Positions 1 through 64,000 of a DNA stretch of 64,000 nt are shown one piece after another. The notes beneath the pieces were generated by a model. The model was not told where the DNA came from. It ran no database searches and saw nothing but the letters and a program-made list of their open reading frames with translations. This DNA comes from an uncultured Dysgonomonas sp. (GTDB lineage: Bacteria; Bacteroidota; Bacteroidia; Bacteroidales; Dysgonomonadaceae), in NCBI GenBank assembly GCA_945273835.1, contig CALYPL010000003.1:1-64000 (forward strand). Direction: 5' to 3'. Every line of letters begins with the position of its first letter. Within the stretch, counting starts at the first letter, position 1. A program made the translations under genes and the position numbers.

Positions 1-85
1 CTCGGACGAGTGCTTGGGCGCGATGAACTGCTTTCGTAGCTCGGACGAGTGCTTGGGCGCGATGAACTGCTTTCGTAGCTCGGAC
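1..85. repeat. 39-bp perfect tandem repeat inside the left-edge gene
   Basis: The unit beginning ctcggacgagtgcttgggcg occurs twice in direct succession, and a partial third copy (ctcggacgag) follows. Read on the minus strand, each unit encodes RPSYESSSSRPST in frame, so changes in copy number would alter protein length without shifting the frame. The array continues off the left edge, so the true copy number is unknown. Confidence 0.9.
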
Positions 86-866
86 GAGAATAATCGCCAT
101 ATCTTCCTGAGTTGTATGATGAGCGACCTGCTCGTGATGGATAGTATTCGCTACGACCATAATATCCGCTACTCCAACGACCTGCGCGGCTATAATAAGG
201 ACGTGAATAATAATCGTAATAATGATGTCTATGATAACCCCATGGGTCATAATACCAAGGGTCGTAACGCCAAGAATTTACCCATCCCCAACTTGAATAA
301 TACCATGGTCTGTACCAATATGAGTATGAAGGATAATACCATGGGTCATACCAGGGAGTGTATGAACTCCATCCATATCCTGACCATCCCCAACCTAAAT
401 TGACGTTGAAATTCCAATTACGCGACGCATAATAATCGTTATATTTGTCATTCAACACATATACATTAATATCGTTGTCTGATGTTATTTTGACACTATT
501 CTGCGGATTATGATATTTTACGATACGGTCAGTATATTCATAATCGTCATCGTATGTACCTGCTGTATTATCTGTTGACTTGTTGTTGTAAACTTGCACA
601 CTGCTCCCTCTACGGTTATAGGTGTCAACATCCATGTTTACATTGCCGGTTGTCTCAAGCGTAACATCACCATTGTTATGTACTACCAATACTTGCTGGG
701 CATTATTGGATTGTGTTGTGTTCTGATAAACAGGATTGGCCTTTTGACTGTTTCTAACCTTTTTCGGTGAGGAATCAGGATAGATATCATCCCATTTATC
801 CTGAGCATAGCCCATTAAGGGCATAAATGCGACCAGAATTAAGGATGTGATTTTTCTTGCTTTCAT
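1..866 (-). CDS. secreted Trp/Tyr/Ser-rich repeat protein, C-terminus cut by window edge
   Basis: I translated this frame by hand because the ORF track shows only a plus-strand shadow. ATG lies at 866, with AGGAGA eight bases upstream. The protein begins MKARKITSLILVAFMPLMGYAQ, a convincing type I signal peptide ending in YAQ. About 120 residues follow that are rich in Asn, Asp and Thr. Next comes a segment dense in Trp, Tyr and Pro (for example WYDPWYYPSYSYWYRPWYY) at roughly residues 150-220, then an Arg/Ser/Tyr-rich tail. The tail ends in two copies of a 13-residue unit RPSYESSSSRPST, encoded by a perfect 39-bp tandem repeat at the window edge. 288 codons are visible without a stop. It is probably an exported surface or periplasmic low-complexity protein. 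No catalytic domain is visible, and I do not recognise the family. Confidence 0.85.
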   Translation of the reverse strand, partial: MKARKITSLILVAFMPLMGYAQDKWDDIYPDSSPKKVRNSQKANPVYQNTTQSNNAQQVLVVHNNGDVTLETTGNVNMDVDTYNRRGSSVQVYNNKSTDNTAGTYDDDYEYTDRIVKYHNPQNSVKITSDNDINVYVLNDKYNDYYASRNWNFNVNLGWGWSGYGWSSYTPWYDPWYYPSYSYWYRPWYYSSWGWVNSWRYDPWYYDPWGYHRHHYYDYYSRPYYSRAGRWSSGYYGRSEYYPSRAGRSSYNSGRYGDYSRPSYESSSSRPSTRPSYESSSSRPSTRP

Positions 867-1080
867 GATTTGGTCTCCTTTGTTTATTATGTTACAAATA
901 AAATTTAATTATTTGACTAAATGAATTTGTAAAGGTTTAAAAGTTAGAATTAAAAATTATTTGGCATTAACAAATATACTATTTTTATAGTAATAACATC
1001 ATTTTTTTAGTAAAAAGACAACATCAAAGACAGTTTGTTAATTATAATCAACTGAATAAAACAGTGTGATACAATACACC

Positions 1081-3438
1081 TTATCGTATAATCTCGAAAC
1101 GTGCAAATTTGAGGAGAAGTTGTTTAGTACCGGAGTTTTCAAACTCAACAGTCGCTTTACGGTTTTCGGCATTGCCCTCAACAGCAATGACTTTACCAAC
1201 TCCAAAACGCTCATGTTTAATTAAATTGCCAGCCGCCAAATCCGCTGATCCTCCATTAGCTGTAGCCTTGGGTGTAGCTCTGTCGGCGCTTACAAAGTTT
1301 CTTCTATTTTGCAATGACGTGGAGGAACGCTGAACTAAAGTCGATCTGTCAGACTTATAATTAGGTTCTTCTTGAGATCTCGCTTTGAAAGTCCTGTCAC
1401 GATCCTTATCCCAATTGTCGAGATACGTATTTTGTGAAGCCCCACCCGAATAACTGAATGCACTGTCCAGCACACCTTTATTAACATTGAGGTATTGCGA
1501 ATCAATATCTTTCAGAAAACGGCTCGGATTGCATGGGTTGACTGTCCCGTTTTTAAATCGGCTGCGTGCATAAGTAACCATACAAAATTCTTCGGCACGT
1601 GTCAGAGCTACATAAAACAGACGTCTTTCTTCTTCAAGACCTTTGAACTCGTTCTTTGCCATAGACGATGGAAACAAGTCTTCTTCGAGCCCGACGATAA
1701 ACACATTCTTAAATTCGAGTCCTTTTGCTGCATGCACCGTCATCATGGTAACTTTTTCCTGTTCAGCTTCTTTATCCGTATCCTGATCAGTCAGTAACGA
1801 TACTTCAGCCAAAAAGTCCATAAGGCTTATATTTTCATTACCTTCTTCTTGACGGGTTTCGCAAAACTCATGTATACCACCTAACAACTCTTGTAAATTC
1901 TGCTGTCGGCTCATACCTTCAGGTGTATTATCCTGATATGCGTCATTGGCTATACCGCTTTTTTTGACCACAAGATTTGCTAATTCATATGCGGATAATT
2001 CATGCAGTTGAGACATAAATTCTTCTATCATCGCCCTGAATTCGGCTACCTTCTTGGCTGGAGAGGGTTTAATATCTAATCCATATGAAAGCGGGTCGTT
2101 TATAACTTGCCAAAGGCTTACATTCATATGATGAGCTGCATCAGCAATTTTGCCCACAGTGGTTGCGCCGATGCCACGGGCAGGAAAATTTATAATTCGC
2201 TTGAAGGCTTCCTCATCCGACGGGTTGATTATCAACCGTAAATAAGCTATAACATCTTTGATCTCCTTGCGCTGATAGAATGACAATCCGCCATAGATAC
2301 GGTAAGGAATATTAACTTTACGCAAAGCCTCTTCAAAGATACGTGACTGAGCGTTAGTCCGATATAGAATTACAAAATCGCCGTACGACTTGTTAGATCG
2401 GCGAAGATCCTGAATTTTGTTGGCTACAATTACGCCTTCTTCAAAATCTGAGTATGCGCTGACAACCTCAATGCGTTCGCCTTTATCGTTTTCTGAAAAA
2501 ACGTTTTTCTTTATTTGTTCATGGTTATGACCGATAAGGCTGTTAGCCGCATCAACAATATTCTGGGTTGAACGATAATTCTGCTCTAACTTAAATAATT
2601 TGGATTCGGGATATACTTCCTTGAATTTGAGTATATTCTCAATATTTGCTCCACGGAACGAGTATATGCTCTGAGCGTCGTCTCCTACCACACATATACG
2701 ATGATGAGCATCGGCAAGCTGCTTAACAACAAGATATTGCGAAAAGTTTGTATCCTGATACTCATCTACCAATATGAATTGAAAACGATTCTGATAGCTG
2801 GCCAGTACATCGGGATGATCTCTGAACAAACAGTTGGTATTGAATAATAAATCGTCAAAATCCATCGTGTTCGATGCTTTAAGACGGCGATTATATTCAA
2901 TATATATATCTTTGATCATAGGTACTTTAGAACGTGTGTCATACTCAACCATTTGCTTATCGTTCATATAGGCGACAGGCGATATAAGCGCGTTTTTTGC
3001 AGCCGAAATTGTGTTCTGAACTTTTGACGGCTTATAGATTTTATCATCGAGCAGAAATTGCTTTATGATGGTCTTGATCAGATTACGTGAATCGGCGGAA
3101 TCGGCAATGGTAAAATTTGAATTATAACCTATTTTTTCGGCTTCGGCACGCAATATCCGTGAAAAAATGGAATGAAATGTTCCCATCCACAGATAACGAG
3201 CTTTCTGTGCGCCGACAAGCTGAGCGATACGCTCTTTCATCTCACGTGCCGCTTTATTGGTAAACGTAAGGGCAAGGATGCTTTGAGGGTGCATACCCTG
3301 TTCAAGCAGATAGGCTATCTTATAGGTAAGCACACGTGTCTTACCTGAACCTGCGCCGGCAATTATCAGCGAAGGACCTGAATTATATTCAACAGCTCCT
3401 TGTTGCTGTTGGTTGAGATGTTTTAATAATTCGCTCAT
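1081..3438 (-). CDS. uvrD: UvrD/PcrA-type superfamily 1 DNA helicase
   Basis: This is an ATP-dependent 3'-5' DNA helicase acting in repair and in clearing replication blocks. All SF1A motifs are visible: Walker A AGAGSGKT near residue 28, the Walker B-like VDEYQDT, motif III GDDAQSIYSFRGA, motif IV QNYRST, motif V TVHAAKGLEFKNVF and motif VI YVALTRAEE. The C-terminal 50 residues (HERFGVGKVIAVEG and on) resemble the PcrA Tudor-like RNA polymerase-binding domain. I start it at MSELLKHLN, giving 785 aa. The ORF-track start lies 30 bases upstream, inside a good -7 box (TATATTTG), and cannot be translated from that promoter. It is transcribed away from the divergent gene at 3628. Confidence 0.95.
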   Translation of the reverse strand: MSELLKHLNQQQQGAVEYNSGPSLIIAGAGSGKTRVLTYKIAYLLEQGMHPQSILALTFTNKAAREMKERIAQLVGAQKARYLWMGTFHSIFSRILRAEAEKIGYNSNFTIADSADSRNLIKTIIKQFLLDDKIYKPSKVQNTISAAKNALISPVAYMNDKQMVEYDTRSKVPMIKDIYIEYNRRLKASNTMDFDDLLFNTNCLFRDHPDVLASYQNRFQFILVDEYQDTNFSQYLVVKQLADAHHRICVVGDDAQSIYSFRGANIENILKFKEVYPESKLFKLEQNYRSTQNIVDAANSLIGHNHEQIKKNVFSENDKGERIEVVSAYSDFEEGVIVANKIQDLRRSNKSYGDFVILYRTNAQSRIFEEALRKVNIPYRIYGGLSFYQRKEIKDVIAYLRLIINPSDEEAFKRIINFPARGIGATTVGKIADAAHHMNVSLWQVINDPLSYGLDIKPSPAKKVAEFRAMIEEFMSQLHELSAYELANLVVKKSGIANDAYQDNTPEGMSRQQNLQELLGGIHEFCETRQEEGNENISLMDFLAEVSLLTDQDTDKEAEQEKVTMMTVHAAKGLEFKNVFIVGLEEDLFPSSMAKNEFKGLEEERRLFYVALTRAEEFCMVTYARSRFKNGTVNPCNPSRFLKDIDSQYLNVNKGVLDSAFSYSGGASQNTYLDNWDKDRDRTFKARSQEEPNYKSDRSTLVQRSSTSLQNRRNFVSADRATPKATANGGSADLAAGNLIKHERFGVGKVIAVEGNAENRKATVEFENSGTKQLLLKFARFEIIR

Positions 3439-3447
3439 AATAGGGTG

Positions 3448-3455
3448 CAAATATA
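3448..3455 (-). promoter_or_regulatory. -7 box of the uvrD promoter
   Basis: TATATTTG on the minus strand matches the Bacteroidota TAnnTTTG consensus and sits about 10 bases before the chosen ATG. The leader would be very short. No clear -33 TTTG is seen at the usual spacing. Confidence 0.55.
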
Positions 3456-3627
3456 TTAATAATAACACATTTTCAGTGAGAAAATCTCTTCAACTTATCA
3501 TAAAAACCGATACCTTTATGCAACGTAACATCTTATTTAGTGATAAGATAATGTTCCGATTTGTTCAACAATATATGTGTATAGCTATCATACATCGACG
3601 TATAGATTGTATTAAAACAGAAAATAA

Positions 3628-4824
3628 GTGATCCATTTTTTCAATCCCGGACACGAAACGGCGGTTCAAAACGCTTCGCCTTATTATATGGCTCCCGCCA
3701 ATGTGGCGACATTGCAACACGAACTGGCTTTTCTGCCCGCTTGGTATGCAAGCAAAAATGATGCCGTACTGATTTACAGTAGGTACGACAAAGATTTCTT
3801 CTATTACCTATCCGATTTCTTCCCATCGCTTCCTGAAGCAATAGTAGAGGACGAATTGCCCGATTTTGATTTATCGGATGTATGTTTATGGGGAATTTCG
3901 CCGCAAGCTATACATTTTTTTGAGACACTCAATAAAAAGTACGGTTTAAATCTGCGTCTACCCGACTGGCAAGACGCATATACGTACCTAAACAGCCGCC
4001 AGGCAGCGAAAGATTGCCTGTCAGAATTACAACGCCTGCTCCCGGAGATTGACGACACAATCATACCCCGATTTTGTAATGATCTTGACGAAATAGAAAA
4101 TTTACTTGCGGTGTCGCCCTACCGATTGTTGGCAAAAGCCCCCTACTCTTCTTCGGGAAGAGGTTTATTGTGGCTGCCTACTGATATTTTACCTCGAAGC
4201 GAACGGCAGATTCTGCACGGAATTTTGAAAAGACAAGGAGCTGTTTCTATCGAGAGGGTACTGAATAAACAATTGGATTTTGCTATGGAATTTATGTGCG
4301 ATGGCAAAGGCGGAATTGCATTTGAAGGTTATTCTTTATTTTCGACTAACGAAAAAGGGGCTTACATGGGGAATTTTCTTTCGAGCCAGCAAACAATCGA
4401 AGGGATACTGACATCCAAAATAGATTTGTCAGTTTTGGAGAGCGTAAAAAACTGTTTACTAAAAATTCTATCCACACGATATGCCTGCAATTATAAAGGT
4501 TGTATCGGGGTGGATATGATGATTTATGAGGATAATGATAAGTATTGCATACATCCTTGCTTAGAAATAAATATGCGCTACAACATGGGCTATTTGTCGT
4601 TATGCTTCGCAAAAAGATTTATGAATGAGGGTTCGAGCGGATATTATCAAACAGATTTCAGTCCTACTGATGGTATGGCTTACAGCATTCATCGGCAAAT
4701 GCTTGAAAAGCATCCCGCCCGTTTCCGTGACGGGAAAATCGTTTCGGGTTACTTACCGCTTTGTCCTGTAACAGAAAACAGTCATTACAGAGCATATGTA
4801 TTAATAGACGAAGGTTCAGAATGA
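3628..4824 (+). CDS. ATP-grasp-like protein of unknown function
   Basis: A 398-aa soluble protein with no signal peptide. The start is GTG: the frame is already open and the conserved-looking N-terminus MIHFFNPGHE begins exactly there. Features typical of ATP-grasp ligases are a lysine plus glycine-rich loop (LLAKAPYSSSGRGLLW, about residues 168-183), a central MEFM strand, and a metal-site signature GCIGVDMMIY followed by HPCLEINMRYNMG near residues 290-320. The Glu and Asn there would bind Mg-ATP. The substrate is unknown. The N-terminal 160 residues resemble nothing I can name. It is convergent with the RNA methyltransferase and overlaps it by 9 bp at the stop codons. ATP-grasp membership is inferred from motifs. 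Confidence 0.75.
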   Translation: MIHFFNPGHETAVQNASPYYMAPANVATLQHELAFLPAWYASKNDAVLIYSRYDKDFFYYLSDFFPSLPEAIVEDELPDFDLSDVCLWGISPQAIHFFETLNKKYGLNLRLPDWQDAYTYLNSRQAAKDCLSELQRLLPEIDDTIIPRFCNDLDEIENLLAVSPYRLLAKAPYSSSGRGLLWLPTDILPRSERQILHGILKRQGAVSIERVLNKQLDFAMEFMCDGKGGIAFEGYSLFSTNEKGAYMGNFLSSQQTIEGILTSKIDLSVLESVKNCLLKILSTRYACNYKGCIGVDMMIYEDNDKYCIHPCLEINMRYNMGYLSLCFAKRFMNEGSSGYYQTDFSPTDGMAYSIHRQMLEKHPARFRDGKIVSGYLPLCPVTENSHYRAYVLIDEGSE

Positions 4825-5565
4825 GCGTCTACGAAATTCGGCGCAAACTATTGCTGTGGCAATGGCTACGTTAAGTGATTCGGACGAATGCTGACCCATC
4901 GGATAAGTGGGAATAAACAAACGTTTGGTTATTCGTTTTTCAGTTTCGGGGCGTATGCCGTTTCCCTCATTTCCCATAATCAGAATACCGTTTTGGGTCA
5001 GTTCTTGCTGATACATGTTTTCTCCGTTAAGGAGAGTTCCGTATATGGGCAGGTCTGAATGCTTATCCAAAAAAGCAAGTAAGTCTACGTAATGGACATC
5101 AACACGGGCAATAGCTCCCATAGTTGCCTGCACTACTTTCGGATTATAAATATCTGCCGTGTCGGACGAACAGAATATATGACGTATGCCGTACCAATCT
5201 GCCAAGCGTACGATTGTCCCCATATTACCCGGATCCTGAATACCATCAAGGGCAAGTACAAGTTGCGAAGTAATATTTACATTTTCATCAATTGTCTTTT
5301 TATAGAACACACCAAGAGCCTGTTGCGGATTCTTGACGAAGCTGATCTGCGATAATTCGCCCTCGTTTACTTCTAATGCTTCTTCAGCATGACTGAGATT
5401 GACCGACTCCAAAAATGACTTTTCTGCGACAAGCAATTTACATTTGCTGTTTGTCAGTAATTCGGCGACCAATTTATTACCCTCGGCTACAAAAACATCA
5501 TATTCGTCACGATATTTTTTTTCTTTCAGAGAACGGATAAATTTCAGTTTATTTTTGCTCAGCAT
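4816..5565 (-). CDS. TrmH/SpoU-family RNA 2'-O-methyltransferase
   Basis: This enzyme transfers a methyl group from S-adenosylmethionine to a ribose 2'-OH of rRNA or tRNA. The N-terminal substrate-binding part (LSKNKLKFIRSLKEKKYR, then FVAEGNKLVAELL) is of the RlmB/L7Ae-like kind. The SpoU knot domain shows motif 1 LDGIQDPGNMGTIVRLADWYG near residue 110, motif 2 IMGNEGNGI and motif 3 PTYPMGQHSSESLNVAIATAIV near the C-terminus, all intact. I choose ATG at 5565 (249 aa); the track start at 5571 is TTG. Which nucleotide is modified cannot be read from the sequence. A neighbouring tamL on the opposite strand is an arrangement I have seen in other Bacteroidetes. Confidence 0.9.
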   Translation of the reverse strand: MLSKNKLKFIRSLKEKKYRDEYDVFVAEGNKLVAELLTNSKCKLLVAEKSFLESVNLSHAEEALEVNEGELSQISFVKNPQQALGVFYKKTIDENVNITSQLVLALDGIQDPGNMGTIVRLADWYGIRHIFCSSDTADIYNPKVVQATMGAIARVDVHYVDLLAFLDKHSDLPIYGTLLNGENMYQQELTQNGILIMGNEGNGIRPETEKRITKRLFIPTYPMGQHSSESLNVAIATAIVCAEFRRRSF

Positions 5566-5759
5566 TTTCAATCGTTTCAGCCATCAAGTTAATTATACAT
5601 CATTTTATCCGATAGCGGTTAGCAATCGGGCTTTTGAATTGAAAGAAAAACTTTCAATTTCGTCGGCAATTGCAATTCTCTCGTTCAGATGGCTATATTT
5701 TAAATATTCAAGACTTATATATTTTATACAAAAATACGAAAAGAAACAATTAAAAATCA

Positions 5760-5767
5760 TAAATTTG
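5760..5767 (+). promoter_or_regulatory. candidate -7 box upstream of tamL
   Basis: TAAATTTG matches TAnnTTTG and lies about 40 bases before the tamL ATG at 5809. The -33 element is not obvious. Confidence 0.5.
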
Positions 5768-5808
5768 CGAATCGTTTCAGAACTAATCCCGTCCGAGCGT
5801 AGAATGTA

Positions 5809-8202
5809 ATGAATTTGAGAAACTTATTGTACACATCCGCACTATGCGCTATTCTTCTGCTTATTTGGTCGTGCCGATCAACCAAATTTGTTCCTGAAGG
5901 AAAATATTTATTATCAAGCGCAGAAGTCAAATCCGACACCAAGGGTTTCTCAGGCTATAAGATGGAGCCATACATCAAACAAAAGCCGAACTACAAAACA
6001 TTCAGTCTTGTAAAAATACCGCTTACCATCTACAATTTAGCGGGTAAGGACACTACAAAATGGATCAACCGCACATTACAGCATGGAGGTGAACCGCCTG
6101 TCATCTTCGATAGTACGATGGTAGACAACACTGCCGATAATCTGCAAAGGGTGATGACGAATAAAGGCTATCTTGATGCAGATGTTCAGCCTAAGGTTAA
6201 ATTTGACGACAAGCGAGCCAAAGTTGAGTATTTTATACATGCGGGACAGCCTTATCGGATAAACGATTACTCGATTCACGTACCCGATTCGTCGATGAGC
6301 AGGTTTCTTGTCGTACCCGACTATATAAAGCGTTTCAGACACAGCCCTAAACAAAATTTGCTGAGTGTTGACAGTATATTAGGAGCAAATTCACTTATCA
6401 AGAAGAAAGAACTTTTTGATTTGGATATGCTCGACGCCGAACGTGAACGAATTTCGTCGATATTCCGCCGATTAGGATACTACGATTTTTCTAAAGAATA
6501 TGTTGGTTTTGTGGCTGATACTACGGTTGGCAACAAACAGGTTGATTTGGAACTATCACTCTATCCTTTCTCACGGCGTGACACGGACGGTTCGACTGAA
6601 GAAACGCCTCATCAGCAATACATGGTTAAGGAAGTATTTCTTTACGTTGATTACAACCCGATTGTGGATGGCGATATAAGCGGTTATCAAACTTCGGAGA
6701 CTTATGAAAGGGACGGATTTAAAATTTTTTACGGACCAAGAGGCAGGTATATAAAGCCGCACATCATCATCAACAGTTGTTTCATACGTCCCAGACAACT
6801 CTACAATGAAAGGGCTACTACGATGACATACAGCTCGTTGTCGCAGCTGCATATCCTCAAAAACGTAAATATACAATATATGCGTATCGACAGCGATTCG
6901 TTACCCCAGTTACGATGTATCATTACGTGTGTTCCTGACAAAAAGCAAGGTATTTCGGCGGAGATCGAAGGTACTAACTCAGGCGGTTCGTTCGGGTTGG
7001 AGGCAGGGTTAGGTTATTTACATCGCAATGCATTCAGAGGGTCTGAATTGTTTAATATAAAACTTAAAGGCGCATACGAGGCGGTTTCTCCTTCATTCAG
7101 CAATTTCAGGGATAATTACTTTGAAATAGGCGGCGAAACTTCGCTGACCTTCCCTCGTTTCATGCTTCCATTTCTCAACAAGGATTTCAGACGAAGCATA
7201 CACGCTTCGACCCAATTCAACGCCAATTATACTTTTCAACGTCGACCCGATTATTTTACACGTACGGTGCTTTCGGGAGGTGTGAAATATATCTGGCAGG
7301 AAAGGCAGTCAAACTCTACCCGCCATGTGGTTGATTTGATTGACATCAGTTACGTTCACATTCCGACGCTCGAACCCCGATTGGATACAACGTTATCAGT
7401 CAATGCAAAAAAGTATAGTTTTACTGACCAGTTTATTTTCAGCTCGGGTTATACTTTTACGAAAAGCAATGCCAATCCCAACGAATACAATCGCAGTAAC
7501 AATCCTTTATACTCGATCAGAGCATCGGTTGAGACGGCAGGTAACCTCTTGTCGCTGATTGCCAAAGTAACCGACAGACCTAAAGATCAAAATGGCTCAC
7601 GCAAGATATTCGGCACTCAATTCGCACAGTATGTACGTGGTAATTTCGATTACAGCCAGACGTTGCGATTTGACGACCGAAATTCTGTGGCGTGGCGTTT
7701 AGGGGGTGGTATTGCTTATCCTTACGGTAACTTCAAACAAATACCTATTCAGAAAAGGTTCTTTTCGGGTGGTGCCAACAGTGTGCGTGGATGGAGCGTG
7801 AGAGAGTTAGGACCGGGTTCGTTTCACCCTCGGAAAGAAAACGATAACTTCTTCTATCATTCGGGCGATATTCGTTTGGATGCGAACATAGAATACCGCA
7901 GTAAATTGTTTTGGGTGCTTGAATTGGGTGCTTTCCTCGATGCGGGAAACATCTGGACGATAAAGAAATACGAGGATCAGGACAGGGGTAATTTTCAGCT
8001 TGACAGATTCTACAAAGAAATTGCCATGGCATGGGGGCTTGGCTTGCGTTTCGATTTTGATTTTGTGTTGATCCGCCTTGATATGGGATGGAAAGTTTAC
8101 AATCCTGAGAAGGATTCAAATATCCGCCGGTGGCCTGTTACCCGGCCTTTCGACATCGGGCATAACACGGCTTTTCATATAGCGGTGGGTTATCCTTTTT
8201 GA
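5809..8202 (+). CDS. tamL: TamL-type Omp85 lipoprotein (BamA/TamA superfamily)
   Basis: An outer membrane beta-barrel assembly or translocation protein of 797 aa. The N-terminus carries a lipoprotein signal (LLLIWSC, Cys at about 22), which separates Bacteroidota TamL from classical TamA. The residues after the Cys (RSTKFVPEG) lack the acidic surface-export signal, so the lipid anchor probably faces the periplasm. POTRA-like repeats occupy about residues 30-380, including NKGYLDADVQPKVKFDDKRA. The C-terminal 400 residues form the 16-strand-type barrel. The lid-lock motif FFSGGANSVRGW is near residue 650, and the protein ends in an aromatic residue (GYPF). It is expected to work with a TamB-like partner encoded elsewhere. 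Confidence 0.92.
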   Translation: MNLRNLLYTSALCAILLLIWSCRSTKFVPEGKYLLSSAEVKSDTKGFSGYKMEPYIKQKPNYKTFSLVKIPLTIYNLAGKDTTKWINRTLQHGGEPPVIFDSTMVDNTADNLQRVMTNKGYLDADVQPKVKFDDKRAKVEYFIHAGQPYRINDYSIHVPDSSMSRFLVVPDYIKRFRHSPKQNLLSVDSILGANSLIKKKELFDLDMLDAERERISSIFRRLGYYDFSKEYVGFVADTTVGNKQVDLELSLYPFSRRDTDGSTEETPHQQYMVKEVFLYVDYNPIVDGDISGYQTSETYERDGFKIFYGPRGRYIKPHIIINSCFIRPRQLYNERATTMTYSSLSQLHILKNVNIQYMRIDSDSLPQLRCIITCVPDKKQGISAEIEGTNSGGSFGLEAGLGYLHRNAFRGSELFNIKLKGAYEAVSPSFSNFRDNYFEIGGETSLTFPRFMLPFLNKDFRRSIHASTQFNANYTFQRRPDYFTRTVLSGGVKYIWQERQSNSTRHVVDLIDISYVHIPTLEPRLDTTLSVNAKKYSFTDQFIFSSGYTFTKSNANPNEYNRSNNPLYSIRASVETAGNLLSLIAKVTDRPKDQNGSRKIFGTQFAQYVRGNFDYSQTLRFDDRNSVAWRLGGGIAYPYGNFKQIPIQKRFFSGGANSVRGWSVRELGPGSFHPRKENDNFFYHSGDIRLDANIEYRSKLFWVLELGAFLDAGNIWTIKKYEDQDRGNFQLDRFYKEIAMAWGLGLRFDFDFVLIRLDMGWKVYNPEKDSNIRRWPVTRPFDIGHNTAFHIAVGYPF

Positions 8203-8230
8203 TTTTTTATTATCATTATCATAAAAAAAT

Positions 8231-8268
8231 AACCTTGTGGCTTTTAATACCACAAGGTCATGTAATAT
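8231..8268 (-). terminator. intrinsic terminator of the POT transporter gene
   Basis: A perfect 9-bp stem (8232-8240 accttgtgg with 8250-8258 ccacaaggt) encloses a 9-base loop. Read on the minus strand it is followed by TTATTTTTTTAT, a proper U-tract. It also separates the convergent tamL gene. Confidence 0.85.
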
Positions 8269-8282
8269 GGGACTATATCAGA

Positions 8283-9833
8283 TTATTTGGTTATTCGTTC
8301 CAACCATTTAACCATACTCATCATTATAATCATCGAGAACAAACATGCTCCGACAAAGACTGCCCAAGTTGCCCAGATGGATATTTTTTCGTACATGAAT
8401 GTTCCAATCCATAAAAATAAATTGGCGACAGCGGTGGTACCCAACCAACAGCCCTGCATGATACCCTGATATTGCGGCGGTGCTACTTTTGAAACAAACG
8501 ATATGCCTAAAGGACTGATAAACAATTCTGCTACGGTCAGTATCAGATAAATGCCGACCATGAACAGGGGACTTAAACGTTCGGCATCAGCCAGTCCGCC
8601 CATATCTTTTATTTCTATAAACGATGGTAAATTGAATGATCCGATCATCATTATAAGGTATGCCAAAGCTGCTATTCCCATGCCTATACCGATTTTTTTA
8701 GGTGTTGATGGTTCTTTGCCTTTGGCACGTAACCAACCGAATACTGCCATCAGCAATGGGGTAAGTATTACCACGAAAAACGGATTGATGGACTGAAACA
8801 GTTCCGCTCCTTGTATCGACACGAAACCGAGATTGATATTTATGCTGCTCAGATCAATATAGTCGCGGGCGAAAAATGTTAGTGACGCTCCATTTTGATG
8901 GAAAGACAGCCAGAAGAATATGACTACCGAAAACACAGCGAAAAGGGCATACATGCGTTGTTTTATTTCGGTTGCGGTCATACTTGCTTCTTGAGCCGCT
9001 TTATTTTTTTCTTCATCAGTTTGAAGGGCTTTCTTGGCTGCCGGATCGGGAAAGTATTTTTTATTCAATCCGTAAATAATCAATGAAATTGTCATAGCGA
9101 CTATTGCGAATCCGAATGCGTAATGGAATCCTGTGGTAAATACGTTTAGATAGTCATTCGCAAATGTTGCCATATCGGCTGGCACGCCGTTCATACTTAC
9201 TTCTGAGGCAAGTGTTGTGAATCGTTGTGATGCTTGTTCGGTAAGATTGTTATCAATATAACCATGGCAAAGTTCGGGTAAATCGCCGTTATAGAGGAAT
9301 CCATGTGCTTTTAGCCACCAGTTTCTGATCATTACGGCTATGAACGGGGCAAATACTGCCCCTACGTTGATGAACATATAAAATAATGAGAATCCTGAAT
9401 CGCGCATCTTAGAATACTCTTCGTTGTCGTACATTTGTCCGACCAAAGCCTGAAGGTTTCCTTTAAATAATCCATTGCCTAAAGCGATTACGAAAAGTCC
9501 AAGACAAGTGAGCCCAAGTGTCAGAACCTTATTTTTGACGGGTGTTGGCGAGGGTATTGCGATCAGCAGATAACCGACTGCCATAAGTATGATACCGACA
9601 AATATCGTGCTTTTATATTTTCTGGATTTATCGGCTATCAGTCCGCCCACGAGTGCTAACGCATAGATAGAGAAATAAAACACGGAATAGATGACGCTGG
9701 AGGTTGTACCGCTGAATCCGAACTTAGCGCTCAGGAAAAGGGTCAGTATCGCCATCATAACATAGAAGCCGAATCGTTCGCCCATATTGGACAACGATGC
9801 TGCTAATAAGCCTTTGGGATGCTTTTTAAACAT
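8283..9833 (-). CDS. proton-coupled oligopeptide transporter (POT/PTR2 family)
   Basis: A 516-aa inner membrane major facilitator protein importing di- and tripeptides, with 12-14 predicted hydrophobic helices. The PTR2 signature region GNGLFKGNLQALVGQMYD is near residues 118-136, and SGFSLFYMFINVG follows. A long periplasmic or cytoplasmic insert at about 195-230 is followed by a charged linker (KKALQTDEEKNKAAQEA). The first-helix motif normally written ExxERFxYY reads NMGERFGFY here, so the first glutamate is replaced by Asn while Glu-Arg-Phe is retained. It is transcribed alone, between a TATATTTG promoter and a strong terminator. Substrate range cannot be inferred. Confidence 0.92.
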   Translation of the reverse strand: MFKKHPKGLLAASLSNMGERFGFYVMMAILTLFLSAKFGFSGTTSSVIYSVFYFSIYALALVGGLIADKSRKYKSTIFVGIILMAVGYLLIAIPSPTPVKNKVLTLGLTCLGLFVIALGNGLFKGNLQALVGQMYDNEEYSKMRDSGFSLFYMFINVGAVFAPFIAVMIRNWWLKAHGFLYNGDLPELCHGYIDNNLTEQASQRFTTLASEVSMNGVPADMATFANDYLNVFTTGFHYAFGFAIVAMTISLIIYGLNKKYFPDPAAKKALQTDEEKNKAAQEASMTATEIKQRMYALFAVFSVVIFFWLSFHQNGASLTFFARDYIDLSSININLGFVSIQGAELFQSINPFFVVILTPLLMAVFGWLRAKGKEPSTPKKIGIGMGIAALAYLIMMIGSFNLPSFIEIKDMGGLADAERLSPLFMVGIYLILTVAELFISPLGISFVSKVAPPQYQGIMQGCWLGTTAVANLFLWIGTFMYEKISIWATWAVFVGACLFSMIIMMSMVKWLERITK

Positions 9834-9896
9834 AAGGATAGATTTTAGATTTATAATAATTGATTTTAATTTTTATGGTTGGTAACGATTGGTTAT

Positions 9897-9904
9897 CAAA
9901 TATA
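9897..9904 (-). promoter_or_regulatory. -7 box of the POT transporter promoter
   Basis: TATATTTG on the minus strand lies about 64 bases upstream of the ATG at 9833. It fits TAnnTTTG; no -33 element was recognised. Confidence 0.5.
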
Positions 9905-10072
9905 ATGAAATATATTTTGCTTTTATGCTTAAAGGATTTAAAAGAATTATTTTCTGTTATATGTATTCGATTTTATCTATAACATACAGCATCTTATATA
10001 ATCGTTCTTATATTTTTTGTTACTTTGCTTATCAGATATCTGTTTGTGTAAGATTCTACATATACCACAAAT

Positions 10073-10522
10073 ATGCTCAAATATATATATATCACTTTAG
10101 GGATGATAACTCTCGGTCTTGGTTTGCTTGGAATCGTTACTCCCGGACTGCCTACTACTCCCTTGATTATGCTAACAGCTTTTCTTTTTGCCAAAAGCTC
10201 TCCTAAACTGCATCAGCGATTGCTTGAACACCGGATTACGGGACGTTATCTTAAACGCATCAACAATGGTCTCAGTTTGCGGGCACGCATCATATCTATA
10301 TCTATTATGTGGGTTATGGTTTGTTTTTCAGCTTTTGTTATTTTCCATGGGGTTATGCGCTGGGTAATGATCGGATTAGGGATTATAGGTACTATTGCGC
10401 AATTAATCGTATTGCGTAAAAGGAAACCGAAGAATAATGAGGGGGTGACAAACGAAACTGATCATAATTCTGTGGATTTTTCTGAAAATATTGAATCTGA
10501 AGGTTCTCAATCTGCTTCGTAA
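10073..10522 (+). CDS. DUF454 (YbaN-like) small inner membrane protein
   Basis: A 149-aa protein with two N-terminal hydrophobic segments around the signature LGIVTPGLPTTPLIMLTAFLFAKSSP, which is diagnostic for DUF454/YbaN. The LEHRITGRYLKRINNG amphipathic stretch follows, then two more membrane helices at about 80-118. The C-terminal 30 residues are polar and acidic (NNEGVTNETDHNSVDF) and probably disordered, a tail beyond the usual family core. The function of the family is unknown. The gene stands alone between the divergent POT gene and a convergent GNAT gene. Confidence 0.88.
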   Translation: MLKYIYITLGMITLGLGLLGIVTPGLPTTPLIMLTAFLFAKSSPKLHQRLLEHRITGRYLKRINNGLSLRARIISISIMWVMVCFSAFVIFHGVMRWVMIGLGIIGTIAQLIVLRKRKPKNNEGVTNETDHNSVDFSENIESEGSQSAS

Positions 10523-10537
10523 TTATTCTTTTAATGA

Positions 10538-10580
10538 AAGAGCCGTTCATTTTTTTTATTGTTGAACAGCTCTTATCTTA
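10538..10580 (+). terminator. stem-loop between convergent DUF454 and GNAT genes
   Basis: Arms aagagccgttca (10538-10549) and tgaacagctctt (10563-10574) pair with one mismatch around a T-rich loop. The downstream sequence is only moderately T-rich, so this is a probable rather than certain terminator. Confidence 0.5.
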
Positions 10581-10608
10581 GTTTTATCGTTTTTACGGTG
10601 TTATCTTT

Positions 10609-11025
10609 TTAATGCTGAAATTTTTTACGCATGACAATGTAATCATAATCATCGCGCGAAAAAGTTTCATTTGTTTCTTCGTACCCGAATTTTTTATAAA
10701 ACCCGATCACATCTTTTCTTGCATTACACCACACACTATTAAGTTTAACGTCTTTCGCATAATCGTCGAGCCATTTCATAAATTCTGTTGCATAGCCTTT
10801 GCCTTGCACCTCTACACGGGTAGCCAACTTGCGAAACTGCAGGTTACGTTCTTTATCCAGAAAAATTGAAGCTACGGTCATCAAATGTCCGTCATCAAAA
10901 ACGCCCAGATGTATTCCCATATCATCATTGTCTATTTTCACACCGTCAATACTTTTATCAGGGTACATTACCTGCTGACGTATTTTAAGGACCTCGTTAT
11001 AGTCGGCTTCACTAACAGTAATCAT
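10609..11025 (-). CDS. GNAT-family N-acetyltransferase
   Basis: A 138-aa single-domain acetyltransferase using acetyl-CoA. The region RKLATRVEVQGKGYATEFM contains the acetyl-CoA pyrophosphate loop of motif A (Q/R-x-x-G-x-G/A, here VQGKGYA) near residue 80. GFYKKFGYEETNETF is the usual C-terminal motif B (FYKKFGY). It resembles the ElaA/YjcF type that opens with a polar N-terminal segment. I start it at ATG 11025; the track start at 11034 is TTG inside the stop region of the upstream gene. It follows the DUF3943 gene by 5 bases and is therefore probably co-transcribed and translationally coupled. The acceptor substrate is unknown. Confidence 0.82.
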   Translation of the reverse strand: MITVSEADYNEVLKIRQQVMYPDKSIDGVKIDNDDMGIHLGVFDDGHLMTVASIFLDKERNLQFRKLATRVEVQGKGYATEFMKWLDDYAKDVKLNSVWCNARKDVIGFYKKFGYEETNETFSRDDYDYIVMRKKFQH

Positions 11026-11030
11026 CAATT

Positions 11031-12506
11031 TCAAAATTTATATGTTAACATCAATCTGCCTTCGGCAGTAAAAGAATATATATCATCATAATACTTATAA
11101 TTAGTATCACGACTGTACGTATATACAATCAGCGACAGGTAATATCTGTCTTTCAGCTTCGTGTCGAGCCGGTTGGATATGGCATGCAACATCGCCTGCG
11201 AGTGGTCGCCCTGATAATTACCAGTCTGACGGTCAATGTCTTCCACATTTTCGGATGGTGGATATCCTTTCCATGTAAACATTTTATAGGCTTCATAGTT
11301 TGAAGAGAAACTTATTTTGTCTCTATATGCCACGTTTACTCCGACTTTGTAGCTGAAACCGCTTGCAAGATTATAATTTCGGTTATACACCCTGTAATAA
11401 TCGCTCAGAGCTCCGCCCAGAATTATACCATTGAAGTGCGCATATCCATCGACAGACCAATTATTCCACCGCTTACATTTATACATTATACCTGTTCCGA
11501 ATGAAGCAGGTGTACAGAACTTATACGGAATTTTTTTAGAAACACTCGATATAGTATCTGAGTCGTAATAATCGTAATGTTGATAGAAACCGAAATTCAG
11601 AAAATCTTTCCTTGTGTTAATCACATCGGTCACCCATAACCGGCCGACAACGTTTAACTGGCTCAAAAGGGGTTGGGATGCCTGAATGCTTAAATTTGTT
11701 TTTAGCGTGAAATAATCATATGGCTTTTCGCCACCATCATTGAAGCGGTCTCCATAATCAAGATTGATGTCAATAGCTCCGCCGATACCTTTGTCTATTA
11801 CAGGGTTACGAAATTCAAGTACTCTTGCTCCGGCTGATATTTCGAGGCTTAAATCGGGTATACCGAACTGTCGCCCTGATGTAGGTCGCTTACGATAGGC
11901 GTCGCCGTTGATCAGCCGGACGATAGCTTGTCCGGGATTGACCACTCCGGCAGCAATTTCACGCCATACTCTGTTTCTCCCGGTTTTACGATCGTCCCGA
12001 ATCAAATCGGATGCCCGAAAGAAAACCTCGCCAAGCACCATTCCGCCTATGGGCGTGGCTATAACATCATTGGTTGAGGGATATTCTTTTTCCATAAATA
12101 ATTCCCACATGGAACTTCCGCCCAATGCAAATACTCCTGACTCCCAATAATTCAACCCGTTAGCGCGTGCCGAATTATAATACAGATTGCCATGATAGGG
12201 ATGAAGGAACATATTGGTTCCCATCTGGTCGTTATCCCACAAGAAACCTTTTTTGAAATTGTTTTTGATTGTTTTACCACTGATTTTTGCAAATTCTGCA
12301 TTCTGAACATATCGGTCAAATGCCCATACGCTCATATTGATGCTGAATATCTGGGTGCCGGCGCAAAGCCATTTCTTCTTGGAATAATATTTTATATCTG
12401 CTGAATCGGGTTTGATCGGGGGAACAAGCTGGTGCCGTATTGCTGTTTGTGAATTCAGGCTGATACCAATTGCAAAAAGAGTCAGGATAAACAGAGTTCG
12501 TTTCAT
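11031..12506 (-). CDS. DUF3943 exported outer-membrane-type protein
   Basis: A 491-aa protein with a type I signal peptide (MKRTLFILTLFAIGISLNSQ). The segment WDNDQMGTNMFLHPYHGNLYYNSARANGLNYWES and the next 50 residues (WELFMEKEYPSTNDVIATPIGG) match the DUF3943 signature as I know it. The C-terminal half alternates short hydrophobic and aromatic strands, has RLMLTYKF at the end and terminates in Phe, which suggests a beta barrel. The function is unknown. It heads a two-gene unit with the GNAT gene. The ATG at 12506 is preferred over the TTG at 12509. Confidence 0.8.
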   Translation of the reverse strand: MKRTLFILTLFAIGISLNSQTAIRHQLVPPIKPDSADIKYYSKKKWLCAGTQIFSINMSVWAFDRYVQNAEFAKISGKTIKNNFKKGFLWDNDQMGTNMFLHPYHGNLYYNSARANGLNYWESGVFALGGSSMWELFMEKEYPSTNDVIATPIGGMVLGEVFFRASDLIRDDRKTGRNRVWREIAAGVVNPGQAIVRLINGDAYRKRPTSGRQFGIPDLSLEISAGARVLEFRNPVIDKGIGGAIDINLDYGDRFNDGGEKPYDYFTLKTNLSIQASQPLLSQLNVVGRLWVTDVINTRKDFLNFGFYQHYDYYDSDTISSVSKKIPYKFCTPASFGTGIMYKCKRWNNWSVDGYAHFNGIILGGALSDYYRVYNRNYNLASGFSYKVGVNVAYRDKISFSSNYEAYKMFTWKGYPPSENVEDIDRQTGNYQGDHSQAMLHAISNRLDTKLKDRYYLSLIVYTYSRDTNYKYYDDIYSFTAEGRLMLTYKF

Positions 12507-12581
12507 CAATTAACAGATTTCTGTATCAAATACATAAGTTTTCTCAACATCAATTTAGCTTATATTCAATTCTTTATTCAG

Positions 12582-12589
12582 CAAATCTA
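12582..12589 (-). promoter_or_regulatory. candidate -7 box for the DUF3943-GNAT unit
   Basis: TAGATTTG on the minus strand fits TAnnTTTG about 76 bases upstream of ATG 12506, in the AT-rich gap after the RDD gene. Confidence 0.4.
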
Positions 12590-12637
12590 TGAAAAGTAAA
12601 ATTATTATATTAAAATTTATATAGAAGAAAACTTCAC

Positions 12638-13384
12638 CTATTGCAGTGCCAAATAGTTATAATCGTCTACAACTTTATTCAGAAATGCTATATCCGACCC
12701 TTCAAGTGAATAACCGGTTATGCTTAGCACCCTTTCAGTCAGTCTTTTACAGTTGTTTTTATCTTTAATAAACTTACGGTCTTTTATCATCGACGTAATA
12801 ACCTGAATATCCCTATCGGACAATTTATCCAAAACATCTGTATATTTTACCTGATAATTATCCTCAAAATCTAAGTCTGCTATTGTAGGAACCTTGTTTT
12901 GATTTCCCGGCTTCAGATCTATAACAGTTGTACCAGCGACAATATCCCCCAAACGTTGTTTTTTTTCAGAAAAGCCGATCAAGATAACAGCCATCATACC
13001 TTCGGTTAAGGTTATATCTATCAAACGAAACAGCCACCTTAATAAATAGGTTCCGAACGAGGGTTTTGTTCCATCAAGATTGACAACTTTTATTTTAAAA
13101 AGCATTTTGCCCAATGTTTGCCCATTATTTAATGTATCGAAAAGCAAATTATAAAATATTACCGGAAATAAAATACATATTATGAATAATACACCAAGAC
13201 TATTAAAATAATGATTCCAAATGTAAGGCCAAATGGGAAATAACTCAACAATAAAAAAATACCATCCTACAATCCAAAGGGTCATAACTAAGATATCAAC
13301 AATATATGCCAACAGCCTATAACCTAAACCTGCCGGTTCGTAATCTATAATTACATTTTGTGTTGTTTGTACTTCAATTGCCAT
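12638..13384 (-). CDS. RDD-family membrane protein
   Basis: A 248-aa inner membrane protein. The RDD signature is visible: an Arg in GYRLLAYIVD of the first helix with Asp ten residues on, then NNGQTLGKMLFKIKVVNLDG near residue 87. Four hydrophobic stretches cover about residues 20-150. A soluble 80-residue C-terminal tail (ADLDFEDNYQVKYTDVLDKLSDRDIQVI) is longer than the minimal RDD domain and is of unknown role. Some RDD proteins act as ion antiporters, but that is only a family possibility. The gene has its own canonical promoter. Confidence 0.85.
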   Translation of the reverse strand: MAIEVQTTQNVIIDYEPAGLGYRLLAYIVDILVMTLWIVGWYFFIVELFPIWPYIWNHYFNSLGVLFIICILFPVIFYNLLFDTLNNGQTLGKMLFKIKVVNLDGTKPSFGTYLLRWLFRLIDITLTEGMMAVILIGFSEKKQRLGDIVAGTTVIDLKPGNQNKVPTIADLDFEDNYQVKYTDVLDKLSDRDIQVITSMIKDRKFIKDKNNCKRLTERVLSITGYSLEGSDIAFLNKVVDDYNYLALQ

Positions 13385-13413
13385 AAATCGGGACTTTGCG
13401 GAGTAATTGTTCG

Positions 13414-13443
13414 CAAATGTAAATAAATAAGGTCAATTTCCAA
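13414..13443 (-). promoter_or_regulatory. canonical promoter of the RDD gene (-33 TTG, 19-nt spacer, -7 TACATTTG)
   Basis: On the minus strand TTG (13443-13441) is separated by exactly 19 bases from TACATTTG (13421-13414). The ATG lies 30 bases downstream. This is one of two promoters in the window with both elements at the expected spacing. Confidence 0.7.
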
Positions 13444-13467
13444 GTAACTGATTGCAATAAAAGCTAA

Positions 13468-14355
13468 TCAGCCATGAACAACCTTTGCTTTGCCTTTACG
13501 CACCGAATCAAAGGTTTGAAGCAGCACGGAAAGCACTATAAAGGTCACACCTATATAAAACGAAAAATTGAGAGCTTTGGCTTCGCCCAGAAACAACATA
13601 GCGAGCATGATACTGTACACAGGTTCTAAATTGTAGCTCAGGTTGACGGTAAAAGCCGAAATTTTATTCAGTACCTGTATTTGCAATATTTGCAGGCAGA
13701 TGGTGCAGAATATCACAAAGATAAGAAGACAGATAATATCTTGTCTGCAGGGCAAAATGGTTAAAACGGGAAATGCTTTAAGATAAAAAGGTAATAGACA
13801 GCTAACAAGCAGAAAACCGGCGAACATTTCATAAACTAATATAGTCTCCGGCTTATAATCGTTGCTGATGCGTTTGGTGGCAATGGTGAATAATGCCGCC
13901 AAAGCTGAAGATATTATACCCAAACCAATGCCCACACGGTAACGTGTATCGAACGAAAATATCAGAAGAACGCCTGCTAAAGTGATGAGACTGTAAAGCA
14001 ATTCACGCAAAACAAATTTACGGTGAAGTATCATTGGTTCTAAAAAAGAGGTAAAGAACCCTACTAACGAAAAACAAACCACGCCTATCGACACGTTAGA
14101 GGTTTTGATGCTTCCGTAAAAAAATATCCAATGTAAAGCCAACAAACATCCGACCGTTCCGATACGCCTGAAATCTCGAAACGATATGCGTAATAATTTT
14201 CCGATAACAGCCAAGTAAATAAATACAAATAAAAAGGTCAGCATCAGCCGATACCAGACCAATAAACCTTCGTTGAGCGAAATAAGTTTGCCAAATATAC
14301 CTGTAAAACCTGCCAGCAAAATAGACAGATGCAACTTCAAATACGTCTTTCCCAT
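13468..14355 (-). CDS. EamA-family (drug/metabolite) membrane transporter
   Basis: A 295-aa protein with about ten hydrophobic helices, the length and layout of a two-repeat EamA/DMT exporter. The N-terminal repeat begins LHLSILLAGFTGIFGKLISLNEGLLVWYR. The second repeat includes NLSYNLEPVYSIMLAMLFLGE, close to the usual EP-hinge region. A short basic C-terminus (RKGKAKVVHG) is cytoplasmic. The substrate is unknown; family members export amino acids or metabolites. It is separated from the RDD gene by 83 bases and has its own -7 box. Confidence 0.85.
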   Translation of the reverse strand: MGKTYLKLHLSILLAGFTGIFGKLISLNEGLLVWYRLMLTFLFVFIYLAVIGKLLRISFRDFRRIGTVGCLLALHWIFFYGSIKTSNVSIGVVCFSLVGFFTSFLEPMILHRKFVLRELLYSLITLAGVLLIFSFDTRYRVGIGLGIISSALAALFTIATKRISNDYKPETILVYEMFAGFLLVSCLLPFYLKAFPVLTILPCRQDIICLLIFVIFCTICLQILQIQVLNKISAFTVNLSYNLEPVYSIMLAMLFLGEAKALNFSFYIGVTFIVLSVLLQTFDSVRKGKAKVVHG

Positions 14356-14377
14356 TTTATATTTTCATTCCAAGGTG

Positions 14378-14385
14378 CAAATGTA
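14378..14385 (-). promoter_or_regulatory. -7 box of the EamA gene
   Basis: TACATTTG on the minus strand, about 22 bases before the ATG at 14355. Confidence 0.5.
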
Positions 14386-14575
14386 GACATAAAACCAATT
14401 AACTTTCCATGAAACTCGCCTTTAATTATTTTGCTAAAAAATGATAAAAACCGAATGAAGCCAATAGATACCAAAAGTTCATAAAGTGCTTATTTGATAT
14501 ATACCAAAAAATAGACTATTTTTACATTCTGAAAATTATTTTTAAATAATCTGAATTAGGACGTACTCAAGCTTA

Positions 14576-16615
14576 ATGAAAAAATTACTTTTCTCTCTAT
14601 TTATTTTTGCCTCAACTCTCGGGATGAAGGCACAAGATGTTGTTACGTGGTCTATTAAACTGGCTGAAAAAGGTAACGACGAAATAGAACTCGTGGCAAA
14701 AGCCTCGATAAATAATGGTTGGCATTTATATGATGTTAATATCCCAGAAAATGGTCCAAATCCAACCACATTAAATATTGACGAACTGAAAGGTGCAACA
14801 AAAGTCGGCAAGTTTAAAGCTGTGAACTCAAAACTCCATAAAGAAATGGATCCCATCTTTGAACTTGAGATCGGCTATTACGAGACAAGCGCCACATTTG
14901 TTCAACGCTTCAAGGTAACCAATCGCAAGACATTCTCTCTGAAAGGAGACATCCGCGCGCAGGCTTGTAACAATGAGCAATGCACGCCCCCCTTACCTAT
15001 TGATTTCAGTTTCTCGTCGAAAGATCTGAAACCTGTTGCTGAAAATGATAAACCTCAGCCGGCAGAAAATACGCCGACACCTAACGTTACAACAGAACAA
15101 CCCGATACGGCAACTCAAAAAAGCGTTGTTGAAATCACTGATACATTATCCGCAAAACCACAATCGGCTACCGATAGCTTGTGGAAACCTGTTATTTCCG
15201 AATTGAGAGATTACGGTGCGGCCGGCAACGTAGCCAACCAATCGTTATTATGGGTCTTCATTCTTGGTTTTGGAGGAGGCTTGATAGCATTGCTTACACC
15301 ATGTGTATGGCCAATGATACCGATGACTGTAAGTTTCTTTCTGAAACGCAATAAAAAAGATAAAAAGAAAGCAATCAAAGACGCCACCATTTATGGAATA
15401 TCAATAATAGTGATATATGTCGCATTAGGATTGATCATCACAGGTATATTCGGTGCAAGTGCACTCAACGACCTTTCGACAAGTGCCTTGTTTAACCTCA
15501 TCTTCTTTGCGTTGCTAATCGTTTTCGCTGTTTCATTTTTGGGTGCATTCGAGATTACACTACCCTCTTCGTGGACTAATAAGATGGATCAGAAAGCCGA
15601 TTCAACCACAGGACTGTTGAGCATATTCTTCATGGCATTTACATTGGCGTTAGTGTCATTCTCCTGCACAGGTCCTATAATCGGCACATTGCTTGTTGAA
15701 GCAGCTAGCTCAGGAGCGATAATCGCACCCGCACTTGGCATGTTCGGATTCGCCATAGCCTTAGCTATCCCTTTCACGCTATTTGCTATTTTCCCGACTT
15801 GGCTCGAAAGTATGCCAAAATCGGGCGGATGGTTGAACTCGGTTAAAGTAGTGCTTGGCTTCTTAGAATTAGCATTGGCTCTCAAATTCTTATCCGTGGC
15901 AGACTTAGCCTATAAATGGGGGATACTCGATCGTGAAGTCTTCCTTGTATTGTGGATTGTTATATTTACACTTTTAGGAATTTATTTATTGGGTAAACTC
16001 AAACTTCCGCACGACAGTGATTTAAAATACGTGTCAGTTCCACGCTTGTTTTTAGCAATCATATCATTTGCTTTTGCCATCTATATGGTTCCCGGACTTT
16101 GGGGCGCACCGCTCAAATCAATAAGTGCGTTTTCACCACCATTATTCACACAGGATTTTAGTCTGTATAAAGGCGAAGTTCACGCCAAATTTGATGATTA
16201 CGAAGCCGGCATGCAATATGCTAAAGCTAACAACAAGCCCGTCATGATTGACTTTTCAGGTTTCGGTTGCGTAAATTGCCGTAAGATGGAAGCTTCTGTA
16301 TGGACAGACGCACGTGTAAAAAGTATGTTGGAAAATGATTACGTGCTGATAACTCTTATGGTTGATGACAAGAAGAAACTGCCTGAAGTTATTGAAGTTG
16401 ATGAAAACGGACGCAAAACAAAGCTAAAGACCATCGGCGATAAATGGAGTTATCTGCAACGTCACAAATTCGGGACTAATTCTCAGCCTTATTATGTAAC
16501 TCTTGATAATAACGGTATGCCGACAGGACCGTCATTTGCTTATGACGAGAATGTGGATAAATATCTGAAATTTCTTTCAACAGGTTTAGAAAACTATAAA
16601 AAGGAAAAAAGATAA
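14576..16615 (+). CDS. dsbD: thiol:disulfide interchange protein DsbD
   Basis: It carries electrons from cytoplasmic thioredoxin across the inner membrane to periplasmic thiol proteins. The 679-aa protein has a signal peptide (residues 1-19, ending MKAQ) and an N-terminal immunoglobulin-like domain with redox pair CNNEQC near residue 135. A Pro/Thr-rich linker follows. The membrane core of eight helices has the two redox cysteines in LTPCVWPMIP and SFSCTGPIIG. The C-terminal thioredoxin domain has active site GFGCVNCRKME near residue 562. All three domains are intact. An efficient terminator follows, so it is monocistronic. Confidence 0.95.
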   Translation: MKKLLFSLFIFASTLGMKAQDVVTWSIKLAEKGNDEIELVAKASINNGWHLYDVNIPENGPNPTTLNIDELKGATKVGKFKAVNSKLHKEMDPIFELEIGYYETSATFVQRFKVTNRKTFSLKGDIRAQACNNEQCTPPLPIDFSFSSKDLKPVAENDKPQPAENTPTPNVTTEQPDTATQKSVVEITDTLSAKPQSATDSLWKPVISELRDYGAAGNVANQSLLWVFILGFGGGLIALLTPCVWPMIPMTVSFFLKRNKKDKKKAIKDATIYGISIIVIYVALGLIITGIFGASALNDLSTSALFNLIFFALLIVFAVSFLGAFEITLPSSWTNKMDQKADSTTGLLSIFFMAFTLALVSFSCTGPIIGTLLVEAASSGAIIAPALGMFGFAIALAIPFTLFAIFPTWLESMPKSGGWLNSVKVVLGFLELALALKFLSVADLAYKWGILDREVFLVLWIVIFTLLGIYLLGKLKLPHDSDLKYVSVPRLFLAIISFAFAIYMVPGLWGAPLKSISAFSPPLFTQDFSLYKGEVHAKFDDYEAGMQYAKANNKPVMIDFSGFGCVNCRKMEASVWTDARVKSMLENDYVLITLMVDDKKKLPEVIEVDENGRKTKLKTIGDKWSYLQRHKFGTNSQPYYVTLDNNGMPTGPSFAYDENVDKYLKFLSTGLENYKKEKR

Positions 16616-16690
16616 ATACAACTTTCCGTTTAAATTAACATACTTCAATTTTTTTGAAGATTTAATGCGGGATTAAAGAATAAAATATGC

Positions 16691-16735
16691 AACGCATTTT
16701 GTAATCTCTGAATTGCAAAATGCGTTTTTCTTTAT
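16691..16735 (+). terminator. intrinsic terminator of dsbD
   Basis: A perfect 11-bp stem, aacgcattttg (16691-16701) with caaaatgcgtt (16716-16726), is followed by tttctttat. Confidence 0.85.
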
Positions 16736-16745
16736 CAAATATTTA

Positions 16746-16753
16746 TATATTTG
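16746..16753 (+). promoter_or_regulatory. -7 box of the ppa promoter
   Basis: TATATTTG fits TAnnTTTG and lies about 37 bases before the ppa ATG, directly behind the dsbD terminator. Confidence 0.55.
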
Positions 16754-16789
16754 TAGAAAATAAATAATGACGAGTTAACATTTCTACTT

Positions 16790-17404
16790 ATGAAGAGATA
16801 TAAATCCCATCCATGGCATGGTATAAGCATTGGTGAGGATGCACCAGAAATAGTGAGGTGTTATATAGAAATAGTTCCAACGGATACTGTTAAATATGAA
16901 ATTGACAAAGAGTCTGGTTATTTGAGCATAGACCGGCCTCAGAAATACTCCAATATCATACCTGCCCTTTATGGTTTCATTCCACAAACATATAGCGGAA
17001 AAAATGTCGCCGAATTAACGAATCGGGCAATGAACAGAAAAGACATCGAGGGTGATGGTGACCCTGTGGATATATGCGTCCTCACGGAGAAAGATATTAC
17101 ACACGGAGATATTCTGGTCAAAGCTACTCCGATCGGAGGATTCAGACTTATTGACAACAACATGGCTGACGACAAACTGATAGCTGTATTGAAGGATGAC
17201 GCTATTTATGGGTCATTTCAGAGCCTATCGGATTTGCCTGCGTCAGTTATAGAACGTTTAAAACATTACTTTACGACTTATAAGGATTTACCCGGCGACG
17301 ACACGGCTCGATGTGTTCTGACGCAAGTGTATGACGTTGATGTAGCACATGATATTATCCGCCGCTCAATACTCGATTATCAGAATAATTTCGGATACAA
17401 ATAA
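16790..17404 (+). CDS. ppa: family I inorganic pyrophosphatase
   Basis: It hydrolyses pyrophosphate to two phosphates in the cytoplasm, pulling biosynthetic reactions forward. The 204-aa length suits family I. The metal-binding signature DGDPVDICVL is at about residues 86-95, preceded by YGFIPQTY and followed by a second acidic cluster (NNMADDKLIAV). The basic EIDKESGY segment near residue 40 corresponds to the substrate-binding lysine region. It is monocistronic, between a -7 box and a terminator. There is nothing unusual in the catalytic residues that I can see. Confidence 0.93.
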   Translation: MKRYKSHPWHGISIGEDAPEIVRCYIEIVPTDTVKYEIDKESGYLSIDRPQKYSNIIPALYGFIPQTYSGKNVAELTNRAMNRKDIEGDGDPVDICVLTEKDITHGDILVKATPIGGFRLIDNNMADDKLIAVLKDDAIYGSFQSLSDLPASVIERLKHYFTTYKDLPGDDTARCVLTQVYDVDVAHDIIRRSILDYQNNFGYK

Positions 17405-17431
17405 ACAAAACACGATGCTATCGTATAGCCC

Positions 17432-17462
17432 AAATGCATGAGATTACTCGTGCATTTTTTGC
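17432..17462 (+). terminator. intrinsic terminator of ppa
   Basis: An 11-bp stem with one G-U pair, aaatgcatgag (17432-17442) with ctcgtgcattt (17447-17457), has a 4-base loop and is followed by tttgcttc. Confidence 0.8.
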
Positions 17463-17553
17463 TTCATTGCGCAAAGGTTAAAAGATTTCACGAAAGCGAT
17501 TGTAATACCCGAATTTTACACCTCAAAATGTAGCACGTTTTTTATTATTTTAC

Positions 17554-17561
17554 TACTTTTG
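17554..17561 (+). promoter_or_regulatory. -7 box of the CoA transferase promoter
   Basis: TACTTTTG matches TAnnTTTG exactly. It overlaps the TTG that the ORF track uses as a start, which shows that the coding start is downstream. Confidence 0.6.
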
Positions 17562-17624
17562 CAACTGATTTACAAAAGCATATTAAACCAAACAATAGAA
17601 CGCTTTAAATTAACTATTAAGAAA

Positions 17625-19115
17625 ATGGGATTAAAATTTATGACCGCAGAAGAGGCTGCCCGTCTGATCAAAGACGGAGACAACGTCGGCTTTAGCGGTT
17701 TTACACATGCCGGATGTCCGAAAGTAGTGCCCGGAGCAATTGCAAAAATAGCAGAAGAAGAACATGCTATCGGAAATCCTTTCAAGATCAATGTATTTAC
17801 AGGAGCTTCAACAGGAGACAAACTGGACGGTGTTTTAACACGTGCCAATGCTATTAACTTCCGTGCTCCTTATCAGACTAACAAAAGCATGCGTGATGCA
17901 ATTAACGCCGGAGAAATTAAATTCTGCGATTTGCATCTATCCATGATGGCACAGGATATACGTTACGGTTTTTACGGTAATATAGACGCTGCCATCATCG
18001 AAGCCTGTGATGTTACTGAAGATGGGGAAATTGTTCCTACTTGCGGAGTGGGCATATCACCAACAGTTGCCCGTTTAGCCCCTATCGTAATTGTTGAGCT
18101 TAACAAATGGAATCCGAAAGAATTGCGTGGTATGCACGACATACCTGAGCCTATTGACCCTCCTCATCGCAAAGATATAGGCATCTACGATGTTCACGAC
18201 CGCATAGGTAAAAGTTTTATAAAAGTTGATCCTTCTAAAATAGTGGTTGTTGAAACCGACGAGCCTAACGAAGGTAAAGGGTTTGCTCCTGTTGACGAAG
18301 TTACAGAACAAATCGGTAAGAATGTGGCTAACTTCTTCATCAAAGAAATGGCAGAAGGACGTATGCCTAAATCATTCCTGCCAATACAATCAGGTGTAGG
18401 AAATATTGCCAACGCTGTGTTAGCAGCTATGGGCGATAGCAAAGAGATACCTGATTTTGAAGTATATACAGAGGTAATACAAGATGCCGTTATTGATTTG
18501 ATGAAATCAGGACGTGTGAAATTCGCCAGCGGATGTTCACTTACTGTAAGTAATCCATGCATCGAAGAAATCTACAATAATCTTGATTTCTACAAAGAAA
18601 AGATTGTGTTGCGTCCATCAGAATACTCAAACAATCCTGAAATAGTCCGCCGTCTCGGTATCATTGCCATCAATACTGCTATTGAGGCTGATATTTACGG
18701 TAACATCAATTCAACCCATATCACCGGGACTAAAATGATGAACGGTATAGGTGGTTCGGGCGATTTTACGCGTGGTGCTTACGTTTCGATATTTGTTACC
18801 CCATCTATTGCTAAAGACGGAAAAATCAGCTCAATCGTACCGATGGTTTCGCACGAAGATCACAGCGAACACTCTGTGAAGATTATTGTTACCGAATATG
18901 GTGTGGCTGATTTGCGTGGTAAATGTCCTAAAGACCGTGCTCAGGAAATTATAAACAAATGCGCTCATCCGGAATATCGTCCATTGTTGCAACAATATCT
19001 TGATGGTGCAACTCAAGGTCACACACCGATTGATTTATACAATGCGTTTGCTTTCCACGAAGCTTTGATGGAAACTGGCGATATGCGAAACGTGAAATGG
19101 AGAAAGCATAATTAA
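17625..19115 (+). CDS. acetyl-CoA hydrolase/succinate CoA-transferase family enzyme
   Basis: It moves coenzyme A between carboxylates. In Bacteroidales such an enzyme probably exchanges CoA between propionyl- or acetyl-CoA and succinate during fermentation, but the substrate pair is inference. The protein is 496 aa from ATG 17625 (MGLKFMTAEEAARLIKDGD). Family landmarks are GFSGFTHAGCPKVVP near residue 25, the catalytic glutamate segment EVYTEVIQDAVIDL near residue 265, and GGSGDFTRGAYVS near residue 370. SIVPMVSHEDHSEHSVKIIVTEYGVADLRG is the conserved C-terminal block. The track start (TTG 17559) falls inside the promoter. It is monocistronic, ending in a strong terminator. Confidence 0.92.
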   Translation: MGLKFMTAEEAARLIKDGDNVGFSGFTHAGCPKVVPGAIAKIAEEEHAIGNPFKINVFTGASTGDKLDGVLTRANAINFRAPYQTNKSMRDAINAGEIKFCDLHLSMMAQDIRYGFYGNIDAAIIEACDVTEDGEIVPTCGVGISPTVARLAPIVIVELNKWNPKELRGMHDIPEPIDPPHRKDIGIYDVHDRIGKSFIKVDPSKIVVVETDEPNEGKGFAPVDEVTEQIGKNVANFFIKEMAEGRMPKSFLPIQSGVGNIANAVLAAMGDSKEIPDFEVYTEVIQDAVIDLMKSGRVKFASGCSLTVSNPCIEEIYNNLDFYKEKIVLRPSEYSNNPEIVRRLGIIAINTAIEADIYGNINSTHITGTKMMNGIGGSGDFTRGAYVSIFVTPSIAKDGKISSIVPMVSHEDHSEHSVKIIVTEYGVADLRGKCPKDRAQEIINKCAHPEYRPLLQQYLDGATQGHTPIDLYNAFAFHEALMETGDMRNVKWRKHN

Positions 19116-19151
19116 GAATACCAAAATTCATTAAACCATAAATTTTTCATT

Positions 19152-19187
19152 GAAAACCTTTCGATTTTCTGTCGAAGGGTTTTCTTT
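19152..19187 (+). terminator. intrinsic terminator of the CoA transferase gene
   Basis: A 13-bp stem with one G-U pair, gaaaacctttcga (19152-19164) with tcgaagggttttc (19172-19184), has a 7-base loop and is followed by ttta. It overlaps the TTG start that the ORF track gives for the next gene, so that start is wrong. Confidence 0.85.
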
Positions 19188-19206
19188 ATCATATAAAAAC
19201 GCATTC

Positions 19207-19890
19207 ATGACAGTTCTTTACGAAGACAACCATATTATTATAGTTAACAAGACCTGCTCGGAAATCGTTCAGGGTGATAAAACGGGCGATAAACCTCTTT
19301 CTGAAATTGTGAAAGAATATCTGAAAGAAAAATACAATAAACCCGGAAATGTTTTCTGCGGGGTAACACATCGGTTGGACAGACCTGTAAGCGGCATTGT
19401 AGTATTTGCGAAAACAAGCAAGGCGTTGAGCCGTCTGAACGAGATGTTTAAGCGCAAAGAAATTAAAAAGACTTATTGGGCTATCGTCAAGAACACACCG
19501 AAGGCCTCTGAGGGTACGTTGACCTACTACCTTGTCAAGAACGAAAAACAAAATAAGTCGTATGCGTATGATACTGAAAAGCCAAACTCAAAATTGGCGA
19601 TATTGCATTATAAACTTATTGCGAGATCTGAAAAATACAATCTTTTAGAAATTGATTTAGAGACCGGCAGGCATCATCAGATACGTTGTGAGTTAGCTAA
19701 AATTGGATGTCCCATCAAAGGCGATTTGAAATATGGTTATGAGCGTTCTAATCCCGATGGCGGAATAAGCCTCCATGCACGACATATTTGCTTTGTTCAT
19801 CCTGTATCAAAAGAGTTGATTGAAGTTACCGCTCCCCTACCTGACGACAGGCTTTGGAAGGCTTTAGGCGATGCAGCGATAAAGGGTTAA
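19207..19890 (+). CDS. RluA-family pseudouridine synthase
   Basis: It converts uridine to pseudouridine in rRNA or tRNA. The 227-aa catalytic domain starts at ATG 19207 (MTVLYEDNHIIIVNK). The signature HRLDRPVSGIVVFAK near residue 58 contains the catalytic Asp. GRHHQIRCELAKIGCPIKGDLKYG and LHARHICFVHP are the conserved C-terminal motifs. No S4 domain is present, so it is of the short RluC/TruC-like kind without an RNA-binding extension. The last 4 bases overlap the convergent corA stop. The exact target nucleotide cannot be predicted. Confidence 0.9.
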   Translation: MTVLYEDNHIIIVNKTCSEIVQGDKTGDKPLSEIVKEYLKEKYNKPGNVFCGVTHRLDRPVSGIVVFAKTSKALSRLNEMFKRKEIKKTYWAIVKNTPKASEGTLTYYLVKNEKQNKSYAYDTEKPNSKLAILHYKLIARSEKYNLLEIDLETGRHHQIRCELAKIGCPIKGDLKYGYERSNPDGGISLHARHICFVHPVSKELIEVTAPLPDDRLWKALGDAAIKG

Positions 19891-20966
19891 AACCAACGTT
19901 TACGTTTCATCCATATCCAGATTACAAAACCGATGAGGATAAACAACAGCCATGCTATCATATATCCGTAATAGCAATCGAGTTCGGGCATAAATTTGAA
20001 GTTCATACCCCAAACGCCGACCAAAAATGTCAATGGTATAAAGATGGTTGACACAATTGTAAGCTGCTTCATTATACTATTCATCCTCAGATTATTATTG
20101 TTATAGTATATATCGAGCAGTGAAATTAGTGATTCGTGGAATGACTCCAGATTGCTCAAGGTTATTCTGAGTTTATCGTCGTAATCGTTAAAATAGACTA
20201 TATTTTCGTTCAGGATCAGATTATTTGTGTTACGTAGGAGATTGATTAACTCTTCTCGAAGTGAAACTATGAAGCGCTTGATATGGGTATAATCTAACCT
20301 TCGTATTCTTATGAAAGGCATTATATTCTGATTGTCTTGTCCCAATAGCAGATTGTTTTCAATATCATCAAGTCCATCTTCCATCTCCATAACCGTATTA
20401 TTGTTCAGCGTATTAACTACTCGCAATAATAAATAAAGCAGGTAATCGTTTCCGTTCTGGCGAATAAGCATCTGGTTTTCTTCTAATGCTGCCTGCACAT
20501 CTTCAAAAACGGGTATATCTGATTCTTGGAAACTTACAACATAATTTTCGCCAAGTATGAAAGCAACCTGCATATCTTCGAGGCGGTGATTGTCTTCTTC
20601 TTTGATGTAAAATCCGGGCATCAGAATAAATGTTATTTTGTCGTATGTAACAACTTTAACTACCTGCTGATCAGACATCAGGTCTTTGATATCGAATCCG
20701 TGCAAACCAAATTCATAACAAATAGCGGCTATGCGTTTGGCGTCGGATATGCCGACGATTTTAAACCAGTTTACTTTGTTTGAGTCTATTTCATTTTTAA
20801 GATGGTCAACCGAGGTCAGGTCTTTTACCAGTGTATTCTTTGTATCGTACTGAAGTAGTGTTACCGAGGTTGGTATATTATTATCTCCTTGATAGATAGG
20901 CGTATATAATAGTGGATTCGATTCATTTCTGGCGCGCCGGACTTTTCTATATTGACTTTCGTTCAT
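19887..20966 (-). CDS. corA: CorA-family magnesium/cobalt transporter
   Basis: A pentameric inner membrane channel for Mg2+ uptake. The 359-aa protein has a cytoplasmic N-terminal domain of alternating strands and helices (residues 1-290). The long stalk helix leads into the first membrane helix, and the selectivity signature GMN appears in VWGMNFKFMPELD near residue 320. The second helix and a basic end (WIWMKRKRWF) follow. The length is typical. The stop codon overlaps the convergent pseudouridine synthase gene by 4 bases. Confidence 0.93.
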   Translation of the reverse strand: MNESQYRKVRRARNESNPLLYTPIYQGDNNIPTSVTLLQYDTKNTLVKDLTSVDHLKNEIDSNKVNWFKIVGISDAKRIAAICYEFGLHGFDIKDLMSDQQVVKVVTYDKITFILMPGFYIKEEDNHRLEDMQVAFILGENYVVSFQESDIPVFEDVQAALEENQMLIRQNGNDYLLYLLLRVVNTLNNNTVMEMEDGLDDIENNLLLGQDNQNIMPFIRIRRLDYTHIKRFIVSLREELINLLRNTNNLILNENIVYFNDYDDKLRITLSNLESFHESLISLLDIYYNNNNLRMNSIMKQLTIVSTIFIPLTFLVGVWGMNFKFMPELDCYYGYMIAWLLFILIGFVIWIWMKRKRWF

Positions 20967-20985
20967 TCTAAACTTTTTTTCTGGT

Positions 20986-20993
20986 CAAAAATA
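20986..20993 (-). promoter_or_regulatory. -7 box of the corA promoter
   Basis: TATTTTTG on the minus strand fits TAnnTTTG, about 20 bases upstream of the ATG. Confidence 0.5.
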
Positions 20994-21101
20994 GTTAAAC
21001 ATATAATGAACCGAGTTGGTTTATCTGAAAATTTATAAAAATCTTCCGACATTTCTATATTAACTATTGTATGGGTGGCAGAATGTGTATTGGCAAGTTT
21101 G

Positions 21102-21791
21102 TCAGCCTCGGAGTATATTGATGGCTTGCTGGCTAAATACCATCAAGATTAATACGTAACAAATAATGGATACAGCGATATATTTTTTTTGGTATTTGTA
21201 GCAGTCTTTGATTTTTGCGATGCTGGAATCAAAAAGTTTATGGGTAATGAACATGTGCAATTTATATATCATATAACCGATAACGATGCCCACGATGGCT
21301 CCGCAAATGACATCGGATATAAAATGTACTCCCAAATATATGCGTGAATAGCTTGACAGTAGAGCCCAAAATATAACTACCACGCTGTAAATCCGATAAC
21401 GAAACAGTAATGATGTGAATATAGCGAATCCGAATGAATTTGCCGCATGGCTCGACATGAAACCATATTTTCCGCCCCGATAGTTGAATACGGTTTTTAC
21501 CTGATCCATAAAGAGTGGATGATAGGTTGGTCGATATCTTTCGAAAAACGGTTTACAGATTGTGGATGTAAATTGATCACACAGCAGAATGACTATCGCG
21601 ACTCCAATCAGGATGGGTATCCAATCGCAACACTTTTTTTTATATATAAAAGCAAACAGAAAAATTACAATCAGCGGTATCCAAATCGCCAGACTTGAAA
21701 AGATCCACATAATGTAATCAAGCATCTGATAGTGTGACCCATTGATCAGAAAAAATAAATCCCTCTCGTATGGGAGTATTTTCTCAAGCAT
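21102..21791 (-). CDS. PAP2-family membrane phosphatase
   Basis: A 229-aa inner membrane lipid or undecaprenyl-pyrophosphate phosphatase. The three PAP2 motifs are present: KPFFERYRPTYHP (motif 1), YGFMSSHAANSFGFA (motif 2, SSHA in place of PSGH) and SRIYLGVHFISDVICG (motif 3, with catalytic His and Asp). Five to six hydrophobic helices surround them. I use ATG 21791 (MLEKILPYERDLFFLING); the TTG start in the track lies upstream of a -7 box. The substrate (undecaprenyl pyrophosphate, phosphatidylglycerophosphate or lipid A phosphate) is not determinable from sequence. Confidence 0.9.
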   Translation of the reverse strand: MLEKILPYERDLFFLINGSHYQMLDYIMWIFSSLAIWIPLIVIFLFAFIYKKKCCDWIPILIGVAIVILLCDQFTSTICKPFFERYRPTYHPLFMDQVKTVFNYRGGKYGFMSSHAANSFGFAIFTSLLFRYRIYSVVVIFWALLSSYSRIYLGVHFISDVICGAIVGIVIGYMIYKLHMFITHKLFDSSIAKIKDCYKYQKKYIAVSIICYVLILMVFSQQAINILRG

Positions 21792-21814
21792 AATTTTTCT
21801 GTATTTTATATACA

Positions 21815-21822
21815 CAAATATA
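21815..21822 (-). promoter_or_regulatory. -7 box of the PAP2 gene
   Basis: TATATTTG on the minus strand, about 23 bases before ATG 21791 and within the segment the ORF track translated. Confidence 0.55.
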
Positions 21823-22062
21823 TCTGACAAATTTGAATTAAATCTGAATATATTATTAATTTATTGTACAATTATTTTTTTAACTAAATATTGTTTAAAA
21901 CATTGTAAATGTTATAGATTGAAGTTATTATCAGAAATTTCGGTATGTATTTTTAAGAAAAATAATATTCAACTCGGTATAGATAGTATTATTTTTTTTA
22001 GATTCAGTTATTTAGTAATAGCATACATTTTGTTCTTAATTTTATTTATATTGTTTTTTTTA

Positions 22063-22070
22063 TACTTTTG
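22063..22070 (+). promoter_or_regulatory. -7 box upstream of the lipoprotein-ABC locus
   Basis: TACTTTTG fits TAnnTTTG, about 28 bases before ATG 22099. The gap from 21823 to 22062 is very AT-rich and holds no gene I can support. Confidence 0.55.
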
Positions 22071-22098
22071 AAATTATTTAGTTAAATAAACGCTCGGA

Positions 22099-22443
22099 AT
22101 GACAAAGTCATTTTTATTATTTTCTGTGATTTTTTTTCTTTCGTCATGTAGTTTAAGTTACGAATATAACCTCAATCAGATGAGCAAAGGGCTTGAACGT
22201 CATTTTCAATACAACGACCAAGAAAAGAATATTATTACCAAAATAGACTTTATTAAACCATTATCATATATCAAGTTAGGCAATGATGACAGAGTGATGC
22301 AAGACGATGTTTATCTCGCACGCTTTTACGTGAAGGGAAAGTGGATGAACGACGGAAGTTCATTGGTTTATAATATCAATGATACGATAGCCTGTTATTT
22401 TGATAAAAACATGAGATATCTGAGAATGAAACCCAACGAATAG
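22099..22443 (+). CDS. small lipoprotein of unknown function
   Basis: 114 aa with a lipoprotein signal peptide (FLLFSVIFFLSSC, Cys at 17). The mature part has no acidic export signal after the Cys (CSLSYEYNL). It ends in a short strand-rich region (YLARFYVKGKWMNDGSSLVYNINDTIACYFDKN). I do not recognise a family. It lies 26 bases upstream of the ABC ATPase gene, in the same direction and behind the same promoter, so it is probably part of that transporter locus. It may be an accessory subunit, which is inference from position only. Confidence 0.8.
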   Translation: MTKSFLLFSVIFFLSSCSLSYEYNLNQMSKGLERHFQYNDQEKNIITKIDFIKPLSYIKLGNDDRVMQDDVYLARFYVKGKWMNDGSSLVYNINDTIACYFDKNMRYLRMKPNE

Positions 22444-22469
22444 AATTTTATACTTAATTGATTAAAATA

Positions 22470-23630
22470 ATGACAAACTTGACTAACTACTTAGACGAGA
22501 TTAAGCAAATGTTTATTTTCGGTGATTGCAAATTAATTTTAAAACGCATCATAGACCTTACTCTCGATTCTCAAAACATTGAACAATATAGTAAAACCGT
22601 TGATTTGTTAGATTGGATTGACCTGAATGAAGCAAATACTGTCAGCATTACTGAAAAATTGCAGGAGAGGTTTAATGAACTGGCCGAACTGTTATTGAAG
22701 CAAACGGCTGATTTTAACAACAATCCACTTATCACAACGGTTGATTTGACAAAAACTTATGGAAATGCAGCATTTCGGTTAGGACCTGTGAACTTAACTA
22801 TCCACGAAAGGGAAATTATCGGTTTGGTTGGCGAAAACGGTAATGGTAAAACAACTTTATTGCGTTCGCTTTGTAGGGAACTGAAACCAACGAGCGGCTC
22901 AATCAGTTATCATTTTGATTATACTGATAATTACGATCTGCGTTCAAAGTTGATTTATATTCCCCAACGAACTAAAGTTTGTAAAGGCGGACTTTTGGAA
23001 AATTTGAGCTTTACGGCCGCTATTTATGGCCTGAAAGGTAAGGAAAACATATTGATGGTAGATCTTGTCATCGCCCGAATGGGACTACGCAAGTTCCGGA
23101 ATTACTCGTGGAAAAGTCTGTCATCGGGATATAAGATGCGCTTTGAGTTGGCGCGTGTTTTACTTCAAAAGCCCAAAATATTAGTGATTGACGAGCCTCT
23201 TGCTAATCTTGATATTATGGCTCAGCAGACTGTGCTCGATGACTTCAGGCATATCGCTAAATCGCCTTTCAGACCAATGGGAATTGTGCTTAGTTCGCAA
23301 CAGCTGTACGAAGTGGAAAAGGCATCGGATGAAGTTATTTTCCTTAAAAATGGTGCACCCCGCAATCTTGTCAAAAATGAGACTAATCAACCTGACGAGA
23401 TTAAGCAATTTATTATTGAGTTTGAATCTGATTGGAAGCAAGAAGCTTTATATGAATTGTTACTACAATCCGGCTTAAGCAGTCTGAAAATGAATGGAGG
23501 TACTTATATCGCCAATTTCCCCGATACCTTTAAGCAGGAAGATTTTTTTAAAATAATATTTGAAAACAAAGTTCCTGTAAACTATTACCGAAACATAACA
23601 AATTCTACAAGACGCTTTTTTATATCATAA
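22470..23630 (+). CDS. ABC transporter ATPase with helical N-terminal extension
   Basis: 386 aa. Residues 1-85 form a predicted all-helical extension (YLDEIKQMFIFGDCKLIL, LDWIDLNEA) that ordinary ABC-2 ATPases lack. The nucleotide-binding domain starts at ITTVDLTKTYG, with Walker A GENGNGKTT near residue 136, Q-loop YIPQ, signature LSSGYKMRFELARVLLQ and Walker B ILVIDEPLANLD. Instead of the usual H-loop His, IVLSSQQLYEVE is seen, with Gln at the switch position. The C-terminus ends YYRNITNSTRRFF, a common tail of Bacteroidota ABC-2 ATPases. ATG 22470 is preferred over TTG 22458. Eleven bases after its stop the first membrane protein begins. Confidence 0.88.
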   Translation: MTNLTNYLDEIKQMFIFGDCKLILKRIIDLTLDSQNIEQYSKTVDLLDWIDLNEANTVSITEKLQERFNELAELLLKQTADFNNNPLITTVDLTKTYGNAAFRLGPVNLTIHEREIIGLVGENGNGKTTLLRSLCRELKPTSGSISYHFDYTDNYDLRSKLIYIPQRTKVCKGGLLENLSFTAAIYGLKGKENILMVDLVIARMGLRKFRNYSWKSLSSGYKMRFELARVLLQKPKILVIDEPLANLDIMAQQTVLDDFRHIAKSPFRPMGIVLSSQQLYEVEKASDEVIFLKNGAPRNLVKNETNQPDEIKQFIIEFESDWKQEALYELLLQSGLSSLKMNGGTYIANFPDTFKQEDFFKIIFENKVPVNYYRNITNSTRRFFIS

Positions 23631-23641
23631 TATTACTTCAT

Positions 23642-25171
23642 ATGAATAAAATACAAAAATACATACTTACGCATTATCCCATTATCTGGAATATCAGATT
23701 AGTCCCCATGCTGTTCTTAACTCTGATCATGCATATATTATTCTACCTGATAGGTTATATTTTTGGGAATACTGACTTCAACGAGATTATCTCATATTAT
23801 CATTCAAGCGTATATTATTCGATATATTTGCCTCTTCTCTATCTACTATCAATAATTACTGCTACATTAATTCTGATCAGTTGGTTTGTGTTTTATATGC
23901 GCAACAACAGAATCGCGAATTACTATCCGGCTAAAACCAAACAAATGTATGGAGAATGGATATTAATTTTTATAATTATCGGTTCAGCCGTGTTTATTCC
24001 TTATAGCCTTCGGCTGGGATTATCCGATCGAGCATTATATATCATAAACTTAAACAAGGCAGATGAAAATAAAGTTATCAAAACATTACAAATGACTGAA
24101 GTTCTAATACCAAACGATATCAAACCAGTCATCAGATGCAACATTGACTCTTTAAAACATTATGCCAACGACTCAGATTCAGCTAAATTATCAGTATCGC
24201 AAACTCCATCTCTGCTAAACTACTCTGATGACAGTTCATACATGTATTATGAAATAAATAATAAAAATCGTAATGAAAACATACTAAAAGTGAAGCAATG
24301 GTTAAGAGATGGACAGACGGATAGTATACGTGCATTGATGAATGATTTTTACCAATTGTTACTCAAACACAATTTAGTTGAAGATAATACACTCAAACCC
24401 GATCAATGGTTTGAACGCATTTACAATCCCCCTTATTTCAATATTAATCATAATAATATAATATTACGTGACTCAAGTGAGATCGATTATAAGATTGATT
24501 ATAATGCTGTAAGAAAAGAAATTTACTTACCTGGTACCTTTAGTACAGATACAATCTATGTAGGAAATCAAGAAAACATAGATGATTACGTTTTAAACAT
24601 CTATCCGGTTTTACAGTTTAACAATCTGCAGGATATGTATAATAGAATTATAACTTGTACTAAAGATTTCAAAAGTAGGAGTGAGGTGCCATTGCTGCTA
24701 TTCATAACCGTGTTAATATCAATATTCATATTATCCATCCGTTTAACAAATACTGCATCATGGTTCAAAGCATTCATCATATGCGGTATAGCATTTTTAT
24801 CGCTGACTTTTATGGATTTAATCCTTATATTTGATTCTGGGTATCATTTCATTTTAGTTCCATTATTCGGATTGATTCTAACCATTACTACCGTCACGAA
24901 CCTGTGTTATAAAATAATGTTTTCACGCTCCAAAGGCTTTTCTAATGTGACAGCAAACATCTTTTTATGGTTTATACCTTTGATTATACTTATAATATAT
25001 TTTCTGCTGTCAATATTAATAGATGAAACGAGGTATTCATATATACATGAAAATGAGTATGTCATGTTACTTGAAAAAAATCTGTTATGGATAAATCTTG
25101 CGTTTACAATTGTCATCATGTATCCTGTAATGGCTTTTCTACGTCGTTGGAAAGGCTTACCCGATGAATAA
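23642..25171 (+). CDS. multi-pass membrane protein, paralogue 1 of the ABC locus
   Basis: 509 aa with three hydrophobic helices in the N-terminal 125 residues, a large extracytoplasmic domain (about 130-350), then four to five C-terminal helices. This is the topology of an ABC-2 or MacB-like permease, although no named domain is recognised. It is clearly paralogous to the gene 126 bases downstream. Shared blocks are MNKIQ at the start, NYYPAKTKQMYGEWILIF, VKQWLRDGQTDSI, QWFERIYNPPYF and the end YPVMAFLRRWKGLPDE. The position directly after the ATPase gene suggests it is the membrane partner. The function is inferred from context. Confidence 0.8.
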   Translation: MNKIQKYILTHYPIIWNIRLVPMLFLTLIMHILFYLIGYIFGNTDFNEIISYYHSSVYYSIYLPLLYLLSIITATLILISWFVFYMRNNRIANYYPAKTKQMYGEWILIFIIIGSAVFIPYSLRLGLSDRALYIINLNKADENKVIKTLQMTEVLIPNDIKPVIRCNIDSLKHYANDSDSAKLSVSQTPSLLNYSDDSSYMYYEINNKNRNENILKVKQWLRDGQTDSIRALMNDFYQLLLKHNLVEDNTLKPDQWFERIYNPPYFNINHNNIILRDSSEIDYKIDYNAVRKEIYLPGTFSTDTIYVGNQENIDDYVLNIYPVLQFNNLQDMYNRIITCTKDFKSRSEVPLLLFITVLISIFILSIRLTNTASWFKAFIICGIAFLSLTFMDLILIFDSGYHFILVPLFGLILTITTVTNLCYKIMFSRSKGFSNVTANIFLWFIPLIILIIYFLLSILIDETRYSYIHENEYVMLLEKNLLWINLAFTIVIMYPVMAFLRRWKGLPDE

Positions 25172-25190
25172 GACAAATCAGCCTTTATAA

Positions 25191-25257
25191 TGCGGAAATA
25201 TGATTTAAAAATAACGCAGTTTCTTAACAAAACAGCTTGATTATAAATATTTCCGCA
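25191..25257. repeat. 11-bp inverted repeat between the two membrane-protein paralogues
   Basis: tgcggaaatat (25191-25201) and atatttccgca (25247-25257) are perfect inverted copies separated by 45 bases. No U-tract follows, so a simple terminator is unlikely. It could be an RNA structure regulating the second paralogue, or a protein site. Confidence 0.7.
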
Positions 25258-25297
25258 ATATATTGTAAAATCATCTGAGAAAATAAAATAATCGTAA

Positions 25298-26683
25298 ATG
25301 AATAAAATACAACAATTCTTACTTACTAACTATCCAACCATCTGGAATGTAAAATTATTTCCGATATTGCTATTACTCATATTAGTCCATTTATTAATGG
25401 TTTTTATAGGCTTCAAAGTAGAAAAATTGGATTTTGAACATATATTTTACAGTTTCGGATCTGCAGATTCAGATAGGGAACTGATCCTAAAATTAATATT
25501 ATGTTGTTCTGTACTTATCGCTATTCTTTTATTTATCGGATGGCTGGTTTACTATGCACGCCACAATAGACTAAGTAATCATTATCCCGCTAAAACAAGA
25601 CAAATATACGGAGAATGGCTCCTTGTGTTCAGTATTATCTTAATGATTACGGCTATCCCCTTCAGTTTTATGGAAGGGTGCAGATTACGAGGAAAGTCAA
25701 CAGCCGATATAGAAGAAGTAAATGATGCGCTAAAAACATTATATTTGGCACAAATACTCATACCAAATGATAGTTATTCGTATAGATGTAATTATATAGA
25801 GCAAACAAATTTAATTCCCTTACCCGATAGTTTAGCAAACAATTTAAATAATCCTGATATAAGAAGTACCTATTTTCTTGACGACAATCAATATGAAATA
25901 TTTAAAGAAAATAAATACATCGGCAATTCAATTCTATATTTAAAAAAAGAAACTGTATATGCTAATAAAGTTAAACAATGGCTCATTGATGGTGAAACAG
26001 ACAGTATACAGGCAGTAATGATTGCTTTTGAAAAATTAATTACCAAAGCAGACATAAAATACCCAAACATTATTACAGCTGAGCAGTGGTTTAACCGTAT
26101 TTACCATCCCCCCTTCTTCCCCGTTAACAAAAGAACAATGATAGGAGATTATAATTATGAATATAATATGACAAAGCCTATATTGCCTTTTACAGTATTT
26201 ACAACAAGGTATGAATATATTTTAAGTTGCCATACAAATAGCATTTATTCCAATGATACGCTACTGACCATATTTTGCATAGCTACTTTACTCTCTCTTT
26301 TAGTAATGGCGGCAAAGATAACAAATTTAAAAAATTGGATTAAATCATTCATCATCGTGGGATTAATATCATTATTCAGCATTATTTTAACAATGATACT
26401 GTCGGAATTTAAAACTTTTATGATAATGTGTGTCATCACTTTTATCATCAGCTTCATTTACATAATACATCATGTGCTAATTTCAGAAAGCAAAAATCAT
26501 TCAGCAATTATTATCAATATATTTATATTCCTAATACCCTTCTTCATACCTTTATTGTATAAAATTTGCCCTATTGATTATAGTTTCACTAAAATATTAT
26601 GGTACAATCTTGCAATAATTTTGGTCGTTATGTACCCTATCCTAAAACTTTTACGCAGTTGGAAAGGATTGGCAGAAGAATAA
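25298..26683 (+). CDS. multi-pass membrane protein, paralogue 2 of the ABC locus
   Basis: 461 aa, with the same architecture as paralogue 1: three N-terminal helices, an extracytoplasmic central domain and a C-terminal helix bundle. Aligned blocks are HNRLSNHYPAKTRQIYGEW, VKQWLIDGETDSIQAVM, QWFNRIYHPPFF and YPILKLLRSWKGLAEE. The central domain is about 50 residues shorter than in paralogue 1 and has diverged strongly, so the duplication looks old. A strong terminator follows, ending the locus. Two different membrane subunits beside one ATPase suggest a heterodimeric permease. There is no recognised family. Confidence 0.8.
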   Translation: MNKIQQFLLTNYPTIWNVKLFPILLLLILVHLLMVFIGFKVEKLDFEHIFYSFGSADSDRELILKLILCCSVLIAILLFIGWLVYYARHNRLSNHYPAKTRQIYGEWLLVFSIILMITAIPFSFMEGCRLRGKSTADIEEVNDALKTLYLAQILIPNDSYSYRCNYIEQTNLIPLPDSLANNLNNPDIRSTYFLDDNQYEIFKENKYIGNSILYLKKETVYANKVKQWLIDGETDSIQAVMIAFEKLITKADIKYPNIITAEQWFNRIYHPPFFPVNKRTMIGDYNYEYNMTKPILPFTVFTTRYEYILSCHTNSIYSNDTLLTIFCIATLLSLLVMAAKITNLKNWIKSFIIVGLISLFSIILTMILSEFKTFMIMCVITFIISFIYIIHHVLISESKNHSAIIINIFIFLIPFFIPLLYKICPIDYSFTKILWYNLAIILVVMYPILKLLRSWKGLAEE

Positions 26684-26703
26684 GTTTAACAATCAAATAA
26701 ATA

Positions 26704-26746
26704 AAAGCGGTTTAGAATGAAGAAACTTTAAACCGCTTTATTTTTA
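26704..26746 (+). terminator. intrinsic terminator of the ABC locus
   Basis: A perfect 11-bp stem, aaagcggttta (26704-26714) with taaaccgcttt (26729-26739), is followed by atttttata. Confidence 0.85.
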
Positions 26747-26803
26747 TATAAACACTTCAAAAACAAAATGGTCTGAATCTTATCCGATAAGAATACCAAT
26801 TTC

Positions 26804-26842
26804 CATAAAAAAACACCTCGTCTCATAACAATAAGACGAGGT
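26804..26842 (-). terminator. intrinsic terminator of the atp operon
   Basis: A 9-bp stem (26815-26823 acctcgtct with 26834-26842 agacgaggt), read on the minus strand, is followed by GTTTTTTTATGG, a clear U-tract 25 bases after the atpG stop. Confidence 0.88.
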
Positions 26843-26866
26843 ATTATAATTTTTATAAGAAGTATC

Positions 26867-27751
26867 TTAACCTTCCAGTGCTGAAGCACCTCCGATGATA
26901 TCAAGCAATTCGTTAGTAACCGCTTGCTGACGAGATTTATTATACTCCTGTGTCAAATCCTGTATAAGCTCGTTAGCATTATCAGTAGCTACCTGCATAG
27001 CCATCATACGTGCCGCATGTTCCGATGCATTAGAATCAAGTAAAGTAGCATACAGTTTTGAATACAACACCGTAGGGATCAGACTCTCAAGAATCTCCTC
27101 CTTAGACGGTTCTAAAATGTAATCAGTCTGAGCAGCACTATCCCCATTAGCATCTTCTTTCTTTTTTGAAAGATCAAACGGCAAATAAGTATATGTATTA
27201 AGCAATTGCGTACCGGTCGATACGAAATGATAATAAATAATAACCACTTCGTCAATCTCCTTATTCACATACTTCGCAATCAACTCTTTAGCTAAATTCT
27301 GTACTTCCTGAAACGAAGGTTTGTCAGCCATGGCATTATAATCGCCCTGAACATTCAGACCTATTTTTCTGATAGCATCATCCACCTTCTTACCAATCGG
27401 ATAGATGAGAATATTATCATCACCCAAGTGCTTTTTATTATCATACACAGCTTTAAATTCTTTGATAACATTCGCATTAAACGCTCCGCAAAGACTTGAG
27501 TTAGACGAAAACACAACTATCGCCGTGCGTTTAACTTCACGCTGCTGTGTAAAAGGCGAATCGTATGATACATCCGAAGCCAGAAGATTGGTAAGAATAG
27601 CATCCAACTTTTGCTGATAAGGCAGGAAGTTGGTAATAGCCATCTGGGCTTTGCGCAACTTCGATGAAGAAATCATCTTCATGGCTGAAGTGATCTTCTG
27701 CGTGCTTTTTACAGACCCAATCCTACTTCTTATTTCTTTAAGTGATGCCAT
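26867..27751 (-). CDS. atpG: ATP synthase F1 gamma subunit
   Basis: The central rotor stalk of F1. The 294-aa protein begins MASLKEIRSRIGSVKSTQKITSAMKMISSSKLRKAQ, the standard long N-terminal helix, and ends with the matching C-terminal helix NELIQDLTQEYNKSRQQAVTNELLDIIGG. The middle domain includes VVFSSNSSLCGAFN. A polar insert (KKKEDANGDSAAQTD, about residues 190-205) is a small local expansion. It is last in the operon, 7 bases after atpA. Confidence 0.96.
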   Translation of the reverse strand: MASLKEIRSRIGSVKSTQKITSAMKMISSSKLRKAQMAITNFLPYQQKLDAILTNLLASDVSYDSPFTQQREVKRTAIVVFSSNSSLCGAFNANVIKEFKAVYDNKKHLGDDNILIYPIGKKVDDAIRKIGLNVQGDYNAMADKPSFQEVQNLAKELIAKYVNKEIDEVVIIYYHFVSTGTQLLNTYTYLPFDLSKKKEDANGDSAAQTDYILEPSKEEILESLIPTVLYSKLYATLLDSNASEHAARMMAMQVATDNANELIQDLTQEYNKSRQQAVTNELLDIIGGASALEG

Positions 27752-27758
27752 AATTCAA

Positions 27759-29345
27759 TTACTTTTTATACTGAGACGAAATGCTTTCGGCTACCTTCTT
27801 CAATGTATCCTCAATACTATCATCAATTTTTCCGGCTTTCAGAACATCAAGCACATCAGTCTGATGCTTCATCTCTAAAGTTCGCAAAAATTCAGTTTCA
27901 AATTCATGTACTTTGTCGGTAGGTACATTGCGCAACAACCCTTTAGTTCCACAATACAGAATGGCGATTTGTTTTTCAACAGACATCGGTGAATATTGAG
28001 GCTGAACAAGCAATTGCGTATTCTTCTGACCTTTGTCGATAGTCATTGCCGTAACAGGGTCAAGATCGCCACCAAACTGGGTAAACGCCTCCAACTCACG
28101 GTACTGAGCCTGATCTATCTTCAGAGTTCCGGCAACCTTTTTCATTGATTTTATTTGTGCCGAACCTCCTACACGTGACACCGAAATACCGACGTCAATT
28201 GCGGGACGCAGACCTGAGTTAAACAGATTGACATCAAGGAATATCTGTCCGTCAGTAATAGAAATCACATTGGTAGGGATATATGCAGATACGTCTCCGG
28301 CTTGAGTTTCGATGATAGGCAACGCTGTGAGTGAACCGCCTCCTTTAACTTTACCTTTCAAGCTTGGCGGAAGGTCATTCATCTGCTCCGCTACTTCTTG
28401 CTGACCGATAATTTTAGCGGCACGTTCAAGCAAGCGTGAGTGCAAATAGAACACATCGCCCGGATAGGCTTCACGTCCCGGCGGACGACGAAGAATCAAT
28501 GATACTTCACGATAAGCCACAGCTTGTTTTGAAAGGTCATCATAAACAACTAAAGCATGTCGACCTGTGTCACGGAAATATTCTCCGATGGCAGCTCCTG
28601 CAAATGCTGCGAAATACTGCACCGCAGCCGGTTCTGCTGCTGTACCTGATACAACAACGGTATATTCAAGCGCACCTTTTTCGTGCAGGATTTCCACGAT
28701 ATTTGCCACAGTAGATGCTTTCTGACCGATGGCTACATATATACAGTAGACAGGTTCGCCTGCTTCAAAAGCAGCTCTCTGATTTATAATTGTATCAAGA
28801 GCAATAGCTGTTTTACCTGTTTGGCGGTCACCAATGATTAGCTCACGCTGACCTTTACCAATGGGTATCATCGAGTCTATCGCTTTAAGACCTGTCTGGA
28901 GTGGTTGGGTTACAGGCTGACGGAATATTACACCGGGAGCTTTGCGTTCAAGGGGCATTTCCAACAACTCACCGGTAATTGGTCCCTTGCCGTCTATTGG
29001 TTCTCCAAGAGGTGTTATTACACGTCCAAGCATACCCATACCCACATTGATGGAGGCTATGCGCCCTGTACGTTTTACAACAAAGCCTTCTTTTATCTGA
29101 TCGGACGGACCGAGAAGCACGGCACCCACATTGTCTTCTTCAAGATTCATCACAACGGCTTTTATACCGTTGTCGAACTCAAGAAGTTCGTTGGCTTCGG
29201 CATTCTTCAATCCATAGACACGTACCACTCCATCTCCAACGGTTAGCACAGTTCCCACTTCATCAAACTGTACACGGCTGTCAATGTTTTCGAGCTGCAT
29301 CTTCAGGATATTGGAGACTTCGCTTGCTTTTATATTTTCAGACAT
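27759..29345 (-). CDS. atpA: ATP synthase F1 alpha subunit
   Basis: The regulatory nucleotide-binding subunit of F1, 528 aa. The Walker A motif GDRQTGKTA is near residue 170. The family signature in [35 protein letters not shown] is intact, with the arginine finger in [10 protein letters not shown]. The start [14 protein letters not shown] is normal. It lies in the operon after atpH with an 85-base gap, the largest internal gap in the 3' half of the operon. Confidence 0.97.
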
Positions 29346-29430
29346 AATTTATTAATTCTAATTTAGTAATGTGCCGATGTGCCAATTGTTATATGTGTAT
29401 TGACATATCCGTTTATTAGCATATGTATGA

Positions 29431-29985
29431 TTACGCCATTTTACTGTTTTCTTCTATAAACCGCTTCTTGATGCGTTTGAGTTGTGAACGTACGCTGGCA
29501 TCTATCCGATAGGTATCGAAAAACAGCATGAAGCCTCCGTCTATTTCGGGGTTTACTTCGGTCTGAAAATCCAATACTCCGGGTTTGATTTTCTGCACCA
29601 GTTGTTTCATTTTTTCTACAACTTCTTTATCGACAGGGGCTGCGGTTATCAGTTTGCCGGTATTTATATGCTTCATATCGCAATAAGTACCACAATATGA
29701 TGATGCGATGAATTGTAATATGGTTTCACGTTTGTTTTTCAAGACTAAATTCAAGAAACGGGACGTGATTTCACTTACTTCATTGCCGATGGCGGCTTTT
29801 ATCAATGGCAGTTTATCTTTCGTTGTCAACATAGGATTGTCCATTGCCATACGCAATTGAGGCACATCCACAAAGGTTTTCGCCAATGTTTTCATTTCAG
29901 AATACACTGTGTCTTCGGCTTTGTTGTCTATTGCATATTGCAACAGGGCTTTCGCATATCGCTTCGAGATTGTTCCTATATTCAT
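29431..29985 (-). CDS. atpH: ATP synthase F1 delta subunit
   Basis: 184 aa. It connects the F1 head with the peripheral stalk. The N-terminal helical bundle (IGTISKRYAKALLQYAIDNKAEDTVY) and the conserved C-terminal GGFMLFFDTYRIDASVRSQLKRIKKRF are visible. It lies 6 bases after atpF, as expected for tight co-expression with the b subunit. Confidence 0.94.
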   Translation of the reverse strand: MNIGTISKRYAKALLQYAIDNKAEDTVYSEMKTLAKTFVDVPQLRMAMDNPMLTTKDKLPLIKAAIGNEVSEITSRFLNLVLKNKRETILQFIASSYCGTYCDMKHINTGKLITAAPVDKEVVEKMKQLVQKIKPGVLDFQTEVNPEIDGGFMLFFDTYRIDASVRSQLKRIKKRFIEENSKMA

Positions 29986-29991
29986 ATCTTA

Positions 29992-30489
29992 TTAAGATTT
30001 AGACACCAGAGCTTCATCAACCAGGCGATCAATCATTGATATTTGAGCTTTCGGATCTTTTAATGACTCACGAAGCACTTTTTCTGCTACGTCAACAGAT
30101 AGTTCTGCTACCTGACGACGGATGTCGCGTATAGCTTGTTCTTTTTCAGACTGTATCTGTTTACGCATGTCTTCGAGTTCTTTTTGTCCGGCTGCTTTAG
30201 CCTGCTCACGCGCTTCAGCAACTATGCGGTCGCGCGTGTCGGCGGCTTCTTTCAATATCTTCACCTGCTCTGCCTGTGCCGATGCTATAATTTCATCGCT
30301 TTGTTGCTTAATATGTGCCAACTGTTCGTTAGCCTGATGCGCTGCATCCAGTGAGTCATCGATGTACTTTTTACGGTCGTTAACCATCTTGGTTATTACG
30401 GGAAATCCGTATTTGGCAAGTATAAAGAACACGAAGCCAAAACATATCAGCATCCAAAAAACAAGACCAAATTCAGGTTTTAAAAGCAT
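29992..30489 (-). CDS. atpF: ATP synthase Fo b subunit
   Basis: 165 aa with one N-terminal membrane helix ([24 protein letters not shown]). A long charged amphipathic helix follows, rich in Ala, Glu, Gln and Lys ([28 protein letters not shown]), forming the dimeric peripheral stalk. A single b gene is present, without a b' copy. It is preceded by atpE with an 18-base gap. Confidence 0.95.
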
Positions 30490-30507
30490 ATTTATTGTCT
30501 TTTTTTA

Positions 30508-30783
<276 letters not shown>

Positions 30784-30830
30784 TTAAGTTATTTAATTAT
30801 TCGATTGATTTATTTTCTTTTATTGATTTA

Positions 30831-31925
30831 TTATTTATGTCCTTCTGCTGTATGTGGTTCTACTTGTGCCAAACCGATGAACACGGCTGAAAGCATTGTG
30901 AATACATAGGCTTGGATGAACGCCACAAGGACTTCGAGCGTATCCATGAAAATGGTCATTACCACGGAAAGTACTGTCATTGAAGTTCCTAAGACTGCAC
31001 CCAGATTGGCTGCCACGAATATTACGCTCATCAAACCTAATACGATGGAGTGTCCTGCCAATATATTGGCGAAAAGACGTATCATCAGGGCAAAGGGTTT
31101 TGTCAGTACTCCGACAAATTCGATTACGGGCATAATGGGTACAGGAACTTTTAACCATGTCGGTACTTCGGGCCAGAATATTTCTTTCCAGTATTCTTTT
31201 GTTCCCCATACGTTTACGGCTACCATCGTACATAAGGCAAGCACCATAGTGATTGCTATATTTCCCGTAAGGTTAGCTCCTCCGGGGAAAATCGGTATCA
31301 GCCCCAATAAGTTGTTGATAAAGATGAAAAAGAATGCTGTGAGAAGATATGGGGCGAATTTACGGTAATTCTTTCCTATACCGGGTCGTATGATGTCATC
31401 ATTAACCATCATGATAAACATTTCCATAAAGCCGACAAATCCTTTCGGTGCTTTGGGGCGGTCAGGTGTACAGTTCTTTTTATACCAGCGTGCCGTTGTC
31501 AATATTAACAGGATCAGAATTACGCTTGAAATCATCAACGACAGGGTATTTTTTGTGATGGATATATCCCAAGGTCTGACTTCCTGTCCCGATGCGTTTT
31601 TTTCAACAATCTTTCCTTTATAGGATCCATCGGAAGCAAGATAGTATCCGTTATAGGATTCTGTTCCATGATGCAGGCGAGACGAAAGAAATGCACTGAA
31701 TCCGTTTTCGCCATATACGATAATGGGTAACGGAATGGTTACATGTGTTTGTCCGATTGTGCAGATATGCCATTCATAATCGTCTCCCAAGTGTCCCATA
31801 ATCATACCTGCAATATCCAGCTTTCCGCCTTCATCACTCGTGTTTTCGGCTGCGAACGCGGGTGTTGAAAAGCCTGTGATCAACAGACATATTAGAGACA
31901 GATATGTTATATACTTTTTCAACAT
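30831..31925 (-). CDS. atpB: ATP synthase Fo a subunit with N-terminal extension
   Basis: 364 aa, about 100 longer than a typical a subunit. The extra N-terminus begins with a signal peptide-like segment (YITYLSLICLLITGFSTPAFAAE) and a roughly 90-residue probably periplasmic region. The conserved core follows: helices with FAPYLLTAFFFIFINNLLGLIP and the essential arginine in ALMIRLFANILAGH near residue 285. The C-terminus ends in a short polar tail (EPHTAEGHK). An extended, signal-bearing a subunit is, as far as I know, seen in other Bacteroidota. Confidence 0.95.
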   Translation of the reverse strand: MLKKYITYLSLICLLITGFSTPAFAAENTSDEGGKLDIAGMIMGHLGDDYEWHICTIGQTHVTIPLPIIVYGENGFSAFLSSRLHHGTESYNGYYLASDGSYKGKIVEKNASGQEVRPWDISITKNTLSLMISSVILILLILTTARWYKKNCTPDRPKAPKGFVGFMEMFIMMVNDDIIRPGIGKNYRKFAPYLLTAFFFIFINNLLGLIPIFPGGANLTGNIAITMVLALCTMVAVNVWGTKEYWKEIFWPEVPTWLKVPVPIMPVIEFVGVLTKPFALMIRLFANILAGHSIVLGLMSVIFVAANLGAVLGTSMTVLSVVMTIFMDTLEVLVAFIQAYVFTMLSAVFIGLAQVEPHTAEGHK

Positions 31926-31927
31926 TT

Positions 31928-32332
31928 TTATTTTTTTATATTGTAATGTTTCTCAATCTTCACAAACAGAAAAGACTCTGCAATCAGGAACAACAGGTAG
32001 AGGATTATATAATCTATTATAAACCACTTGATGGTTGTTCTGTCATAAACGAAATAGATAAGTACGGCTACTAACGTAAGTAGTATTTTAACGACTTTTG
32101 TCAGCATATAGATTCTTACTAATCGTGTACTTTCGTGTTTGCGTGCGCTTGTTTCGGCTACGCTTATAAACAGCGACTCGACAACGATGAAGAAGATGAT
32201 GATTGCAGCTAATATATTCCAACTAATTCCCAATACGGGTAGCAGATAATGTATTACAGCTGCGAAACAAGCTCCTGCTATTAGTCCAAACGCTATTAAC
32301 GCTGTTATAAGTCTTGCCTTGTACAATTCCAT
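31928..32332 (-). CDS. four-helix membrane protein in the AtpI position
   Basis: 134 aa with four hydrophobic segments: LITALIAFGLIAGACFAAVI, WNILAAIIIFFIVVESLF, a third near 78-97, and IIDYIILYLLFLIAESFLFV. It ends in a basic tail (KIEKHYNIKK). It sits between atpC and atpB with 2-base spacing to atpB, so it is surely co-transcribed. The position and topology recall AtpI, an assembly factor for the c ring in other bacteria, but I cannot see sequence identity to AtpI, so the role is inferred from location. Confidence 0.8.
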   Translation of the reverse strand: MELYKARLITALIAFGLIAGACFAAVIHYLLPVLGISWNILAAIIIFFIVVESLFISVAETSARKHESTRLVRIYMLTKVVKILLTLVAVLIYFVYDRTTIKWFIIDYIILYLLFLIAESFLFVKIEKHYNIKK

Positions 32333-32337
32333 ATAAA

Positions 32338-32583
32338 TTAAACGACACAGATAGTCACAACGCCATTATTAATTTCGGCAATGCCACCTTTGACTTCGAT
32401 CGTGTTTTCAGTTCCACTTTGGTTGTAGCTGATAACTCCTTCTTTGAGCGGCGAAATCAGTGGTGCGTGATCGGGATAAACTCCGAAGCTACCTGATATA
32501 CCGGGAATAGTCACTGATGCGACTTTACCCGTGTATATGTTTTTTTCTGCTGAAATTATATTTAATTGCAATTCTGTTTTCAT
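32338..32583 (-). CDS. atpC: ATP synthase F1 epsilon subunit, short form
   Basis: 81 aa. Only the N-terminal beta-sandwich is present (QLNIISAEKNIYTGKVASVTIPGISGSFGVYPDHAPLISPL). The C-terminal helical pair that inhibits ATP hydrolysis in longer epsilon subunits is absent, and the ORF ends after GGIAEINNGVVTICVV. The short length may be a lineage trait and not a truncation, since the stop is followed by normal operon spacing. Confidence 0.93.
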   Translation of the reverse strand: MKTELQLNIISAEKNIYTGKVASVTIPGISGSFGVYPDHAPLISPLKEGVISYNQSGTENTIEVKGGIAEINNGVVTICVV

Positions 32584-32591
32584 AATTTAAA

Positions 32592-34118
<1,527 letters not shown>

Positions 34119-34232
34119 TTATTTAATTTATATTTTCTTTTATTTTCCCCTAAGTTAGTATAGTTTTTTGTGCTTCAGAGGTGGCATTTTTCATCAGTGG
34201 ATATTAACACTAAGTCATCTTTAAAAGCAAGA

Positions 34233-34240
34233 CAAATATA
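34233..34240 (-). promoter_or_regulatory. -7 box of the atp operon
   Basis: TATATTTG on the minus strand fits TAnnTTTG. It implies a leader of about 115-120 bases before the atpD ATG at 34109. The -33 element is not obvious. Confidence 0.5.
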
Positions 34241-34262
34241 GGAAATATTAATTTTTTAGTGT

Positions 34263-34270
34263 TATTTTTG
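34263..34270 (+). promoter_or_regulatory. -7 box for the carboxynorspermidine dehydrogenase gene
   Basis: TATTTTTG fits TAnnTTTG, divergent from the atp promoter 23 bases away. The leader would be about 73 bases. Confidence 0.45.
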
Positions 34271-34348
34271 TAAGAAAAAAAATAAGTACACTTACTATTT
34301 TAAAATTAAATTAACGGAGAAACCACTAAATTGTTAAAAAAAATAAAT

Positions 34349-35542
34349 ATGGGAAGAGTTTTGATAATCGGAGCCGGTGGTGTTGGAACTGTTGTGGCAC
34401 ACAAAGTTGCCCAAAATTCCGACGTTTTCACTGAAATTATTCTGGCAAGTCGCACCAAATCTAAATGCGATGCGATTGCAAAGGCTATTGGAGGCAATAA
34501 GATTAAAACTGCTCAGGTTGATGCTGATAATGTTGAAGACCTGAAGAAACTGCTTAATTTGCATAAGCCTGATTTAGTGATCAATGTAGCTTTGCCTTAT
34601 CAAGACCTGACCATCATGGATGCTTGTCTTGCCTGCGGTGTGAATTATATGGACACTGCTAATTATGAGCCTAAGGACGAAGCTAAATATGAGTATAAAT
34701 GGCAATGGGCTTATCAAGATAAATTTAAAGAGGCGGGTCTGACTGCTATACTTGGTTGCGGATTTGACCCGGGCGTAACAAGCGTATTTACGGCTTATGC
34801 CGCCAAACATCATTTTGACGAGATACAATATCTTGACATCGTGGATTGTAATGCGGGAGATCACGGTAAAGCATTCGCTACAAATTTCAACCCTGAAATT
34901 AATATCCGTGAGGTTACTCAAAAGGGTAAGTATTGGGAAAACGGCAAGTGGGTTGAAACTGAACCTCATGAAATTCATAAGGCTTTGAATTATCCTGAAA
35001 TCGGGCCTAAGGAGTCGTATCTGATCTATCACGAGGAGCTTGAATCGCTTGTCAAAAACTTTCCGACCATTAAACGTGCGCGTTTTTGGATGACATTCGG
35101 ACAGGAATATTTGACACATTTGCGTGTTATTCAGAATATTGGTATGGCTCGCATTGACCCTATTGTTTATAATGGCGTTGAGATTGTTCCTATCCAATTC
35201 TTGAAAGCGGTATTACCTGATCCGGGTGAGTTAGGGGAAAACTACAAGGGACAGACTTCGATCGGTTGCCGTATACGTGGGCTTAAAGACGGTAAGGAAC
35301 GCACTTATTATGTTTACAACAACTGTTCGCACGAGGCTGCCTATAAAGAAACGGGCATGCAGGGCGTAAGTTATACAACCGGCGTACCGGCCACCATTGG
35401 TGCTATCATGTTTATGAAAGGTATTTGGCGCAAACCGGGCGTATACAACGTGGAAGAGTTTGATCCTGATCCATTCATGGAACAGCTTAACAAACAAGGC
35501 TTACCTTGGCACGAACTGTTTGACATCAATCTGGAACTGTAA
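34349..35542 (+). CDS. carboxynorspermidine/carboxyspermidine dehydrogenase
   Basis: It probably makes carboxy(nor)spermidine from aspartate semialdehyde and a diamine using NADPH, a route to spermidine found in gut Bacteroidota. The 397-aa protein begins MGRVLIIGAGGVGTVVAHKVA with a Rossmann glycine motif. GCGFDPGVTSVFTAYAAKHHFDEI is the saccharopine dehydrogenase-like core. I start it at ATG 34349; the track TTG lies 18 bases upstream. The partner decarboxylase is not in this window. An alternative is a saccharopine dehydrogenase acting on another substrate. It is monocistronic, with a strong terminator. Confidence 0.85.
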   Translation: MGRVLIIGAGGVGTVVAHKVAQNSDVFTEIILASRTKSKCDAIAKAIGGNKIKTAQVDADNVEDLKKLLNLHKPDLVINVALPYQDLTIMDACLACGVNYMDTANYEPKDEAKYEYKWQWAYQDKFKEAGLTAILGCGFDPGVTSVFTAYAAKHHFDEIQYLDIVDCNAGDHGKAFATNFNPEINIREVTQKGKYWENGKWVETEPHEIHKALNYPEIGPKESYLIYHEELESLVKNFPTIKRARFWMTFGQEYLTHLRVIQNIGMARIDPIVYNGVEIVPIQFLKAVLPDPGELGENYKGQTSIGCRIRGLKDGKERTYYVYNNCSHEAAYKETGMQGVSYTTGVPATIGAIMFMKGIWRKPGVYNVEEFDPDPFMEQLNKQGLPWHELFDINLEL

Positions 35543-35564
35543 AACGAGTTTAAATAATGATTAC

Positions 35565-35600
35565 AAAATAAGGGCAGGTGTCAATACCTGCCCTTATTTT
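35565..35600. terminator. bidirectional terminator between the dehydrogenase and pepT
   Basis: A perfect 15-bp stem, aaaataagggcaggt (35565-35579) with acctgcccttatttt (35586-35600), has a 6-base loop. The A/T-rich ends serve both convergent genes. Confidence 0.88.
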
Positions 35601-35629
35601 CATTTATATACTTAAATTTTGATGGGAGA

Positions 35630-36871
35630 TTATTTTTTATCTGCCACTAATTCTATGATTTTTACTATAACATCAACTGCTTTTTCCATCGATGGTATAG
35701 GAACAAATTCATAACGTCCGTGAAAATTTAATCCACCTGCAAAAATATTCGGACATGGCAATCCCATAAACGACAGGCGCGCGCCATCTGTGCCGCCTCT
35801 GATTGGTTTGACGATCGGCTCTACTCCCACAGCTTTCATGGCATCATATGCAAGAGTGATGACGTGCATATTATCCGGCTCGATTTTCTCACGCATATTA
35901 AAATATTGATCTTTTACTTCTACACGAGTGCTATTCGGGTATAATTTATTGATATAGTCCACCGCGTCTAACATCTGCTGTTTTTTAGCCTCAAATAGTT
36001 TACGATCGTGATCACGGATGATAAAACTTAAAACAGCACTGTCGGCGCTACCACTCATTGTATTGAGATGGAAAAATCCTTCATAGCCGGAAGTATGTTC
36101 AGGGCGTTGATAAGCTGGCAAGAGATCGAGTAACTTATGGGCAACCAACAAGGCGTTGACCATTTTGTTTTTAGCATATCCGGGATGAACATTGCGCCCC
36201 TGTATTTTGATGGTTACGCCCGCAGCGTTGAAGTTTTCATACTCCAATTCGCCAATTGCTCCACCGTCCATTGTATAAGCCCACTCGCATCCGAACTTTG
36301 CTACATCAAAATGGTTAGACCCCTCACCTATTTCCTCATCGGGGGTGAATCCGATACGCACTTTTCCGTGCTTGATTTCAGGATGGTCTTTCAGATATTT
36401 AATAGCGGTTATAATTTCAGCCACACCGGCTTTATCGTCAGCACCCAACAATGTATTTCCGTCAGTTACTATCAGATCTTGTCCTTTATAATCGTGTAAT
36501 TCAGGAAAATCTTCAGGCGATAGCAAAATATTTTTTTCGCTGTTAAGAACTATTATCTTTCCGTCATAATTCTCAACTATTCGGGGATTGACATTAGCAC
36601 CTGTCAGATCAGGGCTTGTATCAAGATGGGCAATGAAACCTATTGATGGTAAATCTTTATCGGTATTGGCCGGCAAAGTCGCCATCAGATAGCAATTATC
36701 ATCGAGCGATATATCTTCGAGACCCATTTCACGTAATTCCTTTTCAATTTCGCGGGCCAGCACCATCTGTCCCGGTGTGCTTGGCGTTAACCCTGTTTCT
36801 GTATTCGACTCGGTATCGAATTTGACATATTTTATGAAGCGATTGACTACTTCTCTGTTTTTAGAATCCAT
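35630..36871 (-). CDS. pepT: peptidase T (tripeptide aminopeptidase)
   Basis: A zinc-dependent cytoplasmic aminopeptidase releasing the N-terminal residue of tripeptides, M20 family. The 413-aa protein starts at ATG 36871 ([22 protein letters not shown]); the track start is 54 bases upstream. Metal ligands and catalytic residues are seen in order: His in [10 protein letters not shown], Asp in LLGADDKAG, Glu-Glu in TPDEEIGEG, Asp in TMDGG and His in LNFHGRYEF. The lid domain lies between about 210 and 320. Nothing is unusual. Confidence 0.94.
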
Positions 36872-36922
36872 ATTTATGTTTTTTTCTAAATTATTGTACA
36901 AAAAAAATAATAGCCTGATAAA

Positions 36923-36930
36923 CAAATGTA
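36923..36930 (-). promoter_or_regulatory. candidate -7 box of pepT
   Basis: TACATTTG on the minus strand about 52 bases before ATG 36871. A second possible box, TAACTTTG, lies at 36952-36959. They are divergent from the SRP RNA promoter. Confidence 0.45.
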
Positions 36931-36997
36931 TGTTATTAATTCTGATGCAGACAAAGTTAATAAAAGGTTGTTGAACTTGAAAAATGTAGCCTTACAT

Positions 36998-37028
36998 TTT
37001 GCATATATCGAAAATTTATCTACTTTTG
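36998..37028 (+). promoter_or_regulatory. canonical promoter of the SRP RNA-tRNA unit
   Basis: TTTG (36998-37001), a 19-base spacer and TACTTTTG (37021-37028) form a textbook Bacteroidota promoter. Transcription would begin around 37033, exactly at the SRP RNA 5' helix. Confidence 0.8.
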
Positions 37029-37030
37029 TG

Positions 37031-37132
37031 CTCGGGTAAGTCCTATACGGTCAGCTCCCGATTAATCCCCCAGGGTTTGATCGCAGCAAGGGCCGTCGGT
37101 TGTAGCGACGCGATATAGTCAGCTTGCCCAAC
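37031..37132 (+). ncRNA. ffs: signal recognition particle RNA, small bacterial type
   Basis: A structured RNA with outer helix gggtaag (37034-37040) paired to cttgccc (37123-37129) and a second paired stretch ctata with tatag. The central stretch cccccagg ... agcaaggg contains the asymmetric Ffh-binding loop sequences (CAGG and AGCA) that I know from Bacteroidota SRP RNAs. It guides the Ffh protein to signal peptides of nascent membrane proteins. The 5' end follows the promoter; the 3' end was set at the last paired base plus a few. The identification comes from recalled consensus and not from a covariance search. Confidence 0.78.
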
Positions 37133-37133
37133 C

Positions 37134-37207
37134 GCCTCTTTAGCTCAGTTGGCCAGAGCACGTGATTTGTAATCTCGGGGTCGTTGGTTCGAATCCGACA
37201 AGAGGCT
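37134..37207 (+). tRNA. tRNA-Thr (anticodon TGT)
   Basis: A 74-nt cloverleaf. The acceptor stem GCCTCTT pairs with AAGAGGC plus discriminator T. The D stem is GCTC with GAGC, and the anticodon loop TTTGTAA has anticodon TGT. The T arm is GTTGG-TTCGAAT-CCGAC. The anticodon stem CGTGA/TCTCG has a U-U mismatch at the third pair. CCA is not encoded. It lies only a few bases after the SRP RNA and is followed by a terminator. Confidence 0.95.
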
Positions 37208-37211
37208 CAGA

Positions 37212-37241
37212 AGAGCTACCTCAATCGGTAGCTCTTTTTTA
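37212..37241 (+). terminator. intrinsic terminator of the SRP RNA-tRNA unit
   Basis: A perfect 9-bp stem, agagctacc (37212-37220) with ggtagctct (37227-37235), is followed by ttttt. Confidence 0.9.
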
Positions 37242-37388
37242 TGCCCTTAAAAATAGTTACAAAACGATAGACGAAGTCTATATCTATTCAAAAGCATCTA
37301 TACACATCTATTTCTTAAAACTAAATTCGATCCACGTTGTTATTAATAATATTAGAGTGGTGTTTTGGAAATATAATCAACGTGAACA

Positions 37389-38078
37389 ATGAATAAATCG
37401 ATCTTTACATTAATTGCAATCATAGGGATGTTTTGGAATTATTCAGATGCTACTTCAGCCCAAAGTAAAATTAACGCTATAAATAATAAAAATCAGAAAA
37501 TCATGAAATTTGAATTAATGACGTTGCCTTACGCAACAGACGCTTTAGAGCCTGTAATCAGCAAGCAAACTATTGAGCTTCATCATGGCAAGCATCTTCA
37601 AACATATGTTAATAACCTAAATAACCTGCTTCCGGGATCGAAATTTGAAAATGCGGATCTTGAAACTATTGTTCGCGAAAGCGATGGTGGTATTTTTAAC
37701 AATGCCGGTCAGATATTGAATCACAATTTGTATTTCACTTCGTTCAAGAAAAACGGAGGCGGAGAACCTAAAGGCAAATTGGCTGAAGCTATCAAATCTC
37801 AATACGGTTCGTTCGATAACTTCAAAAAAGAATTTTCTGATGCAGCCGTTAGCCTTTTCGGATCAGGTTGGGCATGGTTAGCTAAAGATAAAGCAGGCAA
37901 ATTGTCTATCTTGAAAGAACAAAACGCAGGCAATCCGGTTAAAGAAGGATTAGTACCTATTCTTGGATTCGATGTATGGGAACACTCTTACTATCTGGAT
38001 TATCAAAACCGCCGTGCCGATCATATTGCAAAATTATGGGATATAATTGATTGGGATGTGGTAAGCGCACGCTATTGA
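37389..38078 (+). CDS. sodB: Fe/Mn superoxide dismutase with possible signal peptide
   Basis: It dismutates superoxide to oxygen and peroxide. The catalytic part begins MKFELMTLPYATDALEPVIS at codon 39. Metal ligands are His in ELHHGKHLQTYV, His in GQILNHNLYF, and Asp and His in GFDVWEHSYYLDY. The second-shell Gln sits in NNAGQILNH, a pattern known from cambialistic enzymes of this group. The frame is open for another 38 codons upstream, and these encode a signal peptide-like segment (IFTLIAIIGMFW, then ATSAQS). The long form would be exported, the internal ATG at 37503 would give a normal cytoplasmic enzyme, and the choice is unresolved. Confidence 0.9.
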   Translation: MNKSIFTLIAIIGMFWNYSDATSAQSKINAINNKNQKIMKFELMTLPYATDALEPVISKQTIELHHGKHLQTYVNNLNNLLPGSKFENADLETIVRESDGGIFNNAGQILNHNLYFTSFKKNGGGEPKGKLAEAIKSQYGSFDNFKKEFSDAAVSLFGSGWAWLAKDKAGKLSILKEQNAGNPVKEGLVPILGFDVWEHSYYLDYQNRRADHIAKLWDIIDWDVVSARY

Positions 38079-38109
38079 TTGATCCTATATATATAAATTG
38101 TTTGGTTAT

Positions 38110-38142
38110 AAGGCAGCCTCTTTCAAATGGCTGCCTTAATTT
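38110..38142 (+). terminator. intrinsic terminator of the superoxide dismutase gene
   Basis: A perfect 9-bp stem, aaggcagcc (38110-38118) with ggctgcctt (38129-38137), is followed by aatttatt. Confidence 0.75.
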
Positions 38143-38209
38143 ATTCAGACATTATGCTAAATTTGCAATAGTTAAAACTATATTTTACAACAAATATCAT
38201 TTTATTTCT

Positions 38210-38217
38210 TAAATTTG
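38210..38217 (+). promoter_or_regulatory. -7 box of fba
   Basis: TAAATTTG fits TAnnTTTG. The leader of about 50 bases contains a small hairpin (attgg with ccaat). Confidence 0.6.
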
Positions 38218-38269
38218 CATTGGATTATAAACCAATCAAAATATTTATTAAAAATAAATCTATAAAACA

Positions 38270-39268
38270 ATGGTTAACTACAAAGATTTAGGACTTGTAA
38301 ACACCAGAGACATGTTTGCTAAGGCCGTAAAAGGAGGATATGCGATTCCTGCTTTCAATTTCAACAATATGGAACAATTGCAGGCTATTATTCAGGCTGC
38401 ATCAGAAACAAAGTCGCCTGTTATCCTTCAGGTATCAAAAGGCGCACGTCAGTATGCAAGCCCAATCCTTCTTCGTTATATGGCTGAAGGTGCGGTAGCA
38501 TATGCTAAGTCTCTTGGATGGGAAAAACCTCAAATCGTTCTTCACCTTGACCATGGCGATTCTTTTGAAACTTGTAAAGATTGTATCGACTCTGGTTTCT
38601 CTTCTGTAATGATCGACGGTTCACACCTTCCTTACGAAGAAAATATCGCCCTTACAAAAAAAGTTGTGGATTATGCTCACCAATTCGATGTAACAGTTGA
38701 AGGTGAACTTGGTGTATTGGCTGGTGTTGAAGATGAAGTATCTGCTGAACATCATACATACACACGTCCTGAAGAAGTTGTAGATTTCGCTACTCGCACA
38801 GGTTGCGATTCATTGGCTATCTCAATAGGTACTTCACACGGTGCTAACAAATTCACTCCGGAACAATGCGAACGCGATGCTAACGGTATCTTGGTTCCAC
38901 CACCATTACGTTTCGACATCCTTGAAGGTTGCGAAAAAGAACTTCCCGGATTCCCTATCGTATTGCACGGAGCATCATCAGTTCCTCAAGAAGAAGTTGC
39001 TACAATCAACAAATACGGCGGTGCGCTCAAAGATGCAATCGGTATCCCAGAAGAACAATTGCGTAAAGCAGCTAAATCAGCAGTTTGCAAAATCAATATC
39101 GACTCTGACAGCCGTTTAGCTATGACTGCTGCAATTCGTGAAGTATTCGCTAACAAACCTGCAGAATTCGACCCACGTAAATATCTTGGTCCTGCTCGCG
39201 AAAACATGAAAAAACTTTACAAGCACAAAATCGAAGCCGTTCTTGGCAGTGCAGGTAAAGCTGAATAA
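38270..39268 (+). CDS. fba: class II fructose-bisphosphate aldolase
   Basis: A zinc enzyme of glycolysis and gluconeogenesis that splits fructose-1,6-bisphosphate. The 332-aa protein shows zinc ligands in VLHLDHGDSFE (two His), the catalytic region EGELGVLAGVED, TSHGANKF and a phosphate-binding LHGASSVPQEEV. Codon choice is strongly biased toward clean, repetitive codons, as expected for a highly expressed gene. It is monocistronic, with its own promoter and terminator. Confidence 0.96.
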   Translation: MVNYKDLGLVNTRDMFAKAVKGGYAIPAFNFNNMEQLQAIIQAASETKSPVILQVSKGARQYASPILLRYMAEGAVAYAKSLGWEKPQIVLHLDHGDSFETCKDCIDSGFSSVMIDGSHLPYEENIALTKKVVDYAHQFDVTVEGELGVLAGVEDEVSAEHHTYTRPEEVVDFATRTGCDSLAISIGTSHGANKFTPEQCERDANGILVPPPLRFDILEGCEKELPGFPIVLHGASSVPQEEVATINKYGGALKDAIGIPEEQLRKAAKSAVCKINIDSDSRLAMTAAIREVFANKPAEFDPRKYLGPARENMKKLYKHKIEAVLGSAGKAE

Positions 39269-39295
39269 AGGCTGATTCCTTTAATTATCATAAAT

Positions 39296-39335
39296 AAAGC
39301 ACGGATACGTTAAAGTATCTGTGCTTTACTTTTTA
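39296..39335 (+). terminator. intrinsic terminator of fba
   Basis: A 13-bp stem with one G-U pair, aaagcacggatac (39296-39308) with gtatctgtgcttt (39315-39327), is followed by actttttaa. Confidence 0.85.
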
Positions 39336-39363
39336 ATGGACAATCCTTCTAAAAATTTATTAT

Positions 39364-39371
39364 TAACTTTG
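39364..39371 (+). promoter_or_regulatory. -7 box of the LuxR-type regulator gene
   Basis: TAACTTTG fits TAnnTTTG, 19 bases before the ATG. Confidence 0.5.
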
Positions 39372-39389
39372 GAATAAATAAAAGTCGAT

Positions 39390-40265
39390 ATGTTTTTTTT
39401 AGACGCATCATCCATTCTTTCAGAAATCGTTGAAGCACGACACGAACTGATACCGGTTATAAATCGTTTCGGAATTCGTTTAGGATTGTCAGACAAAACG
39501 ATTAAAGAGGTATGCGCCGAAGCGAATATCAACATGGACTTTTTTCTGATTATTCTGAATACGTACATAAACGAAGATTATTTCCCTGAAAAGAAACTTC
39601 AAAAGATCGACATAAGTCTTGTAATCAAATACCTGAATCAGACGGATAGTTATCTCGTTCATGGACAGTTGCATAACCTTGAAAAGCATCTCAATGCTTT
39701 TATCGCGATGAGCGACCCGAATAACCGACAATTTGAGATCATCCGCAAATTGTTTGTTGAGTTTAAAGAAGCTCTGACAGACCAGATGCACAAAGATGTC
39801 ATGGACAGAAACATTCCTTTGGAAATGATTCTGGATATGAAACGCATCTACATCAAGCATATTTCGGGCAATTACAACGACAATCTTTGCTATGCTGTGG
39901 TTTTCACTATTGACAGCCTGCAACGTGACATCGAGAACCATAACCGCATTCGCGACAAGGTTCTTAAACCGATTATTCAGGATCTTGAAGAATCGGGCAT
40001 TGACAATTGGCAAGAGCTTATCGGGCATAGCCCTATCGAAAAACGTAAAGAGCATGAGCTTTCACTGCGTGAGCTTGACGTGCTGAAATTGGTTGCTCAA
40101 GGATTAATCAATAAAGAGATTGCCGACAAACTTAATATAAGTCTGAATACGGTACTCTCGCATCGTAAAAATATTACCGCAAAACTTGGCATTAAAACTG
40201 TTTCTGGGCTGATATTTTATTGTATATCGCACGGCTACTTAATGGCTGACGAAGTGGAATTGTAG
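39390..40265 (+). CDS. LuxR-type transcription regulator with RIC/ScdA-like N-terminus
   Basis: 291 aa. Residues 1-55 (EARHELIPVINRFGIRLGLSDKTIKEVCAEANINMDFFLIILNTY) resemble the ScdA/RIC N-terminal domain (DUF542). The CC pair in the usual GIDYCCGG motif is absent here (GIRLGLSD). The middle part (about 80-200) is helical with several His (VHGQLHNLEKHL, MHKDVM, IKHISGN) and may be a degenerate hemerythrin-like bundle. The C-terminus is a LuxR/GerE helix-turn-helix: LSLRELDVLKLVAQGLINKEIADKLNISLNTVLSHRKNITAKLGI. It stands alone; no partner histidine kinase is adjacent, which suggests a one-component regulator. The signal is unknown. Confidence 0.85.
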   Translation: MFFLDASSILSEIVEARHELIPVINRFGIRLGLSDKTIKEVCAEANINMDFFLIILNTYINEDYFPEKKLQKIDISLVIKYLNQTDSYLVHGQLHNLEKHLNAFIAMSDPNNRQFEIIRKLFVEFKEALTDQMHKDVMDRNIPLEMILDMKRIYIKHISGNYNDNLCYAVVFTIDSLQRDIENHNRIRDKVLKPIIQDLEESGIDNWQELIGHSPIEKRKEHELSLRELDVLKLVAQGLINKEIADKLNISLNTVLSHRKNITAKLGIKTVSGLIFYCISHGYLMADEVEL

Positions 40266-40329
40266 CTTTCTGCAGCCATCCTATTTTACCTTTCATTTTT
40301 TACTTACATCTATTTCTTAACATTATGTT

Positions 40330-40371
40330 ATAAAAAAGAAAGTCGCCCATTTTTCAGATGGACAACTTTCT
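40330..40371 (-). terminator. terminator of the tricorn protease gene
   Basis: agaaagt (40337-40343) and ccat (40347-40350) pair with atgg (40358-40361) and actttct (40365-40371), with a small internal loop. On the minus strand the stem is followed by TTTTTATAAC. Confidence 0.75.
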
Positions 40372-40398
40372 AAACTTATAGTTTGTTTTTCGATCAAT

Positions 40399-43300
40399 TT
40401 ATTTGCTGAAATCACGTGGAGCCGGAACCGGTTTTAACGGTTCACGGTTCTTTAAATCTTTCATTACTTCTTCGATTGCACGATTCAACTGCTGATCTTC
40501 GCCGTTCCATTCTTTTAGGGGATCATTGTCAATCAATATATCAGGGTCAACGCCATGGTTTTCGATAATCCAATTACCTGTTTTAGCATCATAGCTTGTA
40601 AAGAATGGCACACGCATATCCGTTCCATCAATAAACGGCATTGACGCTGTAATCCCTACTATACCGCCCCAAGTACGTGTTCCGATCAGTTTTCCTAATT
40701 TAAGCGCACGGAATCCCCAAGGGAACAGATCGCCGTCTGAAGCTGAATATTTGTTGATCAGACATACTTTAGGTCCTACCTGAATTGCGTCCGGTACTGT
40801 ACCGATACGGTTTGAACCACGACGCGTTGTCAGACGATAAGGTTCACGTGATAAGCGTTCAAGTATCATCGGCGAAACATTACCTCCACCGTTGGCACGG
40901 TCGTCAATGATCAGCCCTTCTTTATCTAATTGTGGATAGAAGTGGCGAACAAACTCATTCAGCCCCTCAGGTCCCATATTTGGAATATATATATATCCTA
41001 TTTTACCGCCCGAAGCTTTATCTACCTTCTTGATATTTTCCTGCACCCAATCGTAATGGTAGAGTGAATATTCTTCTTCTAAAGGTTTTATCACGATTTT
41101 GCGTGCTCCGGCTAATTGCGGTTTGCTATTCAACGAGATTTCAGTCGGAACGTTTGCTTTATCGACTAAGAGGGCATACATATCTTTTACACTATTGGTC
41201 GGTACGCCATCTATGGCAACAACGTACTCTCCTACTTTGGCATCAATTCCCTGCTCGGTCAACGGCGAACGTAGTTCTTCGCTCCAAGAAGCACCTTGCA
41301 ATATCTTTTCGAGGCGGAAGAAACCGCTTTTATCTCTTGATATTTCTGCTCCTAAAAGTCCTGTCTTAATACGTTTCGGACGATCGGTTTCGCCCGGATT
41401 GATGTATGCGTGTCCGACATTCAACTCGCCGATCATTTCGCCGATAATGTAGTTCAGATCTATACGCGTTTTGGCATATGGCACTAAGACATTGTATTTG
41501 CGATATATTTCGTCCCAGTTCACTCCGTGCATGTTTTCGAGATAAAACCCGTCACGGTATATACGCCATGCTTCGTCAAATATCTGCGCCCATTCTTGTG
41601 CATAATCGGTTTTGATTTTCATGTTCGATAAGTCGACATTTTTCGACAAATCGACTTTGCCTTGCGGCATATCGGTTACATAAACACTTTTGCCTTTAAG
41701 GAATGATGCTTTGGTTCCTGCTGCGGCAACTGACATCATAGCTCCTTGTGCAACCAATTCTTCGCTTTGTTTGTCAAGGTCATAAACATAGGTAGCTTTA
41801 CGACCGAAGTAATATACTTTTTTGCCGTCTGAGTAGATATTTGAGTAATTTGATGGCGCAATCGGCAATTTGGCTATGCGATCTCCTATTCCGTCAATAT
41901 CTATTTTAACCGCCAGTGCTTTTTCTGAATCGGTTTTAGGTTCTTCTTTTTTGTTGTCTTTCTTGTTTGCAACCGCATCGGTTTTAACTTTTACGACTGG
42001 GTCTTTTTGTATAAACGGCGATGGGGTATTTTTATCCAACATGATCATATACACACCATATAGGTCAGTATATATATGATTCCATTCAAGCCAACCGTAT
42101 TGTGGCACGAAGTCTCTGGCTGATGTAAACAACAGATATTTACCGTCTGTGCTGAATACTGAATTTTCGGAGTCGTACCATTTATCGGTAACCGCATATT
42201 CTTTCTTATCGTCAATATTATATATATAAATGACGCTTAGATTATTTTCGGCTACCCGTGAATAGGTCAGCCATTTACTATCGGGCGAGAAACTTACGTT
42301 TTTAGGTTGACCGGCTGGATCTTGCAGAATTAGGGTTTCTTTACCCGAAGGTACGTCTACTAATACGATACGGTTTTTACGATCGGTATAAACAATTTTT
42401 TTGGCATCCTTGCTCCAGACAAATCTGCTGATATAAGTGGGTTTTTCTTTCGATGTGTTGACACGTTTTCCTTCCAACCTTTTTATAGGTGTATTGGAGA
42501 AAGTGAGTTGTTTTATTTCGCCGTTTTCGGCATCTTGTATAAACAGTTCTGTTTCTGTGGTAACGTCGGAGATATAGGCTATGTATTTGCCGTCGGGCGA
42601 CCATTGGGCTGCTCTTTCATGCGCTCCGGGTGTGCGTGTTATATTTTTAGTTACTCCTTTTTCGACCGGCACATTAAAGACTTCGCCTCGTGCTGTTATT
42701 GCCAAACGTGAACCGTCGGGCGAAAGGCCTGCGGCATTCACATAGTTAGCACCATCCTTTATATCTCCCCGAGCGTAAATATTGTCTGATCTCAGTGTAA
42801 TATTCACTTTCTCCGGTGTCTTGGTGGTTGCATCCATCTTGTAGATGTATCCGGCGTTTTCAAATACGATGAGATTTCCGTGACAAGTTGGAAATTTCAC
42901 ATCATAATCGGTAAACTGAGTGACTTTTTGTGTTTGTTTTGTTTTTGTGTTATACACAAAAATATTCATCGTGCGGTCACGGTCTGATATAAAGTATATC
43001 TCGTCACCGATCCACATCGGCATAATGTCTTGTGCCTTGTTGTTTGTTATATTCACCACTTGTTTTTCGGCAGGGTTATAAACCCAAATATCGTCTGCCA
43101 TACCACCTTGATAATATTTCCATGTACGGAATTCACGCATTACACGGTTGTAAGCAAGTTGTTTGCCATCGGGCGAATAGCTGCAGAAACCGCCTTCGGG
43201 CAACGGAATAACGTTTGATAAACCGCCTTCTTTGTTCACGGTGTAAAGTTTTCCTGAAAATCCGTCGCTGATACGATTGCGGTAAATGATGTTAGTACCA

Positions 43301-43683
43301 TCGGGAGTCCAACCCATTACCATGTTGTTAGGTCCCATACGGTCTGCAAGGTCATCACGTTTGTTGGTGGCTGTATAAGTGATACGCAAAGGTTCGCCGC
43401 CTTGTGCTGGTATAGTGTATACTTCTGTGTTGCCATCGTATTGTCCTGTGAATGCAATGGTTTTGCCATCGGGCGAATAATGGGCAAACATTTCGTATCC
43501 TACGTGCGAAGTCAGACGCCGGGCTTCTCCTCCAGTTATAGGGACTTTGTATAAATCTCCTGCGTACGAGAATACGATCTCACTACCGTTTGTTGAAGGA
43601 AAACGCAACAAACGTGCTTCCTGTGCCGTTACTGTCATTAAAAACAGTGCAGGAAGAATAAGTAATAACTTTAATCTTCTCAT
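40399..43683 (-). CDS. tricorn protease homologue (S41 family, exported)
   Basis: 1094 aa with signal peptide LLLILPALFLMTVTAQ. The N-terminal half is a set of WD40/TolB-like beta-propeller repeats (HYSPDGKTIAFTG, QWSPDGKYIAYISD, SFSPDSKWLTYS) that gate access. The PDZ domain lies near 790-860 (LTEQGIDAKVGEYVVAIDGVPTNS). The C-terminal S41 serine protease domain has GYIYIPNMGPEGLNEF, DDRANGGGNVSPM and the nucleophile region NKYSASDGDLFPWGF. It would degrade peptides in the periplasm. It is preceded by a secreted BamE-like gene 47 bases upstream with no obvious promoter between, so the two are probably co-transcribed. Confidence 0.93.
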   Translation of the reverse strand: MRRLKLLLILPALFLMTVTAQEARLLRFPSTNGSEIVFSYAGDLYKVPITGGEARRLTSHVGYEMFAHYSPDGKTIAFTGQYDGNTEVYTIPAQGGEPLRITYTATNKRDDLADRMGPNNMVMGWTPDGTNIIYRNRISDGFSGKLYTVNKEGGLSNVIPLPEGGFCSYSPDGKQLAYNRVMREFRTWKYYQGGMADDIWVYNPAEKQVVNITNNKAQDIMPMWIGDEIYFISDRDRTMNIFVYNTKTKQTQKVTQFTDYDVKFPTCHGNLIVFENAGYIYKMDATTKTPEKVNITLRSDNIYARGDIKDGANYVNAAGLSPDGSRLAITARGEVFNVPVEKGVTKNITRTPGAHERAAQWSPDGKYIAYISDVTTETELFIQDAENGEIKQLTFSNTPIKRLEGKRVNTSKEKPTYISRFVWSKDAKKIVYTDRKNRIVLVDVPSGKETLILQDPAGQPKNVSFSPDSKWLTYSRVAENNLSVIYIYNIDDKKEYAVTDKWYDSENSVFSTDGKYLLFTSARDFVPQYGWLEWNHIYTDLYGVYMIMLDKNTPSPFIQKDPVVKVKTDAVANKKDNKKEEPKTDSEKALAVKIDIDGIGDRIAKLPIAPSNYSNIYSDGKKVYYFGRKATYVYDLDKQSEELVAQGAMMSVAAAGTKASFLKGKSVYVTDMPQGKVDLSKNVDLSNMKIKTDYAQEWAQIFDEAWRIYRDGFYLENMHGVNWDEIYRKYNVLVPYAKTRIDLNYIIGEMIGELNVGHAYINPGETDRPKRIKTGLLGAEISRDKSGFFRLEKILQGASWSEELRSPLTEQGIDAKVGEYVVAIDGVPTNSVKDMYALLVDKANVPTEISLNSKPQLAGARKIVIKPLEEEYSLYHYDWVQENIKKVDKASGGKIGYIYIPNMGPEGLNEFVRHFYPQLDKEGLIIDDRANGGGNVSPMILERLSREPYRLTTRRGSNRIGTVPDAIQVGPKVCLINKYSASDGDLFPWGFRALKLGKLIGTRTWGGIVGITASMPFIDGTDMRVPFFTSYDAKTGNWIIENHGVDPDILIDNDPLKEWNGEDQQLNRAIEEVMKDLKNREPLKPVPAPRDFSK

Positions 43684-43730
43684 ATATAATATATTAATTT
43701 AATTGTATGCTTAAGGTTATTTTCGGATTA

Positions 43731-44681
43731 TTATTGTATTCGGCTCAAAACATTGGCTCTGAAAACAAGTGTACCTGATGAATAGTTCCATGTTTCGACT
43801 GTTCCGTTTTTGGTTATTTCAAGGGGTTCGCCCCAAGCAAGACGACACATTTCTTTTGTCATGCCGGTTTTTACAACATTGTTTAATACATTGTTGAAAT
43901 TGATTTTGCCAAATTTTTTCAGATAAGTGTTATATTCTTCAACGGTATAAGCTTTTTGTCCGCCGTCAGAATATGGGTCTACCATTTCATATGGTACAAT
44001 TATGCGCTCTGCGTAACTGTTCTGAAGCAACAAGGATAATAGATATTTTTGAGGATCGAGCGTGACTCCGAGACATTTCCATTGCATGCCTTGCGCATTA
44101 TGTTTTACGGCTTGATTGTTAATCACATTTACAGGATTAACCAAGGCTTTTTGCGAAAATATATACGTCTTATTGATTAATTGTTGCTGCCGTTTTTCAT
44201 AGAATCCGATGACGATAAACGGAAAGGAAAGGTTTGAGCCTTGGCTGTCGTATCGGTAGTATACCGTTTCTCCTATGGATTGGTCTTGTAATTTGAGGTA
44301 ACTGTATCTGGCGTATTCTTCGGGATTATTTTTTGTCTGCGGATGGGCTATTACATCTACCACGTTGAAGCAACGTCCAACCAAGGCGTCGTATTGGGTA
44401 CTGTAACCGTCACCGACTTTATAGACATTTTTCCGATCGTTCAGTATCACATCGTCTTTTTTGTAGTTGATGACAAAGCCATCGTAACCCAGTTTTTGGG
44501 AATTATCGGGTAAACCTTTTACACATAATTGCTGTCCGATGTATTGTTGTGGGTCTGCCCCCACATAATTATGTATGCTGTCATATGGCAAAGTATGGGC
44601 TTCGATTGCTGCCTTTGCCTTGAATGTCATAAAAGTCAGTGATTGTAATATAATGAGCGAAATATAAATTCGTTTATTCAT
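43731..44681 (-). CDS. secreted protein with BamE/SmpA-like C-terminus
   Basis: 316 aa from ATG 44681 with a signal peptide (IYISLIILQSLTFMTFKAKA). The middle part (residues 20-230) has no recognised domain. The C-terminal VVKTGMTKEMCRLAWGEPLEITKNGTVETWNYSSGTLVF has the layout of the BamE/SmpA fold (GMTK...GEP...W.Y), a domain used in small outer membrane proteins. No lipobox is seen, so it is probably periplasmic. It lies directly upstream of the tricorn homologue. The function is unknown; a role in the same process is inference from position. Confidence 0.8.
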   Translation of the reverse strand: MNKRIYISLIILQSLTFMTFKAKAAIEAHTLPYDSIHNYVGADPQQYIGQQLCVKGLPDNSQKLGYDGFVINYKKDDVILNDRKNVYKVGDGYSTQYDALVGRCFNVVDVIAHPQTKNNPEEYARYSYLKLQDQSIGETVYYRYDSQGSNLSFPFIVIGFYEKRQQQLINKTYIFSQKALVNPVNVINNQAVKHNAQGMQWKCLGVTLDPQKYLLSLLLQNSYAERIIVPYEMVDPYSDGGQKAYTVEEYNTYLKKFGKINFNNVLNNVVKTGMTKEMCRLAWGEPLEITKNGTVETWNYSSGTLVFRANVLSRIQ

Positions 44682-44709
44682 TTTTTGAAGTTTGATTGAA
44701 CAAGAATAA

Positions 44710-44717
44710 CAAAGGTA
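44710..44717 (-). promoter_or_regulatory. candidate -7 box for the BamE-like/tricorn unit
   Basis: TACCTTTG on the minus strand fits TAnnTTTG, about 29 bases before ATG 44681. Confidence 0.4.
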
Positions 44718-45244
44718 ATTGTTTTTTAACACAAATATGCTCTAAAACCATTCAATCTGAAATAAAATAAACTGTTTTACGTTACATTAGTCAATGTATG
44801 AACATTCAACTATAATTGATACACGTGGTTCAACTGTTAATGTGTTGTTAAGATTAGGTGTTTTGCCGGTAATTATATCTTGAGCTTGGTTAAGTGGCTT
44901 TATGTTGGCTTAAGCTTTTAGGCTTATTGATTTTTACATATATCGGACAAGTTGATTATTAGTTTTGCTTTTGATACACATATTCCATCGTTTATTGTTC
45001 GGTTTGTTTAGTAATTGCTAAACAAAATCAAGTCGTACCTATTTTAGGTCTAAGACAACGAGTGTACTTACATATCACTAAGTATAAGAGTTGAATTATC
45101 TCTTTCATCGTATATCTATTTTCTATTCATAGTGTTAAATTTTATAAAGAAATCGCCATTCAGGGTGAAAGTGACTTTTTATTTTTTTTAAATGGAGAGG
45201 ATCATCGCTTCCGCCCAAAATGGCAATAACTATTCAGGTTTTTT
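44718..45244. other. gene-free gap of about 530 bases
   Basis: I see no gene here. It holds a perfect 9-bp inverted repeat, TTTGTTTAG (45003-45011) with CTAAACAAA (45018-45026) and a 6-base loop. Its role is uncertain because no clean U-tract follows on either strand. The region lies between the sus-like operon end and the start of the BamE-like unit. Confidence 0.6.
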
Positions 45245-47467
<2,223 letters not shown>

Positions 47468-47499
47468 TTATTTTTTTAATCAATTTCGTATTATGGAGA

Positions 47500-48642
47500 T
47501 TAATTTTCTGTCTTTACCGATTCTAACTTATATGTCATATTATCGGGGTCATTCAGATTGAGGGTAATCTTATATTTTCCGGCTTCAATTTTGATGTTAG
47601 CACCACCCTGCTCCAGTTTTCCGTTGGTACCTCCGTATTCAATGCCTCCCCATTTGTTATCGGCACGGAATTTAATTTCACCGTTTTTCAACGTAGTGGT
47701 CACAACAAAGGTTTGTTTATCCGTATCGAATCTGAAAGGTATGTCATTATCGGGTTTTTCATCCCAACCGTTAGCGGCATCTCCTACTATTCCTAATGTT
47801 TGTATGCTCTGCACTTTTGTGAGCGCGCTGTTTGACAAATCGAATTTGAAGAAATAATAGTTATTGGAATATATATTTCCGATATTCCCAGAATTGCCTG
47901 AACTGATCAGATTTATCACGTCAGCCTCAGCCTGTACATTCTGCCCGTCACTTAATCCCCAGTTTGCGGCATCATCCCATTCCGGCTGTCCTGTATTACC
48001 TATCTTTGGAATTGCGAGCTTAAATCCGTCGGCTGCTTTCCCGTTAAAATATATCCATCCTTGATAGTTTTGATCTTTGTTAAAGTCGAACAAACTTTGT
48101 GATGCAGACCAATCCCATCCGCTATAACCGCCTATCACCGTTACTTTAGGATAGTTGGCTTCACCATTGTAGGGGGTTAAATTGGCTGTTCGGATGTTTG
48201 AGTAGAGAACTGAATGATTGTTTGGATTTGTGCTGACTGTAATCTTCAATCTGAAGTCGAACAATTTTGTTGTATTGTGCTCAATGTTATATTTTTCATA
48301 CAAATCCATAATTGCATTGTTCATAGCCTTGTAAGTTATATCCAACGAGCGATTTGTTGTGTTTCCCAAATCTACGGCATTTGCAAACTCGTTACCGGCT
48401 ATATCCATTTGCAAGATATATTTGGGTACTGCCTGATAACCGAAATCGAACAGGCTCCAACGGAATGTTTCCACTATCTCTTTTTCTTTTGCAGCATCAA
48501 GCACGTAATTGGTTGCCGTCAGGCTGTCCAACTGCCCTGTTTGTGATGCGGAAGGATCGAAATAAGTTTTGTCTCCGTCATCGCACGAAAAGAATGTGGA
48601 TGCCAAAATAGTCAAAACTAAAAGTATATGATTTATTTTCAT
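47500..48642 (-). CDS. susE: SusE-type starch-binding surface lipoprotein
   Basis: 380 aa, lipoprotein signal LVLTILASTFFSC (Cys at 20) followed by acidic DDGDK, the Bacteroidota surface-export pattern. The N-terminal domain (about 40-180) resembles the SusE/SusF N-terminal fold. Two C-terminal modules (VIGGYSGWDWSASQSLFDFN and LGIVGDAANGWDEKPDNDIPF) look like the carbohydrate-binding SusE/F repeats, each beginning with a G-W motif. It would hold starch at the cell surface near SusC/SusD. It lies in the operon between susD and GH97. Confidence 0.86.
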   Translation of the reverse strand: MKINHILLVLTILASTFFSCDDGDKTYFDPSASQTGQLDSLTATNYVLDAAKEKEIVETFRWSLFDFGYQAVPKYILQMDIAGNEFANAVDLGNTTNRSLDITYKAMNNAIMDLYEKYNIEHNTTKLFDFRLKITVSTNPNNHSVLYSNIRTANLTPYNGEANYPKVTVIGGYSGWDWSASQSLFDFNKDQNYQGWIYFNGKAADGFKLAIPKIGNTGQPEWDDAANWGLSDGQNVQAEADVINLISSGNSGNIGNIYSNNYYFFKFDLSNSALTKVQSIQTLGIVGDAANGWDEKPDNDIPFRFDTDKQTFVVTTTLKNGEIKFRADNKWGGIEYGGTNGKLEQGGANIKIEAGKYKITLNLNDPDNMTYKLESVKTEN

Positions 48643-48674
48643 AATGTTTATTTTAACAAAAAATAATTAATCGA

Positions 48675-50243
48675 TTACTTATATAGTGGATTTTGCTGAA
48701 GTTTCGGGTTACCTGTCAGGTGTCTTGTGCTGATGGGGAACAATTCATATTTGGCATCTATATCACATCCTTCTTTTATGCCGCCTTTCCAAGCCCAATT
48801 ATAGCCGTTGGCGAATTTGCCGAAGCGGATAAGGTCGGTTCTGCGCTGTGCCTCCCAGTAAAGTTCACGACCCCTCTCGTCAAGAATGTCTTGTAATGTG
48901 ACTGATGTCGCGGCTGACAATCCTGTACGGCTATGAGCATGTACCTTATTGTATGTATTTATTGCTTCAGGCTTGCTTAACCTCAGTTCTGCTTCTGCCT
49001 GAATAAGTATTACGTCTGCAAGGCGGAACAACGGAAAGTCTGTGTCGACCCACTGGTTGTCTCCGTGTGGATTGGCTGCGCCATTCCAACCCCGATTGGT
49101 AAATTTCATTACTGACCAACCACTATTGAAGTTGCCAAGTTCATCCATATTTTTTGTACGATTATTTGTGAAGAACAAAGCTCTCTTATCGGTTGTATCA
49201 AAAAGATTTGTTAATTGCTGTGTTGCCCTGTAACCGCTCCACGATGAGGTGAAGTTAAGTAAATCGCCGGTCATATCGCCACCTGTCGATGCAGCTATAA
49301 TAGCTGTCATTCCGCCCCAATCAGTTGCCATATCGTAGTCGTAAGGCAATGCAAATATTATTTCTTCAGAGCGATAGTTATCGGCGCAGAACAGGTTCTG
49401 ATAATTATCTTCGAGACGTAAGCCCGTGTATGTGTTGACTTGTTTTGCGTATGCGAGCGCATCTTCCCAACGTGGTTTGCCGGTATATACTTCGGCATTG
49501 ATATACATTTTAGCTAACAGTGTCTCTACCAGCTGATTTGTTACCAGACCGTAGGTCGAAGCTGAATGATTTTTCAGATTATTTTCCTGAAGTACTGATT
49601 TCAGCTCGCTCTCGATCCATTTGAACATACCTTCTCGTCCTAATTGTTGTGGGTAATACGACCCATCGACAGGGTGTTCTTCGGTTATCCATCCGGGATT
49701 GCCAAAGGTATCGAACAAAAAGTAATAGTTCATGGCACGTAAAACCCTTACTTCGTCACGCATACGGTTCAGTTCTGCAACTTCTGTCAAAGGTTTAGCC
49801 GTATTGCGCAAAAATTCGTTGGCAAATGTTATATTCAGCATACAACGTTGATAGAGCATATAACCGATATTATTGTTAGGCATCAGCATTGTTTGAGAAT
49901 AAAAACGCTCGTCGTTGTCGTTCCAAGCACATTTGGCTTCGTCCGATGTCAGTTCCTGCATATTGAAGTAAATGCGCAGAAAGTTTGTTTTACCCTGATC
50001 GGTTGATGAAGGTATATCGCCATCGCCATCGGGACCTGTCAGCCCCAATTTATTGAAGCCAGCATATACTTTGGCTACGAGTTTCGGGTAGTTTGCCGCA
50101 TCGGCGTAAGGATCTAATTCTACGTCCGATCCTCTCGGTGTTGTATCCAAATCGTTGAGGCATGATGTATGTGCAAGCTGAACATACAGGGCCACCGCCA
50201 CGATCCATAACACTGTTTTGATATTTAATATGATTGATTTCAT
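48675..50243 (-). CDS. susD: SusD-family glycan-binding lipoprotein
   Basis: 522 aa, lipoprotein signal VALYVQLAHTSC (Cys at 28). The fold is tetratricopeptide-like: repeats in LNRMRDEVRVLRAMNYYFLFDTFGN, then FRLADVILIQAEAELRLSKPEAINTYNKVHAHSRTGL and the conserved C-terminal LDERGRELYWEAQRRTDLIRFGKF. It caps the SusC channel. It lies 15 bases after susC. Confidence 0.93.
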   Translation of the reverse strand: MKSIILNIKTVLWIVAVALYVQLAHTSCLNDLDTTPRGSDVELDPYADAANYPKLVAKVYAGFNKLGLTGPDGDGDIPSSTDQGKTNFLRIYFNMQELTSDEAKCAWNDNDERFYSQTMLMPNNNIGYMLYQRCMLNITFANEFLRNTAKPLTEVAELNRMRDEVRVLRAMNYYFLFDTFGNPGWITEEHPVDGSYYPQQLGREGMFKWIESELKSVLQENNLKNHSASTYGLVTNQLVETLLAKMYINAEVYTGKPRWEDALAYAKQVNTYTGLRLEDNYQNLFCADNYRSEEIIFALPYDYDMATDWGGMTAIIAASTGGDMTGDLLNFTSSWSGYRATQQLTNLFDTTDKRALFFTNNRTKNMDELGNFNSGWSVMKFTNRGWNGAANPHGDNQWVDTDFPLFRLADVILIQAEAELRLSKPEAINTYNKVHAHSRTGLSAATSVTLQDILDERGRELYWEAQRRTDLIRFGKFANGYNWAWKGGIKEGCDIDAKYELFPISTRHLTGNPKLQQNPLYK

Positions 50244-50258
50244 GATTGGGTCTGTTGT

Positions 50259-53200
50259 TTAAAAGTTGAAGTTGAATCCTAACATAAACATAAGGGGACG
50301 TGGATAGGCATTGTAATCTATTCCGTCATTTACTTCCGGATCGAGCCCTTTGTATTTGGTTATCACTATCGGGTTTTGAACGGTGGCGTATACTCTTGCT
50401 TTGAGTTTACGCATGGTCAGATCATCGAAGGTGTAACCTAAGGTTATGTTGTCTATTTTCAGGAACGAAGCGTTCTGTACGTAATAATCGGATAAAAGCT
50501 GTTTGGTATTGAAGTTTGTATCGAACGCAGATTTTGTGCGGTTAACCAGAAATATGCTGTTCGAGAATATGGTGTTATTATTCAGATCGGCATTGTTGGC
50601 TGCCATGGCGTTATAAACATAGTTGCCAAGGGATACCCGACCGTTGAAGCCTAAATCCCAGTTTTTGTATGTGAATTTGGAGTTAAAGCCCATCAACACA
50701 TCGGCTGCCGGTTTTTTATAAAAATATTTGTCTTTTTCGTTTATTACTCCGTTTCCGTCAAGATCGACATACGCACCTTCAATAGGTTTGCCGTTTTTGT
50801 CGTAAACCTGTTTATAGACATAAAATGTTCTTGGTGCGTAATGTTCGATATAACGTTGCAGGTCTTCGGCTCCGTCACCGCCTGTCGATCCGATCTGCTG
50901 ACCGAAATAATCACTGCCTTTCACATTAACGAGTTTGGTTATCTTGCCATCGTTGTATGATACATTGAATCCGAGCTGCCATTCAAAATCTTTGGCTACG
51001 ATAGGACGTGCATTGATTGAAAACTCAATACCATTATTTTTTAATGTACCTATGTTTTGGGGTATCCTCTCTCCTGCCGACACTCCTGCAATTGCAGGTG
51101 CTTCGCGGTTAAGCAAATCTGTGGTTTTACGGAAATAAACGTCTACAGAGCCATTTATACGGTTATTAAGAAAGGCATAATCCAGACCGGCATTCCAAGT
51201 AGTGGTGGTTTCCCATTTCAGGTTGGGGTTATAAGCGTTAGGGCGCATCTGTTGAACCCAATTAATCGAACCGTTTTCGTTCACTCCCATCGGATAGTAT
51301 CCTTTGTCTTTACCTTTTTGGTACGAAGGTTTTGAGGGATAGTAATACTCATCGCCCAAATCCTGCTGCCCTGTCTTACCCCATCCAAGTCTGAGTTTCA
51401 TATCGCTCAGCACGTCTACGTCTTTAAAAAACGATTCTTCTTTCATTTTCCATGCCAAAGCCATAGCCGGAAATACGCCCCATCTGTTGCCGGATGCAAA
51501 ACGTGATGAACCGTCGTCACGCAGGGTAAACGTGAACAGATACTTATTATTGTAGGTATAATTGAATCGGCCGAAGAACGAAATCAGATAGTATTCTTTA
51601 AAATTATATAAATCGGATGTTTCTCTTAACCCTAAATCTGAATTGTCAATCTTCGACACGTAGTGCGATGTTTGGTCGCTTGTTTTCTTGTAGTGCTGCC
51701 ATGAATATCCGCCCATGATGTCGAATTTGCTTCTTAACGACGGCAGTTCTTTGGCATACTGTGTATATATTTCCATCAAACGGTTGTTTCTGAAATTCTG
51801 AAAACGTTTCCTGTCACCGCTTTTGAAGTCGTCTTCATCATAAACAGTAGGGTTTAATGCACTTTTGAAGTCCTGCCCTGTTGTTGTGGCTATATCTAAT
51901 CCCAGATTGAAATTAATTCTTAAATCAGGCAGGAAATGAAATTTATAATCGGCTTGCAAATTACCGACAAAGTTGCGCACATAAGCCTGATTTCTCTCCA
52001 TACGCAACATTGCTACGGGATTTTTTCCGGCTATATTAGCCAACTGTCCGTTATCATTAGTCCATGTGAAATATCCTCCCCATTGGCTGCCATTGGAAAC
52101 CGGCTGTGTGGGATCGAATGATATGGCTGAACCGATGGCTCCTGTATCGGCAAATCGTGTTTTAGAAAACATACCTTTACCGTTAAAATTGATTTTCAAG
52201 TGATTATCAAAGAATATGGGAGATAGTGAAATATCTGAAGTCACACGTTCCATCTTTGAGGTTATCAGGATTCCTTCATCATTTGTATATCCTAACGAAG
52301 CACGATAAGGGAGTATTGCACCGACTGTTCCGTAAACACTTACGTGATGATCGGTTGAGATTGCAGTCTGAAATATTTCGTCTTGCCAGTCAGTATTGGA
52401 ATTTCCCAACAATGGCAATACTTTGCTTTGCTGCGAAGTGCCTTCAAATTTTCCGGTTACGAATTTGCGGTACTCATCGCCGTTCATCACATCTATGCTG
52501 TTACGTCTTGTGCTGATACTGAACTGTCCGTTATACGATACTTTTGCTTTACCGCTCGTTCCTTTTTTGGTTGTAATCATAATTACTCCGTTTGAAGCTC
52601 GTGAACCATAGATAGCGGTTGCCGACGCGTCTTTCAGAACCGTAAAGGTTTCGATGTCCGCCGGGTTGACCATCGAAAGGAAATTGGATGATCCTGACAG
52701 ATCGTTACTCATGATTACGCCGTCTATGATTACCAACGGGTCATTTGATGCGGTAAGGGAAGAACCTCCACGAATGCGAATGGTTGATCCATCGCCCGGA
52801 CGACCGCCGTTTGAGGTAACGGACACTCCCGCTATTTTTCCGGCAAGCAGATCTTGTGCATTGGTTGATAAGCCCTTGTTCATTTCGTCAATTTTGACGG
52901 CTGTTACCGAGCCTGTCAGGTCTTCTTTCTTAGTGCTTCCGTAGCCTATGACAACTACATCTTCAAGCATTTTAGAATCTTCAGTCAATACGACGTTTAT
53001 CACATTTTTACCTGCCACAAGCACTTCTTTAGATTGGTAACTGATAAATGTAAATACCAGTGTGGCATCGCTTGGCACGTTTATCTGGTAATTGCCATCC
53101 AAATCGGTCATCGTGCCGTTTGTTGTGCCTTTTATATGTACACTTGCTCCGATAACAGTCTGCCCTGACTGATCTGTCACTGTTCCCTTGACATTAATCG

Positions 53201-53300
53201 TCGGTTTGCTTTGTGCAGACAAACCTGTAAACATAAGCCAACTTCCCATCATGATGAAAAGTGCTTTTGTCCATAGTTTTTGTTTAATTTTTCTGTTCAT
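50259..53300 (-). CDS. susC: SusC-family TonB-dependent outer membrane transporter
   Basis: 1013 aa. A signal peptide (ALFIMMGSWLMFTGLSAQ) is followed by a carboxypeptidase-regulatory-like domain (VKGTVTDQSGQTVIGASVHIKGT) and a TonB box (DVVVIGYG near 117). The plug domain includes LLAGKIAGVSVTSNGGRPGDG and PLVIIDGV. A 22-strand barrel ends in MFMLGFNFNF. It imports maltodextrins across the outer membrane with SusD. It is the first structural gene of the operon, downstream of the regulator gene. Confidence 0.94.
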   Translation of the reverse strand: MNRKIKQKLWTKALFIMMGSWLMFTGLSAQSKPTINVKGTVTDQSGQTVIGASVHIKGTTNGTMTDLDGNYQINVPSDATLVFTFISYQSKEVLVAGKNVINVVLTEDSKMLEDVVVIGYGSTKKEDLTGSVTAVKIDEMNKGLSTNAQDLLAGKIAGVSVTSNGGRPGDGSTIRIRGGSSLTASNDPLVIIDGVIMSNDLSGSSNFLSMVNPADIETFTVLKDASATAIYGSRASNGVIMITTKKGTSGKAKVSYNGQFSISTRRNSIDVMNGDEYRKFVTGKFEGTSQQSKVLPLLGNSNTDWQDEIFQTAISTDHHVSVYGTVGAILPYRASLGYTNDEGILITSKMERVTSDISLSPIFFDNHLKINFNGKGMFSKTRFADTGAIGSAISFDPTQPVSNGSQWGGYFTWTNDNGQLANIAGKNPVAMLRMERNQAYVRNFVGNLQADYKFHFLPDLRINFNLGLDIATTTGQDFKSALNPTVYDEDDFKSGDRKRFQNFRNNRLMEIYTQYAKELPSLRSKFDIMGGYSWQHYKKTSDQTSHYVSKIDNSDLGLRETSDLYNFKEYYLISFFGRFNYTYNNKYLFTFTLRDDGSSRFASGNRWGVFPAMALAWKMKEESFFKDVDVLSDMKLRLGWGKTGQQDLGDEYYYPSKPSYQKGKDKGYYPMGVNENGSINWVQQMRPNAYNPNLKWETTTTWNAGLDYAFLNNRINGSVDVYFRKTTDLLNREAPAIAGVSAGERIPQNIGTLKNNGIEFSINARPIVAKDFEWQLGFNVSYNDGKITKLVNVKGSDYFGQQIGSTGGDGAEDLQRYIEHYAPRTFYVYKQVYDKNGKPIEGAYVDLDGNGVINEKDKYFYKKPAADVLMGFNSKFTYKNWDLGFNGRVSLGNYVYNAMAANNADLNNNTIFSNSIFLVNRTKSAFDTNFNTKQLLSDYYVQNASFLKIDNITLGYTFDDLTMRKLKARVYATVQNPIVITKYKGLDPEVNDGIDYNAYPRPLMFMLGFNFNF

Positions 53301-53390
53301 GGTTTAAACATTACTTGTTAGAATTTATAGTTTCCAGATATTGTAGTCTGTGACATTTCTGCGTGATATTCGCTAAAATGTCTTATAAAA

Positions 53391-53398
53391 CAAATTTA
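53391..53398 (-). promoter_or_regulatory. -7 box of the susC operon
   Basis: TAAATTTG on the minus strand fits TAnnTTTG. The transcript would have a leader of about 85 bases before the susC ATG. The region is probably also where the SusR-like protein binds, although I could not identify an operator. Confidence 0.5.
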
Positions 53399-53546
53399 GT
53401 CACACCTCAACTGAAGGAAAGCAAGGAGTAAAGCACAGAGTAAGTAATTCATATTCCGAAATAAACGCAAATATTTAATTATAAGTAGTTTGTAAAATAC
53501 AATAAATTGAATTGAAGTAAATACGAAGAAAGGGAATAGGAAGCTT

Positions 53547-55190
53547 TTATTTAATTTTGAACTGCCCGATTTGCCTAACTGCGTCGGGAAATGATTCTTT
53601 TGCGATCAGGGCTTTGTTCCGTACTTTGAGCCTGTAGTTATAAACGGTCTGTGCAGAGTAATGTAAAAAGCCTGCTATTTTAACACTATCGTTTATCCCC
53701 AGTCTGACAAGGGCAAAAATGCGCAGCTCGGGGGTGAGCAGCTCACCTTCTTTAGGTATAATATGTTCATCGGGGTTCAAGAGTGAATTGAACTCACTGA
53801 CGAAATTGGGATAGAGGTTGAGAAATACGGTATCAAAATTGCGATAAAATTCTTTCAGTTCGTCATTGATCAGAGAGGTGGAGAGTGTCAGTTTATATAA
53901 TTCATTGACTTGTCCGACTTTTAGTTTACGGTTGGCGGTTTTTCTGAATTCTTCGAGTTTATCGATGTAGGCTGAACACATGTTGAAGAGGTAACCGATA
54001 TATTCTTCTTTCACATGGCTTGCTTCAAAAAGTTGACGGTTCAGCTTGTTCAAATCTTCATTTACTTGTTTGAGGTTCTCGTTAACCGTTTTCAGCGTCC
54101 GTCTGGCAATCGCTAAGGCTTTTAGTTGTTTGTATATGTATATGATCGACACGATTAGAACCAGCAGGAATATGGATATGAGAATGACAAGGAAAACAAG
54201 CCTGTCGTGGGCTGCTTTGGCTTCCTGATCGTATGACCCGTTGATAATAAGTAGCATTTGCGATATCTCTAATGTGCGCAAACGTGCGTTACAAAATATA
54301 GCGTCTTCCATGGCACACATCATATATTTGTACGATCGTTCTATCTCGCCGTCTTTGTAGATTAGTGTAGCCAATTTTCGGAGTGAGATATATTCTTTGA
54401 CCGCTCCTCTTGTATCATCGATTGCCGATATTATCAGATATTTTTTCTCCAACTGTTCTTCGCCCAGATGGTGATAGATGTCTGATATAATATATGCTGT
54501 TATTGCTCGTTGATGAGTATTCATCTCTCTGTTATTATACATATCGAGCATATACTTCAGGGCAGCGTTATAATTACCGTCCATAACCATTTTAGGTCCG
54601 TTAACAAGATGATAGCCTATATCGTCAGGTGAATGGACCGACAGTATGGAGTCTTTGTAGCGGTAGGTAAGTTCTTTATAATATTTCTGATGTTGTTCTG
54701 ATAGTGTATTTTCTGTTAATTGAGTGTAGATGGAATGGTAGAGATGATAATAATAGGCTTGAAAGCCATATTTTTTTATTTTTTGCCTGTTATGATTGAG
54801 CATTTCCAATGAGGTCGAATACATACCTGTCATCGCCAACACTTCAACCATGTTCATTTTTGCCTTCACCACAAGCGAATCATTGTTGATGTTTCGGGCT
54901 AATTCGGCACGACGCAGAGCGACCGCATAAGCTGAATCGAGTTGATAGCTTTTATATGCATCGAAAAGATCGCCCAGAATGTCGCATTTTTTTCTGGATG
55001 AGGGAGTATTCTGAAGCGAGTCTTTTAGTTCAGCTATTGATGCGACTTTTTTATCGATATATTTTTGTTTGTCACGGATTGTTTGATCAAGTACTTTGAT
55101 GAGCGAATCTGTGGTCTGTTCTAAGGTATGACCATAAGCAGAAAAATGAATAAGTATTATCCCGATTATTACAAAAGAAAAGAGCTTCAT
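53547..55190 (-). CDS. SusR-like membrane-bound regulator (DUF6377-type)
   Basis: 547 aa from ATG 55190 (MKLFSFVIIGIILIHFSAYG, a signal segment). The N-terminal 320 residues are a helical repeat region facing the periplasm. A membrane helix (LVFLVILISIFLLVLIVSIIYIY) near residue 335 follows. A coiled coil (LKTVNENLKQVNEDLNKLNRQLFEASHVKEEY) leads to a C-terminal domain ending in a LuxR-like helix-turn-helix (LTPELRIFALVRLGINDSVKIAGFLHYSAQTVYNYRLKVRNK). SusR activates the starch operon in response to maltose. Its position directly upstream of susC supports this role. Confidence 0.87.
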   Translation of the reverse strand: MKLFSFVIIGIILIHFSAYGHTLEQTTDSLIKVLDQTIRDKQKYIDKKVASIAELKDSLQNTPSSRKKCDILGDLFDAYKSYQLDSAYAVALRRAELARNINNDSLVVKAKMNMVEVLAMTGMYSTSLEMLNHNRQKIKKYGFQAYYYHLYHSIYTQLTENTLSEQHQKYYKELTYRYKDSILSVHSPDDIGYHLVNGPKMVMDGNYNAALKYMLDMYNNREMNTHQRAITAYIISDIYHHLGEEQLEKKYLIISAIDDTRGAVKEYISLRKLATLIYKDGEIERSYKYMMCAMEDAIFCNARLRTLEISQMLLIINGSYDQEAKAAHDRLVFLVILISIFLLVLIVSIIYIYKQLKALAIARRTLKTVNENLKQVNEDLNKLNRQLFEASHVKEEYIGYLFNMCSAYIDKLEEFRKTANRKLKVGQVNELYKLTLSTSLINDELKEFYRNFDTVFLNLYPNFVSEFNSLLNPDEHIIPKEGELLTPELRIFALVRLGINDSVKIAGFLHYSAQTVYNYRLKVRNKALIAKESFPDAVRQIGQFKIK

Positions 55191-55283
55191 GTATGCTAAT
55201 GAAATTGTTGAAGGATAAAAGTTTAGCCTTCCGGAAAACATTTGTCAGTCAGGTATAATGACATATTATCGAACGTTATTTAC

Positions 55284-56573
55284 TTAATGTTTGCTCGTCA
55301 TGATGCCGAGCACAAGCTCGTCGGTCTGCGACATGCCCTCCGACCCTATCTTTGTAAGGTTGCTTATACATTGATCTACGTCATTATCAATGATTCCTTC
55401 TAAGTCGGTAACGCATCGTTGTTCCATAGCCAGCATAGCTGATAATAGTGCGGTTGAAGCTCCGCTTGTTACTTTCATAGAGCAACTCGGTTTCGCTCCG
55501 TCGCAAATCATGCCTGTCAGGTTAGCAATCATGTTTTTGACGGCAAAACAAATCTGCTGATATGATCCACCCATCAGATAAGTTATTCCACAGCTTGATC
55601 CTGTAGCTGCTACAACGCATCCGCATAATGCGGAAAGGCGTCCGAGGCTTTGTTTCATGTATATTACGGTCAGACTACTTAGCATCAAGGCTCTGGCAAG
55701 CTGTTCTTCGGTTTTTACGTTTTCTTCAGCGTAAATCACAACAGGCAATGTGGCTGATATACCCTGATTGCCGCTGCCCGAATTACTCATCACGGGTATC
55801 ATGGCTCCTGCCATACGTGCATCGCATGCTGCTGATGTGTAAGAAAGTATGTCGCTAAAAACATTATTGCCCATTATGCGCCTTTCTTGGCTTCCTAATA
55901 ATGTTTTGCCGAGGCAATGACCGTAACTTCCTTTTAGGGATTGTTCTGCCGCCGATTTATTCATGCGTCCGGCTTCGAGGATAAAACTGATTTCGTCAAT
56001 GGGTGTTTCGGTGGCGAATTCATATACTGTGCGCATGTTCAGCACCGGCTCATCGGTTGCAAGATGGGAATTGCTGCTTACTTGTTTCTGATACTGCACA
56101 TCGTTGTTTTTGGCGATATGTATAAAGGTGGTATGGCTTCCTGCTATTATGGCGCAAGCGGTATCGTCTCCTGCCTGACAGTTGACTTCGATGTAAAGTT
56201 TTTCGTTAATATCTTTTTTCAGATTGATATTAATAACTTTATCTTCAATCATTTTTTTCCCCCGCTCAACATCTGACGGGGTTATGTCTTTGAGTACTTC
56301 GAGATTGTATTCCGATTTTCCGGCTAATGCTCCTAATGCAACGGCTATGGGCAAACCTATCATATTTGTTCCGGGTATGCCTACTCCCATGGCGTTTTTC
56401 AGGATATTGGCACTTAACAAAACATCTATTTTTTGCGGAACACAACCTAATGTTTCTGTTGCTTTGGCAACGCAAAGCGAAACAGCAATTGGTTCGGTAC
56501 ATCCTACCGCAGGAACTACTTCACGTTTAACGAGATTTATAATCTGTTGTCTCTCGTGATTGTCAATACTCAT
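55284..56573 (-). CDS. UPF0597 L-cysteine desulfidase-like iron-sulfur protein
   Basis: 429 aa, soluble. The N-terminus EVVPAVGCTEPIAVSLCVAKA holds the first conserved Cys. GSGNQGISATLPVVIYAEE and further cysteines (CGCVVAATGSSCGITYLMGG, CDGAKPSCSMKVTSG) fit the serine dehydratase alpha-like/UPF0597 family, in which a [4Fe-4S] cluster helps split cysteine into pyruvate, ammonia and sulfide. The C-terminus ends VLGIMTSKH. It is transcribed toward the sus regulator, 93 bases upstream of its start, so read-through is possible. Cysteine as substrate is the usual annotation and is not proven. Confidence 0.88.
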   Translation of the reverse strand: MSIDNHERQQIINLVKREVVPAVGCTEPIAVSLCVAKATETLGCVPQKIDVLLSANILKNAMGVGIPGTNMIGLPIAVALGALAGKSEYNLEVLKDITPSDVERGKKMIEDKVININLKKDINEKLYIEVNCQAGDDTACAIIAGSHTTFIHIAKNNDVQYQKQVSSNSHLATDEPVLNMRTVYEFATETPIDEISFILEAGRMNKSAAEQSLKGSYGHCLGKTLLGSQERRIMGNNVFSDILSYTSAACDARMAGAMIPVMSNSGSGNQGISATLPVVIYAEENVKTEEQLARALMLSSLTVIYMKQSLGRLSALCGCVVAATGSSCGITYLMGGSYQQICFAVKNMIANLTGMICDGAKPSCSMKVTSGASTALLSAMLAMEQRCVTDLEGIIDNDVDQCISNLTKIGSEGMSQTDELVLGIMTSKH

Positions 56574-56959
56574 ATATATTCTTTACTTTTATGAACACGA
56601 AGGTACTAAAAATTATTAATTCTTTATTCAGTTAAAATCATCAAATCAACCATTTATTTATTCCATTTTCGTGTGTACAGAGTATACTGTAACAGGTGTC
56701 GGCTTTGCTTATATAAAGTTTCATAGACAGTTATCATATTTCCTCGACACCCCATAGCAATAATTGATAAGACTATTTTTTATATAAATAAATGTAATAA
56801 TGTTAATTTTTATTTTGCAAAAAATAATTAACGGAAAGAAACTGTGATTTTATTTTACTTTTTTTGAAATCAATTATTGATTAATTGTGTTTATTAATCC
56901 GAAGTTATGTGTTATAAATATATCGTCCGTTTTCATTTAATCTATTTTTTATTTCAAAT
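56574..56959. other. gene-free gap of 386 bases
   Basis: I see no gene, RNA or clear terminator here. The 3' half is very AT-rich. The gap lies between divergent genes. I checked for a cobalamin riboswitch because a metal-chelate binding protein follows, but the conserved box is missing. Confidence 0.6.
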
Positions 56960-58096
56960 ATGGACCGTTTAAAACTAAGTTTTATAGCTACACTCATATT
57001 TCTGACCACTGCATGCGGCTCGAAAAAAGAGCAGGACAGACAGCTGAAGGCTGTCAGCGTTTACACGACTCAATATGCTAAAGGTTTTAGTGTAACTAAG
57101 TACGCCGACTACACGGAAGTATCGGTTAGAAATCCTTGGGACACGACAAGTGTTTTGCACAAATATATATTGGTGGACAGAAATAATCCTATTCCCGCCA
57201 ACCTGCCTAAGGGTACGGTAATTGAAGTGCCTGTTAAAACAGCTTTGGCATATTCAACCATCCATTGTTCGGCACTGAAGGAGATAGGTAGTTTGGATAT
57301 TATTAACAGCGTTTGCGAATCTAAATACATAAATATTGATGAAATAAAAAAGGGGATAAACGAGGGTAAAATTGTTGATGTGGGTAATGCGAGCAGCCCC
57401 GACATTGAAAAAATAATTATGCTTTCGCCCGAAGTGATTTTCGCCTCTCCGATTATGGGACAAACTTATGGTAATGTTGTAAAGACGCACATCCCTATTA
57501 TAGAAGCTGTAGATTACACAGAGGCATCGCCTCTCGGGCAGGCTGAATGGATTCGGTTTTACGCTTTATTCACCGGTAAGGAGCAGATTGCAGATTCGCT
57601 GTTCAATATTACTGTAAATAAATATAATCGGATTAAAGAAACCATCAGTAAGCATCAGGGAAAGAGACCTACGGTGCTGACTGATATGAAATATATGGAT
57701 AGTTGGAATATGCCGGGCGGAAAAAGCTATATGGCAAATATGTTGTCTGATGCGGGAGCGGATTATATTTGGAGTGACAACGATTCAAAGACTTTCCTGC
57801 CATTGTCGTTCGAAGCGGTTTTGGACAAAGGCGGCAATGCTGATTATTGGCTTATCAAATACTATTCGTCGAAAGATATGACTTACGAAAGCCTGAAAAA
57901 AGATTATCGTCCTTACACTTATTTCAAAGCCTATAAAGATAGACATGTTTTTGCTTGCAATACGTTTAAATCGACTTACTATATTGATCTGCCTATCCAT
58001 CCCGATTATATTCTCAAAGATATGGCGTGCATTTTCTACCCGAACCTTTTCGATGGTTATAAACCGAAATATTTTTCATCGATTAGTGAGCAATGA
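56960..58096 (+). CDS. ABC-type metal chelate/siderophore/cobalamin binding lipoprotein
   Basis: 378 aa, lipoprotein signal (IATLIFLTTAC, Cys at 19). The first mature residues (GSKKEQDR) are basic, with no surface-export signal, so it probably faces the periplasm. The fold is the two-lobed type of FepB/BtuF: lobe one has LKEIGSLDIINSV and IEKIIMLSPEVIFASP, followed by the long spacer helix YNRIKETISKHQG, and lobe two ends DLPIHPDYILKDMACIFYPNLF. It binds an iron chelate or cobalamin. No permease or ATPase gene follows, so its partners lie elsewhere. Confidence 0.85.
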   Translation: MDRLKLSFIATLIFLTTACGSKKEQDRQLKAVSVYTTQYAKGFSVTKYADYTEVSVRNPWDTTSVLHKYILVDRNNPIPANLPKGTVIEVPVKTALAYSTIHCSALKEIGSLDIINSVCESKYINIDEIKKGINEGKIVDVGNASSPDIEKIIMLSPEVIFASPIMGQTYGNVVKTHIPIIEAVDYTEASPLGQAEWIRFYALFTGKEQIADSLFNITVNKYNRIKETISKHQGKRPTVLTDMKYMDSWNMPGGKSYMANMLSDAGADYIWSDNDSKTFLPLSFEAVLDKGGNADYWLIKYYSSKDMTYESLKKDYRPYTYFKAYKDRHVFACNTFKSTYYIDLPIHPDYILKDMACIFYPNLFDGYKPKYFSSISEQ

Positions 58097-58411
58097 TTGC
58101 AACAGTTAATTATGTTTATGTATTGAAACATTTTGTGTCCGCTAAATGTTAATATTATAATATAGTTTAATTAGGTTCTATCGTTCAGACGGGCTAATTC
58201 CAAGTATGTTTTTTAACATTAAATTATTGATCTTTCGATATTTATTATCGTAACCTCTTTGAGTTTTTCTGATATCGTTTTTTGCTTTCTTGCAACAAAG
58301 GTTTACTACTATTAATGTAAGGATTTATTAACCGTTTTTAGCCTCTAATGTAAATCATTGAAAGAATTAAGCAAGTGAAACGAATTCATCATCAACTTAT
58401 AATTTTATCTT
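58097..58411. other. gene-free gap of 315 bases
   Basis: No gene, RNA or terminator that I can support. It probably contains the promoter of the winged-helix gene, but no TAnnTTTG box stands out. Confidence 0.5.
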
Positions 58412-58636
58412 ATGACTATTAATGATATTGGCAATTATGCAGGAATCATCTGGGGGGCATTGGTGCGTAAAGGGCTTATGTCTATCCAAGAAATCGGTGA
58501 ACAAACCAGATTGACGGAAGATTCAATTTATGCGGCATTAGGATGGCTATCGAGAGAAGGTAAAATTCGGATTAACTACTACTCGGACTTTGTTAGTGTG
58601 GAACTTAAAAATATGAGTACCGAAGTATTTTTTTGA
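58412..58636 (+). CDS. small winged-helix DNA-binding protein (DUF2582-like)
   Basis: 74 aa, a complete winged-helix domain: NYAGIIWGALVRKGLMSIQEIGEQTRLTEDSIYAALGWLSREGKIRI contains helices 1-3 with the recognition helix in EDSIYAALGWLSREGK, and a short wing follows (NYYSDFVSV). It matches the DUF2582 kind of small helix-turn-helix proteins common in Bacteroidota. The target is unknown. It is monocistronic, with a terminator 75 bases after the stop. Confidence 0.85.
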   Translation: MTINDIGNYAGIIWGALVRKGLMSIQEIGEQTRLTEDSIYAALGWLSREGKIRINYYSDFVSVELKNMSTEVFF

Positions 58637-58711
58637 AAAAGCATCTTTAAACCGGCTCGCAAAAACCTTAATTCAAATTGTTGGAAGAATGTGTAATATT
58701 TTATTTGAAAG

Positions 58712-58743
58712 AAAGCTGTAAGGACTAACCTGACGGCTTTTTT
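58712..58743 (+). terminator. terminator after the winged-helix gene
   Basis: aaagctgtaagg (58712-58723) pairs with cctgacggcttt (58729-58740) with one mismatch and one G-U pair, a 5-base loop, followed by ttta. Confidence 0.75.
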
Positions 58744-58987
58744 ACCAATAAAGTTTTTGTAATCAATATATATTAGAAACTGAGCACCTCATTTATTATA
58801 CGCGATCCTCATTCTTGCTATTATAAAATTTTTATTATCTTCGGAAAGAAGAATGAAATAGTAAATATAGAACTAAAATAATCCGTTTTAATCAATTTTA
58901 TCTAACCTAAATGTTCTGTGACATATCTAAGCACGATCTGAAATCTAAATATCAGTAAAAAAATGCTAAATCTGATGCATAATTATA
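58744..58987. other. AT-rich gap upstream of the surface-polysaccharide operon
   Basis: Nothing I can support as a gene. There is no UpxY or UpxZ antitermination gene of the kind that opens capsule loci in Bacteroides; the operon starts directly with rmlA. Confidence 0.5.
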
Positions 58988-58995
58988 TATCTTTG
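58988..58995 (+). promoter_or_regulatory. -7 box of the polysaccharide operon
   Basis: TATCTTTG fits TAnnTTTG. It implies a leader of about 70 bases before the rmlA ATG at 59073. Confidence 0.55.
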
Positions 58996-59072
58996 CGTTT
59001 TATAAATTAAACTTAAAAACTGGTATTTCTCAAAAAAAATTTTACCGTATTATTTTCATTTAACATCGTAGC

Positions 59073-59963
59073 ATGAAAGGTATAGTATTAGCAGGCGGTT
59101 CCGGAACCCGTTTATATCCAATAACCAAAGGGGTTAGTAAACAATTGCTCCCGATCTTTGATAAGCCCATGATATACTATCCTATATCAGTGTTAATGTT
59201 AGCAGGCATTAGGGACATTCTCATTATATCCACACCTTACGATTTACCTTCATTCAAACGACTTTTAGGAGATGGTTCTGATTATGGTGTTCATTTTGAA
59301 TATGCAGAACAACCCAGCCCGGATGGTTTGGCTCAGGCATTTATCATCGGCGAAAAATTTATAGGCAACGATTCGGTTTGTCTTGTTTTGGGTGATAATA
59401 TATTTTATGGAACAGGCTTCACTTCAATGCTTAAGAATGCCGTTCAGAATGCAGAGAAAGAAAACAAAGCTACAGTTTTCGGATATTGGGTAAGCGACCC
59501 CGAACGCTATGGGGTTGTTGAATTTGATGATAGCAACAATGTGCGCAGCATTGAAGAAAAACCTATTGATCCGAAATCAAATTATGCCGTGGTGGGTTTA
59601 TATTTCTATCCGAACAAAGTTGTCGGAGTGGCAAAATCAATCAAACCGTCTCAGCGTGGCGAACTTGAAATTACCACTGTCAACCAGGAATTTCTTAAAG
59701 ATGAAGAATTAAAAGTAAAACTTCTCGGACGCGGTTTTGCTTGGCTCGATACAGGCACACACGATTCACTTTCAGAAGCCTCAACATTTGTTGAAGTCAT
59801 TGAAAAACGACAAGGATTAAAAATAGCATGTCTTGAAGCTATCGCATTCAAACAAGGATGGATCTCTTCAGAAAAGATACAAGAATTAGCAAAACCGATG
59901 CAAAAAAACCAATACGGCCAATATTTATTGAGAGTTGCTAATGAAACAAAAATAAAAGATTAA
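59073..59963 (+). CDS. rfbA: glucose-1-phosphate thymidylyltransferase RmlA
   Basis: It makes dTDP-glucose from dTTP and glucose-1-phosphate, the first step of dTDP-sugar synthesis. The 296-aa protein begins [37 protein letters not shown] with the nucleotide-binding signature, then has [19 protein letters not shown] and [10 protein letters not shown]. Length and motifs are normal. It is the first gene of a tight operon (8 bases to the next gene). Confidence 0.96.
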
Positions 59964-59971
59964 GTATAAAA

Positions 59972-60544
59972 ATGGAACTCATTAAAACATCTTTAGAGGA
60001 CGCAGTAATCATCCGACCACGACTGTTTGAAGACTCAAGAGGTTATTTCTTTGAATCGTTCAACCAGAAAGAATTCGAAGAAAAAGTATGTCAAACAAAA
60101 TTTGTGCAGGATAATGAAAGTAAATCTTCATACGGTGTCATAAGAGGGTTGCATTTCCAAAAACCGCCATTTGCCCAAAGCAAGTTGGTACGGGTCATAA
60201 AAGGAGCCGTGTTGGATGTCGCAGTCGATATACGTAAGGGTTCGCCCACATTCGGTCAACACGTTGCGGTTGAGTTAACCGAAGAAAACCATTTACAGTT
60301 TTTTATACCCAGAGGATTCGCACATGGCTTTGCGGTATTGAGCGAGACAGCTATTTTCCAGTATAAATGCGACAATTTTTATGCACCTCAGTTCGAAGGC
60401 GCTTTAGCATGGGATGATCCTGATTTAAACATAGATTGGAAAATTCCACCAACTGAAGCTGTCCTTTCAGACAAGGACAAACAGCATTCACAATTAAAAA
60501 ATGCAGAATGGCTGTTTAACATAAATGACAAATTATACCAATAA
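59972..60544 (+). CDS. rfbC: dTDP-4-dehydrorhamnose 3,5-epimerase RmlC
   Basis: A 190-aa cupin that epimerises C3 and C5 of the keto sugar. Conserved segments are FEDSRGYFFESFNQKEF, VIRGLHFQKPPFAQSKLVRVIKGAVLDVAVDIRKGSPTFG (catalytic His) and PRGFAHGFAVLSETAIFQYKCDNFYAP. The gene lies 8 bases after rfbA and 8 before rfbB. The order A-C-B differs from the B-D-A-C order of enteric bacteria. Confidence 0.95.
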   Translation: MELIKTSLEDAVIIRPRLFEDSRGYFFESFNQKEFEEKVCQTKFVQDNESKSSYGVIRGLHFQKPPFAQSKLVRVIKGAVLDVAVDIRKGSPTFGQHVAVELTEENHLQFFIPRGFAHGFAVLSETAIFQYKCDNFYAPQFEGALAWDDPDLNIDWKIPPTEAVLSDKDKQHSQLKNAEWLFNINDKLYQ

Positions 60545-60552
60545 TTCAGACA

Positions 60553-61611
60553 ATGAGTAAAAATCGTAATATATTAATTACAGGAGGTGCAGGATTTATC
60601 GGTTCTCATGTAGTAAGATTATTTGTAAACAAATATCCGCAGTATAATATTATAAATCTGGATGCTCTGACTTATGCCGGAAATCTGGAAAACCTCAAAG
60701 ACATTGAGAACAAGCCGAACTATACTTTTGTAAAAGCCGACATATGTGATTATGATACGATCGTAAAGATATTCAACGATTACAAAATTGACAGTGTTAT
60801 ACATTTAGCAGCCGAGAGCCATGTGGACAGGAGTATTAAAGACCCGTTCATTTTTGCCAAAACAAATGTATTGGGTACGTTAACTTTGCTGCAAGCCGCC
60901 AAAGAGTACTGGCAGGCTCCATATAAAGATAACCTGTTTTATCACATTTCGACCGACGAGGTTTATGGCACTTTAGAATTCGATGGGACATTTTTTACTG
61001 AAGATCGCAAGTATGAACCGCATAGCCCATATTCGGCAAGCAAAGCAAGTAGCGACCACTTTGTCAGAGCATTTCACGATACATACGGATTACCCATTAT
61101 AATTACAAATTGCAGCAATAATTACGGCCCCTATCAGTTCCCTGAAAAGTTGATCCCACTATTTATAAATAATATCAGGCACAACAAGCCATTGCCTGTT
61201 TACGGTAAAGGCGAAAATGTCAGAGATTGGCTGTTTGTTGAAGATCACGCGCGTGCTATTGACATCATTTTCCATAAAGGAAAGGTTGCCGACACCTATA
61301 ATATAGGCGGGTTTAACGAATGGAAAAATATTGATTTGATAAAAGTCATCATAAAAACAGTAGACCGTTTATTAGGAAAACCCGAAGGCACATCCCTTTC
61401 GTTAATTACCTACGTAACAGATCGCGCAGGGCATGATTTACGCTATGCGATTGATTCAACTAAACTGAAAAACGAGTTAGGTTGGGAACCTTCGCTCCAA
61501 TTTGAAGAAGGTATCGAAAAAACGGTAAAATGGTATCTCGAAAATCAACAGTGGCTTGATAATGTCACTTCCGGCGACTATCAAGTATATTACGAGCGAA
61601 TGTATAAATAA
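60553..61611 (+). CDS. rfbB: dTDP-glucose 4,6-dehydratase RmlB
   Basis: An NAD-dependent extended SDR enzyme converting dTDP-glucose to dTDP-4-keto-6-deoxyglucose. The 352-aa protein shows GGAGFIGSHVVRLF at the N-terminus, AAESHVDRSIKDP, HISTDEVYGTL (Thr-Asp-Glu catalytic segment) and YSASKASSDHFV (Tyr and Lys). Length and motifs are normal. With RmlA and RmlC it provides dTDP-4-keto-rhamnose; the final reductase RmlD is not certain in this window. Confidence 0.96.
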   Translation: MSKNRNILITGGAGFIGSHVVRLFVNKYPQYNIINLDALTYAGNLENLKDIENKPNYTFVKADICDYDTIVKIFNDYKIDSVIHLAAESHVDRSIKDPFIFAKTNVLGTLTLLQAAKEYWQAPYKDNLFYHISTDEVYGTLEFDGTFFTEDRKYEPHSPYSASKASSDHFVRAFHDTYGLPIIITNCSNNYGPYQFPEKLIPLFINNIRHNKPLPVYGKGENVRDWLFVEDHARAIDIIFHKGKVADTYNIGGFNEWKNIDLIKVIIKTVDRLLGKPEGTSLSLITYVTDRAGHDLRYAIDSTKLKNELGWEPSLQFEEGIEKTVKWYLENQQWLDNVTSGDYQVYYERMYK

Positions 61612-61627
61612 ATTTTAGAGAATAGAT

Positions 61628-62641
61628 ATGTTTGAAGATAAGGTTTTAATGATTACCGGAGGAACCGGTTCATTCGGTAATGCAGTTTTAGGTAGATTCT
61701 TAAATAGCAATGTAAAAGAAATCAGAATATTTTCTCGTGATGAAAAAAAACAAGACGACATGAGGCACTCTTTACAAAGTCCGAAAGTCAAGTTTTACAT
61801 TGGAGATGTACGTGATAAAAGATCTATTGAAGAAGCTATGGGAGGCGTGGATTATGTATTTCATGCGGCAGCTTTAAAACAAGTTCCTTCATGCGAATTC
61901 TTCCCAATGCAAGCTGTTAAAACAAATGTGCTGGGAACTGAAAACGTGATTGACGCTGCTATTTCTAATGGTGTGAAAAATGTAGTGGTTCTCTCGACCG
62001 ACAAAGCAGCTTATCCGATAAACGCTATGGGAATAAGTAAGGCGATGATGGAAAAAGTTGCAATTGCCAAAGGGAGATCATTGGGTTTAGATGCTAAAAC
62101 AACTATATGTTGTACACGTTATGGAAACGTTATGGCTTCAAGAGGATCAGTAATACCCTTATTTATCGACCAGATCAAGAAGGGTAAAGAGTTAACGGTA
62201 ACCGATCCGAACATGACAAGATTCATGATGACGCTTGAGGATGCTGTTAATCTTGTCATTTTCGCTTGGGAAAACGGTAAGAATGGAGATTTATTTGTAC
62301 AAAAAGCTCCATCTGCGACTATCGAAACTTTAGCCGAAGCACTGATTGATCTATATCATGCCCCAAAACCGATGAAAATAATTGGCACAAGGCATGGCGA
62401 AAAAGTTTATGAAACATTGGTAACAAGAGAAGAGATGGCTAAGTCAATTGATTTAGGTGATTATTACCGTATACCTTGTGATAACCGCGATTTGAATTAT
62501 GACAAATACCTCAATAAAGGAGAAGCTAAGTTTTCTAATTTTGATGACTACCATTCTCATAATACCAAAAGATTGAATAAAGAAGAGATGAAAGAGCTTT
62601 TATTGAAACTTCCATCAATTCGTGAAGACTTAGGCTTGTAA
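61628..62641 (+). CDS. fnlA: UDP-GlcNAc 4,6-dehydratase/5-epimerase (FnlA/CapE/WbjB type)
   Basis: 337 aa. It starts the synthesis of UDP-L-FucNAc (or a related 2-acetamido-6-deoxy sugar). The fold is a short-chain dehydrogenase: ITGGTGSFGNAVL, IFSRDEKKQDDMRHSL, FHAAALKQVPSCEFFP and LSTDKAAYPINAMGISKAMMEK. The usual catalytic Tyr of the YxxxK motif is Met (MGISK), a known feature of CapE/FlaA1-type enzymes. Its partners follow immediately (13 and 7 bases apart). The best alternative is a related FlaA1/PseB-type dehydratase. Confidence 0.9.
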   Translation: MFEDKVLMITGGTGSFGNAVLGRFLNSNVKEIRIFSRDEKKQDDMRHSLQSPKVKFYIGDVRDKRSIEEAMGGVDYVFHAAALKQVPSCEFFPMQAVKTNVLGTENVIDAAISNGVKNVVVLSTDKAAYPINAMGISKAMMEKVAIAKGRSLGLDAKTTICCTRYGNVMASRGSVIPLFIDQIKKGKELTVTDPNMTRFMMTLEDAVNLVIFAWENGKNGDLFVQKAPSATIETLAEALIDLYHAPKPMKIIGTRHGEKVYETLVTREEMAKSIDLGDYYRIPCDNRDLNYDKYLNKGEAKFSNFDDYHSHNTKRLNKEEMKELLLKLPSIREDLGL

Positions 62642-62654
62642 TTAGAATAAAAAA

Positions 62655-63089
62655 ATGTCTGAAATCAAGATAATTCAAGGAGAAATCCACGTTGATAACA
62701 GAGGGCAGATCAGTTCTCTGAATCATTTCGATTTACAAGATGTACATCGAACTTATATAATCCATCATCCTGATAAACAAGTAATACGAGGGTGGCATGC
62801 TCATCAATTTGAGAAAAAATGGTTTTACTGCATTAAGGGCAGTTTTGTTCTTGCCTTTGTGAAAATTGATAATTGGGAAAATCCGTCAAAAGACTTAAAA
62901 CCTGAAATTTTTAAGTTAAGTTCAGATAACAGCCAGTTAATATGTCTGCCTGAAGGTTATGCAAATGCAATTAAGGCTCAGGAAGAAGACTCGATATTAT
63001 TAGTTTTCTCAGATAAGACATTGGATGTAGCAATTCATGATTCATGGAGATATGATAGCGGTTTTTGGGTAGATTGGAATAAATTTTAA
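62655..63089 (+). CDS. cupin-type sugar epimerase-like protein
   Basis: 144 aa, a single cupin domain: GQISSLNHFDLQDVHRTYIIHH, then RGWHAHQFEKKWFYCIKGSFVLAF with the metal-type His pair, and PEGYANAIKAQEEDSILLVFSD. It is like the WxcM/FdtA sugar isomerase group and also like the C-terminal cupin half of CapF. It stands between the dehydratase and a reductase gene in the operon, consistent with an isomerisation or epimerisation step at C3 of the keto sugar. The exact reaction is inferred from neighbours. Confidence 0.8.
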   Translation: MSEIKIIQGEIHVDNRGQISSLNHFDLQDVHRTYIIHHPDKQVIRGWHAHQFEKKWFYCIKGSFVLAFVKIDNWENPSKDLKPEIFKLSSDNSQLICLPEGYANAIKAQEEDSILLVFSDKTLDVAIHDSWRYDSGFWVDWNKF

Positions 63090-63096
63090 TATATAA

Positions 63097-63963
63097 ATGG
63101 CAAAAAAAATCTTAATATTAGGTTCTTCAGGCATGGCAGGTCATGTAATAACTTTGTATTTTCAGGAACAAGGTTATGACGTGACCGCTTACACAACTAA
63201 AGCATTCAAACATTGTAGCAAAAATATAATCGGCAATGCTTTTGATACAAATATATTGAAGGACATTTTGCTTACTGGTAATTATGACGCAGTGATTAAT
63301 TGCATTGGTATATTAAATCAGTTTGCTGAAGATAATCTTGCTAAGGCTGTATATTTAAACGGGTATTTACCGCATTTAATTGCTGATACTTTAAAGGACT
63401 CTGCTACCCGACTTATACATATGAGTACAGATTGTGTGTTTGCGGGAAATAATGGGCCGTACAAAGAAGATTCATTTCCAGATGGTCATAAATTTTATGA
63501 TCGGACAAAAGCCTTAGGCGAAGTTATTGATAATAAGAATTTAACATTTCGTAATTCTATCATCGGCCCTGATCTTAATTGTAATGGAATCGGTCTTTTT
63601 AACTGGTTTATGAAACAAAAAGGGACTATTAAAGGTTATACACAGGCAATATGGACAGGTGTAACAACTCTTACTTTAGCTAAAGCCATGGATCAAGCTT
63701 TAAAAGAGAATCTGACCGGTTTATTCAATTTGGTAAACAATACTTCTATTTCTAAATATGATCTATTGCAACTCTTTAATAAGCATTTCCGAGACAATGC
63801 TCTTGAAATCATCCCTGATGATAATCTGAAACTTGATAAGACGCTTATATGTACAAGAAAAGAAGATTTTTCTTTTGTGGTTCCGAGTTATGAAGCTATG
63901 ATTATAGAAATGAAACAATGGATCATTGATCATAAATCTCTTTATGATTCTTATTATAATTAA
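63097..63963 (+). CDS. SDR-family nucleotide-sugar reductase (FnlB/CapF-N/RmlD-like)
   Basis: 288 aa. The Rossmann start MAKKILILGSSGMAGHVITLYFQEQGYDV is followed by NCIGILNQFAEDNLAKAVYLNG, the catalytic HMSTDCVFAGNNGPYKEDSFPDGHKFYDRTKALGE (Tyr and Lys in YDRTK) and a C-terminal substrate part. By its place after FnlA and a cupin, it would reduce the C4 ketone of the sugar intermediate. It could alternatively be the missing RmlD. It is near the window end; the operon probably continues with a 2-epimerase and glycosyltransferases. Confidence 0.85.
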   Translation: MAKKILILGSSGMAGHVITLYFQEQGYDVTAYTTKAFKHCSKNIIGNAFDTNILKDILLTGNYDAVINCIGILNQFAEDNLAKAVYLNGYLPHLIADTLKDSATRLIHMSTDCVFAGNNGPYKEDSFPDGHKFYDRTKALGEVIDNKNLTFRNSIIGPDLNCNGIGLFNWFMKQKGTIKGYTQAIWTGVTTLTLAKAMDQALKENLTGLFNLVNNTSISKYDLLQLFNKHFRDNALEIIPDDNLKLDKTLICTRKEDFSFVVPSYEAMIIEMKQWIIDHKSLYDSYYN

Positions 63964-64000
63964 AAACCCAGATTTCATAATTTAGCTATTATTAGGGTTC

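Follow-up and report, generated by a model that had tools for sequence, protein, structure and literature searches.

According to our analysis, the window (the whole stretch of 64,000 nucleotides analyzed here, from an uncultured Dysgonomonas sp.) carries what we regard, with moderate confidence, as an example of a two-gene ABC system found across Bacteroidota and not described before: an exporter or extractor in the inner membrane, with two ATPase (NBD) chains and two membrane protein (TMP) chains. What is conserved is a cassette of two genes, an ABC ATPase gene followed by one membrane protein gene, and not a group of four. Few protein machines are as well catalogued as ABC transporters, whose membrane parts come in a handful of fold types. 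As far as sequence comparison goes, the NBD-TMP system appears previously undescribed, its membrane part lying outside every family and solved structure searched, and no description of it was found in the literature. An uncatalogued Bacteroidota family that combines an uncommon number of helices with an ATPase domain of its own and a fixed H-loop Gln would widen the list of ABC systems, and its annotation would name a family missed by current models in gut, termite, and environmental Bacteroidota.

All four co-oriented ORFs that the preliminary description had drawn between positions 22099 and 26683 are present on the plus strand where it had placed them, separated in gene order by gaps of 26, 11, and 126 nt. 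They encode a small lipoprotein with the lipobox LSSC (22099..22443), an ABC ATPase of 386 aa (22470..23630), the membrane protein TMP1 of 509 aa (23642..25171), and TMP2, a membrane protein of 461 aa (25298..26683). For the ATPase, the start codon ATG 22470 is preferred by alignment, with TTG 22458 also possible. The one strong terminator claimed for the end of the four genes is convincing, being a Rho-independent hairpin 3' of TMP2 (26704..26739, +; -14.9 kcal/mol, z = -5.0, 0/200 shuffles) followed by a T-rich run. Absent from that description is a perfect 11-bp inverted repeat in the gap between TMP1 and TMP2 (25191..25257, +), with arms at 25191-25201 and 25247-25257, the sequence TGCGGAAATAT, and a fold z of -4.1. 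This hairpin could act as an attenuator or as a transcript-end hairpin that sets TMP2 expression apart; it was rejected as a dispersed repeat since it is present as a single copy in the genome.

Four co-oriented genes ahead of one terminator, together with the independent recurrence of tandem TMP duplicates, would fit a four-gene system, in which a lipoprotein assists a heterodimeric exporter. We deem this reading highly improbable, because most relatives have one TMP and the lipoprotein gene is found genus-wide at other loci, also where the cassette is lacking. In a whole-genome search, the lipoprotein was detected in all 25 Dysgonomonas genomes (35-44% identity between the window and the other 24), 11 of which are without the cassette; 36 genomes from elsewhere in the family and order gave no match. 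A tblastn search of the cassette loci of relatives found no copy near their cassettes, and in the ten regions examined outside the window the gene is found apart from the cassette; five of these regions have it near an orthologue of the pyrophosphatase encoded at 16790-17404. Since it is present without the cassette and at other loci, the lipoprotein is a bystander, and the earlier proposal that it is part of the system was rejected on grounds that the preliminary description had itself named, separate occurrence in related genomes. No convincing match for it was found in Pfam or NCBIfam. The lipoprotein loci of relatives (L210-L213) are often near an inorganic pyrophosphatase gene.

The ATPase and the membrane protein, instead, are kept as an adjacent pair across relatives. 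Among 60 relatives searched, TMP1 homologues are present in 14, of which 13 belong to the genus of the window and one to a different genus in its family, and same-strand NBD-TMP adjacency was found in 14 relatives as well as in the window. The cassette occurs in 14 of the 25 Dysgonomonas genomes and also in Flavobacterium, in Bacteroides sp. 519, and in several termite-gut or uncultured MAGs. The search of named genomes gave 27 loci with the NBD-TMP pair, L076 stopping within the TMP gene, while the class-level loci with an adjacent pair number 26, L120 beginning near the TMP gene so that the upstream gene is missing from the sequence. Both genes lie side by side in all loci but one or two. 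Where a locus offers enough sequence, an orthologue of the window ATPase (54-60% identity) is encoded directly 5' of the TMP gene and in its orientation, and the gaps between the two genes in relatives are about 10-60 nt. In the sampled Bacteroidia the cassette is present in 28 of 395 genomes (~7%), and when a broader profile was run on 396 genomes from the phylum, every member it detected, bar one marginal match, was in Bacteroidia. The distribution, as known from searches of Bacteroidota, is patchy across that phylum. A scan of genome contigs with the single TMP1 sequence gave no matches, whereas an alignment-based scan did, and a profile of the N-terminal domain of the ATPase revealed three further cassettes absent from the list obtained with the TMP profile, each with an adjoining TMP gene.

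The genes flanking the cassette vary between lineages. No conserved operon partner was found among 20 scanned neighbors, of which those matched by Pfam are unrelated housekeeping or miscellaneous genes, including a tRNA ligase, a GMP synthase, an aldose epimerase, and an acyltransferase, and neither a linked substrate-binding protein nor an outer-membrane component was found beside the cassettes examined. Since no neighbor is conserved, the system appears to be self-contained. A link with ATP synthase was rejected, given that the synteny is seen in most, not all, Dysgonomonas and is absent in Flavobacterium and in distant relatives. Anti-phage defense was likewise rejected, since the PADLOC models gave no match to both genes, the NBD showing only generic ATPase similarity and the TMPs none. 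No plasmid-borne copies were found for a Flavobacterium TMP. In comparisons of close pairs, the NBD has a dN/dS of 0.05-0.08 and the TMP one of 0.10-0.22; both genes are under purifying selection and, in light of these low values, are functional.

The ATPase matches PF00005 (1e-25; 91.4 bits, cut-off 25). The Walker A GENGNGKTT, the variant signature LSSGY, the Walker B LLIDEP, and the D-loop LANLD are conserved in the family, whose NBDs have the Walker B catalytic Glu and the signature helix intact. In the AF2 model (pLDDT 84), a canonical ABC core lies between an N-terminal and a C-terminal domain. The extra helical N-terminus of about 85 residues reported earlier is predicted by AF2 to consist of four helices (3-17, 20-34, 37-52, and 57-75; pLDDT mostly >88) and is a family-wide trait. 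This domain (22470..22709, +) carries the motif GDxxLxxRRxxDxxLDT and has no match in Pfam or in the PDB; its profile (A6), when searched in 247 genomes of the class, retrieved almost exclusively family ATPase ORFs of ~380-430 aa, and by these comparisons the domain appears to be family-specific. Two family ATPases, at L131 and L132, are 303 aa long and are without the four-helix domain. The C-terminal domain (23406..23627, +) is apparently ferredoxin-like, as modelled from the AF2 secondary-structure order beta-alpha-beta-beta-alpha-beta, and ends in the conserved tail TNSTRRFFIS, for which the family consensus is NISNSTRRFFLS.

The Gln described at the H-loop position is Gln277 (codon CAA, 23298..23300, +; context LSSQQ), and it is no oddity of the window genome. 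It aligns to the H-loop His of two other genome NBDs taken as references (L001 and L003), and the H-loop reads [ST]SQ[QHN] in 52/52 distinct readable members of the family. The switch histidine of the H-loop is common in ABC ATPases and is no absolute requirement, and a family-wide Gln is a natural test of whether or not it is dispensable. By analogy with the His-to-Gln mutant of NBS2 in human ABCC1, of which the transport was wild-type-like (PMC7756269), the Gln need not mean that the ATPase is inactive. It could, however, make ATP hydrolysis slow.

As had been suspected, the membrane subunits do not belong to a named family: neither TMP1 nor TMP2 has a convincing match in Pfam or NCBIfam or a match in PADLOC, TMP1 has none among PDB sequences, and the ABC2, LptFG, and FtsX Pfam profiles match none of 52 diverse TMP members. 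Hydropathy and AF2 predict ~8 TM helices, with re-entrant helices possible, in a topology where an amphipathic N-terminus is followed by TM1-3, an extracytoplasmic domain of ~200 residues, and five more TM helices. The amphipathic helices (2-17) that precede TM1 are elbow-like in the AF2 model. Eight TM peaks and positively charged cytosolic loops form a pattern that is kept in the distant L132 and L136. In TMP1, the extracytoplasmic domain (aa ~131-345; 24032..24676, +) corresponds to a hydrophilic 222-aa stretch from TM3 to TM4 and is modelled, at low confidence, as mainly helical. The AF2 monomer, built from an alignment of just 26 sequences, has a pLDDT of 74.7; a Foldseek search with it against the PDB gave no match, which is weak evidence given a monomer model of moderate confidence. 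The cytosolic loop between TM2 and TM3 of TMP1 (23918..23959, +) is the most conserved stretch of the protein and, judging from its sequence, is the probable coupling element for the NBD. The two end blocks said to be shared by the membrane proteins were confirmed (NYYPAKTKQMYGEW in TMP1 and NHYPAKTRQIYGEW in TMP2; WKGLPDE and WKGLAEE, respectively), and hydropathy and charge place them in this loop and in the C-terminal tail. When the TMP subgroup of Dysgonomonas and Flavobacterium was compared with that of distant families, hhalign gave 100% (E 3e-50, 467 columns), and the two subgroups are one family end to end. Membrane proteins of 390-400 aa from Flavobacteriaceae (L145-L154; for example, L145:1240-2409, -, and L152:928-2130, -) match the part of the TMP profile that covers TM1-3 and the extracytoplasmic domain, have no Pfam match, and are without an adjoining ATPase in the two loci read; they are possible remote, half-size relatives of the TMPs.

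In the classification of ABC systems by their transmembrane domains, where type VI is without an elbow helix, the elbow-like helix and the C-terminal domain of the ATPase point to type V (PMC8386196). With type V systems (ABC-2/DrrAB, NosFY, ABCA, and Wzm-Wzt) the cassette shares the elbow-like N-terminal helix, the TM2-TM3 coupling loop, the C-terminal domain after the ABC core, and an NBD that is nearest to DrrA and GldA in NCBIfam, both under the curated cut-off (104.5 versus 312 and 99 versus 403), and to ABCA and NosF among structures, where the matches are ABCA4/ABCA3, NosF, PmtC, and MacB, with the importers MetN and CbiO also among the top ones. In G624 (L247: 974-4943), one ATPase is followed by three tandem TMP paralogues. 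These are only 273-289 aa long, lack the extracytoplasmic domain, and show about 7 hydrophobic peaks, which also speaks for a type V ancestry. However, the TMP described here has ~8 TM helices instead of 6 and ~200 aa of extracytoplasmic domain after TM3, and it lacks ABC2 similarity both in the Pfam search of the 52 members and in hhalign, where ABC2_membrane_3 scored 0.5-0.6% against 98.8% for a positive control of two ABC2_3 subgroups. The extra four-helix domain of the NBD and the H-loop Gln add to these differences, and so, as weak evidence, does the empty Foldseek search. That the system is a type V exporter of the known kind (ABC-2/ABCA/Wzm-like), with a membrane part too diverged for its sequence to be recognized, has in our view somewhat less than an even chance; this reading concerns the ancestry of the fold and can stand together with the explanation as a two-gene exporter.

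LptFG, of type VI, has its extracytoplasmic domain between TM3 and TM4. LptB2FG resembles the cassette in this placement but differs from it in that no similarity to the LptF/LptG profiles was found (hhalign 0.2-1.1%), the domain is predicted, at low confidence, to be helical instead of a beta-jellyroll, the TM helices are ~8 instead of 6, and an elbow-like helix, which type VI lacks (PMC8386196), is present. From MacB/FtsX of type VII, the TMP is set apart by the lack of an FtsX match, by an extracytoplasmic domain located after TM3 and not after TM1, and by ~8 TM helices against 4. LnrLMN, YhaQP, and NatAB fall in ABC2 families, and LnrMN has two membrane chains, as in the window species. 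These type V/VI hybrid exporters of Bacillus subtilis share with the cassette an exporter-type NBD, in most cases with regulatory domains, and large extracellular domains on the membrane chains (PMC11466899), whereas the TMP has no ABC2 match and ~8 TM helices. In our opinion, the cassette represents an ABC transporter family that has gone unrecognized; it is probably a type V-like exporter that has diverged, and possibly a new architecture. That the TMP founds a new ABC transmembrane architecture (~8+8 helices, TM3 and TM4 flanking the extracytoplasmic domain), evolved within Bacteroidota and paired with a homodimeric ATPase that has Gln for the switch histidine in both sites as well as a private helical N-terminal domain, is a tentative proposal that we consider rather doubtful.

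The assignment as an exporter rests on the weak resemblance of the NBD, on its C-terminal domain, and on the lack of a linked substrate-binding protein, whereas the importers among the top structure matches of the NBD count against it. In the mechanism that we propose, two ATPase and two membrane chains would assemble at the inner membrane, and sequence comparison suggests that the usual form is most likely a homodimer (NBD2-TMP2, the digits counting chains). The ATPase would contact the cytosolic TM2-TM3 loop (YPxK...YxEW) and probably also the C-terminal tail (WKxLxEE). On ATP binding and hydrolysis, the two ATPase chains would close and pull the loop and tail of both membrane chains, a movement by which the membrane dimer would open beneath the extracytoplasmic domain. 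The latter would handle an envelope-side substrate (a lipid, a peptide, or another amphiphile) or a partner, and either the substrate or force would be moved between the inner membrane and the envelope-facing domain. The main functional rival is an FtsEX-like mechanotransmission, where ATP-driven movements of the TMP are passed on by the extracytoplasmic domain to an enzyme or sensor of the envelope and no substrate is carried across the membrane. That no substrate-binding protein or outer-membrane component was found linked to the cassette would suit this reading, as would the size and fast evolution of the envelope-facing part (dN/dS of 0.14-0.27 in the extracytoplasmic domain versus 0.04-0.13 in the first 130 residues). 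It is nonetheless unlikely, given that an envelope hydrolase is not a conserved neighbor, a single M23/LysM peptidase being found upstream in L069 only, and that the helix count and topology of the TMP are unlike those of FtsX/MacB (4 TM). The exporter or extractor is the reading we prefer.

The two diverged membrane paralogues, from which the preliminary description derived a heterodimer, hold for the window and not in general. TMP1 and TMP2 are sisters in two trees (99/98 and 100/97), on long branches, and TMP2 keeps most of the family-conserved residues, whereas nearly all relatives have a single TMP copy; the pair is thus deemed a lineage-specific tandem duplication. The large extracytoplasmic domains have diverged, as claimed, being just 32% identical, against 68% in the TM2-TM3 loop (aa 85-106) and 70% in the C-terminal tail, a conservation as expected if both proteins dock onto one ATPase. 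Tandem TMP duplicates are found also in G538 (100/99), in G610 (100/100), and in G624, where the branching of the copies is uncertain because of long branches; judging from the trees, duplicates of this kind arose at least three more times, each in a separate lineage. Since the ATPase stays single in each lineage with a duplicated TMP, a mixed membrane dimer is reasonable in the duplicated species, and it is plausible, on sequence grounds, in the window species. There, with the membrane gene duplicated, the complex would probably be an NBD2-TMP1-TMP2 heterodimer, or else two alternative homodimers would share one ATPase. The heterodimer is not a family-defining trait, since the duplicates arose independently and most relatives are single-TMP. 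The recurrent duplication of the membrane gene alone provides natural one- and two-chain versions of one machine. One Dysgonomonas MAG (G004) has a decayed second TMP copy beside atpG (contig C262, L050), with a stop, loss of frame, and a missing C-terminus, while its other copy (contig C35) is frameshifted, perhaps through an error of assembly.
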